Virus record (IMG/VR): IMGVR_UViG_3300045994_000459
Coordinates: 1 to 47,195 of that record
Strand: one strand, 5' to 3'
From: a virus
Length of the DNA stretch: 47,195 bases
This document shows, one piece after another, positions 1 through 47,195 of this stretch (its first letter is position 1; each line of letters starts with the position of its first letter). The notes beneath the pieces were generated by a model. That model was not told the DNA's origin, ran no database searches, and saw only the letters and a program-made list of their open reading frames with translations. A program made the position numbers and the translations under genes.

Positions 1-2
1 CT

Positions 3-233
3 ACTGATGTGTCTCCTGATACAGATATTTCTATTACACTCACAGAAGAAATACCCTCTTCTGGTATTGACTTGAACTCTTTACAAATAAAAGTTAAAGG
101 GTTTGACTTAACTGATCAGGTTATTATAAAAGGGGATATTCATTCTAGCACCATTAAGATAACCCCAGGAACCAAATATATGTCAGCAATAAATGAGGAT
201 TTCCACAATGGATCAGAATATTCGCCTGATTGA
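3..233 (+). CDS. C-terminal end of an Ig-like structural protein (5' truncated)
   Basis: The reading frame is open to the left edge of the window, so this is the 3' end of a longer gene; the GTG at position 9 is not needed as a start. The 70 or so visible residues look like the end of a beta-sandwich domain: alternating hydrophobic residues with the stretch GIDLNSLQIKVKGFDLTDQV. The pattern 'NSLxxKVxGxxxTDQVxI' recurs in the 686-residue protein at 3163-5223 (KVNGVEVTDQVQITF), so the two proteins share an Ig-like module. It overlaps the next gene by 26 bases. By context it belongs to the virion or adhesin module. The exact role is unknown. Confidence 0.6.
   Translation, partial: TDVSPDTDISITLTEEIPSSGIDLNSLQIKVKGFDLTDQVIIKGDIHSSTIKITPGTKYMSAINEDFHNGSEYSPD
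195..199 (+). promoter_or_regulatory. Ribosome binding site that sets the start of the next gene at 208
   Basis: GAGGA lies 8 bases before the ATG at 208. The earlier in-frame ATG at 193 has no such motif and would itself span this site. The start at 208 is therefore preferred. Confidence 0.65.
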
Positions 234-1572
234 ACCTAACATGGCTATGTTCCTAAAGGACCACGAGCTGAAGTTTTACAATCTGATATATGATAGGCAC
301 GATAAAGGCACTAAGAATGGCTATGAAAATTTTCTATTGTCTAGGTATCAAGACGGAACTATGCCCCTCACGGCGTATCCCACTCTTATTGAACTTCAGA
401 ATAAAGTAAGTAGTCTAGATTATGACGGGGAATGGTTTTGGTCGGTACAATCAATCAATGATACACCATCGTTTCCTGGTATGGTAATACGAAAATGGCA
501 AGTGGATCCTGAACAATACGGGTTAAGGCAGTTTCAATTCAAGGCATTTCCTGGGGCTAATTCAGGTAATGCTATTGCAATAGAGTACTATAATTTTCCC
601 TTGTTGGAAGATATGGGAACAGACAGGAATTATATAGTTATTGATGGAAGCTATCGCTGGGCAATAAGGCGTTTACTTATAGGCCAAAGCATTAAAATTG
701 GACCTAATATACATGATGAAACATTTTGGGGCGTGATCGTATCTATTACTCCTGATCCTAATCCTATACCTGTTCCTGATCCTGACACCAATCCTCCTTC
801 ATACCAGATCACACTTAGACCCTATGATTATCCTCCTAGTAGTCACGGAGATGGGGAGAATGTTTTCATAGAGGCCCGTATATTCGTAGTAGATACTGGG
901 GGGAATCTTTTGGAACTAGATCCTACTGACCTCTCAGTGGTAAGTAGTCATTATAGAAATGTTTATAAGAGTTCCTCAACATTAGCATTTAGTATTATCA
1001 AAAATATTCCAAATATAGAATTGGGGAATAGAACACCAGCTCTGTTCTTTATGTCTGGATCTACAACTTTTTGTATGGCACTGCGAGATTTATCCTCAAT
1101 TAGTGCATCTCAAATTGCACCACTAAACTATTATGATCCTGGGAATACTTTCATACCAGTATATGAATTGCGGATTAGAAATGATGATCCGGAAGACATT
1201 AACAACCACCCACAGTTTTACTTTCTGCAGCAAGACTACAGGACTGCAGGGGCATCTGTAATAACTTGGCCTTCATACAATTATATTACTGAAAATATGG
1301 CTGCCCAAGGGGCTTTTATGGTAGTCAATGCAGATCCCGAATTTATACTTCCTAGTGGTATAGTACGGTGTACTTGCCAGATACTGGATAATTATAGATT
1401 TCCTATGAGCAATGTACCGGTGAACTGGTCGGTTACACCCTCTGGTGCTGGTAGGTTTACGACTGTAACTGGAACAACTACAAATGTTAGTGGTTACGCC
1501 TATGCTACTTTTAGCGGAGCAGATACTATACCGTTCCCTACATATATATCAGTAACGACGACAGCTTTCTAA
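208..1572 (+). CDS. Virion/adhesin protein with C-terminal Ig-like domain
   Basis: About 454 residues from the ATG at 208. No signal peptide or membrane segment is visible. The N-terminal part is related to that of the next gene: both have DGxxFWS followed by an IRKW or IRRW motif and then AIAIEYY or AFAIESY. A middle segment (residues about 150-220) holds a module with IKIGPN, then RPYDYPP and a GD, also seen in the 686-residue protein. It contains a proline/aspartate-rich loop (PDPNPIPVPDPD). The last 80 residues resemble a Big-1 type bacterial Ig-like domain: CQILDNYRFPMSNVPVNWSV, a glycine-rich turn, then a YAYATFSG strand. Such domains act as stalks or carbohydrate contacts on phage fibres. 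It forms an operon with its neighbours. The specific receptor is unknown. Confidence 0.7.
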   Translation: MDQNIRLIEPNMAMFLKDHELKFYNLIYDRHDKGTKNGYENFLLSRYQDGTMPLTAYPTLIELQNKVSSLDYDGEWFWSVQSINDTPSFPGMVIRKWQVDPEQYGLRQFQFKAFPGANSGNAIAIEYYNFPLLEDMGTDRNYIVIDGSYRWAIRRLLIGQSIKIGPNIHDETFWGVIVSITPDPNPIPVPDPDTNPPSYQITLRPYDYPPSSHGDGENVFIEARIFVVDTGGNLLELDPTDLSVVSSHYRNVYKSSSTLAFSIIKNIPNIELGNRTPALFFMSGSTTFCMALRDLSSISASQIAPLNYYDPGNTFIPVYELRIRNDDPEDINNHPQFYFLQQDYRTAGASVITWPSYNYITENMAAQGAFMVVNADPEFILPSGIVRCTCQILDNYRFPMSNVPVNWSVTPSGAGRFTTVTGTTTNVSGYAYATFSGADTIPFPTYISVTTTAF

Positions 1573-1582
1573 GGAGAAAAAT

Positions 1583-3163
1583 ATGGCATATGAAAATGTA
1601 AGAATATCGACACCTGGGTTTTGTTGCGATGGGCAGTATTTTTATTCTATGATGCCCTCACCCACTAATATGTTAGTGCAAAAAACTAGTTATGGGGACC
1701 CAGTAACCAATTTTCCCCTTAGTCACGAAATGAATTTATCTGCTAAGGGAGGATCTTTCCTATCCTTGCAGTTTGATGGGATAAACTTTTGGTCTCTAGA
1801 ACAAGGAGATGCACCTAATCAGAATAGCCAAAGAATAATTAGAAGGTGGCTCATACAAAATTTTATGTGTGTACTCCAGGACTCATGGATACTGCGTGCT
1901 CGCACAGCGGAAAATATCAATGGGGGAGCTTTTGCGATAGAAAGTTACACGGATACGATAACAGAGGCCTGTGGGTATGGTACATCTAGGCCTGATAGTA
2001 TAAAACTTAGACATCCTAGAGCCGCATTCTTTCAAGTATCTGATAGATTTTATTTAATTTCTGCTACACAAAATATTACACAAGAGGTTCAAGTGGCTGC
2101 CGCCGGAGATCCAGATTATTATACTGTTAGGACTAATGGAGCGATTGGATCAATTGGATCAACTCAAAATACGTTTTATCCTGGAGACAGGATCGTACTG
2201 CGGAGAGATTTATATTTCTTCAATAATGAATCTCCTAGCCAAGGTTCGGCCGGGGCGGCCTTATATTGGTATGCTATTCCGTTTCAGAGTCCTGGTGGTA
2301 ATCCTACAGACCTACTAGAACCTACTTTCAAGAGTTGCCACGAGAGTGGTATTTATGAACAAACCCAAGCTGCAGTTTTTGTTACTGTAGAAGATTTGGC
2401 TGGTATAAACCAGGGGAAGTACGCTGGTCTTATAGCCTACGTTAGGGGGCAACAATTAATATTTAAGCGTCCTAATTTGGCTAGCTCCTTACCATATCCA
2501 GGGCCATCTATTACTGGACAGATGCCTACAGGATTTGACTATACCGGTAGAGTAAATCTAGAGTTTAAGGAAAACGTGGCCTCTATGATAATGGATACTG
2601 CTATTAAGAATGATAGAATTACTTTACACACTATTTATGATATAGCTCAATCCATAAATACTACAACTTGCACTACCTCGAATATATACCGGCTTCAGAC
2701 AGATTATACCTATGGTACGAGTATTGAGGCAGCTTTTACTATAGGCCCATATAATTATGTTGTTTCAGTTATGAAACCTATGGTAACATCAATTGCTTTG
2801 ACCGCAGAACCAGCTTTGGTAGTTGCCAATGGGGTAGACGCAGCTCTTATATGGGCTACTGTAAGAGACCAGTACGGAGCACCTATAAATGGCAAGCGTC
2901 TTGTCTTTGGTGTATCGGCTACAGATGCACAGGCAGTAGGGTATTTTAAATGTCCTGATGATGATCCCATTCCTGTATCACGTTGTGTGCAGGGAAGTTT
3001 TACCTGGCTTGATGCTGCACCCCACAAACAAGCTGAGGTAATTACTGGTACCCAATCCTCTTATTTAGATGGCCCTCCATCTATGGGAGGACAAGCTGTA
3101 ATAAAATGGAGAGCAGGAACTAAAGCAGGATTAGTAACAATTGTAGCCATAGTACAACCATAA
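1583..3163 (+). CDS. Virion/adhesin protein with C-terminal Big-1 domain
   Basis: 526 residues. The ATG at 1583 follows AAGGAG (1571-1576) with 6 bases between. The N-terminal half is a divergent paralogue of the preceding protein: FDGINFWSL corresponds to YDGEWFWSV, and GGAFAIESY to GNAIAIEYY. The C-terminal 130 residues are a clear Big-1 (invasin/intimin-type) Ig-like domain: ANGVDAALIWATVRDQYGAP, then a KRLVFGVS strand, and a closing VTIVAIVQ strand. Between these is a cysteine-containing insert (CPDDDPIPVSRC) that could form a disulphide or metal loop. Its stop codon overlaps the next ATG by one base (TAATG), which suggests translational coupling. A surface-exposed virion component is the best guess; exact placement in the particle is not visible. 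Confidence 0.72.
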   Translation: MAYENVRISTPGFCCDGQYFYSMMPSPTNMLVQKTSYGDPVTNFPLSHEMNLSAKGGSFLSLQFDGINFWSLEQGDAPNQNSQRIIRRWLIQNFMCVLQDSWILRARTAENINGGAFAIESYTDTITEACGYGTSRPDSIKLRHPRAAFFQVSDRFYLISATQNITQEVQVAAAGDPDYYTVRTNGAIGSIGSTQNTFYPGDRIVLRRDLYFFNNESPSQGSAGAALYWYAIPFQSPGGNPTDLLEPTFKSCHESGIYEQTQAAVFVTVEDLAGINQGKYAGLIAYVRGQQLIFKRPNLASSLPYPGPSITGQMPTGFDYTGRVNLEFKENVASMIMDTAIKNDRITLHTIYDIAQSINTTTCTTSNIYRLQTDYTYGTSIEAAFTIGPYNYVVSVMKPMVTSIALTAEPALVVANGVDAALIWATVRDQYGAPINGKRLVFGVSATDAQAVGYFKCPDDDPIPVSRCVQGSFTWLDAAPHKQAEVITGTQSSYLDGPPSMGGQAVIKWRAGTKAGLVTIVAIVQP

Positions 3164-5223
3164 TGCAAAAATCAATACAAGTAGTGGGGGCTTCCTCCAA
3201 AACTTCAAATCAATATATAAGAAGTTATACTTGGGGTTGGGTCTGGGGATCCCAAGAGTGGTTGGACCCAGACAATGACGGTGTTTGGAATTGGTATAGA
3301 ACCGATGGGGCTCATCATACTTTTGTAGCAGGTGTTACTGGTCCTGCAGATTCATACCTAACTTTGATAGAGCGCCCAGTTACTCCTTTGCCTATGCCAG
3401 GAACAACGGCTTCTGGTGAGGGGAGGGTAGTCATATTTGAGGTTAGGGGAGCATTACCCCACTTGACCTCAGCCGAAGTATCTTATATGTCCTCACATCT
3501 GCAGGATTTTCTAGGGGGAGAGGGAGGTGGCTTTAGGTGCGCTGTTCGCTATGGTAGTGATTTTGCCTATTTCCTATTTGCTGATCCTTCTTTACCTGAT
3601 GTATGTAGCCCTGGTGCTTTTATTACTATACAAATGCCACCTCAGGTAGACCCAGCCATACTAAATCAATATTTTACACCAGAGGCTCTTCAAATACTTA
3701 ATACTGAACATGCTCCTATGGCTTTTTCCCCAGGATATGCTAGTTTTTCTACTATCTATGAGCCGCTGGCTGCTTATGAAGATACTAATATGCGGGTATA
3801 TAATCCCGTGGTCAGTGGGTCTACTATACTAGATTTATGGATGCCGTGGGTACCAACAAACGAGGATGGTTCTACCGGATTTTTCCTAACTACCGATTTT
3901 CTACATACGGGGGGCACATTTTATATGGGGCCCAACGTTCAGGGGGCTTCAGGTGTAGCCATAATACAACAGATTACAGGACCCGCACAAGTAAGAATCA
4001 GCCCTGCTCCGTATGACTTTGCTCATGGGGATCCTCTTTCATATAAGTATGCCGATAAAGAGAAGAACATCTTTATTCCTGTACCAGACATCGAGGGTAA
4101 TAAGAGTATTGGTTCCCAGACCACACAAAGCGGTGGGCGTTATTCTGAGACAATGCTTTTTACCAAGGAAGGAATGCAGACTAGCACTAAAATAGAAACC
4201 TTTATTCCTATACCATGGGCTATTCCGGCCCCTTATTCTATTAGGAATATTCCGTATACTTCTATTTGGCAAAGGGTTTCTAATCCTTCAATAGCCTTAA
4301 ATTGGGACACTCTGGTCTATAAAGTGAATGGTGTTGAAGTTACAGACCAAGTACAGATAACATTTATTCCTGGTGGTGCTGAGTTATTTTACCAGCCCCC
4401 CGTCAATTTTCTACTTAATAGCCGAGTATATGTCTATGTCTATGTGTCTGCTTCTCCTAGTTTTGTTACATCTTTTTTATATGATGCACATAATTATAGT
4501 CGATATATTCATGTACCTGATACTTCTAAATTCCAAGGTGGTGGTCAACTGATCTTAGGGCCTAATCCAGTAGGAATCACGGAATCTAATGAGGTAATTG
4601 CAGTAGACTCGGCAGAGGAAATCATGGTAAATGCTCTACAAAATGAGTTCATTGCTGGTGATCCTATTCTATATACTTATGATGACTATCCTTTAGAATT
4701 GAGTTATTGGTTTGATATCGTAGATGATTTCTATCCTCCGCGGATCATAAATCAATATCCATATCATCTCATGAATAATGTTGATGTACGCCACTGGATA
4801 AGATTTGACGTCATGGATGAAGGTCTTGGGGTGGACATCAGTACTTTATCCTTCACGGTGAATAACATGGTTGTTATTCCAGATATATATAAATACAGTG
4901 ATAATTGGTATCAGGTAGTCTATACTCCTCCAGAGGCATTCTATTATGACTCTTGGATAGATTGTTTTGTTACGGTAGCCGATTTGTCTTCAGCCCAGAA
5001 CAGGGCTTTTGCTACTTGGAGTTTTAGAACTAGCTCGGCGGAGGCTCCTATTATCTTGGACCCCGACCCTTACTATTGTGCTTTCCCGGTAGGTTTAAAG
5101 GACGATATACATCTTGATATATATGGGCGAAAAGGCGGAGCCAATTTACATAGCCTTGTGTTTACTATAGATCAGAAAAAGTACGATCCAATATCCTATC
5201 CAAAAATATACAGATTCAAGTAA
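3163..5223 (+). CDS. Multi-domain Ig-like virion protein with internal GPN/GD repeat
   Basis: 686 residues, starting at the ATG of a TAATG overlap. The N-terminal 150 residues are Trp-rich and may form a jelly-roll (GRVVIFEVRG, then FRCAVRYGSDFAYFLF). A module of about 55 residues occurs twice, at roughly residues 245-300 and 455-510. Each copy has a GG turn, then MGPN or LGPN, two strands, and AHGDPLSYKY or IAGDPILYTY. Two Ig-like domains follow the copies. The second (about 525-640) has PPRIINQYP, DEGLGVDISTLSFTVNN, a YTPPE turn and a final WSFRTS strand, a pattern common in appended Ig domains of phage structural proteins. A partial third Ig-like unit ends the protein. No catalytic motif is seen. 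Probably a fibre or surface component. Confidence 0.68.
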   Translation: MQKSIQVVGASSKTSNQYIRSYTWGWVWGSQEWLDPDNDGVWNWYRTDGAHHTFVAGVTGPADSYLTLIERPVTPLPMPGTTASGEGRVVIFEVRGALPHLTSAEVSYMSSHLQDFLGGEGGGFRCAVRYGSDFAYFLFADPSLPDVCSPGAFITIQMPPQVDPAILNQYFTPEALQILNTEHAPMAFSPGYASFSTIYEPLAAYEDTNMRVYNPVVSGSTILDLWMPWVPTNEDGSTGFFLTTDFLHTGGTFYMGPNVQGASGVAIIQQITGPAQVRISPAPYDFAHGDPLSYKYADKEKNIFIPVPDIEGNKSIGSQTTQSGGRYSETMLFTKEGMQTSTKIETFIPIPWAIPAPYSIRNIPYTSIWQRVSNPSIALNWDTLVYKVNGVEVTDQVQITFIPGGAELFYQPPVNFLLNSRVYVYVYVSASPSFVTSFLYDAHNYSRYIHVPDTSKFQGGGQLILGPNPVGITESNEVIAVDSAEEIMVNALQNEFIAGDPILYTYDDYPLELSYWFDIVDDFYPPRIINQYPYHLMNNVDVRHWIRFDVMDEGLGVDISTLSFTVNNMVVIPDIYKYSDNWYQVVYTPPEAFYYDSWIDCFVTVADLSSAQNRAFATWSFRTSSAEAPIILDPDPYYCAFPVGLKDDIHLDIYGRKGGANLHSLVFTIDQKKYDPISYPKIYRFK

Positions 5224-5234
5224 CGGAGGTTGAT

Positions 5235-6446
5235 ATGCAGGTAGGGAAGATATCATCATATGATTTACAAAAGAACTTTACGGGTTTTTACTCAGAAATG
5301 GTCGGTACTACCGGCTCAGGTTTCTTCTATTTTTTGCATAGGGTAATACATAATACAGAGCAAATAATCCGAGTCCAGCACCGGGATGGCTCCTCCGGGG
5401 GAGCCCCTCCCTGTACTCTAAAATACTGGAATATGGATGGTACCCCAGCAGCTCAGTTTACTGTTGGTTCTGGAGGAATTTCCTATAAGAATATTATAGA
5501 TATAACATGGTTACAGGATGAACAAAAATTTGTATACCTAACTATGGATCCTTCTCTAGTAATAGGTAATACATACAGCATGTATAAATGTGATGCAACT
5601 GGAAGTAATCCTTCACTCATGGTTTCTGGGTTCGACGGAGACGGACAATGGGCTAACTGGTGGACGACCGCAGTAAGTGGTTATGTAGGATTAGCCTCTA
5701 CGAAGGATAATATCTTCGTAAAAGTTGGTGCAAATTTATACAAATTTAATCAGGACATTTCTGGAGATTGGGCCTCAATCAAAGCCTCTGTTCCCAAAGT
5801 AACCAATGCTTTTCATTATGGAAATGGGGTGGGGTGTAGAAATTTGGCTTTCCAACCCGCTTCAGGAACTACCTCGTCTGGGTATTTAATATATAGTTGG
5901 TATGATACAGCAATAGATTCTCTTTATGTAAGAAGTATAGATTGTGCTACTATGGCCTATGTTCCTACCCGCTGGGCCATGTTAAGTATTAACGACTATG
6001 GTTATGCGAAAGAACCATTATTTATAAATCAGTTAGATCCCAGTTCCTTACATTATATCAAACCGGCCTCCTACGCTGGCCCTACTACTGTAACTGGAGT
6101 TACCGCATCTGGGTCGGTCTCATCAGAATATAGAGCAGTTGCTACGGCAGCAAACCTCAATGTGTTTAACATAGATTCTAATCTGGCGGCTTTCTTGAAT
6201 GTAAACTCCTCAGACACGGTAATGCCTGCCGGAATAGGTGCTCAGGCTGATATTATTGCAAATGTTGCTAATTGCTGGGGAACTACATTGTCGGGAAAAT
6301 TAGTACAATTCTGGGTTTCTTCTGGTGATGGTGGAGTATTTCCTGCATGGGCATATACAGACGGGTCTGGAAAGGCCTATACTAAATTTACCACGGGAGC
6401 CAACGTTGGAATCAGTAACGTTGCGGTCGTTGTGAATGAGATTTAA
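5235..6446 (+). CDS. Beta-rich virion protein with C-terminal Big-1-like domain
   Basis: 403 residues. The ATG at 5235 follows CGGAGGT (5224-5230). The first 280 residues have repeated short strands with aromatic residues (KFVYLTMDPS, YSMYKCDATG, NIFVKVGANLYKFNQ, GYLIYSWYD), consistent with a beta-propeller or similar fold; this is inferred from pattern only. The last 85 residues form an Ig-like domain of the same type as in the two genes at 208 and 1583 (ADIIANVANCWGTTLSGKLV, a GDGG turn, then YTDGSGKAYTKFTTG and a VAVVVN strand). The TDGSGxAxxxF segment is typical of Big-1 domains. Gene order suggests that the proteins at 208, 1583 and this one serve as alternative or stacked units of one surface structure. 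Confidence 0.66.
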   Translation: MQVGKISSYDLQKNFTGFYSEMVGTTGSGFFYFLHRVIHNTEQIIRVQHRDGSSGGAPPCTLKYWNMDGTPAAQFTVGSGGISYKNIIDITWLQDEQKFVYLTMDPSLVIGNTYSMYKCDATGSNPSLMVSGFDGDGQWANWWTTAVSGYVGLASTKDNIFVKVGANLYKFNQDISGDWASIKASVPKVTNAFHYGNGVGCRNLAFQPASGTTSSGYLIYSWYDTAIDSLYVRSIDCATMAYVPTRWAMLSINDYGYAKEPLFINQLDPSSLHYIKPASYAGPTTVTGVTASGSVSSEYRAVATAANLNVFNIDSNLAAFLNVNSSDTVMPAGIGAQADIIANVANCWGTTLSGKLVQFWVSSGDGGVFPAWAYTDGSGKAYTKFTTGANVGISNVAVVVNEI

Positions 6447-6448
6447 TC

Positions 6449-9400
6449 ATGCCTCATACTGTAAGTGGGACCATAACTTCAACAGGCACGCTATTACCTG
6501 ATGGTACTGCTGTATCTGGGAGTCACTCTGTAAATTATACTTACTCATATATTTTACCCAATCCTTCCGGAGTTTATAGTGTAGATGCTTGTAGTAGTGG
6601 TATTGCTAATCTTCCTCTCTATGTGCAGGCTATAGGAGACTCAATACCTCTGAGTCCTACGGATATAAAAGATGGTCTTATTTGCTATCATTCTCTGCAA
6701 GAAACTGGAATCAGAATAGAAGATAACTCAGGGAATGGCTATACAGCATATGCTATAGGTACTATACCTGTTCGGGGTAGAACTGGATATGGTCGAAGCC
6801 TTGGCCAGTATCCTTACGGTCATATTAATGTGCCCACTCTTCCCACACAAAGTGGGAATAATTATATGTGCACCTTCTGGTTTAAACCCACCACTTTATT
6901 AGTCTCAGGTAGTAATACTTCCTTTACCATTATGGGTACCCACGATTTCTATGGAGATCACTTTATAAATCCTTGGGACTATAAAATTTCATCTCCATAT
7001 CAAGGGTGGTACTTATTAAACCCCTGTCAGATATGTGTAGCCTCAAAAGGTGTACAGGCAGGAACTACTATTACTAATGGGCCACGTACCGTCGTGTCTA
7101 GAAGTTATGGGCCTCTTATCAACAATAGAGTTATAGAAAGTTTTACTATATATTCTTCTTCTTCAGCTCTTTTATCACTTAAGATTATGAAGAACACCAG
7201 TGGTAATGTATTTGATATAATAGATCTGGAGTCTTTTACCCACAACGGAGGAGGATCACAGACATTTGTCCTGACTTCCCCGTATTATGTACCCGATGAT
7301 GGAGCTACTTACTATCCTGGTTTCTACCTACCACTCAATATTGGTTCGAATAGTAGTAGTGCATCTTTTAATGACAGATCTGCACCTAATAATTTAGTTG
7401 GTAATGGCATAACTTTAGGTACTACCATTAACACGATTAAATTACAAGTAAAGTATGTTGATCTTGATGACAGTGTTCTTAGGATCCAAGGCAATTCTAA
7501 TACGAATTGGTTTAGTAATACAAACACATCCGCCACCTTATACTTCCCTATAGATAAATCTTGGGATTGGGATATAGAAACTGAATTCTTTATACCAACT
7601 CCTGCTATTACAGATCAGGCTGCTGGTTTTATATTCTTTAATAGTACCTCCCTTAATAATTATTGTTCTTTTGTTGTAGTAGCAAGAGGTCAGTATTCTT
7701 TTGATATAAAAGCACAAACTGGAAACTATTCCTATACATGTGCTTCTGATATATGGTATGGTAATAGTTCATTCAAGTTTGGTATGAAGAAGGTTGGTCA
7801 GACTGTCTATTTTAGGTATCTCGATCCTATTTCTTATTCTTGGATATGGCCTATATACTACATGGATTGTTCCCTATGGAGTAGTAGCATGCGCATAGGA
7901 CTACAAAGCTATAACCCTACCGGTGCTGCTCCCGTAGTTACCTATAATTATATCGAATTTGTTAGAGGGGTCAAGCCCGCCGGAGTCGGTGATCCAGAAG
8001 TACCAGGCCGTATATGGATCTCTTATAATGAAACTAGTGTTTCTGGGACTGTGGGAGTGAGAACTGATAGTAGAATTTGGTTACACACAAATAGGGACGG
8101 CTTCGCGGCGGGAACTTCTACACACACTTGGGACCCATCTAAATGGTATCTATTGCAGTTTGGAACAAAACCTAATGCTGCTCCTGGAGAGTATTGTTGG
8201 TGGGTAAATGGAAGCCAGGAAAGGGGATTGACTGTAGGCTCTGGGACGGGTGCTGTGTCCTTTATTACTTCTGATGGTATGAATTATTTTGATCCCTACC
8301 CTCAACCTGCCAGTGGTTCTTTTGTGTTGGATGAGGTAGCGCACTGGAGTAGATGGCTCACAGGAGAAGAAAGCCTAAAGATGGTTAATAAAGTATCCCA
8401 AGTAGCATGGTTTTATTTACAGGGTTATTATAAATCTGATGCTAATGTGGATATGATTTCATCTACTACGACTTCTGGAGATTCTAGTCTAAGTAATATT
8501 TCAGGTGGTTTACGTAGTATTACTTATGCACAGTATCAACAAGGTACTCCTTCCGGGGTATCAGTAAGATTTCAGAAAATAAGTTATCGAATTCAAATAG
8601 GTTTAAATGTGGTCTCTCGAAAACTTGACCAGGCTACGTTTAATATTATCAGGCGCTCTAGTGGGTGGGTAGGGGCCAATACATGTTATTGTGAAGAGCC
8701 TATACCGCCATGGCCCCTTGCATCTGGAACCCTGTCGGCTAATACCGCAAATGGCGGTAATGTGCCCGCTAATCTAAAAGACGGTAATGCTGCTTCATAT
8801 TACGAAAATACGGGCCCCCCTGCTAATGCTGCTTATTACCTAAGAGTTTCTTATCCTTTAAATTGGCCCACTACCAGAACCGGCTGGAAAGCAATTAGAT
8901 TTAGAGCTTATAGTAGTGTGAACTTTTGGCTAACTGATTTTCCTAAAACTATGAGAATATGTGGTTCCAACCTGATGAGTCCCACTACCACTACAGATTC
9001 AGACTGGGAATATCTATTTGATATCACTTCCCCGGCACCTCCATCTAATAATTCATGGGCTGATTGGGCAACCTTTCCTTGGACTGTACGCTATCCTCAC
9101 TACCGCATACAATTTTTAACCAATTATGGAAACTCAAGTACCAACTGGATAACTATATCAGAAATGGATATAAATACAGTAGGTCTGGAACCTAATGCTC
9201 TATTCTTTGACATACGTGGGGATGTACCTATTTATAATCAAGGCCCATCTACCACCAGTAATAATGTGCAAAACTTCTACATTCTAAAGCGATGGACAGA
9301 GCCTTTGGTAATTATTACACCGGACTCTACGGCAGCTAATTTTAACCAACTGGTCTATCATCTGACGGGTCCTGAGTATATAGATGTATTACCTGCCAGG

Positions 9401-12400
9401 AATACCCGGATGGTGGATCCGGCATTTGCGGCATACCATCCACCACGAGGGCATTTTACCATTAAAGATTATGGTTTTCCAATTAAGTCCTCAAAGACTC
9501 GTGCGTGGCTGTACCAGTATACAGAGGGGGCACCGTATTCGGCTCCCCCAGAGATAACTACATGGTCAGGCAATATTACTGTGATTAGTGGAGCATTTCC
9601 CATGACACTTTGTACATTACCGGCTAATTGTGAAATAAAGAATATTAGCATAGCGGTGATATCGGGTTCTAGAGGAGGTTATGGGGATGCACAAGATAAT
9701 GCTATTAATTTAGGCGTGGACTGGTCGGGGAGTATTGAGACATCAATTAATCGTTTAGACACTTCCCTTTATAATGGGCGTTTTATCTCTTATGTAGGAA
9801 GTTATTCCACGAGCCTTACTCCTAGGCCAATAATATGGAAAATGTGTCGAGAAATTACTGCAACTCAGTTTGATTTGTATAATATACTGTCAACTACTAA
9901 GGCAGCTAATCATTTACAATGGGACCAACTTCCTAACCCTTATTTGATATCAACGAGTGGTGTCTGGAGGATTGGTATTTGTGCTGCTAGTATATCTCAA
10001 GGTGGTCCTGGAAGTCAAGCTTGGGCCTCCGGGGATAAAGGGACAGGGCTAGGTATAACTGGATGGTCTACTTACGGTGGTGGCGGTGCCTTCGGAGTAC
10101 GTTACTGCCCCCGTTATAGCATAGGTGCTGATTCTTCTCAAACTGATTTTATAAAACCATTTGAAACTGCTGGTTCTGGGTCTATAAGTTTAACTCACGG
10201 ACATATGTATTCTACTGTTTCAGACTTAGACAGAGTTTTAAAACTCTACAGCGATGCAGTCGTTCCAGATACGTCCGGACAGATTAGTGTGGTTATACAA
10301 TATCAACTCCGCTCTAGCCCGTATCTGAAAGAGGATAATTTCTGTTTTGATCAGTTCAATTTTAAAACTCAGCCCACAATAACTGGTTCTAAATATGTAA
10401 CCACATCAGGAAAGGGTTGGACCGTAGCAAATCCGCAAAATACTACTTTGGCCATGATAAATCAAGGAGCAAGTGTTGTTGTAGATCTTGATTATTCTAA
10501 TATTGTTGGGTCGGGATATCATCAATATATAACACAGGCTTCCTTCGCTGGAGCGCTCAATGTATTAGAAAAGAGTGCTTATCACTATGATCCGGTTGCG
10601 GCAGTAAATGGAACCAAAGTTTTTGAGCTGGCAACAGTTAGCGGGGTATGGCAAGCTCCTGGCGGAGGTTCTAGTCTGGTACCTACTCCTAGTGGTAAAT
10701 ACACTGCACCTTTTTCCTATATAACTATACCTTCCGGTCTTTATAGTTGGACGGTAGAAACTAAATTTGCTGCAGAGCGATTAGGAGATTTGCGGGGGCA
10801 ATATGTTGGATTGATGTTAACTTACGAGAATGATCCATCCAAATTTTATCAGTTGGTGACTTCAGCAGATGGAATCATAAATTATTGCCACCAAAGCCCA
10901 TGGGATCGTGTTTATGTTCCCCGCAAGGGTGCAGTTACCGATGAGATCTGGATGCGGGTTACTAAATCAGGTTCCGTTTTTACATTCAACTGGTCAGAGG
11001 ACTATGAAACCTGGAATCATATAGACCCGTTTATTCTCACCTCTGGTACACACCCACCAATGTCTGATTATAATACACCCGCACCTTATAGGTGTTGGGC
11101 ATCTTCGGAATATACTAATATTGCTGCTGGTGGAGGGTATGCGTGGCAGGCTTTTGATGGTACATGTAAATACCCCTATAATCCTACTTCCACTGACCGC
11201 TGGTGCTCTAGTGTAAGTGCTTACGATTATCAACTTCCACAATGGTTAGCCTTTGACTTTGCTATACCCGTGTTTATATATTATTACCAACTACAAAATC
11301 CGTCACATGTTTGGGGAACCCAGTCTGACGGCTTTGGGGCAACCCCCGCAAGTTTCGAGTTACACGGGTCAAATACTGCTGCTGATAACGACTGGACAGT
11401 TTTGGATAAACGGCAGGATACCGCAGAATATGGGGAATGCGGATGGAGTCTTCCTCTTCAGATACGAACTCCTGGGGCTTATAGGTATTATAGGCTCTAT
11501 GTTACCAATGTCCATCCTTCTCAACCATCATATTGTGTTGCACTAGGACAATTATCATTGATTGGAACCGCTTTACCTTTGCCCGCCTATAAAACTGATT
11601 CTAATTATTTAATTGGACCAGTAGTCATTTCTGAAAGGGATCAAATCTATACTTCGACATCCAATGCACTGGTTCCAATTATGACTTCATCTGGTAGTCC
11701 TAGTCCTTTTGTGGTTACTTCTAGTATGCCTGATTCTGCTAATGCCTGGAAGGTTTTTGGAACCGATTTTGTGTATTATGATTCCAGTCCGTCTATACCA
11801 TGGACTCCTCCGTGGATTCAGATTGATATGGGCAGTTTTGTTGTGGTCCAGGGGGTACGTTTTATAGGACACCTTAAGGATACCTTTTATCGTGCTATTC
11901 CTTACGATTTTAGAATTCTAGGATCTACTGATAATTCTCAATGGACAACAGTGTATACGTCTAAAGGTGCACGAGGGTATAATGCTTCAGCGGGTAATGC
12001 GTATGTTCCCTCTGCTGATATGAATTTATTTCTTGAGTTTCCTAACAATACACCTTACCGTTATTACCGACTGTATATAGATACCCCGGGTGCATTTTGG
12101 AATACCCCTAGAACAATACCAAACGCTCTATGGTTTAGTAACTTACAATTCAAGGGCGTTACCACTAACAGGCAAGAAGTAACTTCGGCTTACACCCATG
12201 CGTCTTTTGATTATGTTAAAGTTACTACAACGTCAGGATTAGAGTCTATTACTATTGGAGATGATTGGGAATTAATGTTGGACGGAAAAGCTGCAGTTAA
12301 TTCTGGTGCTAATACCTGCGTGACCGCACTGTCGGTTATAGATCCATCAACATATTATTTTTCTTATTACCCCAAAACATCTTTTGATCCGGGAGCATCA

Positions 12401-14923
12401 GTATTTGTAAGAGTTAAAGCTGAAGAATCTCCTTCTTTTCGTCTAACCTACGATAAGTCCAAATGTTTTTTTTATGCCTCAGTAAGTGGCAGCCAAGCTA
12501 ATTTACCATTTACTAGTCATCTTGGTGAGGTGACTACTAGCGGAGGGCCTGCACTATCTTATCTTTGGGATGAGTCTCCATACACAATAAGTATATACGC
12601 GATGACTACCAGTGGTTATGCACCCCCAAATTACATAACAACTACTACTGGTATAGTTTATGAGGGACAATATGCTATAAGTAAAACTGCGAGTGGGTGT
12701 TATTTAGAAACACAAAAGCTTGATGCATCTTTATTTAACGGGGATTGGACTTTCCATGTCTGGTTAAATGCACAGGCCCAAGCATACACCAGTCCCCCTA
12801 AACTAACATATTCTCAAAATAATTATTTGGATAATAAAAACTTTGCTAAGGCTTTTGATGGTAATCCTTCAACTATTTGTTGTCTTACTTGGGGACAAGA
12901 ACCTACTACCACTATTATTACTCCGAATAGCGCTAGTGCTTCCTATGGTTCTTTGATAGCAGATTCTCCATGGCAATTCGATGCTGTCCGTTTCCTTCCT
13001 ACCCAAGAGGCGAGTTGGTGGAATGGGCATTATCCGAGGAATGTCTGGCTTTATTATTCAGATGATGACACTACTTACACACGAGCACAGGCTTGGGTTA
13101 TTCCTTCTGCTCCTTCCAGTATGTCACAATGGGGGGATTGGTTGATAGTTAACCCACCGATAGGAGCTCACCGTTTCTATAGATTATATATAGGACAACC
13201 TCAGGGGTGGGTAGGTTACGGGAATCAGGCAGAATTTAGTGAATGTCAGGTAAGAAGTGCAGGGACCGCAATCATTCCTCCCTCAACTTTATTTTCAATT
13301 AAGAATTCGGATACTACTGAAGCTTTGCGTTGTGATTTTGGGATGGGTGGAGGTATGGGTGTATATCAAAACAATATGCTGGTGGGTAGTTCGGATGTAA
13401 TAAATTATACCGGTAACAACTGGGCTCATTTTGCTGTAGTCAAAAAAGGCCCTTGGGTTAATACTTTTTTCAACGGGATTAAACTGGGGGGTAACATAAC
13501 ACTTTCTGGAACTCTTTGCACTACAGGCAGTGGTTATATAGATTTTTTTAATAATTATACGGGCTATGTTGATATGATTGTCATGGAAAAGGGAGCTAGA
13601 TGGATCTCTGATTTTTATACGGCTGAGCAATTTGATGAGATATTTACTTTCAAACCTGCCAGTCCTATAGATCTTGATATTAATTTTGGTATAGTTCCTG
13701 ATACGAATGCTCCAATAGTTATTCCTATAACTCCTCTGCCTATGGCTTCTGGTGTGTGTCCTGCTTCGGGCATTGTGTTCGAAATCTTAGATGATTTTTC
13801 AGGTGTCAAGTGGGAGCAGACTTACATCAACATAGGAGATTTCACTGTTTGGTCGGGCGGGAATAATATGACCGAGTGGTGCGATGACCGTGGTACTCTT
13901 ACCTATGAAGATTTAGGAAAGGCGCAGGGAGAGTGGGCGGATATACAATTAACTGAATCTGGTGTAGTATATACCGAGGGTATAAATAGACAACTATATC
14001 CTCCCGGTACAATCTATGACGATAGTGGTGCGTGGGGCCGAAGATTTACTTATTACGCCCCTAATGATACTCAGATATTATATTTTGGTAAGACTGTTGC
14101 TGTGGTCATTAGCGGAACCGATAGTGTAGGGTATGGTTCTCAGTTTGATGCATTGCAGCCAAACAGGTTTGCGAATAGTTATAGTTTTGAATTCATTCCT
14201 AATGACAACATAGAATTTGGAAATGTCTTTCTTAACAAGGGCGAAAGTAAGAGAATTGATGAGTTGAATGCCCGAGGAGAACACTTTTGGGTGGATCTCC
14301 TAGATAGTGATTATCCTGAAACTGATATAGCAGAATCAGAATGTAGTCTAACTTGGTCAGATGGTTTTAGTGAATTTGTGTGCTCGGGTACATGGTTTAC
14401 TACATGGACCGGCAATGAATGGACTGGGTCGTCAGGCATAGTAATGCATAGAATGCATTGGGATCCCAATAATGATTGGAACTGGAAAGGCAATCGGGCG
14501 ATACAACTAACTGTGGAAGCACATAATAATAATCCTACGTGTAGTGTATATAATGTTAATGATTATATAATTTATTATGGATGGCAAACCAGTTGGTTCC
14601 ATCAGGCTATAAAGGACTTATATCCTGCATGGGATTTTAATCATAAATTACCTATATTTGTAAGTATAAAAACAGATCTTTTTGCTCCTGGATTACTGAA
14701 TAAGTCCTATATGTTCTGGACGTCGCCCGGATACAAGGCAGATTTCTATGTTACACTTACTCCTAAACCTATACCAAAGGATGATTTGAAGATAGGAATT
14801 CTAGCCTATAGTCAGTTTTTGCAGTATAGTGAGGATGTTGAGATAGAGGTCTCGTGTAAAGATTTGGATGGGAACGAAATGGTGTATGTATGGAAATTCA
14901 GGACACAAGATAAACCCAATTAA
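6449..14923 (+). CDS. Giant multi-lectin adhesin (LamG, ConA-like and discoidin domains)
   Basis: 2824 residues. The ATG at 6449 is two bases after the previous stop, with only a weak upstream GAG, so translation is probably coupled. Domains read from the sequence: a LamG-like half (about 73-191; GLICYHSL, MCTFWFKP, GWYLL), an inserted beta region and DUF1349-like ConA domain (about 198-510, closing with MRIGLQSY and YNYIEFVRG), then the other LamG half (about 514-640; KWYLLQFG, WWVNGS, DEVAHWSRWLTGEE). A first discoidin-like domain lies near 759-913. A second ConA-like domain (about 1427-1928) appears split by two discoidin domains (about 1541-1710 and 1750-1905). A second LamG (about 2071-2391) is split by a fourth discoidin (about 2115-2270). 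An Ig-like segment (APIVIPITPLP, then SGIVFEILDDFSG) lies near the C-terminus. All these folds bind sugars in known proteins. No enzyme motif is seen. Probably a host-glycan-binding fibre or surface decoration. Confidence 0.75.
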   Translation: MPHTVSGTITSTGTLLPDGTAVSGSHSVNYTYSYILPNPSGVYSVDACSSGIANLPLYVQAIGDSIPLSPTDIKDGLICYHSLQETGIRIEDNSGNGYTAYAIGTIPVRGRTGYGRSLGQYPYGHINVPTLPTQSGNNYMCTFWFKPTTLLVSGSNTSFTIMGTHDFYGDHFINPWDYKISSPYQGWYLLNPCQICVASKGVQAGTTITNGPRTVVSRSYGPLINNRVIESFTIYSSSSALLSLKIMKNTSGNVFDIIDLESFTHNGGGSQTFVLTSPYYVPDDGATYYPGFYLPLNIGSNSSSASFNDRSAPNNLVGNGITLGTTINTIKLQVKYVDLDDSVLRIQGNSNTNWFSNTNTSATLYFPIDKSWDWDIETEFFIPTPAITDQAAGFIFFNSTSLNNYCSFVVVARGQYSFDIKAQTGNYSYTCASDIWYGNSSFKFGMKKVGQTVYFRYLDPISYSWIWPIYYMDCSLWSSSMRIGLQSYNPTGAAPVVTYNYIEFVRGVKPAGVGDPEVPGRIWISYNETSVSGTVGVRTDSRIWLHTNRDGFAAGTSTHTWDPSKWYLLQFGTKPNAAPGEYCWWVNGSQERGLTVGSGTGAVSFITSDGMNYFDPYPQPASGSFVLDEVAHWSRWLTGEESLKMVNKVSQVAWFYLQGYYKSDANVDMISSTTTSGDSSLSNISGGLRSITYAQYQQGTPSGVSVRFQKISYRIQIGLNVVSRKLDQATFNIIRRSSGWVGANTCYCEEPIPPWPLASGTLSANTANGGNVPANLKDGNAASYYENTGPPANAAYYLRVSYPLNWPTTRTGWKAIRFRAYSSVNFWLTDFPKTMRICGSNLMSPTTTTDSDWEYLFDITSPAPPSNNSWADWATFPWTVRYPHYRIQFLTNYGNSSTNWITISEMDINTVGLEPNALFFDIRGDVPIYNQGPSTTSNNVQNFYILKRWTEPLVIITPDSTAANFNQLVYHLTGPEYIDVLPARNTRMVDPAFAAYHPPRGHFTIKDYGFPIKSSKTRAWLYQYTEGAPYSAPPEITTWSGNITVISGAFPMTLCTLPANCEIKNISIAVISGSRGGYGDAQDNAINLGVDWSGSIETSINRLDTSLYNGRFISYVGSYSTSLTPRPIIWKMCREITATQFDLYNILSTTKAANHLQWDQLPNPYLISTSGVWRIGICAASISQGGPGSQAWASGDKGTGLGITGWSTYGGGGAFGVRYCPRYSIGADSSQTDFIKPFETAGSGSISLTHGHMYSTVSDLDRVLKLYSDAVVPDTSGQISVVIQYQLRSSPYLKEDNFCFDQFNFKTQPTITGSKYVTTSGKGWTVANPQNTTLAMINQGASVVVDLDYSNIVGSGYHQYITQASFAGALNVLEKSAYHYDPVAAVNGTKVFELATVSGVWQAPGGGSSLVPTPSGKYTAPFSYITIPSGLYSWTVETKFAAERLGDLRGQYVGLMLTYENDPSKFYQLVTSADGIINYCHQSPWDRVYVPRKGAVTDEIWMRVTKSGSVFTFNWSEDYETWNHIDPFILTSGTHPPMSDYNTPAPYRCWASSEYTNIAAGGGYAWQAFDGTCKYPYNPTSTDRWCSSVSAYDYQLPQWLAFDFAIPVFIYYYQLQNPSHVWGTQSDGFGATPASFELHGSNTAADNDWTVLDKRQDTAEYGECGWSLPLQIRTPGAYRYYRLYVTNVHPSQPSYCVALGQLSLIGTALPLPAYKTDSNYLIGPVVISERDQIYTSTSNALVPIMTSSGSPSPFVVTSSMPDSANAWKVFGTDFVYYDSSPSIPWTPPWIQIDMGSFVVVQGVRFIGHLKDTFYRAIPYDFRILGSTDNSQWTTVYTSKGARGYNASAGNAYVPSADMNLFLEFPNNTPYRYYRLYIDTPGAFWNTPRTIPNALWFSNLQFKGVTTNRQEVTSAYTHASFDYVKVTTTSGLESITIGDDWELMLDGKAAVNSGANTCVTALSVIDPSTYYFSYYPKTSFDPGASVFVRVKAEESPSFRLTYDKSKCFFYASVSGSQANLPFTSHLGEVTTSGGPALSYLWDESPYTISIYAMTTSGYAPPNYITTTTGIVYEGQYAISKTASGCYLETQKLDASLFNGDWTFHVWLNAQAQAYTSPPKLTYSQNNYLDNKNFAKAFDGNPSTICCLTWGQEPTTTIITPNSASASYGSLIADSPWQFDAVRFLPTQEASWWNGHYPRNVWLYYSDDDTTYTRAQAWVIPSAPSSMSQWGDWLIVNPPIGAHRFYRLYIGQPQGWVGYGNQAEFSECQVRSAGTAIIPPSTLFSIKNSDTTEALRCDFGMGGGMGVYQNNMLVGSSDVINYTGNNWAHFAVVKKGPWVNTFFNGIKLGGNITLSGTLCTTGSGYIDFFNNYTGYVDMIVMEKGARWISDFYTAEQFDEIFTFKPASPIDLDINFGIVPDTNAPIVIPITPLPMASGVCPASGIVFEILDDFSGVKWEQTYINIGDFTVWSGGNNMTEWCDDRGTLTYEDLGKAQGEWADIQLTESGVVYTEGINRQLYPPGTIYDDSGAWGRRFTYYAPNDTQILYFGKTVAVVISGTDSVGYGSQFDALQPNRFANSYSFEFIPNDNIEFGNVFLNKGESKRIDELNARGEHFWVDLLDSDYPETDIAESECSLTWSDGFSEFVCSGTWFTTWTGNEWTGSSGIVMHRMHWDPNNDWNWKGNRAIQLTVEAHNNNPTCSVYNVNDYIIYYGWQTSWFHQAIKDLYPAWDFNHKLPIFVSIKTDLFAPGLLNKSYMFWTSPGYKADFYVTLTPKPIPKDDLKIGILAYSQFLQYSEDVEIEVSCKDLDGNEMVYVWKFRTQDKPN

Positions 14924-14971
14924 CTGACCTGCTTTGGTTTATAGCAGACACGATTATCGGAGGATATTGAT

Positions 14972-16594
14972 ATGGCACAACCACGATGGGTAGAAATGTA
15001 TACTAACTCCAGCGGCGTAGGCTTAGCAGACTACCTTAATGCTGGTCATAATGTGAATTATATGTACGGAAGGGGAACGCCTCCGTCTCTACGAGGTGGT
15101 GTACCTCCTCAAATCCCAATAAATCTAGCATCCAGTGAGTGTAATCTACTTATTACTATGAATGATGGTAGTCAAGCCCATTCCAAAATATTTACACTCA
15201 CCAGTGGTAACAACCTAGATCCCCGTGTGCTTGCCAGAGATATCACCGATAAGATGCACCGAGAATACCCCGTTAATAGTCCTATATGGACTAGTGCCTA
15301 CTGCGATTGGTATGCTGGTGCCTTTGAACTGCGGGGTGGTATTTGTGGTTATAATACTTCTGTTTCTGTTGATATTACTGATAGTAGTGCTGCTACCAAA
15401 CTTGGCTTCACACATGGCGTGGCTGCTTACGGTTCAGACAATAATAGATTCTATAGTGGTGGAGTTTCTGCAGGAAATAAAACAACTAATACTTGGAGTG
15501 GATCTATATCTGTAAGTGGTACATCGTTTGCAGGTTCTTGGGATGAATACACTATCGTGGCTATTAACTCTGATGGTGGGGCCAATCAAGGGACTGCCTC
15601 TATAATTACGCATGCTAGCGGAACTTACCCAGGCACCGTTACCTTAGGAGGTATATATAATTATTCGGATGATTCTGTATATCATCTAGTTGTTACAGTT
15701 AGCGGATCTGCTTCTTACATGAATGGTGTTAAGGGTGCTGTGCCACAAATGTCTTGGTATGGTGCGGGCGGAGACACTACTATGTCTGGTGGGGCCCTTG
15801 AATTACTATATCCTAACCGACCATATTCCTTAGGGAACAAAGGCTTGTGGGTTAAGTTTAGTAATGCTCCTTTCTCCTACCCTGGAGATGCATGGCTGAT
15901 CTCTGCTAGTGGTATATTAGCTCCAGAAGGTTTTAATTACGGTTGGGGCTCAGCCCTACGTAAAGTGATTTGGAGTTCTAGGAAAGGAGATGTCCAGTGG
16001 ACGCAACAGTCAACTAGTTCGTATGGTAGTTATTTTCCTATTGGTAGAAAAGGCATTTATATAGCGGCCAATCAAAACTATGCTGTCGCTCCTGGGGACA
16101 CTCTAAGGGTAAGACTACCTGGTCCAGTACCCTATCGTTATGACATTACATCCATCAACCTAGGAAATATTACTGTCACTACATCTTCCCGTGTATTCTG
16201 CGTGAGATTCGACCTCGTAGGTGGTGCTGTAGAATTAACCAATGTGAAGTATGGGCTTCTGAATGATGGTGGCATGGGCTACCATGATGGTATCAACACG
16301 GCTTTTCGTTATGGCACTGTTGGGCCGGGACAGAAAGCAGTGAATACTAATTATGATGTAGAGTGGTGGAATCAAGTGAATGTACAAGATTTAGTTCCGC
16401 CTAAGACTAGTTATATGTACGCTATAGATGCTAACCTAACCAATGTATCGACAGCAGATGACTCAAAAACTATCGGAATCGACCCCTATGATTCTTTGAT
16501 TTCTGACTATATTTTTTGTGCAATACAATTAGGAGCCGATGAATCCGGGCAAAAGACAGTGGTATACCGCTGTTACTACGACTATACTGAGTAA
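14972..16594 (+). CDS. Virion structural protein with tail-type 'LGF' module
   Basis: 540 residues. The ATG at 14972 follows CGGAGGA (14958-14964). Residues about 57-160 carry a module with a strand NLLITMNDG, a helix VLARDITDKM, FELRGG, SVSVDITDSS, and AATKLGFTHG followed by AAYG. The same plan (helix, FTIYTG, SVQIYHGG, EQLGFF) is found near residues 221-321 of the 2150-residue protein downstream. This arrangement resembles modules of phage tail proteins and flagellar hook-associated proteins, though the family cannot be named securely. The rest is glycine/serine-rich beta structure without catalytic motifs. Unlike its neighbours it lacks obvious Ig or LamG domains. A tail or adaptor protein is plausible. 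Confidence 0.6.
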   Translation: MAQPRWVEMYTNSSGVGLADYLNAGHNVNYMYGRGTPPSLRGGVPPQIPINLASSECNLLITMNDGSQAHSKIFTLTSGNNLDPRVLARDITDKMHREYPVNSPIWTSAYCDWYAGAFELRGGICGYNTSVSVDITDSSAATKLGFTHGVAAYGSDNNRFYSGGVSAGNKTTNTWSGSISVSGTSFAGSWDEYTIVAINSDGGANQGTASIITHASGTYPGTVTLGGIYNYSDDSVYHLVVTVSGSASYMNGVKGAVPQMSWYGAGGDTTMSGGALELLYPNRPYSLGNKGLWVKFSNAPFSYPGDAWLISASGILAPEGFNYGWGSALRKVIWSSRKGDVQWTQQSTSSYGSYFPIGRKGIYIAANQNYAVAPGDTLRVRLPGPVPYRYDITSINLGNITVTTSSRVFCVRFDLVGGAVELTNVKYGLLNDGGMGYHDGINTAFRYGTVGPGQKAVNTNYDVEWWNQVNVQDLVPPKTSYMYAIDANLTNVSTADDSKTIGIDPYDSLISDYIFCAIQLGADESGQKTVVYRCYYDYTE

Positions 16595-16599
16595 GCAAC

Positions 16600-17244
16600 A
16601 TGATTACCAGAACATATCCATCTGAATGCACAATTTACAATTGTGATAGTCTCATTACCACGGCCATCAGAGATCGTCTTGGAGATAGAACCGTATTAAA
16701 ACGGTTTCGTCTTTCCCCTACTGACAACTTTAGTGACTATATAGATGGGGACACTTCTACTTTCTATATTGAAAACCCAAAAGTCTGGCCCTACAACCTT
16801 AAAGTTGGTAACACTGTATGTTCAGGAATAGATTGTGCTCAAGTCATAGACTATCATTACATTGCTCTTGATGGTTATGATTTAACGGCCTCAGGCATGG
16901 ACTTCTGGTTAGAGACGTTCAAGCTGTCTGACTATGAGATATGGACTGCTTTCTTAAGCGTGGACTTGTCTCCTATCGTTAGGACGCCAAACTGTATCAC
17001 CTTGGAGATGGAGATTATAAAAGCTGCCATAGACTTATTGCCATCTATACGAGACAAGATGTTTGAGGACGGAGAGTATATGTCCCGGGAAGTCACTGAC
17101 AAGAACCAGAGCTATCGCCAATCACTAGCTGGTGGTGTTGATCCATACAAAGATTTACTTACTACTTTACAATCTGAACTTACTAGACTGATAGAACGTA
17201 ACTGCTACAAAAGACTTTATAGAGGAGGCTACAGACTGGAATAA
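16600..17244 (+). CDS. Unrecognised 214-residue protein in structural operon
   Basis: 214 residues, starting six bases after the previous stop, with no strong Shine-Dalgarno, so translational coupling is likely. The first 120 residues look beta-rich (CTIYNCDSL, TSTFYIENPKVWPYNLKVG, YHYIALDGYDL). The last 90 are helical and charged (LEMEIIKAAIDLLPSIRDKM, LLTTLQSELTRLIERNCYKR). This beta-then-helix layout and the size would fit a small connector or adaptor in the virion, but no family is recognised. The gene ends in a one-base TAATG overlap with the next gene. The name is left open. Confidence 0.6.
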   Translation: MITRTYPSECTIYNCDSLITTAIRDRLGDRTVLKRFRLSPTDNFSDYIDGDTSTFYIENPKVWPYNLKVGNTVCSGIDCAQVIDYHYIALDGYDLTASGMDFWLETFKLSDYEIWTAFLSVDLSPIVRTPNCITLEMEIIKAAIDLLPSIRDKMFEDGEYMSREVTDKNQSYRQSLAGGVDPYKDLLTTLQSELTRLIERNCYKRLYRGGYRLE

Positions 17245-17564
17245 TGGCACGTGGATGGGTAGTCAAATATAAAGATGGAACTGTAATTCCTGAGTGGGAC
17301 TTTGATAGGCCTTTTAGCCAGCTCCCGAATGTTGGGGATATAGAATCTGTCGCTATCGTATTTGAAGATAGACATTGGGTTATTGCTGGTAAAAAACATT
17401 ATTTCTCTCAAAAGGGAGAGTCTATCCTAGTGGGACCAGGTTTTACAGGAGGGCAACGTCTTGAAAGTCGTACCATAGGATACTGGGAAGATGGACGAAG
17501 AATAAAATATACCCTCAATGAGTCTACAGGGGAGATGCGTGGCCCGTATGATGACGGGAGGTAA
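17244..17564 (+). CDS. Unrecognised 106-residue protein in structural operon
   Basis: 106 residues from the ATG of a TAATG overlap; the next gene's Shine-Dalgarno lies inside its last codons. The sequence is a compact beta protein: WVVKYKDGTVIPEWD, FSQLP, RHWVIAGKKHYFSQKG, then RLESRTIGYWEDGRRIKYTL. The abundance of Trp, Tyr, Gly and Arg suggests a small folded domain, possibly a binding or minor virion protein. The regular strand-turn-strand pattern and tight operon position argue that it is real. No family assignment is made. Confidence 0.6.
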   Translation: MARGWVVKYKDGTVIPEWDFDRPFSQLPNVGDIESVAIVFEDRHWVIAGKKHYFSQKGESILVGPGFTGGQRLESRTIGYWEDGRRIKYTLNESTGEMRGPYDDGR

Positions 17565-17567
17565 CGC

Positions 17568-20500
17568 ATGCCCTCCAACCTAATATATAGAATAAAACAC
17601 GCCTCCGAATCAACCCTCTCAATGTATAATCCTGAGAATATACCTGCATCGGTATACTCTCAGTTATCAGAGACTGGTTATTTAATTGAATCTGATAAGA
17701 ATATTTTACCTGGAACTTGTGCTTATCTTACTAAGGTTTCTGTAGCAGGAAGCTGGAAGTATTATTGTGGGATAAAGAGGTGGACTGTTCGGTATGATTT
17801 GGCTGCTAGTGATACTCGTATCCCTAATTCTACCCAGACTGGTGAGTTCGAGGGCCGTGTGTCAGGTGCTCTTCGTGTAGAGGATCCCCTTATTGACCCA
17901 TCTATTCCTAGAGACTATTTCATTTGTAAATATTGCAATGCTGGCAATGCTGAACCTACTAAACAAGGTATTGCTGGGCAAGAACTGGTAGAATTTCCCA
18001 TGTGCAACTGCTATTCCCCACGAGGTGGTATGGCAATCTCTATGTTTGATGGGGCTGTACAAGGTAATATCGCTACGGGTTTTGCACAACCTGAAGGAAA
18101 AGAAGATTTTCCTAATGTTTATAATATCTGGGATACTTTTTCTAGGTCTACACAGTCTGGTCCAAGTTTTGCGGGGCCGATTCCTAAATACGTGGGACAA
18201 CAGTTATCCAAAAAATTTCCTGCCCGCCCGGGTCGTTTAGGGATGGTGTATCTCATGTTGAACGCTAGAGCTACAGTTGTACCTTGTTGTTGGTGGAAAG
18301 GCATGCGTCCTATTATATTCACTCCTAGTATGTTCCGAGCTATAGATTTAGCTGTAGCACAAGCTGCAGTTTTAGGGGATAAAATACCTGGAGCATTCAG
18401 GAAGGTATCACGTAAGCCAGGTATGAGTGACCTAGTGGACTATATTTTTAAATCTGGGGACTACTTCATAGCAGGTATGACTATCCCATATACTGATGGA
18501 ACTCAAGATGTATTGTCTGAGACTGATGCATACCAATTAAATGCTATGTTCGGTAGAAACTATGATCCTTCCTTGCCAGAGTGTGGAAATAATCACCGTG
18601 TTATCTACACCCTAACTGATTCTTTGATAACTCCCTCTAAAAGAATAGACCCCTATGATAAAAATGATACAACCTGTTCTCCAGTTTGGCATACTGCTAG
18701 GGAGGGCAGTCCTTTCAGTCCTAAGAACTGCGGAAATCCTGATTGTAGTGTAAGATATACTTGGGGCCATACTTGTAATGGAGGCGGAGCTTTCAGTCTG
18801 GTGGATGGAAGAGCGTGCCCTTCTTATGAGAACCCACTTATGGGAACTTTTGAGTCCAAGAGATATGCAAAACTAGAGAATATGTATGCAGGAGATTCAG
18901 TTACTGCAGCGGCTATTCTGGAATTAATGTGGCTATCTAAAGGTGGGTTGCCATGGACCGTGGAAGAATGGAAGGACACATGGTTAGTGCCTCGTATATG
19001 GACAACTGTTCCATTTAATCCAGCCTGGAAACAAACCAATAAAATCGTAAATGACAATGGAGACATAATAACTTCGGAGACCTGGCATGCCGAGTATGAA
19101 GTATATGCTAGGAAGGCCGAGATTAACCCAGAAGATGGGAAAATATCTTTAGCTCCTATGAGAAAATTACCTGGAGGATCAGCCGTTTCATTTAACCGTA
19201 AACCAGATGGGACTAAAAAGGATGGTAACCAGGTTCCTGATATTCCTACTTTGGTAAAGAATGTTGATCTTAAAACTACGGGAAACTTGAAGATTATATG
19301 GCCCATCTCTGATCTAAGTTTATTGAAATTAGATGTGACCGACACGAAAACTTATGCTGAATCCTTAAAGAAACTTAAGGATAAAGCCTATCTTAAAATG
19401 GTATGGTCTCGTGATGGTTTAAAAACTCAAGTAGTGGGGCAAGTAACGAAAGGACAGTATTTGTCGGGAGTGTTTTGCATAAATACAGCCTTTGTACAGA
19501 ATGATACTTGGAATAGAGATAAAATAACATTGGAGCAAGGACTGCTTGATTTGAAGGGTGGAGATCCTGCTATCCAAAAACTATTAAGACAATTGTGGGC
19601 TGATATTTATAGGTCTTATAGTCCTGGGGGTCAGCCAGTCCTAAAGAATATGGCTCTCCTACAAACAAGTGTGGATGAACGTGGTAAATTTATTTTTGAG
19701 GATGTTCCATTAAGTACCCTAGATAATCCTAATCACATCATTGTTTTCGGTTTCGGTTCTGCATCCAAAGTAGATGCAGACATTATTAAAATAAAGCCCA
19801 CCTTTAGGCACGGATATACTTATCAATCTAACACACACTTAGTTACTAGTTGGAAGTCAGTGTGGAATGGTAGACCTTCTTTATTCGTAAGTCAGGCCGC
19901 ACTGAATAAAATTAGTACACCTGTCTCGGCGGGAAAGATAGAGTTAGGAACTGCTATTAAGATAGGAGATTGGTATTTCTCGTCTGTCACCGGTGATTAT
20001 ATGCCTACTGAGGATGCTATATCTTTACAAATATCATACCTCAAGAGTGATATACAGACTCTACAAGCATCTTTGAGTGGGCCGGTTACAAAGATTGATG
20101 GTAAGTACTATGCGGCTGTTACTGGTGATCCTCTGTCTGAAGCAGATGCTGCAAAACTCCTAGAGGCTGCTTCGGGACCTAGATCTTTTATTGTGTCACA
20201 AATTTTACAAAAAAATAAAGCGATAGACATAGCAAAAGGGGAGTTGTCTAAAACTAAGGCAAAACTACAATTAGAAATAGCCCAAGTTAATATTAATGAT
20301 CCTGAATATATAGTGAAAGCATTAAAAGAAATTGATAACAATATAGCAGAGATAGATACTGATATCAAAACTATGGAGGCTAATAGAGAAACCTATTCTA
20401 AAGATGGAAACATTACTATGGTTAGTCTCTTAGATGCGTCCATCATCCAACGCCAGAAAGATAAAGAAAGCATCCAAAAGATAAGAGATAATCTAGCATC

Positions 20501-23500
20501 TAGACAGCCCAAGGAACCAGAGCCTTCTCCTCCAGACCAGAGCAAATCCGATATTAAAGCAGAAGTTTACAGTTGGGTAGATTTATCTAAGTACACCGGC
20601 AAAGGAGATTCTGATAATAAAGATGTGGGTGTAGCGGCTAAAGATGAGTCTTCTGAGCGTCTATACATACCATATCTGAGCCCAGATAAGGCTGATTTTA
20701 AAGACGTAGATAAGTATACTAAATTATTGCCTCCGGGTAGCCAGCCTGAAGATATCACATTAACGATTCCAGAACAATCAGGCACTACCGAATGGCGTAA
20801 TTTTATAGTAAATCAGGGGGGTAAGCAGGCTGAAGATACTGTTCCTTGGTACTCCTTTCCTGGGAAGGCAACAAAGAAGATTATTGTGTATTCTACAAGG
20901 GAATCTGATAGTGGTAGTACACCTACCGCTCAGGCTGGTCAGGTAAAAGGTGCAAAAATAAATGATAATATTTGTAAATGGTACCGCACGTCGTCTTGTA
21001 CTTCCATGATTATCATTGCCATGAACCCAGAAATTTGTCATCAGTCTTCTGAGTTTATGATATTCAGTATGTATGGTAAAATAAAACAAAAATATAATGA
21101 TGCTGATGGTAAACAGATGGAGAAGGAAAAAATAATAAAGTTTATTCCTATGAATTATTCCCAAGTAAAGAGACCTTTTCCTGGTTATACTAAAGACAAG
21201 GCAGTTGTTAATATAGGAACTGAATCAAAAAATGAAGTTCAGTATCAAAAAATCCAAATTACTACCGATATAGAGATATTAGAGAGAAAAGAATCGGCTA
21301 GACATCCATGGATATTCTTTGTCGTGCCTGTTGCAGAAGAGGTAGATGTTAAAGAATGGCGATATTATAACGACATGTGGTATCCTCCCCTAAAAGGTGC
21401 TTCTCCTATCACAATTCCGGATCATGATGAACTAGAGATCTATATGGAGTATGCCTATATTGCGGATATCTATGATGAGCATGAGGCTGATGCTAAATAT
21501 ATGTGGGAGAAAGAGGGCAACTATTACAAGAAAGAAACACGTATTATGTTCAGTAGTCCTAAGTCTGGAATTATGCGTACTCTATTTAGATACGAACCCG
21601 CTGAAGATAAGGTAGATGGGTATGATAAAGTTCCTATGGGAACATGTTCTATGGCTACCGTTTGGCCTCATGCAAAATATGCTTGCAGAGACTATGAGAT
21701 AATGTATATATGGCGGGATACTTATCCTGGGGAAGAATTAACTACTGGTAACATGAAGAATCGAACCATGACAAATAGCGCTGCGAGTAAGGTTGCTTGT
21801 AAAACAAAAGGTAAGGACCAAATGTTTACTATGGTTGATCAAGGGGACCATGATCTGGGAACCGAATTTCAACCTAGTCTTCAATATAATACCAGAACAT
21901 CTACCAACGTTCAAGGAGGCACACCTCGATTCCAGATGACTAGGGCTGAATGGTCATCGACCTTTACCCAAAAGGCAGATGCTGCTATCGTTAATAGAGA
22001 TCCTACTTTTGGTTTTCCTAAAAGCAGTAATACTCTTAACATGCCGCCGGATAATCCTGGTGCTCTTTATTATCCCTATACACGAGGAGAGCCTTCTTCT
22101 GTCTATGTTCCTAGACACAACGGTTATCCTTGGGAATTTATGGATAAGTGGAGAAACAAGCCAAAAGAGGCTGAGAACCTAGGTGCTTTTAGGATGCAAG
22201 CCTCTGATTGGTGCATACGAGGCACGGATGTTACTAGAGTGAGAACGTGGTCTCGTCATTGGATCTATGATGAAAAGCGAGAAACCCAATTTATAGGGAG
22301 ATCTAAAACTAGGGGACCAGTATTTCAATTAGAGTACCGAGAATATTATGATGTACCTACCAAAACAGTTTTCTTAAAGCCATACGTTGCTAACACTGCT
22401 AGTGCTCCAGACCAGTGTTATTGCTCCCTTTGTAATAGATACTTTGCAAGAGATGTTTGTTTTGATTCTAAAAGCCCACAGCCCTGTCCGCTATGTAACA
22501 AATATTCTGATTATAATTCTGATCCCCCTACTGCTCCGTCTATTACCAGAAAATCAGGATGGAAAGCGGATTGGATGTACCTAGTGGATAGGCAAGAAAG
22601 TGAAACTCCAGATATCCCGGTTGAGACTTTGTCGGAGGGGGAGAAGGATGTGTTTGTAATTAAAGATCCATCTAGACAGGACTACGACGAATGGAAGACT
22701 AAGGTAGAAACCCTCTTTCAACAATGGTCTGGAGATCAAACAAACGCCACCCTAGAAACCAACCTAAAGAAAGAACAAGCCCGTGGAAGGTTAAGAGGCT
22801 GGATAGCTAATTTTACTGGTGGGTTGTCCTTTCTAAATGAGGAGGAGTCTCGAAAGTTAGATTCAGCGCAGCAGCAGGTACAAAGCATAGAGGATAAATC
22901 TGAGATAGACATATTAACTGGTGTTGACAAGTATGGTCTTAAAAAGCGAAAGGATCTAGGTGCATTTCAAATTTCTGATCAATATGTACCTGGTAGTATA
23001 GATCCCTACTACGGTAGTGATCCTAACTCTAGTGAAGAAATGAAATACAAAGAGTTAGAGGATGCTGCCCGTAAAGCCGAATCTGCAGCTGCGGCGGCTA
23101 AGGGAGATGCTGCAAGGTATGAATCCAAACAAAAGATACTAGATGCAAACCCCCAATCTACATTTTCTGAGGGAGGCTCGGTATATAGTGCGGATGGTAG
23201 GGCCACTTATACTTCTCGCGGTGCTCCTACAAATAAGATAAGTGATAAAGTTGACGAGGCCAAAAAAATACAGTCTGAAAAAGAAGACGAGGCAGCAGCA
23301 CTAAGATCTAAGGTGAATGAATTTAACTCTAGGTCAGCAAGGGGCCAAGCTCGTGACGCTCTAGCCACTAAGACGCAAGAAGCTAGAACAAAGTTAGAGA
23401 AGACTTGTAACCGGTACTATGAATACCAACAAACTGCCTTCGGTTATAATTATCCTTGGAGCCCTTTTGATTCTCCTCCTCTCTTCGGTAACATGGGCAG

Positions 23501-26500
23501 AGAAATGTTTTCAATAGAATTGTGTACTATTGGCTCAGTTATTTCTTGGCTTCCTAGAGCAGATGGAAAGAGCAAAGAAACCCCTAGTTTTCCAGCTATC
23601 CCTAGTTGGTGGACTTCCGCAACCCCTTCTGGACAGCCAAGAGAAATGGTTACATTGCTAGCTCCTCCTATTGAGTGTACTCGGGCTTTGATACCTATGG
23701 CATCTGAAGCTATAAACCCCTTTTACTACTATATTATGACAGAGGATCCTTTTAGAGAAGAAGGTCCAACGGAGGGTGGTGGAGAGGAATTAAAATCTAT
23801 CCCGACTAAAGATGTTAGAATTGTTACTCAATACGATCCTGTATTGTGTGGCCAACCTTACACTCGTTCTGATGCAGGACGATTTACATTATCTATAAAG
23901 GCTGATGTTCCTTTGTGTAGAATCACAGTGGTAGGAGATAGTGCTAGTTATTATGATAGCCAAGATAATATTCTATTAGAAGTAACTGGCTTTGCAGAAG
24001 AGAAAAAGTTACTTACTGTTAGTAAAGCCAAACCTGATCCATACTTATCTGGATCTGATGTTAAGGGCTTTGCCGTAGCAGATAAAGATATTATAAGTGT
24101 TGGAAATAGATACCCTGGATTTTATGGATCATATAATTATGGGAAAACTTTTGTAGGCTTTAAGAAACCAACAGGAGCGGACTCGGCAGTTCACTGGGCA
24201 TGGCCTGAGGATGTTAGAGACAAAATAACGCGGGCTAAAAAAATACTTAAATGGTATCCTGAGCTTATGGATCCTATGCCAGTAATTCCTGCTGATACAG
24301 AGAAATTGGCTATTGAGTCCATATTAAAAGAGTATTACTCAAGGCCTATAAAAACTAAACAAGATAGTGTGGACGATACGGGGCTATGGTCAATTTCTTC
24401 TATAATGTGTGGGCCGTATTCCAAGAAAAAAGATAATATGGATGATGGGCGAGAAGTATCCTGCGGACCCAATCTCAAAGAGGATGGATCTAATTCAAAG
24501 AATGAAAAAGAAAAGAAATTCCTGAAAACATATTTTGCTATAGTAGCGGAATCCGAACGTATTGATAACGATGGAAAGATGCGTCCTCCATTAATGTGGG
24601 TGAGAAAACTTAGTGATGCTAATTTAGGGACTATTATTGATTACAAAGTACCATCAGAAGCAGACAGTGAGGTCCCCCACGCGGTTTATCATTCGGGATC
24701 TATAGTTCCTGTAGAACTTGAGAAAGGAGATGAAGACGATAAAGATGAATATGGGAAGCCAGCATACAGAGGAGTATTCTCTACTGGTGAAATTATATTT
24801 AAGGATGCTGGTCTCGGTTTAAAAAATCCTACTGGCGGGGCTAATTTACTTACTTCTAGTAATATGAATGCGGCTGGTTATTATCCTGGATTCATAATTG
24901 GAAATGTAAATTACAGAACACTGGGAAAAATCTTTGAAGAAAGAGAATTTCAAGGGACAGAATACCATAGCAGGATAGATAAGAAGATTTCCTCTGGAGG
25001 ACAAAACGAACACTCCCTTTCAGGTAATTTTAGTTTACCAAGATTTAATTCCGATGCATTATTTCTAGAGATAACGTTAGACTCTTGGTTTTCTGAGTCT
25101 AATCTTTCAGATTACCTACATAATGCTACCGATTCTATGTCACTGGAAGTTAGCATCGCGGCGGCGGCTGTTCCTGGTGGTAATCCTTTGTCAACTAGTA
25201 ACGTTACTTTCAATACAAGCCTCCCGGTGATCCCAGACACTGGAGAGAAGGATATGAAAGTAAAGTATTTCCTTGATTTTGGGACTTCGTTTGATCTGAG
25301 CATTACATTTAAATGGTGGGTAAAAACAGACCCAGGTAATTTTTATCAGGGGTTATGGAAAGGAAGCGAAACTAAAGTAGAGATGAAAGACCAATATGAT
25401 AGAGATGGAAAACTATCGAGTCAAAAACTAGAGACAGTTCCTAACCCAGACAATTTTTGCTATTTAGACAATCTTATTTCTTCTATAAAAATAGGAGTCT
25501 TGTCCCCTGGCAAGTGCGCTGAGTTAGTAGAGGTAGAAGAGGTAGGTTTCTATGTTTCTACTGGATCTAAATGTGAGCTAGAGGTCTCTGGAAAAGAATA
25601 CGATTTCTTTACTGAGCAGGATCAGGATTGGTATAAGCCTAATTGGGAAGACTTTGACAAAAAATTGGAGAGAACTGAAGGCTGGTGGAAAGACTCAGGT
25701 AGATATACTGCAGAAGATACAACTGGAGCAGGAGTGGACGAGAGTTGGTTTGTGAAAGCAGAAGAGCAGATGTATACGAGCATGAGGGAGGAAGAAGAAA
25801 AAACTCTTAAAGACCCTAGTGGTCAGTCAAAAAAATCTTTGTTGGGAAAAGTACCTAAGGCAGAAATCTTTCCTAGAGCCGGTGTGGAAGTTCCAGAACT
25901 ACCTTTGTCTCGATTGAAAATGATTGCCTGGAATGCTATAAACCAAGGCGAAACTCCAGACGCTAGGGTGTATCCATACAATTGGGATCCGGCGGAAAAA
26001 GAGAAGAGCTGGATGTGGGGTGGGGTATGGACTACCAGAATGGCAGGGCCAGAATGGATCACTACCTCGGGGGCTGATAAATATCCTACAAGAGACTATA
26101 TCTGGTGGCCCGCATTGCCATACAAGGCTGGCAAGGTTATTCTTAAGGGTCGGTATTTTATTACTGGTGACCAATATAAGGATGAGTCCAAGGCTATAAA
26201 TAAAAAGAAATATAGAGGGGTAGAGTCTAAAGATGATGATAAGTATAATGAATATGCGTATAAATATGAAGTTAGGGGATTTGACGCACTCTTAAAGATG
26301 ATCCAGACCGTGGAACAAGGAGGGGCAGAAGACAGACGAAGTGCTGCTATGGGTAGAGAGTTTGGGACATCTTACGCCCAGAAGCAGAATACCCTGAAGA
26401 GTCTAAATAATTCCGGGTGGGAAAAGACCCCACTTTCAGCAAGAGGTACACAAGGAAGTCTAGGTGGCGCTTATTCCCGCACCTTAGCTGGTGGTGATGT

Positions 26501-27368
26501 TGGGGCATCCAGAGATTATGCAGAGCAGATGGCCAATGCAGCCCAGCAAGGCATTTATAATAGCATCCAAAATAGCATGCGTGGGCGGGTCAATGATCAA
26601 AGAAACTGGGTTTTCTTAGACCAAATAAACATGAAGATAGATGAAGTGAATTGGGAAGATATAAAAAATAGAGAAGGTTACCAAGAAGAGATATTTGAAG
26701 AGGCGAGAAAATTAGAGGCAAAAGATTTTTCTAATAGTAGATTTAAATTTACTGCTATAATTCCCTATCACGACTGGAATGAAATTATGGATATTACAGG
26801 AGCCAATCTTAAAAAAGACCAAAAATTTGAGTCTCGGGGAGGTGATGAAGCTAGCCCTATAACAGTTTCGGAGTTAAAAGAAATAAAGGATGAAGATTGT
26901 CATATAGAATGGTATGGTTGGGAATGGAAAGAGGTATCTAGTTTTTCTTTTAGGAATGAATATGATGACAGGTATCCTTTAAAGGCGAGCACAACAGACA
27001 CTAAATGGAAAACACTTTTAGTAAGAAAGTGCGGGAGTAAATGGGCACATAAAGATACCGAGGTTGACGGAGGTAAAATATGGACCGGAAAAGAAGAAGA
27101 GCTAGTGGGGAAGAGAGAGCATCTAAAAAAGAACCACCCCTTGATAGTTCAAGTCGATTGTGCGGACATGTCATCAAAGAAAAGCCAACAGACAATAGAT
27201 CCAACTAAAGCGGATGCGTCATACACAGATACTACTGACGACTCTAAATATTCCTGTATTAGATTAGCCCAAAAATGGGAACCAGGGGGAGAAGCTATTT
27301 GGCCGAAGACAGTGAGCAATGATGGGGGAAAGACTTTTAACTGGCCTGATCCTTGGTGGAGATTTTAA
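17568..27368 (+). CDS. Giant unrecognised protein with coiled coils and cysteine clusters
   Basis: 3266 residues, starting at the ATG after GGGAGG (17556-17561). There is no recognisable enzyme motif: I looked for Walker A, DxDGD-type polymerase and HExxH motifs and saw none. The N-terminal 430 residues hold two cysteine groups (CKYC then CNC near 120-147; CGNPDC to C near 389-412). A possible carboxypeptidase-regulatory-like beta unit (DERGKFIFEDVPLS) lies near 705. Two related 23-residue units occur near 798 and 842. Coiled-coil-like helices are at about 875-985, 1720-1780 and 1820-1945, the last Ala/Glu/Lys-rich. A zinc-ribbon-like CxxC pair (CSLC, then CPLC) lies near 1618-1647. The rest is rich in Trp, Tyr, Asp and Lys. 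Its position between structural genes suggests a virion component. A tape measure is possible by size, but the composition is unlike a typical one. Confidence 0.62.
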   Translation: MPSNLIYRIKHASESTLSMYNPENIPASVYSQLSETGYLIESDKNILPGTCAYLTKVSVAGSWKYYCGIKRWTVRYDLAASDTRIPNSTQTGEFEGRVSGALRVEDPLIDPSIPRDYFICKYCNAGNAEPTKQGIAGQELVEFPMCNCYSPRGGMAISMFDGAVQGNIATGFAQPEGKEDFPNVYNIWDTFSRSTQSGPSFAGPIPKYVGQQLSKKFPARPGRLGMVYLMLNARATVVPCCWWKGMRPIIFTPSMFRAIDLAVAQAAVLGDKIPGAFRKVSRKPGMSDLVDYIFKSGDYFIAGMTIPYTDGTQDVLSETDAYQLNAMFGRNYDPSLPECGNNHRVIYTLTDSLITPSKRIDPYDKNDTTCSPVWHTAREGSPFSPKNCGNPDCSVRYTWGHTCNGGGAFSLVDGRACPSYENPLMGTFESKRYAKLENMYAGDSVTAAAILELMWLSKGGLPWTVEEWKDTWLVPRIWTTVPFNPAWKQTNKIVNDNGDIITSETWHAEYEVYARKAEINPEDGKISLAPMRKLPGGSAVSFNRKPDGTKKDGNQVPDIPTLVKNVDLKTTGNLKIIWPISDLSLLKLDVTDTKTYAESLKKLKDKAYLKMVWSRDGLKTQVVGQVTKGQYLSGVFCINTAFVQNDTWNRDKITLEQGLLDLKGGDPAIQKLLRQLWADIYRSYSPGGQPVLKNMALLQTSVDERGKFIFEDVPLSTLDNPNHIIVFGFGSASKVDADIIKIKPTFRHGYTYQSNTHLVTSWKSVWNGRPSLFVSQAALNKISTPVSAGKIELGTAIKIGDWYFSSVTGDYMPTEDAISLQISYLKSDIQTLQASLSGPVTKIDGKYYAAVTGDPLSEADAAKLLEAASGPRSFIVSQILQKNKAIDIAKGELSKTKAKLQLEIAQVNINDPEYIVKALKEIDNNIAEIDTDIKTMEANRETYSKDGNITMVSLLDASIIQRQKDKESIQKIRDNLASRQPKEPEPSPPDQSKSDIKAEVYSWVDLSKYTGKGDSDNKDVGVAAKDESSERLYIPYLSPDKADFKDVDKYTKLLPPGSQPEDITLTIPEQSGTTEWRNFIVNQGGKQAEDTVPWYSFPGKATKKIIVYSTRESDSGSTPTAQAGQVKGAKINDNICKWYRTSSCTSMIIIAMNPEICHQSSEFMIFSMYGKIKQKYNDADGKQMEKEKIIKFIPMNYSQVKRPFPGYTKDKAVVNIGTESKNEVQYQKIQITTDIEILERKESARHPWIFFVVPVAEEVDVKEWRYYNDMWYPPLKGASPITIPDHDELEIYMEYAYIADIYDEHEADAKYMWEKEGNYYKKETRIMFSSPKSGIMRTLFRYEPAEDKVDGYDKVPMGTCSMATVWPHAKYACRDYEIMYIWRDTYPGEELTTGNMKNRTMTNSAASKVACKTKGKDQMFTMVDQGDHDLGTEFQPSLQYNTRTSTNVQGGTPRFQMTRAEWSSTFTQKADAAIVNRDPTFGFPKSSNTLNMPPDNPGALYYPYTRGEPSSVYVPRHNGYPWEFMDKWRNKPKEAENLGAFRMQASDWCIRGTDVTRVRTWSRHWIYDEKRETQFIGRSKTRGPVFQLEYREYYDVPTKTVFLKPYVANTASAPDQCYCSLCNRYFARDVCFDSKSPQPCPLCNKYSDYNSDPPTAPSITRKSGWKADWMYLVDRQESETPDIPVETLSEGEKDVFVIKDPSRQDYDEWKTKVETLFQQWSGDQTNATLETNLKKEQARGRLRGWIANFTGGLSFLNEEESRKLDSAQQQVQSIEDKSEIDILTGVDKYGLKKRKDLGAFQISDQYVPGSIDPYYGSDPNSSEEMKYKELEDAARKAESAAAAAKGDAARYESKQKILDANPQSTFSEGGSVYSADGRATYTSRGAPTNKISDKVDEAKKIQSEKEDEAAALRSKVNEFNSRSARGQARDALATKTQEARTKLEKTCNRYYEYQQTAFGYNYPWSPFDSPPLFGNMGREMFSIELCTIGSVISWLPRADGKSKETPSFPAIPSWWTSATPSGQPREMVTLLAPPIECTRALIPMASEAINPFYYYIMTEDPFREEGPTEGGGEELKSIPTKDVRIVTQYDPVLCGQPYTRSDAGRFTLSIKADVPLCRITVVGDSASYYDSQDNILLEVTGFAEEKKLLTVSKAKPDPYLSGSDVKGFAVADKDIISVGNRYPGFYGSYNYGKTFVGFKKPTGADSAVHWAWPEDVRDKITRAKKILKWYPELMDPMPVIPADTEKLAIESILKEYYSRPIKTKQDSVDDTGLWSISSIMCGPYSKKKDNMDDGREVSCGPNLKEDGSNSKNEKEKKFLKTYFAIVAESERIDNDGKMRPPLMWVRKLSDANLGTIIDYKVPSEADSEVPHAVYHSGSIVPVELEKGDEDDKDEYGKPAYRGVFSTGEIIFKDAGLGLKNPTGGANLLTSSNMNAAGYYPGFIIGNVNYRTLGKIFEEREFQGTEYHSRIDKKISSGGQNEHSLSGNFSLPRFNSDALFLEITLDSWFSESNLSDYLHNATDSMSLEVSIAAAAVPGGNPLSTSNVTFNTSLPVIPDTGEKDMKVKYFLDFGTSFDLSITFKWWVKTDPGNFYQGLWKGSETKVEMKDQYDRDGKLSSQKLETVPNPDNFCYLDNLISSIKIGVLSPGKCAELVEVEEVGFYVSTGSKCELEVSGKEYDFFTEQDQDWYKPNWEDFDKKLERTEGWWKDSGRYTAEDTTGAGVDESWFVKAEEQMYTSMREEEEKTLKDPSGQSKKSLLGKVPKAEIFPRAGVEVPELPLSRLKMIAWNAINQGETPDARVYPYNWDPAEKEKSWMWGGVWTTRMAGPEWITTSGADKYPTRDYIWWPALPYKAGKVILKGRYFITGDQYKDESKAINKKKYRGVESKDDDKYNEYAYKYEVRGFDALLKMIQTVEQGGAEDRRSAAMGREFGTSYAQKQNTLKSLNNSGWEKTPLSARGTQGSLGGAYSRTLAGGDVGASRDYAEQMANAAQQGIYNSIQNSMRGRVNDQRNWVFLDQINMKIDEVNWEDIKNREGYQEEIFEEARKLEAKDFSNSRFKFTAIIPYHDWNEIMDITGANLKKDQKFESRGGDEASPITVSELKEIKDEDCHIEWYGWEWKEVSSFSFRNEYDDRYPLKASTTDTKWKTLLVRKCGSKWAHKDTEVDGGKIWTGKEEELVGKREHLKKNHPLIVQVDCADMSSKKSQQTIDPTKADASYTDTTDDSKYSCIRLAQKWEPGGEAIWPKTVSNDGGKTFNWPDPWWRF
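19959..20159 (+). repeat. Two degenerate 23-residue repeats inside the 3266-residue protein
   Basis: Units at about 19959-20027 (KIGDWYFSSVTGDYMPTEDA) and 20091-20159 (KIDGKYYAAVTGDPLSEADA) share KIxxxYxxxVTGDxxxxxDAxxL. They lie 44 residues apart, separated by a short helix. The repeat is at protein level; the DNA copies have diverged. Confidence 0.6.
27355..27361 (+). promoter_or_regulatory. Ribosome binding site that sets the start at 27368
   Basis: GGTGGAG ends 6 bases before the ATG at 27368, which shares its A with the previous TAA. An upstream in-frame TTG at 27353 lies before this motif and is unlikely to be used. Confidence 0.6.
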
Positions 27369-30300
27369 TGACCGATGTATCTGCAGAATACAATCTTCTC
27401 AATGAATGTAAATTTATACGTAACAAAGAAAGATGTGCGCATGATTCTAACTATGGCTTTGAGGCTATTTTTAGTAATGGAGATAACGGATTTACTGATA
27501 ATGTTGGTCTAAATTGGCACATGGCTGATGGTTTGTTCTTGTGGGCTACCTCTACTGATGGGTCTTGTTATATTTCCTTATCAGATCCTCTTACTGCCAC
27601 CTTTGAGGCTGATTTCTTTTCCAATTTCGAATTGGATATGTTAGTTCGTTATAATCCTGGTGTGGTAGGAAAAACACTTCCTGATACTATTACTGGTAAA
27701 ATAGCCTGGAGAATGGATACAGACCCTATATGGTGGGATGATGCATGTGTTACCTTTGACGTCATTCCAGATGGGGCATGGCAGCACTATAAGTTCTCAC
27801 TACTAGGAAGCCCCAAGTGGGTTGGAAACTGTCAGGATATTCGCCTCTACCCCTTTATCGACGGGGCGCCCTATATAGAGGTTATTATACAAAGGATTGC
27901 CTTCACTTCAGATGCACATTATAAATGTAAATTTCCACCTTGTTCCTGGAACTCAAATTACACTCACACTTGCCCGGCTACTGGAACCTGCGCCAAGGCT
28001 TATAGTTTAGTCAGACGGCCATTAGTACAGGTAGATGGTAATAATTGTCGTATAGGAGTATCTCTTGACAATTATCCTCCACAATATATTGATTTGGATC
28101 TGAGCCATTGCACCGATTGTTATTCTGTTGCACAAGACATAACACTCAAACTTAATACGCTATCTTTTGGTGGCTATAAGTTTGCTGAGTGTGCTTATAA
28201 TAGTGTAGACGAAAATTTTACTATATATACCGGAACAAAGGGTACGTCGGGGAGTGTCCAAATATATCATGGTGGTGATAAGGATGTAACAGAACAACTA
28301 GGATTCTTCAGGTCTAGTGCGGTCTCAGCATATAAAACGGAAAACGGTACTGAACCTGCGGATGGTTACTCTCCCGCTTATCAGCGGCTTTCTGCTACAA
28401 TGCTTTATAGGCTTCCATCATCAGAGTCAACAGTAATTACGTTCGATCCTAAACAACCCACTATAGAAATAGGACGATCAGATCTTATGAATCTTCCCTC
28501 AGAACAACTTATAGAAGAGGGGAGTATAAGTGGTATATTGTTCGTTGATATCTTTGGTGCAGCCAATGATGAAGGGAATATTAAAACCATTCAGTTCAAA
28601 GGAAAGATAACTAATCATAGCAAAGTATATCTGCTCCGCCCTACCGGTGATTTTACACTTGCTGTGGTCTATAGTCGGTCTATGACTATCCTTGACTTAA
28701 GGAGAGGGCAGAAGACTTTGTATGAGTTTTCTGTGGATTGGCACCTTAAGCCGGGAGACATGTTAGGGTTATATATGTGCCAGCCTGCTATGCACACTGA
28801 ATCAAGTTCCGCACCTAACTTACAAATGTTGTATAAGAATTCTTGGATAGAGATAAGAAATTATAATTTAGCAGTAGGAGATAGTGTTTCGTATACACCA
28901 GAAAGTGTTAAGTTTTATGGCTATCAAGGCTTACCAGTCTACGGATTTTCCACTGATAAGTGCCCTGGATTCGGGATAGAGGCGGAGTTACGTGGAGAAT
29001 ATGGTGTTCAACAACTAGCTGTTGTGGGTGAAGATAGTATAGATAATTTTGAGTTTGACCTTATGAAATTGGGCACTAGCCAAGTTATGGTATCAACAGA
29101 CAAAACGGTGGGCCCTATGCAGGATGTTGGTGATTCGGATTTAATGATTGAATTTCAAGATACGGATGATATTAGTAAGTTCTGGATAGACTTTTGGTTT
29201 CCAGGCTATATTCATAATATCTATAGAATAATTACAACCTTTGAAGAGTCCAATAACATTAGAGAGTTTTGTTGGGAAGCATATATAGAGCCCGTTAATC
29301 GCTCCGGCTTGAATTGGTCAGGAGTCTACCACTTTTCGACTGACGCTCCCTACTTAGGCAGTGCTGTGGGGTGGATGCGGCTTTTAGATCCTTTGGTTGT
29401 CTATATTGATGATGACACAGATATGACTGGAGATTTATATTTAGGATTTAATTATGTTACTGGTAATCCATATGATCTATACCCAGGTGTTAGTGATCAG
29501 ACAAGATATGATCGAATGACAGCAAGCTATAAGGTTCTTTGGAATAAACTAGACCAAACTTTTTATCCGTTTGATAGCCGGGGCCTTAGACTGTATGTGT
29601 CTAATTGGGCTGATCCTAAAATTACTTCAATAAAGGTCTTTTCTATTTTTTCTACCAGAGAGACCATTCTGAGATCGCTGTATGCAGTAGGCTCAAGTGG
29701 TCCAGAAATCTTTGACACTGAGTCATATAACATTGTAGATTTAACAGGACAACTACTATCTTCTAGGCGGATTAGCCGAGCCAAGACAACAGATTATTCT
29801 TATGGTATGAACTTTGAGTATCAGAATGAGGATTATACTACTGGAGTAGCTACTATAGGAACTACTTTAAGTAAACTATCTTTGGATATAAGACTTTTTC
29901 CTACTAAGATCAAACAGATAAAATTAATTCCCCAACACTTAGGTGTGGAAGTAAGAATGGAAGGAAACGAACCCATTACTGATATTTGTAATATGTCATG
30001 GGGCGCTCCTTCTGACGGGAGTGAATTTACTTATGGCCCAACAGTAGAATATGAGGTTCACAATGATACAGGGCATAGGGCTAATTTGTTATTGGGAGTT
30101 GCTGATCCTTTAGCGATTGATCAGACATGTATATTTGCAAGTAAATTAGATTCCCAGGAGTCTATAGATGACCCGTACAGGGGTTGTACTGCTCAGATCA
30201 TTAGCTCTCCAGATACCCCCGTAACCAATCATAGATGTATTAATTACCACGCTAGAGTATATTCTATAATGGATGTTACTCCTGTTGCCTGGTATAGCTC

Positions 30301-33300
30301 AACCAACAGTGGAGTCGTATGGCAGACTTTAGTGTCGGGTAGTCCTTTTACAACCCCAGTACATTGGAACGAGCCTGCGGACCCCAACAATTCTATCTGG
30401 TCAGTATCCAATTGGTGTAGAGCTGAAGAATTACAAGTCTCCAGTGGTATATTATCTATAAACCAAAAGACTAGGCCGTACCAATCTAATGTAGGCTGGG
30501 TTAATCCTACTTACTTTCAAGACACCACAAAAGAATCGACCATGTCTTTAGAGACGCAAGTAGTTCCTTTCTCTGGAGTGGCCGGGGCCGATATATCAGC
30601 AGGTCTCGTCATGTATGATAATCAAGACTTACAAAAATATCTTTGTATTGAAAGGTACTCTGGTAATTCTTTATCCACAGTCTCTGGCCATATTTTTTAT
30701 GATGACTATAGATTTGATCTTCCTCTGTCAGACTACATTAGATACGGAGACTCCTCTGTATATTATACACCTAGTGGCAATTTACCTGATATTATACCTA
30801 CAAATGCTTCTGAGTATGGCATGATACTAAGACTCATTAAAGATGGCAGGGGTGTTACTTTTAGTTATAGGCTGCCGTGGAATTCTTGGACAACAGTTAG
30901 TTCATATTCTATTCAAGATTGGTCGAATGATATTCGTGTAGGTGTTTTTGGCGCCGCTCCAGCCATTGCGAGTATCTCAAGTGATGCTATGACTAATGTT
31001 ACGTTCGACTATGTATCCTATAAGACACTATCGAATAGAGTTGTGGAGGATTTTAACTATGAGACCTATTTTGAAGATCTAGTAATAACACACGGGGATT
31101 GGACTGCTGTGAATCCTCATGAGGCTTTCACTTTATCTTCGTCAGATACAGGACTAACAATAAAGAACTGGATGGGTTTTGATAACTTTAATTTCTTTGA
31201 TTATAGATTACTAAGTCCTGCATTACAAACTGAATGGGGGTCTATTACGGATTATGGAACGATTATATCCAGAGTAAGTGGTTTCGATCCTCAGACAATT
31301 GCGTCAGGAACATTCTCGGCCGGGCTTCTCCTATGTGACTCCAGTAACAATAATAATCATATAAAATTTTGTGTTAAGACATCTAGCCAACTTGAATTAA
31401 TAGTGAGCGGGTCTGTATTGCCAGTTACAATTTCTCCCATTGATACAGCATCTGGCGTATGGTTACAGTTACACAAGAGTTCCAGTATTGCTATACCTTC
31501 TTACTCTTATGATGGAGGAGATTACACTATAGTTTCTGGAATTTATATTGGAGGCTGGTCCTCTATAGTGCCCACAGAACTCGCCTTATCATCAGATATG
31601 GGTGAAGTAACCTTTGATAATATTCAGGTTACAACACTACAGATAGACTCTACTAACTTGGCTGCAAAATTCGATCCACCACTACCTTTGTTGAATATTT
31701 ATGGGCAAAAAGATCCATGGTCCGATTTACAATATACTACTTCTTCGGACTTAACAGATTTTTCTACTACTAAGACTGCTGCTATATCTTACCTAAAGTT
31801 TTCTAAGTCTCCCGATGCTGATATAGATCTAGGGTCGCCCAAATTCATGCCAGACCTGCAGGTAGCCAAGAGTATAGGCTATGAGGTCTCCTCTACTGAA
31901 GTTTTTAAGTCTAACCAGCAGATCTATGATTATATAGGAGATTTACAGGTTACTGATCCTATCATTTCAAGCTCTGGTACTGGTATGGTACAATCGGATT
32001 CGCTGTCCTACAAAGGCTTAGCACAATATGATGCTCCGGTAATAGCGTTTGACATGGGTAAACCCTATTCTTTAGGGAGGTGCCAATTAGTTACTCAGAA
32101 TGCTAAGGGAAGATTTTCCAATTCTGATCAAGATTATCTCACTTCTGTAAATTGGGAGAGCAGTTCTTTCGAGGAAGGTGGGTTTAAACGCCGCTGTTTG
32201 TATAGTTCAAATTTAAATGAATGTGTTGCTAATGCAGAGTGGGCAAAACCTATAATGGTTTATAACAACGAAGATGATCCTGAATATTACTTTGCTGGAA
32301 CTTGTGATGGTTGGGAAACGGATGCTGGGGCTGTAAATAAGGCTTGTCCTATTTTTACAGGAGGCGAAGCGCGCTGGATTTTATTAGAAAGCACCAATTA
32401 TACATCTACAACTATTTCTGCTGGGTCTATATGGTTTGTAGGCCCGGTAGAAGCTGGTCCCCACGACCGCCCGATTCCGTTAACTAGCAATTTTTATTGG
32501 TGGACTACGGATTATGGTCTTATGCAGTGGGTTGATAACACTGAGTTTGACCCTGAGTATGCTTTAGTTTATAGTTATCCCGGGTTTAATACCCCGGGTT
32601 CCTGTTATTTCAATGGACAGGGTTCTCCCTACTGGAAGCTTACGCCTGATCCCTATTGGACATGGGAAGATTCATTCCAACTAGACCTTAAGTTCATAAA
32701 TTCAGCAAATATTAATTCAGTAGAAATGAAAATTGGCAGGGACCCAACTAATTATTATTTGTTTACTGTGACCGGAACGCTATTAAACAATGAGTGGAAA
32801 TCTTATAAATGGCGTTATAAAGATGTACCAATGATAAGTGAAGGAACTAAGGCTATAACAGAACCTGCCTTCACATTAAATGATCTAGAGCATTACAGTA
32901 TGAGTTTGAATACTGGAATGCCTTTACCATTTCTAAATTTTGGTTATGCTGAACTATCGGTATCTGGTACACGTGGATCAAATATATACATTAAGAATAT
33001 GAAGAATACTAGAACACGGTTTGAGGATGGTCACTTATTCCTTGGTCTAGAAGAGTCTTTGTACTTACCTTTAATTGATCTTATGAATACGGGTACTATT
33101 CAATTTACTTATCATCCTTCAGAGGCCGCATTAAATCTGAAAGATGGAGATCCTAGATCTTTTCTATATACTATTGCTACAGTTTCTAATGCCACTACTG
33201 GCATATGTGTTGCTTTAGATTTACACTGGGGATGGACAGTCTACTGTTTTAGTCCTAAAGAGAAAATTGTCTTAACTTGTTTACCTACTATTAGAGAGTC

Positions 33301-33820
33301 TGAACAAATAATTCCTACTCCTTCAAATCCGGGCCCTTTCAACATTACATTAAGTTGGGCGCCACAAAATATACCAGGACTGACCGATGCTGTTGTATTA
33401 TGGGTAAACGGAATCAAGACCTGTTGGGGAAAATTCGATTCCATGGGAGATTATATGACGACCGATGATGTTCGTGTAATATTAGGGAAAGGTACTACTG
33501 TGCTAACTCAGAATGATATCCATCCTTACGCGGCATACGCAGGTTTTTCCGACCTGTCAGTTTACAAACGGGCCATCTCATCTCCTCTAATAGATCTAGA
33601 CAGCACAGCTCTGATCCCGGAAAATTTACTAGATCTCTCTTCTGATGGGGTAAATTGGAAAAGTTTTTTGAATGGGGATTTACCATTATTATACCCAGGA
33701 GTAGAGTCTGGTGGGGCGGTAACTTTTTACATGCGAAACAGGCGTCCCCAGACTGCTATAAAGAAATTGCATAAACGTAATACTGCCTATCTAATGGTTA
33801 GGTGGGAGGTTACGCAATGA
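27368..33820 (+). CDS. Giant multi-domain binding protein (CBM-like, ConA-like, LamG-like)
   Basis: 2150 residues from the ATG of a TAATG overlap. The first 180 residues resemble a galactose-binding-like carbohydrate module (CVTFDVIPDGAWQHYKFSL, then IRLYPF and IEVIIQRIAF). A Cys-rich stretch follows (about 187-210; CKFPPC and CPATGTC), then a tail-type module ending in EQLGFF (about 221-321) that matches the 540-residue protein. The central region is beta-rich and unassigned. Two DUF1349/ConA-like domains lie near 1008-1221 (closing DIRVGVFG and NVTFDYVSYKTL) and 1225-1430 (closing GEVTFDNIQVTTL). A C-terminal LamG-like domain is near 1910-2078 (FTYHPSE, VVLWVNGIKTCWG, AGFSDLSVYKRAI). Role inferred: a virion appendage that recognises surface glycans. 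Its close resemblance in build to the 2824-residue protein suggests a shared structure or binding task. Confidence 0.7.
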   Translation: MTDVSAEYNLLNECKFIRNKERCAHDSNYGFEAIFSNGDNGFTDNVGLNWHMADGLFLWATSTDGSCYISLSDPLTATFEADFFSNFELDMLVRYNPGVVGKTLPDTITGKIAWRMDTDPIWWDDACVTFDVIPDGAWQHYKFSLLGSPKWVGNCQDIRLYPFIDGAPYIEVIIQRIAFTSDAHYKCKFPPCSWNSNYTHTCPATGTCAKAYSLVRRPLVQVDGNNCRIGVSLDNYPPQYIDLDLSHCTDCYSVAQDITLKLNTLSFGGYKFAECAYNSVDENFTIYTGTKGTSGSVQIYHGGDKDVTEQLGFFRSSAVSAYKTENGTEPADGYSPAYQRLSATMLYRLPSSESTVITFDPKQPTIEIGRSDLMNLPSEQLIEEGSISGILFVDIFGAANDEGNIKTIQFKGKITNHSKVYLLRPTGDFTLAVVYSRSMTILDLRRGQKTLYEFSVDWHLKPGDMLGLYMCQPAMHTESSSAPNLQMLYKNSWIEIRNYNLAVGDSVSYTPESVKFYGYQGLPVYGFSTDKCPGFGIEAELRGEYGVQQLAVVGEDSIDNFEFDLMKLGTSQVMVSTDKTVGPMQDVGDSDLMIEFQDTDDISKFWIDFWFPGYIHNIYRIITTFEESNNIREFCWEAYIEPVNRSGLNWSGVYHFSTDAPYLGSAVGWMRLLDPLVVYIDDDTDMTGDLYLGFNYVTGNPYDLYPGVSDQTRYDRMTASYKVLWNKLDQTFYPFDSRGLRLYVSNWADPKITSIKVFSIFSTRETILRSLYAVGSSGPEIFDTESYNIVDLTGQLLSSRRISRAKTTDYSYGMNFEYQNEDYTTGVATIGTTLSKLSLDIRLFPTKIKQIKLIPQHLGVEVRMEGNEPITDICNMSWGAPSDGSEFTYGPTVEYEVHNDTGHRANLLLGVADPLAIDQTCIFASKLDSQESIDDPYRGCTAQIISSPDTPVTNHRCINYHARVYSIMDVTPVAWYSSTNSGVVWQTLVSGSPFTTPVHWNEPADPNNSIWSVSNWCRAEELQVSSGILSINQKTRPYQSNVGWVNPTYFQDTTKESTMSLETQVVPFSGVAGADISAGLVMYDNQDLQKYLCIERYSGNSLSTVSGHIFYDDYRFDLPLSDYIRYGDSSVYYTPSGNLPDIIPTNASEYGMILRLIKDGRGVTFSYRLPWNSWTTVSSYSIQDWSNDIRVGVFGAAPAIASISSDAMTNVTFDYVSYKTLSNRVVEDFNYETYFEDLVITHGDWTAVNPHEAFTLSSSDTGLTIKNWMGFDNFNFFDYRLLSPALQTEWGSITDYGTIISRVSGFDPQTIASGTFSAGLLLCDSSNNNNHIKFCVKTSSQLELIVSGSVLPVTISPIDTASGVWLQLHKSSSIAIPSYSYDGGDYTIVSGIYIGGWSSIVPTELALSSDMGEVTFDNIQVTTLQIDSTNLAAKFDPPLPLLNIYGQKDPWSDLQYTTSSDLTDFSTTKTAAISYLKFSKSPDADIDLGSPKFMPDLQVAKSIGYEVSSTEVFKSNQQIYDYIGDLQVTDPIISSSGTGMVQSDSLSYKGLAQYDAPVIAFDMGKPYSLGRCQLVTQNAKGRFSNSDQDYLTSVNWESSSFEEGGFKRRCLYSSNLNECVANAEWAKPIMVYNNEDDPEYYFAGTCDGWETDAGAVNKACPIFTGGEARWILLESTNYTSTTISAGSIWFVGPVEAGPHDRPIPLTSNFYWWTTDYGLMQWVDNTEFDPEYALVYSYPGFNTPGSCYFNGQGSPYWKLTPDPYWTWEDSFQLDLKFINSANINSVEMKIGRDPTNYYLFTVTGTLLNNEWKSYKWRYKDVPMISEGTKAITEPAFTLNDLEHYSMSLNTGMPLPFLNFGYAELSVSGTRGSNIYIKNMKNTRTRFEDGHLFLGLEESLYLPLIDLMNTGTIQFTYHPSEAALNLKDGDPRSFLYTIATVSNATTGICVALDLHWGWTVYCFSPKEKIVLTCLPTIRESEQIIPTPSNPGPFNITLSWAPQNIPGLTDAVVLWVNGIKTCWGKFDSMGDYMTTDDVRVILGKGTTVLTQNDIHPYAAYAGFSDLSVYKRAISSPLIDLDSTALIPENLLDLSSDGVNWKSFLNGDLPLLYPGVESGGAVTFYMRNRRPQTAIKKLHKRNTAYLMVRWEVTQ
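33804..33809 (+). promoter_or_regulatory. Ribosome binding site that sets the start at 33817
   Basis: GGGAGG lies 7 bases before the ATG at 33817, which forms an ATGA overlap with the previous stop. The GTG at 33802 lies upstream of this motif and is rejected as a start. Confidence 0.65.
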
Positions 33821-35583
33821 TTATAGTTGCTACTGAAGAAGGGATCGAGATTGATGGTATACTGCTGAAGAACGCGGTAGATGTGCAGACTTATATAGAC
33901 TCCCATAAGCCTGCTGAAGTATCGGCTACTATCACCCCTATTCCGTACAGTAGATTAGAAATTATCCTTATGCCACTCGTTCCTGAGGGGGTTTTTTATG
34001 CCCATATAGATACGCATAGACCACAGGACCTGCATATACCCCTTGTAGCTACTCATGTTAGGGATCTTAGAACGCAAATATTAGCGATTCCCCATAAAAG
34101 TATAGATGTAAGATTTACTGTAAATAAGAAAGGCTATTCCAACTTACTCCTAAATTTTGCAGGTGTACATACGGAGGATTATTCTCTTAATATAGCATTT
34201 CATGTTTGGTCTGCTAAGGATGTATCTGTTATGTTGGGTACGCACAATGCGGCTTTATTGTCAGCCTACATCAAAGCATGGGGATCTCATCCGTTTGATG
34301 TTATGATAGGAACCATCTATCCCCGCCTGCTGGAAATTGATATTATGCCTCAGCCTAAACCGGGACAGGATCTCATTATTGTTCATGGTACTTATAAATA
34401 TAGTTTTATAAATGTTGATTTTAATGTGTGGCTAGGTATTAAACCTTTAGATGTATGGGTCTCTGGGGTGTATGCTAGCGATCTTTATGTGGACTTTAGG
34501 ATGGGCGGCGCTTATAAACTATATATTGACTTACCTATGACCACGGGCTATCGTGACTTGTTTGTTGTTCTCAAGCCTGCTTCTCGCATTGTTTCCACTA
34601 TAATTCCTGTGTATACCATGGAGATACATAACCTTTATATCTCCATAAATCAAGGTTGGCCTTGTGGTTTCTGGTCAACCTACACTCTCCTTAATGTAAC
34701 ATTCAAGGCAGCCTATGTTTTGGCTTTCTCTGCTATATTTAAGGTCATACACGGTAGTGGATTCCCACTGCTAGGGGTATATATAAATAGAACAAACTTC
34801 TCATCTTATATAAATGCATATAACATTCATATTTCCTTGCCCGCCGATATGGTATATACAGAAACTATAATTTCAGATGTGATGCCGGTAACCTATCAAA
34901 ATCAGTTTGATAATATAACCCAAGAAATAATGCAGATACGTTTTTCTTGGCCTAGGATCAGGCTTTACAGTGGGGAGACTGAGTTCTCGGTGGAACTTTT
35001 TTCCTATAAAGGTGACTTATTCATGGACATGTCGGTGGAGTTATTTGCTCTTAGGGCAGAAGTTCCTACTATGCCTACCTCTCAGCCCATTGTTCAGAGG
35101 ATAGGCTATCAGGACCCCGTATGGCCCGCTGTTTTCCAGGTCAAAGAGATAGAACTATGGGAAGATGATCCTCCCGAATTAATCCGGTTAATCGATGTTA
35201 CCTTCGGGGAACAAGTAACACAATATTATTGGTTATCAGCCGAACAACGTGCATATAAGAAGAATGATTATGAGCAATGGTCATTAATGGCTCGCGGATA
35301 TCTGCCTCATTCTGAATATAGTGGTCAAATAGACTATGTTTCACTCCATGAAATAAGTGATATGTCCCATTATACTACTATTGATGCGGCCATAAAAGCT
35401 CTTATTGCTAATTTTATATATAAAGATAAAACCACATTGGCTGTAAATTTTTCGGTTACGGGAGCTTATACGGCCTTTAATGTGGTCATGGATATATGGG
35501 GACGTAATCGTCTTTCTAATTTAACAGTTAATTTGGAGCCCGCTCACCCTTGTGACCTCTCTATTAAAATCACTTGTGTTTAG
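33817..35583 (+). CDS. 588-residue beta-repeat virion protein
   Basis: 588 residues. The first 260 or so form irregular repeats of about 22-27 residues: strands with the pattern HxPxDVxV, a short turn, then LxVDFxVW. Examples are SIDVRFTVNKKGYSNLLLNF, PFDVMIGTIYPRLLEIDIM, PLDVWVSGVYASDLYVDFRM and DLFVVLKPA. A degenerate copy returns at the very end (LAVNFSVTGAY, then LSNLTVNLEPAHPCDLSIKI). Residues 380-520 are different and less repetitive. Such strand repeats could build a beta-solenoid or an elongated shaft. No catalytic motif or membrane segment is evident. It is the last gene of the structural block, ends with TAG, and is followed by the only sizeable non-coding gap, so a transcription boundary probably lies here. 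Confidence 0.62.
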   Translation: MIIVATEEGIEIDGILLKNAVDVQTYIDSHKPAEVSATITPIPYSRLEIILMPLVPEGVFYAHIDTHRPQDLHIPLVATHVRDLRTQILAIPHKSIDVRFTVNKKGYSNLLLNFAGVHTEDYSLNIAFHVWSAKDVSVMLGTHNAALLSAYIKAWGSHPFDVMIGTIYPRLLEIDIMPQPKPGQDLIIVHGTYKYSFINVDFNVWLGIKPLDVWVSGVYASDLYVDFRMGGAYKLYIDLPMTTGYRDLFVVLKPASRIVSTIIPVYTMEIHNLYISINQGWPCGFWSTYTLLNVTFKAAYVLAFSAIFKVIHGSGFPLLGVYINRTNFSSYINAYNIHISLPADMVYTETIISDVMPVTYQNQFDNITQEIMQIRFSWPRIRLYSGETEFSVELFSYKGDLFMDMSVELFALRAEVPTMPTSQPIVQRIGYQDPVWPAVFQVKEIELWEDDPPELIRLIDVTFGEQVTQYYWLSAEQRAYKKNDYEQWSLMARGYLPHSEYSGQIDYVSLHEISDMSHYTTIDAAIKALIANFIYKDKTTLAVNFSVTGAYTAFNVVMDIWGRNRLSNLTVNLEPAHPCDLSIKITCV

Positions 35584-35615
35584 GGTAAGTTATAAATTAT
35601 TTTTGTTAGAGATGA

Positions 35616-35630
35616 ATTTGTGTACTATAT
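35616..35630 (+). repeat. 15-base direct repeat, copy 1
   Basis: ATTTGTGTACTATAT occurs here and again, identically, at 35759-35773, 143 bases downstream, the two copies lying near the ends of the intergenic gap. A third exact copy lies inside the primase gene at 41567-41581. Confidence 0.85.
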
Positions 35631-35636
35631 TAGTAC
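35622..35636. promoter_or_regulatory. Palindromic operator-like site 1
   Basis: GTACTA-TAT-TAGTAC is a perfect inverted repeat with 6-base arms and a 3-base centre. It overlaps copy 1 of the 15-base direct repeat. Its symmetry suits a dimeric regulator or a replication protein. The protein that binds it is unknown. Confidence 0.45.
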
Positions 35637-35663
35637 TAGTGGTAAAAAAGCGAAATGTATATA

Positions 35664-35669
35664 TATAAT
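35664..35669 (+). promoter_or_regulatory. Candidate -10 box for the replication operon
   Basis: A perfect TATAAT lies in the only long gap between genes, about 145 bases before the sliding-clamp gene. No good -35 box lies at the expected distance (GGTAAA or TGGTAA instead of TTGACA), so any promoter may need a phage activator or a changed sigma factor. The region is very AT-rich, so a chance match is possible. Confidence 0.35.
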
Positions 35670-35682
35670 AGTATTACAGGAA

Positions 35683-35733
35683 AATCGCGAGAGGTTGCGG
35701 GGCGATTAGTATTTTTTATAACCGCAAGCTCTC
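35683..35733 (+). promoter_or_regulatory. Overlapping alternative hairpins in the leader of the replication operon
   Basis: Stem A pairs AATCGC (35683-35688) with GCGATT (35702-35707) and is followed four bases later by six Ts (35712-35717), like a weak intrinsic terminator. Stem B pairs GAGAGGTTGCGG (35689-35700), which forms the loop of A, with CCGCAAGCTCTC (35722-35733): 11 of 12 positions match. The stems interleave, so they could be mutually exclusive (terminator versus antiterminator) or form an H-type pseudoknot. With no bases between the first strands of A and B, a full pseudoknot would be strained. The pairings are visible in the sequence; the function is inferred. Confidence 0.4.
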
Positions 35734-35758
35734 ACATAAAAATAATTAGTAAAGATTT

Positions 35759-35773
35759 ATTTGTGTACTATAT
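35759..35773 (+). repeat. 15-base direct repeat, copy 2
   Basis: Identical to 35616-35630 over 15 bases. It lies 39 bases before the sliding-clamp start codon and overlaps the second palindrome. Confidence 0.85.
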
Positions 35774-35777
35774 AGTA
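35766..35777. promoter_or_regulatory. Palindromic operator-like site 2
   Basis: TACTATATAGTA is a perfect 12-base palindrome and shares its left half with site 1 (35622-35636). It lies between the hairpin region and the ribosome binding site of the clamp gene, where a bound protein could block transcription, or where an origin-binding protein could act. Confidence 0.45.
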
Positions 35778-35812
35778 TATAGAGCAGGAATTTTTAACAA
35801 ACAGGGGTTCGT

Positions 35813-36997
35813 ATGCATATAGTTGTTCCAACGGGAGACTTTCTCCGCCTACTGGCTAGGCTCAAGCCATTAAAATCTATAACTACAACTGGCTTTGCTT
35901 TTCCGATTTATACTTTAGAGGCGTATAAGAATAAAGTTCGTTTGATCATAAGTGATAATACATCCATCGTTTCATCCTCAGAAATATTTGCTACAGTGAC
36001 TGAACCAGGTATAGTGAGCTTAAATGGAAATGACTTTTTCCAAATGATTGCCAAGATACCTGCGGCAGACAACAAAGATAGCGGCTCTAAATCCTTGGAT
36101 CTGCAATCCTCTAGCACCAAACTCTTTTTAAGCACCATAGTTCATTACGGGGATATTAAAAAGAGCATTAGCCAAAAGCGAACATTTACTCTGGTAAGCA
36201 CTAACCTGTCGGCCCGAGACGACTTTGATCCTCAGGGAGATCAAGCCGTTCGTATTAAATTACCAGCATTATACCTGTCTGACGTCTTCAAGGTCTTGGG
36301 AAAGACAGTAGCCAGTTATACCTCTGACATGGCGGGGCTTTCCGGGGTACTAATCAGATGTAAAGCCGAGAAATTACTCTTCGTAGTATCTGACGGATTC
36401 AGAATTATTGAGATTGCTTACCCTACTCCTGTAAAGAGTAAAGACTTTGATATTATACTTCCTAAATTGACATGTTCCTTATTACAATCCTTAATATATG
36501 ATGGGGATGAACTAGAGATTCTCTCAGATAGCCACCAAGTAAAGTTTAGAATAGATACCGACGGGCTAGTGACCTCTGTTGTGTCATCTCTCATCGTAGC
36601 CTATTTTCCTCCTTATGAATCTATCTTTGCGGCTACAGGAGAGAAGGTTAAACTCTACACAAGGCTTCTGGCTGATAATATTTCTAATGTTAGGCAGGTG
36701 CTAGAAGAAGAACCCTATAGGCTCAAACTGGAATTTAGTAAGAAACAATTAAATTTGACTAACTTGAAACAAAGTTCACATGTAAGTTTCTCAAATGATG
36801 GTCTTCCTTTGCTTTCTCCCATAAAGACTCCTTTTGATTTGGTTGTTAATGCTATTCTCATGGAGAATTCTTTGGCAATCATAGGATCAGAGTTTATATC
36901 CATTATGGTCCCAGGGGGAGGGAAGCCAATTATTGTAGATAACGAGGATACAGATTTAAGAATAAAGATAGCAATAGCATTAGCAGAAGAGGATTAA
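35813..36997 (+). CDS. dnaN: DNA polymerase sliding clamp (beta subunit-like)
   Basis: 394 residues, close to the bacterial beta clamp length (about 370). The ATG at 35813 follows AGGGG (35803-35807). Family-like segments: an N-terminal FLRLLARLKPL helix; in the middle domain LSGVLIRCKAEKLLFVVSDG followed by FRIIEIAYP, matching the clamp pattern 'L.GV.....L..VATDG.RL'; in the last domain IVAYFPPYESIF, matching the 'G.FPDY..I' stretch; and a C-terminal KPIIVDNE strand before a divergent tail. The clamp encircles DNA and tethers the replicative polymerase. Here it opens the replication operon, although no clamp loader or polymerase lies in the window. The sequence is divergent, so the assignment rests on pattern and position. 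Confidence 0.8.
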   Translation: MHIVVPTGDFLRLLARLKPLKSITTTGFAFPIYTLEAYKNKVRLIISDNTSIVSSSEIFATVTEPGIVSLNGNDFFQMIAKIPAADNKDSGSKSLDLQSSSTKLFLSTIVHYGDIKKSISQKRTFTLVSTNLSARDDFDPQGDQAVRIKLPALYLSDVFKVLGKTVASYTSDMAGLSGVLIRCKAEKLLFVVSDGFRIIEIAYPTPVKSKDFDIILPKLTCSLLQSLIYDGDELEILSDSHQVKFRIDTDGLVTSVVSSLIVAYFPPYESIFAATGEKVKLYTRLLADNISNVRQVLEEEPYRLKLEFSKKQLNLTNLKQSSHVSFSNDGLPLLSPIKTPFDLVVNAILMENSLAIIGSEFISIMVPGGGKPIIVDNEDTDLRIKIAIALAEED

Positions 36998-37006
36998 GGA
37001 GGGTGA

Positions 37007-37717
37007 ATGGCAAAACGTGTTACCAAGAATAAACCTGTAATCTCTGAAGAGGTTCAGATAAAGTCTTATGTAGAGTATCTCCGAAACCATGGGTATAGTG
37101 TGTTTCGATTAGAAGACTGTAATGATATTGAGGAGGCGGAAAGTATACGGAAGCTACAACTATCAGGCTATAAAATAGAGCATATCAAAGACTCTATGGT
37201 AAAAATAGACGCTAATAACATAGCATCGGCTGATGACATAGCTCTCTATTTCTTCGAGAAGCTCAGGCGATTAGATAGCCGAAGGGTTGATTCTTACAAG
37301 TTAACGGATCCTAAGGCCCGCAGAGTAGATTGTAGTGTAGTTAACAGTTTTATAAAATGGCGTACAGATGATAATAGTATTTCATTGACACAGGCCATAG
37401 AAGAATTATTTATGGTAATAGACGTTATGTTTGCTAGGGCCACTGAGTGGTCTTTAGATATATATAGTATGGGCATATTAAGTATTGTACATAATAAACC
37501 CTTCGTGATGTCACTCCTCCGTGAAGTTCATGTTGTAATGGACCAGAGGCTAAATTACAATACTTCTTGTCTAGTCAAATCGGATGATGAGGACAGTTAC
37601 TCGACTATGTTGGAGATGAGCAAGGCTCAAATGACAAAAATAGTTAAAGCCAAACCAGGCCCAAAGCGAAAAATAAAAATAGGAGATACGGATGCCCAAA
37701 AAGGTAAAGAAAAATGA
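37007..37717 (+). CDS. Unrecognised protein between clamp and recombinase
   Basis: 236 residues. The ATG at 37007 follows AAGGAGG (36996-37002). The sequence is mostly helical and charged. The N-terminal part has two short alpha/beta units (SYVEYLRNHGYSVFRLED and LQLSGYKIEHIKDSMVKID). The C-terminal 30 residues are basic (KAKPGPKRKIKIG), suggesting DNA or protein contact. It overlaps the recA gene by 26 bases, so the two are co-translated. The position suggests a replication or recombination accessory role (such as a loader or initiator), but no family is recognised and the function is left open. Confidence 0.55.
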   Translation: MAKRVTKNKPVISEEVQIKSYVEYLRNHGYSVFRLEDCNDIEEAESIRKLQLSGYKIEHIKDSMVKIDANNIASADDIALYFFEKLRRLDSRRVDSYKLTDPKARRVDCSVVNSFIKWRTDDNSISLTQAIEELFMVIDVMFARATEWSLDIYSMGILSIVHNKPFVMSLLREVHVVMDQRLNYNTSCLVKSDDEDSYSTMLEMSKAQMTKIVKAKPGPKRKIKIGDTDAQKGKEK

Positions 37718-38918
37718 GGACGCCAATAAGGATGAGAGTGTTAAGAAGGAAACGAAGGCTAAAAAGGTTAAGAAGGACGCAGCCGCAACTGAAGTCCCTG
37801 CTAAGATAGATCCGCAAAAGGCTTTTAAGATGGCCGCCGCGGCCGTAGATAAGAAGTTCCCCAAAGCATTTCATGCATGGTTACATGAAGATGACAAATT
37901 GATCCAACGTCGATTTAGTAGTGGTTCTATCAGCCTTGATACTGCTATGGATGGTAAAGGTTTACCACATGGTCGTATCATAGAAGTATGGGGGCCATCG
38001 GGAGGCGGGAAGACCAGTTGGGCCTTAGAGACAGCATGGCATCTACAGCGCCAGACTGGACTAGGTGTAGTATTTATGGACCTAGAGCGTAAGTTTGACC
38101 CTTCGCTGTTGAATAAATGGCAGGGTGGCTTCTTACCTAATATGACTCGACTTGAGATGCCTGAGTCAGGTGAAGATGCGTTCGCAACTCTTCTGTATTA
38201 TCTGGAGAGTGAGGGTACTGGTATTGTAATCATGGATAGTGTAAGTGCTATCAGGTCATCAAAGGTATTAGAAGCTGATGACCAAGAGACATACTTCGGA
38301 GCTTCTGCTAAACTGATTGGTGAGTGGTTACCTAAGATTTCTAGTGCATCCGCACGTACTGGTGTACCAATCTTATTTGTTAACCAGGTAAGGGCCAAGT
38401 TGGATGCAGGAAAGAAGGCTCGTGGGCGCGCCAAACTTAGAAAATATGGAGGAATGGCCTATGACCACTGGGTCTGTGTATCTCTATTCTTAGGGCGCAT
38501 AGGTGCTCCCCTTAATGACGGAGCCCGAGATTATGCACAGTGGTCCAAGATGGTTGTATACAAGAACCACAGTTGCGATACTAAATTTAAGGAATGGAAT
38601 CTTTTATTGAACTATGGAACAGGATTTGATAATGTAGCAGAACTTGTAGATCGGGCATCTTCAATAGGTATTATATCTACGAACGGTTCCTGGCTCACTT
38701 TAGGAGATATACAAGTCCAAGGTAAAGCTGCAATGCTAGATGCGGTCAGACAAGCACCAGATGCACAAAAATATCTATGGGATGAGGTTAAGAGAATGCA
38801 ATTGCTTAGCCAGACTGCTCCTGTCACATCAGACGAATCTTACGCGGCCCCTGGGTCTTGGACCGATGCTGAAGAAGACGGAGTTGAAGTAACCATTGAT
38901 GGAGTAGAGTTTGACTAA
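37692..38918 (+). CDS. recA: RecA-type recombinase
   Basis: 408 residues from the ATG after AGGAG (37681-37685). It has a Lys/Ala-rich N-terminal extension of about 45 residues. The ATPase core has Walker A GPSGGGKTS (about 100-108), FMDLERKFDP matching the RecA 'DAEHALDP' segment with its catalytic Glu, Walker B GIVIMDSVSAI (about 176-186), and VPILFVNQVRAK before loop L2 (about 227-238). The C-terminal part has the RecA-like pattern ELVDRASSIGIISTNGSWLT. RecA proteins form filaments on single-stranded DNA and catalyse strand exchange; in phages they support recombination-dependent replication and repair. Near it are a nuclease, a possible mediator, SSB and a RuvC-like resolvase, which makes a full pathway plausible. 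It joins the next gene by TAATG. Confidence 0.93.
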   Translation: MPKKVKKNEDANKDESVKKETKAKKVKKDAAATEVPAKIDPQKAFKMAAAAVDKKFPKAFHAWLHEDDKLIQRRFSSGSISLDTAMDGKGLPHGRIIEVWGPSGGGKTSWALETAWHLQRQTGLGVVFMDLERKFDPSLLNKWQGGFLPNMTRLEMPESGEDAFATLLYYLESEGTGIVIMDSVSAIRSSKVLEADDQETYFGASAKLIGEWLPKISSASARTGVPILFVNQVRAKLDAGKKARGRAKLRKYGGMAYDHWVCVSLFLGRIGAPLNDGARDYAQWSKMVVYKNHSCDTKFKEWNLLLNYGTGFDNVAELVDRASSIGIISTNGSWLTLGDIQVQGKAAMLDAVRQAPDAQKYLWDEVKRMQLLSQTAPVTSDESYAAPGSWTDAEEDGVEVTIDGVEFD

Positions 38919-39265
38919 TGAGTGATTTCGAGGAATACATAGGGGATCTGCTAGCAGAAGCATTTTCTCAAGCTACGATCAAGCCACAGTTTACAGTAAA
39001 TTATATGAATCAACTGCTATTTTTTGATTTTTATATACCTGCACTTAACCTACTGGTGGAATGTCAAGGTGAACAGCATTATAAATATGTGCCTTATTTT
39101 CATGGTTCCAAGGCAGAGTATAAACTACATGTTCAGAGAGATGCTCTAAAACGGGAATGGGCTAAACAACAGAAGATTACCTTATATGAGATCCCATTTA
39201 ATAAGCGGCCTAAAAGTGCGGCTCAGTTATTTAATGAAATCTATGAGGAACTGGAGTTAGAATGA
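38918..39265 (+). CDS. Small PD-(D/E)XK-like endonuclease
   Basis: 115 residues, starting at the ATG of a TAATG overlap. The core FFDFYIPALNLLVECQGEQH has an Asp in a strand followed by a Glu-x-Gln-Gly pattern and a His, as in Vsr-like/DUF559-like members of the PD-(D/E)XK nuclease superfamily. The helix RDALKREWAKQQ and the strand ITLYEIPF that follow match the rest of that small fold. It would cut DNA, probably as a repair or recombination nuclease working with the RecA-type protein directly upstream. The specificity cannot be told. An ATGA overlap couples it to the next gene. Confidence 0.7.
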   Translation: MSDFEEYIGDLLAEAFSQATIKPQFTVNYMNQLLFFDFYIPALNLLVECQGEQHYKYVPYFHGSKAEYKLHVQRDALKREWAKQQKITLYEIPFNKRPKSAAQLFNEIYEELELE

Positions 39266-39729
39266 CCGATGTAGAAACAAAAACTAAATGGTTTGTAGAT
39301 GAATTGCTAAGTAATTATCCAGATGTAGATGGTCTTGTTAGAAAGAGTTTTGGGGATGATTTTATTAGAAGTATTGCATACCAGCCACCAGAATTATTAA
39401 GCATAACTATGGCGGCACTTTCTAGGTTCTTGGCCCATGTTCAGTTCTTTGGGAACCAGATGCATGCTGAAGCAGCACGGCTTAAGCGTGTCTTCGAAGG
39501 AAAGAAGTTTACTACGATAGCAGGACTCCAAGGTGTGACTGATCGTACTACAGGAAATGTTATGTTAGCCAAGGCTTATCAGGCTAATCCAGAGTTATTG
39601 CAGATAGAAGAACAGTTGGGCAACGCTGAAGAGATGGCCAAGTATTATGATCGTATGCCAGATCGTCTTAGTGAGCACATTCAAGTGATAAAGTATGAGC
39701 TTCGTCGTAGGGAAGGAGGCAGACGTTGA
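39262..39729 (+). CDS. Small helical protein, possible UvsY-like recombination mediator
   Basis: 155 residues, almost entirely helical. The layout is a long helix with MHAEAARLKRVFEGKKF, a short linker with Thr and Gly, then NPELLQIEEQLGNAEEMAKY and a second long helix ending SEHIQVIKYELRRRE. This order (helix, exposed linker, LxxxExxL helix, final helix) is reminiscent of phage UvsY-type proteins, which load RecA/UvsX onto SSB-coated DNA. Its place after recA and a nuclease and before the helicase would suit that job. The resemblance is one of plan only; no motif proves it. A helicase loader or an unrelated small protein is also possible. Confidence 0.5.
   Translation: MTDVETKTKWFVDELLSNYPDVDGLVRKSFGDDFIRSIAYQPPELLSITMAALSRFLAHVQFFGNQMHAEAARLKRVFEGKKFTTIAGLQGVTDRTTGNVMLAKAYQANPELLQIEEQLGNAEEMAKYYDRMPDRLSEHIQVIKYELRRREGGRR
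39713..39719 (+). promoter_or_regulatory. Ribosome binding site for a TTG start
   Basis: AAGGAGG ends six bases before the TTG at 39726, and no ATG or GTG lies in frame before the conserved ERAVLACAL segment. The site therefore fixes a TTG start for the helicase gene. Confidence 0.7.
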
Positions 39730-41195
39730 TAAATTCTTTTGAGAGGTCTCATACCGAACGGGCAGTTTTAGCCTGTGCCCTGCAAAATCCAGACTTAATA
39801 ATTGGTTTTGATGGTAAGTTAGATATTAACGCTTTTCATTCCCCTCTAAATCAAGCTCTTATTCGCACATGTCTCAAATTATATGAGCAAGGATACAAAA
39901 GGTTTGAGCGGGAATTAATTTTTAATCAGGTGATTACACAGCCTATTGAAGGCTTTGCTCCTGATCAAGTCAATATGTATATTACTAGCCTTCTAGGGGC
40001 AGATGTGCATTCTATTAATTTTGAGTTATATGTTACCGATCTCTTAGATGCCTATTCTAAATATAAACTTCAGAAAACACTAACAGATTCGTTGGATAAA
40101 CTAACTCGCTATGGCGATCAGTCTGCTGCAACGGATATCATTAGTTCTATCCAATCGGAGATTATGTCCTTGCACATGGGTATATCTTCTGATGAGCCCG
40201 AAGATGTATGTGCTGGAATACAAGAGCACATAGATGCTATGTTCGAACACCCAGAAGATAATTTGGGTATTCCTACTGGTATATCTTTGTTGGATGAACT
40301 TATTTTAGGATGGCTCAAAACAAAACTATATGTTATTGCAGCCCGACCTGGGCGAGGTAAGTCTGCCTTCTTGATGCAGTCAGCAATTTGGGCTTCTTTT
40401 TATGCTCACATCAATAGGTGCCCAGTATTATATATTGATACCGAGATAGGTACTAAGGAATTCAAAAATAGAACTCTTGCTCACCTATCTTCAGTGGATG
40501 CTTTAAAGATAATGCGTGCTGGATGGCGGGATGATCCTGCTGCCGTAGAAAACATGAATGCTGCTGTAAAGATTATGCAGAGCAATACTGGCAATAGATA
40601 TATGCACAGATATGTTCCTGGATTTAAGACTTCTCAAGTTGAAAATATGATTAAGAAGTCAGTGTATAATCATGGTACTGGCTTAGTAATCTTTGATTAT
40701 CTGAAAGAGCCTAGAGACATTGAAGATAAGGCCAGATGGCAAAAAGTAGGCGAATTGTGTCGCATGCTTAAAGAATTGGCTGGTCAACTTGAGATACCTG
40801 TGATTACAGCTCTACAGCAAAATAAAAAAGGTGAAGGGGTTAGCCGTGTTGATGCTAGTGCTATGGGAGAGAGTGACGATCCTTATAAAGAGTCAGATGT
40901 TACTTGTATGCTAAATTGGAAGACAGCAAAGGAGGTTCAAGCCGAAACCTTGAACGCTGGTACTCACAGATTTCAGATCGTAAAGGGTAGATATACACAG
41001 GCGCAGTTGAATGGACTTAACTTTCGATACTTTGGGTACTGTTTTAGATTTATCGCTTCACCTATACAACAACTGATGGAGGTTGGAGGATTTAATGCCA
41101 ATAATGCAACAACTCCCGCACCAATTGGACAATTACCAACGGTCACGGAGCACCAAGCAGCCCCGTTCGCAAACTATGGACAAGGGACTAGTTGA
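39726..41195 (+). CDS. dnaB: Replicative DNA helicase, DnaB family
   Basis: 489 residues from a TTG start with a strong ribosome binding site, overlapping the previous stop. The N-terminal domain (about 8-150) has the DnaB-type opening ERAVLACALQNPDLI. A short linker leads to the RecA-fold motor: GIPTGISLLDELI, Walker A ARPGRGKSA (about 205-213), TEIGTKEF (a TEM-like segment), Walker B GLVIFDYLK (about 318-326) and TALQQNKKG. DnaB hexamers unwind the replication fork and recruit primase, whose gene follows directly and overlaps by about 100 bases. The C-terminal 35 residues are Pro/Ala/Gln-rich and probably disordered, which may be what allows the overlap. Confidence 0.92.
   Translation: MINSFERSHTERAVLACALQNPDLIIGFDGKLDINAFHSPLNQALIRTCLKLYEQGYKRFERELIFNQVITQPIEGFAPDQVNMYITSLLGADVHSINFELYVTDLLDAYSKYKLQKTLTDSLDKLTRYGDQSAATDIISSIQSEIMSLHMGISSDEPEDVCAGIQEHIDAMFEHPEDNLGIPTGISLLDELILGWLKTKLYVIAARPGRGKSAFLMQSAIWASFYAHINRCPVLYIDTEIGTKEFKNRTLAHLSSVDALKIMRAGWRDDPAAVENMNAAVKIMQSNTGNRYMHRYVPGFKTSQVENMIKKSVYNHGTGLVIFDYLKEPRDIEDKARWQKVGELCRMLKELAGQLEIPVITALQQNKKGEGVSRVDASAMGESDDPYKESDVTCMLNWKTAKEVQAETLNAGTHRFQIVKGRYTQAQLNGLNFRYFGYCFRFIASPIQQLMEVGGFNANNATTPAPIGQLPTVTEHQAAPFANYGQGTS
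41085..41090 (+). promoter_or_regulatory. Ribosome binding site for the primase gene, inside the helicase gene
   Basis: GGAGGA lies 5 bases before the ATG at 41095. A later ATG at 41176 has no good motif upstream. The site favours a start well inside the end of the helicase gene. Confidence 0.55.
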
Positions 41196-42192
41196 GCATA
41201 TAAAACAGATAGTCGATGCTGAACTAGTAGTTAATAGTTTAGGTATTGATGTGGATAAATCTTATGGTAGATTTGCTAGGGCTAAGTGTCCTTTCCATGG
41301 AGGACATAATAAGACCTCCTTTTCCATAGATTTAAGTACTGGACATTGGTCCTGCTTTTCTTCGGGATGTCATCACGGATACAGCGATATTATAGGCTTA
41401 GTACAGTTATCAAACCGATGTAACTTTGTAGATGCTGTTAAATATTTGGCTGGTATATCTGGTATAGACCTAGATGGGGATAATAGTCACCTTGCCTACA
41501 CGGCCCTAATAAAAAAAGATGTAACTGATTTTATTAGAAGATCGCAAAAAAGTGAAGTTGAGTTGGATTTGTGTACTATATCTAATATAGAGGAATATGT
41601 TTTGGGTTGGATACAAAACAGGCCAGATTATTTTTATAAGAAAGGATATTCCCACGCAATCCAAGATTATTTTGAGGTAGGGGGGCACTTGGACTATCAG
41701 GGTCTACCTCGTGCATGCTTCCCGGTTAGGGATGACCAAGGACGCATAGTTGCTTGGGATGGAAGACGTATTGATAACGATGATGAGCCTAGGTATTTTC
41801 TTCAGCCTAGGGGTTTTCCTAAAGGACAAGTTCTCTATCATTATCACCGAGCAAAAGACTACATGGCAGCCTTTAATGGTGTATTGTTCGTGGTAGAGGG
41901 CTATAAGGCCTGCTGGAGCATGGTACAGGCAGGTTATTTTAATACAGTGGCCTGCATGGGGGCCGGGTTAGTAGCAGGACAAATTAGTTTACTATTGAAA
42001 AACTTAACACTTAAACGTATTATTTCGGTATTAGATGGGGACGATGCAGGGCGTAACGGCTCTCGTCGTATGAAAAGAGAACTAGGTTATTTATGTGATC
42101 TTACGATTATAGATATGCCAGATGAACACGATCCTAGTACATTTGTACGAGACCCTAAAGCACTACACACAATAATAACACCACATATCTAA
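41095..42192 (+). CDS. dnaG: DnaG-type DNA primase
   Basis: 366 residues from the ATG at 41095; 339 if the ATG at 41176 is used. A zinc-binding domain is seen in CPFHGGHNKTSFSID, GHWSCFSSGCHHG (Cys 65, His 68, Cys 87, Cys 92), the CHC2 pattern of DnaG primases. The TOPRIM domain has VEGYKACW (Glu 268) and SVLDGDDAGR (Asp 314, 316 and 317), the metal-binding acidic residues. Primase makes the RNA primers for lagging-strand synthesis and works with DnaB. It is shorter than bacterial DnaG (about 580) and lacks the C-terminal helicase-binding domain, so contact with helicase must occur otherwise. The first 27 residues, read in the overlap, are basic/Gln-rich and probably disordered. Confidence 0.9.
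   Translation: MPIMQQLPHQLDNYQRSRSTKQPRSQTMDKGLVEHIKQIVDAELVVNSLGIDVDKSYGRFARAKCPFHGGHNKTSFSIDLSTGHWSCFSSGCHHGYSDIIGLVQLSNRCNFVDAVKYLAGISGIDLDGDNSHLAYTALIKKDVTDFIRRSQKSEVELDLCTISNIEEYVLGWIQNRPDYFYKKGYSHAIQDYFEVGGHLDYQGLPRACFPVRDDQGRIVAWDGRRIDNDDEPRYFLQPRGFPKGQVLYHYHRAKDYMAAFNGVLFVVEGYKACWSMVQAGYFNTVACMGAGLVAGQISLLLKNLTLKRIISVLDGDDAGRNGSRRMKRELGYLCDLTIIDMPDEHDPSTFVRDPKALHTIITPHI
41567..41581 (+). repeat. Third exact copy of the 15-base intergenic repeat
   Basis: ATTTGTGTACTATAT, identical to 35616-35630 and 35759-35773, lies within the primase coding sequence (encoding Asp-Leu-Cys-Thr-Ile). It lacks the right half of the palindrome. It could be a chance match, an internal promoter or a protein-binding site. 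Confidence 0.7.
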
Positions 42193-42203
42193 CAGGAGAA
42201 AAA

Positions 42204-42869
42204 ATGGAAACAGTATATGATCCAAATGCAAATCAAACTTATGCTCCAAATCAGGGAACTTATACCCCTGATGGTACATATGTTCCACCACAACAGCAAT
42301 CAGTCCCGCCGCAACAGCAGGCTCCGCCTCCGCCGCAATGGCAACAGGCCCCACCTCCACAGCAGCCACCTGATGCACACCAACAGTGGCAGCAGGGACA
42401 GCAGCCGCCTCCACCACAAGGACAGCAACAGTGGCAGCCACCGCAGGATCAGTCGCAGTGGCAGCAAGCTCCGCCCCCACAGCAACAGCAGCGTGCCCAG
42501 TTGATTAAACTGGCACCGACTCGTGGACAAATGCAGAGAACAAACTTGTGTATGATTGAGGGGTGGCTTAATGGGTGCAAGGTTACTACTCTAGGTGATG
42601 GAAACATTCGTCTAGGCTTCTTTATCATATGGGAAATGGTTCAATACGAGAATGGACAGCCTAAGTTAGGACCCAATGGTCAAGTGGAAGTACGAGACTT
42701 CCGCTATATGTGCCAGGCTTGGGGCCAGGTTGCTCAGCAACTCTCCCAGCTACCAGAAGGAACAGCCATAAAGATTTATGGTACTCTTAACCGCTGGAAC
42801 GCTTCTAGAGATACCAATAATCCTAACTGGATTACTGATATAAAAGTTAATAGATTTGATCCGTTGTAA
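42204..42869 (+). CDS. ssb: Single-stranded DNA-binding protein with N-terminal Pro/Gln-rich arm
   Basis: 221 residues; the ATG follows AGGAG (42194-42198). Residues 1-105 are low-complexity, dominated by Pro, Gln, Ala and Trp. The OB-fold is C-terminal (about 112-221): CMIEGWLNGCKVTTLGDG, then FRYMCQAWGQVAQQLSQL, EGTAIKIYGTLNRW and DIKVNRFDPL, matching the SSB pattern of strands ending in 'V.G.L....W'. SSB coats unwound DNA and recruits replication and recombination proteins. In bacterial SSB the disordered tail follows the OB-fold and ends in an acidic tip; here the order is reversed. No DDDIPF tip is present; the protein ends in FDPL. Neighbouring primase, helicase and recA support the call. 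Confidence 0.78.
   Translation: METVYDPNANQTYAPNQGTYTPDGTYVPPQQQSVPPQQQAPPPPQWQQAPPPQQPPDAHQQWQQGQQPPPPQGQQQWQPPQDQSQWQQAPPPQQQQRAQLIKLAPTRGQMQRTNLCMIEGWLNGCKVTTLGDGNIRLGFFIIWEMVQYENGQPKLGPNGQVEVRDFRYMCQAWGQVAQQLSQLPEGTAIKIYGTLNRWNASRDTNNPNWITDIKVNRFDPL
42283..42500 (+). repeat. Low-complexity Pro/Gln-coding tract in ssb
   Basis: CAG/CAA/CCA/CCG codons dominate this stretch, encoding runs such as PPQQQ and QWQQAPPP. It is more GC-rich than the rest of the window. Imperfect repeats of this kind can vary in length by slippage or recombination. Confidence 0.75.
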
Positions 42870-42885
42870 GAGGTAAAGATCAGGA

Positions 42886-43728
42886 ATGAGTGAGTCATAT
42901 TATGATATTTTAGGAGTACCTAGTAACGCGAATGAAGACGAGATCAAGAAAGCTTATAGAAAATTAGCACTAGAGACTCACCCCGATCACAATGAGGGAG
43001 ATAACGAGGCTGAGGATAGATTTAAACAAATCTCTGAGGCCTATGATATCCTCGGTGATCCTCAAAAACGCATGAATTATGATAATCCGCCGCAGTCGAA
43101 TCCGTTTGGGTTTGACTTCGGCCCTTTTGGGTTCCCCGGGGGACCTGTTCCAGGAGGATTTGGTTTTCATTTCTCTTCCGATAGACCTCCTGCTCCTCCT
43201 ATCCCTGTACCTGGAACACAGCAAGGCCGGAATCAAGAAATCGAGATAGCGGTTAATCCCTTTGATCTCCTTCTGCAGCATCAGATTAATATTACATATC
43301 CCAGGTTGGTGAAATGCAAGGAATGCGGTGGGCGCGGCGCCGATCTGAAACATTGTCCTGTATGTGAAGGACATGGTATAAGACGAGAAGTAAAGGAAGC
43401 TGGAAGACAGCGTAGGATTATTGATAGTCCTTGTGGTAGTTGTGGTCATACGGGATTAATAAAGGAAAACGAATGTACAGCCTGTGGAGGGACAGGACTA
43501 ACTGGCGAGTCCCATACTGCTACTGTTAAATTATCACCTCACCATGATAATGGTAGAGTAATAGTTCCCAATGAAGGTTTCTTTGGGCCCTACGGGGGCC
43601 CTGCGGGGAATTTAATTCTACACCTTAGGATAATCTACCCAACTCTAGATCAGATAACTGAACCAGCACTAGAAAAATTGAAGGAGGCTTACGAGTTAAT
43701 TTATAATAGAACAACGGAGAATACCTAA
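42886..43728 (+). CDS. dnaJ: DnaJ-type co-chaperone, short C-terminus
   Basis: 280 residues, against about 375 in bacterial DnaJ. The J-domain (about 4-66) has [20 protein letters not shown], an intact HPD (about 32-34) that triggers Hsp70 ATPase, and [15 protein letters not shown] Gly/Phe-rich linker follows ([12 protein letters not shown]). Then comes the cysteine-rich domain with four CxxCxGxG-like units ([32 protein letters not shown], about 144-205), and an end of beta domain I ([15 protein letters not shown]). The last beta domain and dimerisation part are missing. It probably recruits the host DnaK to a phage replication or assembly complex, as host DnaJ does in lambda replication; this is inference. 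Its place in the replication operon favours that role. Confidence 0.92.
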
Positions 43729-44262
43729 ATGAGGATATTTGCTATTGATGGATCATTAAATTGTAGCGGTTGGGCGGTGCTAGATGCACGTAATGGTAAA
43801 GGAACTGAGCACATTAAAGGATCCAATTATGGGACTATAAAGACCAAACCCACGATGTCATTAGGCTTTAAGCTTAGTTATATTCGTATAGAATTTATAA
43901 AATTAATAAATTCGTATCACCCTGACGTTATAGTTATGGAAGATACCTATGCCGGTAAGAATGCCTTAACTAATGCGCGACTTAATAATGCAAAAGGTGT
44001 CATATTTCTGACAGCCTATGAACTACTTGGAACTGATCCGGTGTGCATTACTGCGGCTAAGGCACGAGCGTGCGTTGGGTTTAAAAATAATAAAGAGGAA
44101 CCTTATGCGTTCTTCAAGAAGCAATATAAACTTAAAGAGACATTTGAAAAAGGTAATGATATAACAGATGCTTTCACTCTTGGGTGGTATTATGTTATAT
44201 CTAGCCGGGAAGAGTGTCACGATCCTAAAAAGAAAGCCAAGGCTAAACGAAAGAAGAAATGA
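43729..44262 (+). CDS. ruvC: RuvC-like Holliday junction resolvase
   Basis: 177 residues, close to bacterial RuvC (about 173). The RNase H-like fold with its acidic residues is visible: FAIDGSLNCSGWAV (Asp 7), VIVMEDTYAG (Glu about 71), ITAAKARACVGF, and NDITDAFTLGWYY (two Asp near 144 and 147). It would cut branched DNA made during RecA-dependent recombination or replication before packaging. The last 15 residues are Lys/Arg-rich and may add DNA affinity. The gene abuts the dnaJ stop and overlaps the next gene by ATGA. Confidence 0.85.
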   Translation: MRIFAIDGSLNCSGWAVLDARNGKGTEHIKGSNYGTIKTKPTMSLGFKLSYIRIEFIKLINSYHPDVIVMEDTYAGKNALTNARLNNAKGVIFLTAYELLGTDPVCITAAKARACVGFKNNKEEPYAFFKKQYKLKETFEKGNDITDAFTLGWYYVISSREECHDPKKKAKAKRKKK

Positions 44263-44531
44263 TAACTAAGGATATGGATGCTAAGATCACACCTTATACG
44301 AAACCACGAGAAAGTGAGGAAGAAGGAAGACAAATCTATATAGAATTAATTGGTGGTCATAAGGTTTTTGGTGAACTTATAGAGCACAAACCTAACATAT
44401 TTATAGTCCGAGACTTTAAGGATCATAATATAATAAAAGAATTGCATAGAGCGACTATTGTAAGATTTATGATAGTATTAAACGGAGGGAAAAAGGATGA
44501 CAAATCAGGATGGAGAAAAGGCGGAAGTTAA
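44259..44531 (+). CDS. Small protein with Hfq/Sm-like sequence pattern
   Basis: 90 residues from an ATGA overlap. Residues about 25-73 match the plan of an Sm fold. IYIELIGGHKVFGELIE resembles the Hfq Sm1 stretch (IYLVNGIKLQGQIE) in its strand, Gly turn and Gly-Glu spacing. NIFIVRD resembles the next strand, and KELHRATIVRFMI is placed like the Sm2 strand (YKHAISTIVP). The termini are charged and flexible, the C-terminus basic with Gly. Sm/Hfq proteins bind RNA as rings. The call rests on pattern alone; another small beta-barrel such as an SH3-like domain would look similar. It lies between the resolvase and glycosyltransferase genes, with no visible partner. Confidence 0.5.
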   Translation: MITKDMDAKITPYTKPRESEEEGRQIYIELIGGHKVFGELIEHKPNIFIVRDFKDHNIIKELHRATIVRFMIVLNGGKKDDKSGWRKGGS

Positions 44532-45873
44532 GGAGGCCTTGGACTTACTGGCTGCACAAGGCTATAATATACAACCCCCTAAAGAGAAAGCACCACAAAA
44601 ACGAATACGTTTGGTGTTTTATGGCGATGCCCCCAGCGTAGCAACAGGGTTTGGAAAGGTATCAAGTAATATTCTGCCAGCACTTCATGCTTCAGGCAGA
44701 TATGAAATCTATTGTTTTGGTGTAAATTATATGGGTGTTCCACATCCGTATCCATTTCAAATATATCCTATGTTGCCCAATCCTCAGGGCGATCCCTATG
44801 GAAGAGAGAAAGTTACACAGATAATCCCTCAGATGGATTTCGATATAGCCTTCTTCCTACAGGATTCCTTTATCCTTACCTTCCTACCCAATCTTATACA
44901 AGAAGCTAAGAAACAAGGCAAGAATTTTCGCACCGTAGCCTATTTCCCTATTGATGGTGTGCCTTGGTCTGAGTGGATTGAGGCTATGTCAGCAGTAGAT
45001 GTGCCCATCACTTACACAGAGTATGGAAGAAAGCAGTGCATTAACCAATATCCCGCGATCAAGGATAAACTTCAGGTAATTCCCCATGGTATAAATGTTA
45101 AGGAATTCTTTCCTGTTGATCCTGCAAAATTATCGGAGTTACGTAAATTTTATTTTGGGCCCCATGCAGATAAGTTTATTATTGTAAATATAAACAGAAA
45201 TCAACAGAGAAAGGACATTCCTAGAACTCTAATGGTGTTCAAAGAATTTAAAAAGGAATGTCCCAACAGCATCTTGTACTTACATATGGCTGAGAAAGAT
45301 GTGGGCTGGGATCTTCCGCGAGTGTGTAAGCACTTAGACTTGACGGTGGGGGCCGATGTAATTTTCCCAAGAAATTTTAATGTAAATTCAGGTTTTCCTG
45401 TTGGCATAGTCAATGATCTCTATAATTGTGGTGATGTATGTATATCCACAACCTGTGGGGGTGGGTGGGAGCTATCAAGTGTTGAAAGTATGGCGACGAA
45501 AACTCCATGTATTTTCCCAGACAATACAGCATTGACTGAAATATTTGCGGATGGTCGCGGATTTTTGTGTAGGAGTGGAGATACTCCTAACATGCACCAT
45601 GTCTTTACCATGGACAACGAGATAATTCGTCCTCTAGCTAATATAAGTGACTATGTTAAGTATCTTAAACGGCTCTATGAGAAACCAGAAATAGGAAGAC
45701 AGATGGCTGATAAAGCGTACCAGTGGGTACATGCTAATCTTCTTTGGGAGCGGGATATAGTGCCAAAATTTGATTATATATTCCAAAGTTTGTATGCTGA
45801 TCTTCAAAGACCTCAGCAAGCTATCGAGGCTATGTCAGCTCAAGCTACTTGGCAAAAAGGGGAGTCAATATGA
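44497..45873 (+). CDS. GT-B glycosyltransferase, GT4-like
   Basis: 458 residues; the ATG at 44497 follows GGAGG (44484-44488). The N-terminal domain opens IRLVFYGDAPSVATGFGKVS, with the Gly-rich loop typical of GT4 enzymes. Then follow DIAFFLQDS, YFPIDGVPW, TYTEYGRKQC, QVIPHGINVKEFFP (the GT4 'vipnGvd...F.P' pattern), FIIVNINRNQQRKDIPRTL, and CGGGWELSSVESMATKTPCI in the donor-binding domain. The usual EX7E pair reads GX7E here: the first acidic residue is missing. GT4 enzymes move sugars from nucleotide-sugars to an acceptor. The acceptor could be phage DNA, a virion protein or a host glycan. It overlaps its upstream neighbour by 35 bases. Confidence 0.85.
   Translation: MTNQDGEKAEVKEALDLLAAQGYNIQPPKEKAPQKRIRLVFYGDAPSVATGFGKVSSNILPALHASGRYEIYCFGVNYMGVPHPYPFQIYPMLPNPQGDPYGREKVTQIIPQMDFDIAFFLQDSFILTFLPNLIQEAKKQGKNFRTVAYFPIDGVPWSEWIEAMSAVDVPITYTEYGRKQCINQYPAIKDKLQVIPHGINVKEFFPVDPAKLSELRKFYFGPHADKFIIVNINRNQQRKDIPRTLMVFKEFKKECPNSILYLHMAEKDVGWDLPRVCKHLDLTVGADVIFPRNFNVNSGFPVGIVNDLYNCGDVCISTTCGGGWELSSVESMATKTPCIFPDNTALTEIFADGRGFLCRSGDTPNMHHVFTMDNEIIRPLANISDYVKYLKRLYEKPEIGRQMADKAYQWVHANLLWERDIVPKFDYIFQSLYADLQRPQQAIEAMSAQATWQKGESI
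45857..45864 (+). promoter_or_regulatory. Ribosome binding site that sets the start at 45870
   Basis: AAGGGGAG ends five bases before the ATG at 45870, which forms an ATGA overlap with the previous stop. The TTG at 45849 lies upstream of it and is unlikely to be used. Confidence 0.65.
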
Positions 45874-47066
45874 TAGAAGAACAGAAGGCAGAAGTTAGAA
45901 TACAAGGCATAAAGATAGTTAGTTGTATATTTGATGGCTCAGGCTATGGTCAAGGTGTTAGAAACTATATAAGAGGACTCTATAGTTTAGGAGTTCCCAT
46001 GTGGATACAGCCTATATCATTTGAGCAGGATCGTCCTGACTTTACAACCACACCATTCGATAAAACTAAACCAGAACTTGGTTCTATTCATGATGTCCTT
46101 GATGCTTTGTGCCGCACGCCGCGTCCTTTTGACGTAAATCTTATAAGGCTAAGTCCAGAGGTAGCAGTTAAGTTTATAGATCCCACTTCTATTAATATAT
46201 GTCATACGGCTTGGGAAACTGACCGTCTGGACCCACATTGGACCGAGTGTTGTAATAAATTCAATGCTATTTTTGTAGAGAGCGAGTGGGCTGTAGGGGT
46301 ATTTAAGAATTCTGGTGTTACTGTCCCAGTGTACTGTGTCCCAAATTGTGAGGATGTGAGTGATTACAAAGCCAAAGAAAAACCTGGTGAGGGACCATAT
46401 AAATTTTATTCTATTCTTCAGTGGACTGAAAGAAAGAATGGCATTGGTCTACTAAAGGCCTACTATAATGCATTTACTCCAGAAGATGATGTCTTGCTGG
46501 TATTAAAGACATACTTAACACGAGTTGAACAAGAGCAAGACCAAAGGGAAGTCATTGCTAATCACATTAAGCAATTGAAAGAATCAATGAATATGATTAA
46601 GCCTTATCCTCCGGTCTATCTCATTACTGAGAAGCTAACGGATGCAGAAATGGTGCAGATGCATGAAGAATGTGACTGCTACGCAATGCTAGATCGTGGT
46701 GAGTCTTGGGGAATACCCTACGCCGCAGCAGCCGCAGCAGGAAATCCTATAATAGCTACGAATTGGGGAGGTACTAGACAGTTCCTAAATAATACAAATT
46801 CATTTCCAGTAGACTACCAGCTTACTTATGTTGACAATATGTTGTGGTCTCAGTTTTATAGAGGCTTTCAAAAATGGGCTGAGCCTAATTTACCTCATGC
46901 AGCAGAACTTATGCGGTATGTTTTTGATAACCGTGCGGACGCTTTTTCTATAGGCCAGAAAGCTCGCTTAGATATGGCAGAGAAGTTTAATCAGGATGTA
47001 GTTACAAAGACATTATTGGGATCTATAGCAGACGTAGTAGCCAACACCCGAGGGCTTAAAAAATGA
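45870..47066 (+). CDS. Second GT-B glycosyltransferase, GT4-like
   Basis: 398 residues from the ATG of an ATGA overlap. The opening IVSCIFDGSGYGQGVRNYIR is the glycine-rich acceptor-domain start of GT-B enzymes. NICHTAWETDRLDPHW, FVESEWAVGVFKNSGV, VYCVPNCEDV, YSILQWTERKNGIGLLKAY and RGESWGIPYAAAAAAGNPII follow in the expected order. The first Glu of the EX7E motif is kept, but the second is Ala (EX7A), so donor-ribose binding by that residue is lost. It may be active in a changed way, or act as a partner of the enzyme upstream, which has lost the other Glu. The acceptor is unknown. The coupled gene pair suggests a joint pathway. Confidence 0.82.
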   Translation: MIEEQKAEVRIQGIKIVSCIFDGSGYGQGVRNYIRGLYSLGVPMWIQPISFEQDRPDFTTTPFDKTKPELGSIHDVLDALCRTPRPFDVNLIRLSPEVAVKFIDPTSINICHTAWETDRLDPHWTECCNKFNAIFVESEWAVGVFKNSGVTVPVYCVPNCEDVSDYKAKEKPGEGPYKFYSILQWTERKNGIGLLKAYYNAFTPEDDVLLVLKTYLTRVEQEQDQREVIANHIKQLKESMNMIKPYPPVYLITEKLTDAEMVQMHEECDCYAMLDRGESWGIPYAAAAAAGNPIIATNWGGTRQFLNNTNSFPVDYQLTYVDNMLWSQFYRGFQKWAEPNLPHAAELMRYVFDNRADAFSIGQKARLDMAEKFNQDVVTKTLLGSIADVVANTRGLKK

Positions 47067-47195
47067 TTTCCGTAATGACTTGGATTCATAATCGAGCGCA
47101 TCTTTTCAAGTGGTGTTTAGAAGGAATTGCTAAGAATCTTTTTGGTAAATTTCATCCCCTACAACCAAATGAGATGGTAGAACTAAATGTATTGG
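47063..47195 (+). CDS. Start of a probable GT2-type glycosyltransferase (3' truncated)
   Basis: An open frame begins at the ATG of an ATGA overlap and runs to the window edge (44 codons). The start MISVMTWIHNRAHLFKWCLE resembles the opening strand and helix of GT2 (GT-A) enzymes, which begin 'iSVVi..yNr...l..cL'. With two glycosyltransferases just before it, a third is plausible. Too little is present for a firm call. Confidence 0.5.
   Translation, partial: MISVMTWIHNRAHLFKWCLEGIAKNLFGKFHPLQPNEMVELNVL

Follow-up and report, generated by a model that had tools for sequence, protein, structure and literature searches.

How does a discoidin domain come to lie in the middle of a LamG domain? Domain shuffling is usually pictured as beads added to a string. 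A 47,195-base virus contig (IMG/VR record IMGVR_UViG_3300045994_000459, analysed over its full length and called the window here) carries an ORF for a giant multi-domain protein in which domains appear to be exchanged within other domains. A sequence-only reading of this ORF had proposed that a LamG domain starts, is interrupted by a discoidin and then resumes. We examined whether the discoidin is nested, where its boundaries lie, how it may have been acquired and whether other parts of the protein are built in the same way.

A giant protein and its relatives

Using Pfam on the entire 2,824-aa ORF, only F5/8 type C domains were recognised, the best at aa 1785–1885. Genes of large-phage type lie 3′ of the ORF, encoding a UvsX-like recombinase, a DnaB-like helicase, a primase and a RuvC-like resolvase. 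No tail protein was recognised among its neighbours, apart from a gene further downstream with a sub-threshold DUF3383 match, and Pfam and PHROGs gave no Dit-like family match (Dit belt and galectin core) in the ORF itself. The ORF probably encodes a virion-surface protein of a large bacteriophage, most likely a tail or adhesion-device protein.

Direct searches with the nested region or the whole protein returned no close relative from viral contigs, a direct search with the nested region returned none from phage records, and two scans of bacterial and archaeal genomes gave no match; the direct searches failed because the protein is too diverged. Relatives were reached via the neighbouring genes and the conserved C-terminal region of the protein (Table 1). 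Those with the same gene order are G001/L005 (259,732 bases), L009 (66,130 bases), L011 (545,322 bases) and L016 (211,229 bases), of which L009, L011 and L016 encode full-length homologues of 2,466, 2,539 and 1,892 aa, respectively. G001 was left out of the site scoring, as its sequence starts inside the homologous gene. Alignments that mixed LamG and discoidin rows, or that had no upstream anchor, were excluded as misaligned.

Table 1. Features of the 2,824-aa ORF in the window. Site lengths are in amino acids, in the order window/L011/L009/L016.
Feature	Position	Strand	Residues (aa)	Site length	Basis or remark
ORF, giant multi-domain protein	6449..14923	+	2,824 in total		Homologues in L009, L011 and L016, flanked on either side by the same genes
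LamG-1, broken by cassette X and a DUF1349/GH43_C2-like domain	6671..8386	+	75–646		Profile of the L009 copy
Cassette X in LamG-1, site A1	7019..7471	+	191–341	151/154/16/13	
DUF1349/GH43_C2-like ConA-type domain inside LamG-1	7472..7963	+	342–505		Contains site A2
Site A2	7679-7765	+		29/198/374/195	
Discoidin-like segment, site B	8693..9190	+	749–914	166/10/6/6	Window only
Cassette C	9542..10324	+	1032–1292	261/0/0/0	Window only
DUF1349-like domain 2, host of two discoidins in adjacent loops	10580..12232	+	1378–1928		DUF1349 profile
Discoidin D2 with linkers	11024..11605	+	1526–1719	194/174/170/13	Absent in L016
Host-domain segment YLIGPVVISERD between D2 and D3	11606..11641	+			Continuous with its domain in L016
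Discoidin D3 with linkers	11642..12196	+	1732–1916	185/192/192/7	Absent in L016
LamG-2, N-terminal part (...DWTFHVWLNA)	12569..12772	+	2041–2108		Aligns with the uninterrupted LamG of L009 and L011
Site E2, LamG-2 loop empty in the window	12602..12658	+		19/176/12/14	Discoidin in L011
Discoidin (F5/8 type C) insert, site E1	12773..13285	+	2109–2279 (171 aa)	171/5/6/5	Boundaries from empty homologues; best excision 12779-13273
LamG-2, C-terminal part (TLFSIKN...NNWAHFAVVKK...FFNGIKLGG...QFDEIFTF)	13286..13651	+	2280–2401		hhalign to the L009/L011 LamG profile
Conserved C-terminal region	13616..14920	+	2390–2824		52–60% identity in relatives; used for finding relatives

A discoidin nested in LamG-2 at the sequence level

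The host domain, LamG-2, spans approximately aa 2041–2401 (12569–13651). The sequence-only reading had put it in the right place and drawn it slightly too narrow (12656–13625), and the motifs that it cited are all there: GCYLETQKL (aa 2083–2091; 12695–12721) and HVWLNAQ (aa 2103–2109) before or at the start of the insert, AKAFDGNPST (aa 2133–2142) and RFYRLYIG (aa 2242–2249) within it, and TLFSIKN (aa 2280–2286), NNWAHFAV (aa 2323–2330) and FFNGIKLGG (aa 2340–2348) after it.

Pfam found no LamG domain in the intact LamG-2 region, nor in either half alone. When the two flanks were spliced by script, a Laminin_G_3 (PF13385) match appeared across the join, scoring 16.5 bits, which is below the cut-off of 27.6 bits. 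On the homologous LamG-2 copies the same profile scored 39 bits in L009, where the copy is uninterrupted, reached the cut-off in L011 and gave 26.8 bits in L016; a genome-wide search placed matches at the LamG-2 position in L009 and L011 and none in the window. LamG-2 is orthologous to this uninterrupted LamG, occupying the equivalent position within a shared gene order, and its C-terminal part aligned with the L009/L011 LamG profile at a probability of 98% (hhalign, E 9.8e-14). Profile searches thus miss LamG domains in such nested proteins, window LamG-2 being a case.

We then scanned the region by excision, using a LamG profile made from L009 and L011 alone. The best of 2,820 trial deletions removed aa 2111–2275 and scored 86.0 bits, against 71.3 bits for the intact region and a median of 58.4 bits over the deletions. 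Because the conserved C-terminal half of LamG-2 already contributes to the intact score, the relevant gain is about 15 bits.

The same boundaries emerge from the relatives. The anchors DWTFHVWLNA and TLFSIKNS, which are separated by the whole insert in the window, are five or six residues apart in all three full-length homologues. Compared with shuffled sequences, the 60-aa flanks of E1 aligned with L009 at z = 12.5 (left) and 14.4 (right) and with L011 at z = 12.5 and 5.4; with L016 the left flank was clear (12.5) and the right weak on its own (1.4). Empty E1 alleles in three homologues, the excision scan and the Pfam splice together bear out the proposal that a discoidin splits LamG-2 and confirm its predicted nesting in a loop after the strand DWTFHVWL. 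The empty alleles also contradict the first of the two conditions under which that proposal was to be given up (relatives that never lack the insert, and a predicted fold with side-by-side domains). The discoidin had been estimated at about aa 2115–2270, close to both the homologue-based and the excision-based limits.

The identity of the insert was assessed separately. Searched alone, E1 matched positions 8–126 of the 127-position PF00754 (F5_F8_type_C) profile (E 0.0012), and its score of 19.4 bits is below the cut-off of 28.2 bits despite this near full-length match. A partial AlphaFold model of the insert (pLDDT 62, pTM 0.63, the first 39 residues below 50) had F5/8 C, CBM32 and factor VIII C2 domains as its top PDB matches in Foldseek (probability about 1, E 5e-3). 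The alignment behind the model held nine other discoidins of these proteins, so this fold match is supportive and not independent. A profile built from the discoidin copies matched solved discoidin-type domains, and E1 retains the motif AFDGNPST, typical of the discoidin family.

In L011, LamG-2 also carries a discoidin, which the alignment places in an alternative loop, E2, while its E1 loop is empty. This E2 discoidin lies between HAYRVFS and YYGTGSINF, where the other proteins have 12–19 residues, and its best stretch (aa 1819–1925 of the L011 protein) matched PF00754 at 31.7 bits.

Eight loop sites along the protein

Alignment of the four proteins indicated eight loop sites, each empty in at least one homologue and filled in others (Table 1). 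By comparison, the neighbouring genes that we compared showed no indel of ≥40 aa, including those for proteins of 3,266 and 2,155 aa with 47–49% identity. Discoidins occupy different loops and different host domains, at sites A2, B, D2, D3, E1 and E2. Not every cassette is a discoidin unit: X, C and an inner insert of L009 are other domains.

In LamG-1, cassette X is present in the window and L011 and absent from L009 and L016. For the L009 copy, Laminin_G_3 scored 24.3 bits after splicing (profile positions 4–150) and 19.5 bits on the C-terminal half alone (positions 54–150); splicing did not raise the score in L011 or L016, and the window copy itself had no Pfam match. The DUF1349-like domain is found inside LamG-1 in all four proteins, and because no empty allele exists, this level of nesting rests on the profile test. 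Its own loop, A2, is empty in the window; in L009, L011 and L016 a discoidin occupies it. Splicing the L011 copy raised the GH43_C2 score of the host from 14.2 to 23.0 bits. The L009 discoidin gave a match (DUF5000, 21.4 bits) only after removal of the 166-aa insert that it contains. Nesting in L009 therefore appears, from these profile matches, to be four deep: a further 166-aa segment in a discoidin, in a DUF1349-like domain, in LamG-1.

The segment at site B had no Pfam match alone and is identified by alignment with the other copies; its right-hand flank is weakly conserved. Pfam gave no confirmation for cassette C, of which a relative was found in a 947-aa protein encoded elsewhere in the 259,732-base relative (tblastn E 1.5e-17).

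DUF1349-like domain 2 stayed below the DUF1349 cut-off, with 18.1 bits when spliced and 13.5 bits in the whole ORF. Within the window protein, D3, one of the two inserts of this domain, matches PF00754/PF22633 best. We ruled out that D2 and D3 are tandem discoidins, as the host segment YLIGPVVISERD separates them. The LamG-2 insertion had been described as the third nested case in the protein; LamG-1 and aa 1378–1928 are indeed both nested, the latter with a DUF1349/GH43_C2-like host, not a LamG.

Gain and loss of inserts

A tree of three neighbouring proteins had the topology ((window,L011),(G001,(L009,L016))); it is unrooted and has five taxa. Parsimony on these five taxa, with no outgroup, tentatively suggests that E1 was gained in the window lineage and E2 in the L011 lineage, and that D2 and D3 were lost in L016 and A2 in the window.

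Recent internal duplication was rejected as the source of the E1 discoidin, which shares 13–21% identity with the ten further copies examined (pairwise identity among the discoidin copies, 10–37%). In a search for repeats shared by the E1 ends, the longest common word was 6 bases, equal to the chance expectation, and base composition was not odd, third-position G+C being 0.30 for both insert and gene. The idea that discoidins spread as loop-inserted cassettes holds in that they occupy different loops and hosts; the spread of one cassette by recent copying within the protein is at odds with the low identity, the lack of flanking repeats and the ordinary composition. The E1 discoidin may be of outside origin or stem from an old duplication, and for the inserts in general we assume, by default, in-frame recombination between phage genes.

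A socket-and-module surface protein and its alternatives

Our best explanation as a whole, to which we assign a probability of roughly 0.72, is a surface protein with lectin-type socket domains that carry exchangeable modules in their loops. The β-sandwich lectin-type domains of the giant protein would serve as sockets, their loops occupied by whole domains, mostly discoidin/CBM32-like, in a set that varies among related large phages. At E1, the LamG-2 chain resumes at TLFSIKN, presumably still folding, and the discoidin would project from its edge. Both domains would fold and attach to glycans on the host surface or around it; we infer glycan binding by the domains of the giant protein from analogy, and the suggestion that discoidin inserts vary such binding is plausible on the same grounds. 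In-frame recombination with further phage genes would add and remove inserts, a turnover that selection on adsorption may drive. A more general proposition holds that a giant surface protein in a clade of very large phages acts as a recognition plug-board, evolving mainly by gain and loss of whole lectin-type domains within the loops of others, with at least eight sites, alternative loops, up to four levels of nesting and clean loss that restores a short loop. We see the odds on this proposition as even.

The weak family scores of window LamG-2 and its insert, and the lack of a reliable structure (AlphaFold on the whole nested region gave a pLDDT of 36, and the model was discarded), would also suit side-by-side domains, with a discoidin between unrelated short β segments and a LamG that is merely apparent. 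We consider this very improbable, given that the LamG halves are joined by five or six residues in three relatives, one of them with the 39-bit Laminin_G_3 match, and that the excision-scan peak falls exactly at the insert. Loop inserts might also be neutral clutter, tolerated as spacers and lacking a binding function, as the strong divergence among the discoidin copies would allow; we hold this to be unlikely, since E1 keeps its AFDGNPST motif and the Dit inserts of lactococcal phages are functional, allowing recombinant phages to infect exopolysaccharide-bearing hosts (PMC10688798).

With respect to history, E1 could be ancestral, with separate deletions in L009/L016 and in L011. The gene does seem to lose inserts, D2 and D3 being absent from L016 though its sister L009 has both, and A2 being empty in the window only. 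On the unrooted five-taxon tree, however, one gain in the window lineage stands against two losses, which leaves an ancestral insert improbable, if slightly less so than neutral spacers. Least probable of all is that E1 is a selfish in-frame element, intein-like or hiding a homing nuclease, that resembles a domain. Phage genes are known to carry in-frame homing insertions, those of the ShiLan type concealing an HNH nuclease in another frame (PMC11855218), and the genomes of the relatives contain IscB-type and TnpB-type genes. E1 is likewise in frame and has a mobile-element-like distribution among phages, but no HNH nuclease was seen in it. The match of E1 to a structural domain family runs the length of the insert, neither strand has a further ORF of ≥150 aa that overlaps it, repeats at its ends do not exceed chance, and we saw no splicing motif or nuclease ORF inside it, only the discoidin match.

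Relation to known systems

The socket-and-module reading has its closest precedent in the evolved Dit proteins of siphophages of Lactococcus, Lactobacillus and Streptococcus, tail proteins in which a carbohydrate-binding domain of ~170–250 aa is inserted in frame; in Streptococcus the insert sits within the galectin domain, and close relatives have insert-free classical forms (PMC10688798, PMC9437275). The window protein is similar in that a carbohydrate-binding-type domain lies inside a lectin-fold domain and insert-free relatives exist. It differs in that the host protein is unrelated, with LamG and DUF1349-like hosts and mostly discoidin inserts, and in having eight sites, alternative loops of one host domain and inserts within inserts. 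By this analogy the giant protein may work like an evolved Dit, and is not a member of that family.

Nested insertion is already known; what is new here is the density of sites, the use of alternative loops and the depth of nesting. The natural filled and empty loop alleles of related phages are ready paired constructs for asking whether binding can be added by a loop insert while its host domain stays intact, and they bear on how phage surface proteins are re-tooled and on the places at which lectin folds accept inserts.

Domains of the LamG (Laminin G3) and discoidin families have been reported on jumbo-phage virions, with a proposed role in adhesion (PMC7824862). These are the same two families, again in large phages, and the sections of that report on these domains concern their presence, not nesting or insert turnover. 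The concanavalin A-like lectin protein of Rhizobium phage RHph_Y5A (QIG73346.1), like the window protein, combines LamG with a relative of cassette X. There the two lie side by side (LamG at 477–627, the X-like segment at 682–771), whereas X lies inside LamG in the window, so module X exists outside nested settings.

Nested domains in a homologue of the 2824-aa protein

In the full-length homologue encoded by the 66,130-base relative (L009), a LamG domain encloses a DUF1349-like domain, which in turn encloses a discoidin. The discoidin is itself split by an additional segment of about 166 aa, and the galactose-binding-type domain of this region gave a Pfam match only once that segment had been removed.

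Nested domain arrangement in the L009 homologue
Feature	Position	Protein residues	Evidence
Discoidin in DUF1349-like domain in LamG, with inner segment	L009:3413-4396	aa 300-627	Pfam

The homologous gene of the 259,732-base relative is entered mid-gene at the contig start (L005:1-319), which is perhaps an assembly break.

Other genes in the window and its relatives

Genes of the IscB type (RRXRR and HNH) were found in two relatives (L016:5225-6448 and L006:153-1433); the L016 gene sits between homologues of genes 1 and 2 of the window, which has no gene at that position. The 259,732-base relative carries a TnpB-type gene with OrfB_IS605 and a Cas12f1-like TNB domain (L007:4724-5845).

Sub-threshold matches were obtained to Big_1 and Invasin domain 3 close to the C-termini of two neighbouring proteins (window:193-3163), and to DUF3383 in a 2155-aa protein (window:27353-33820) that aligns nearly without gaps, at 49% identity, with its counterpart in the 259,732-base relative. 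The window also encodes a phage DnaJ-like protein in which a J domain is accompanied by a CXXCXGXG region (window:42886-43728); proteins resembling it are present in Lak and other large phages. Two neighbouring genes (window:44497-47066) both matched one glycosyltransferase family (phrog_2170).
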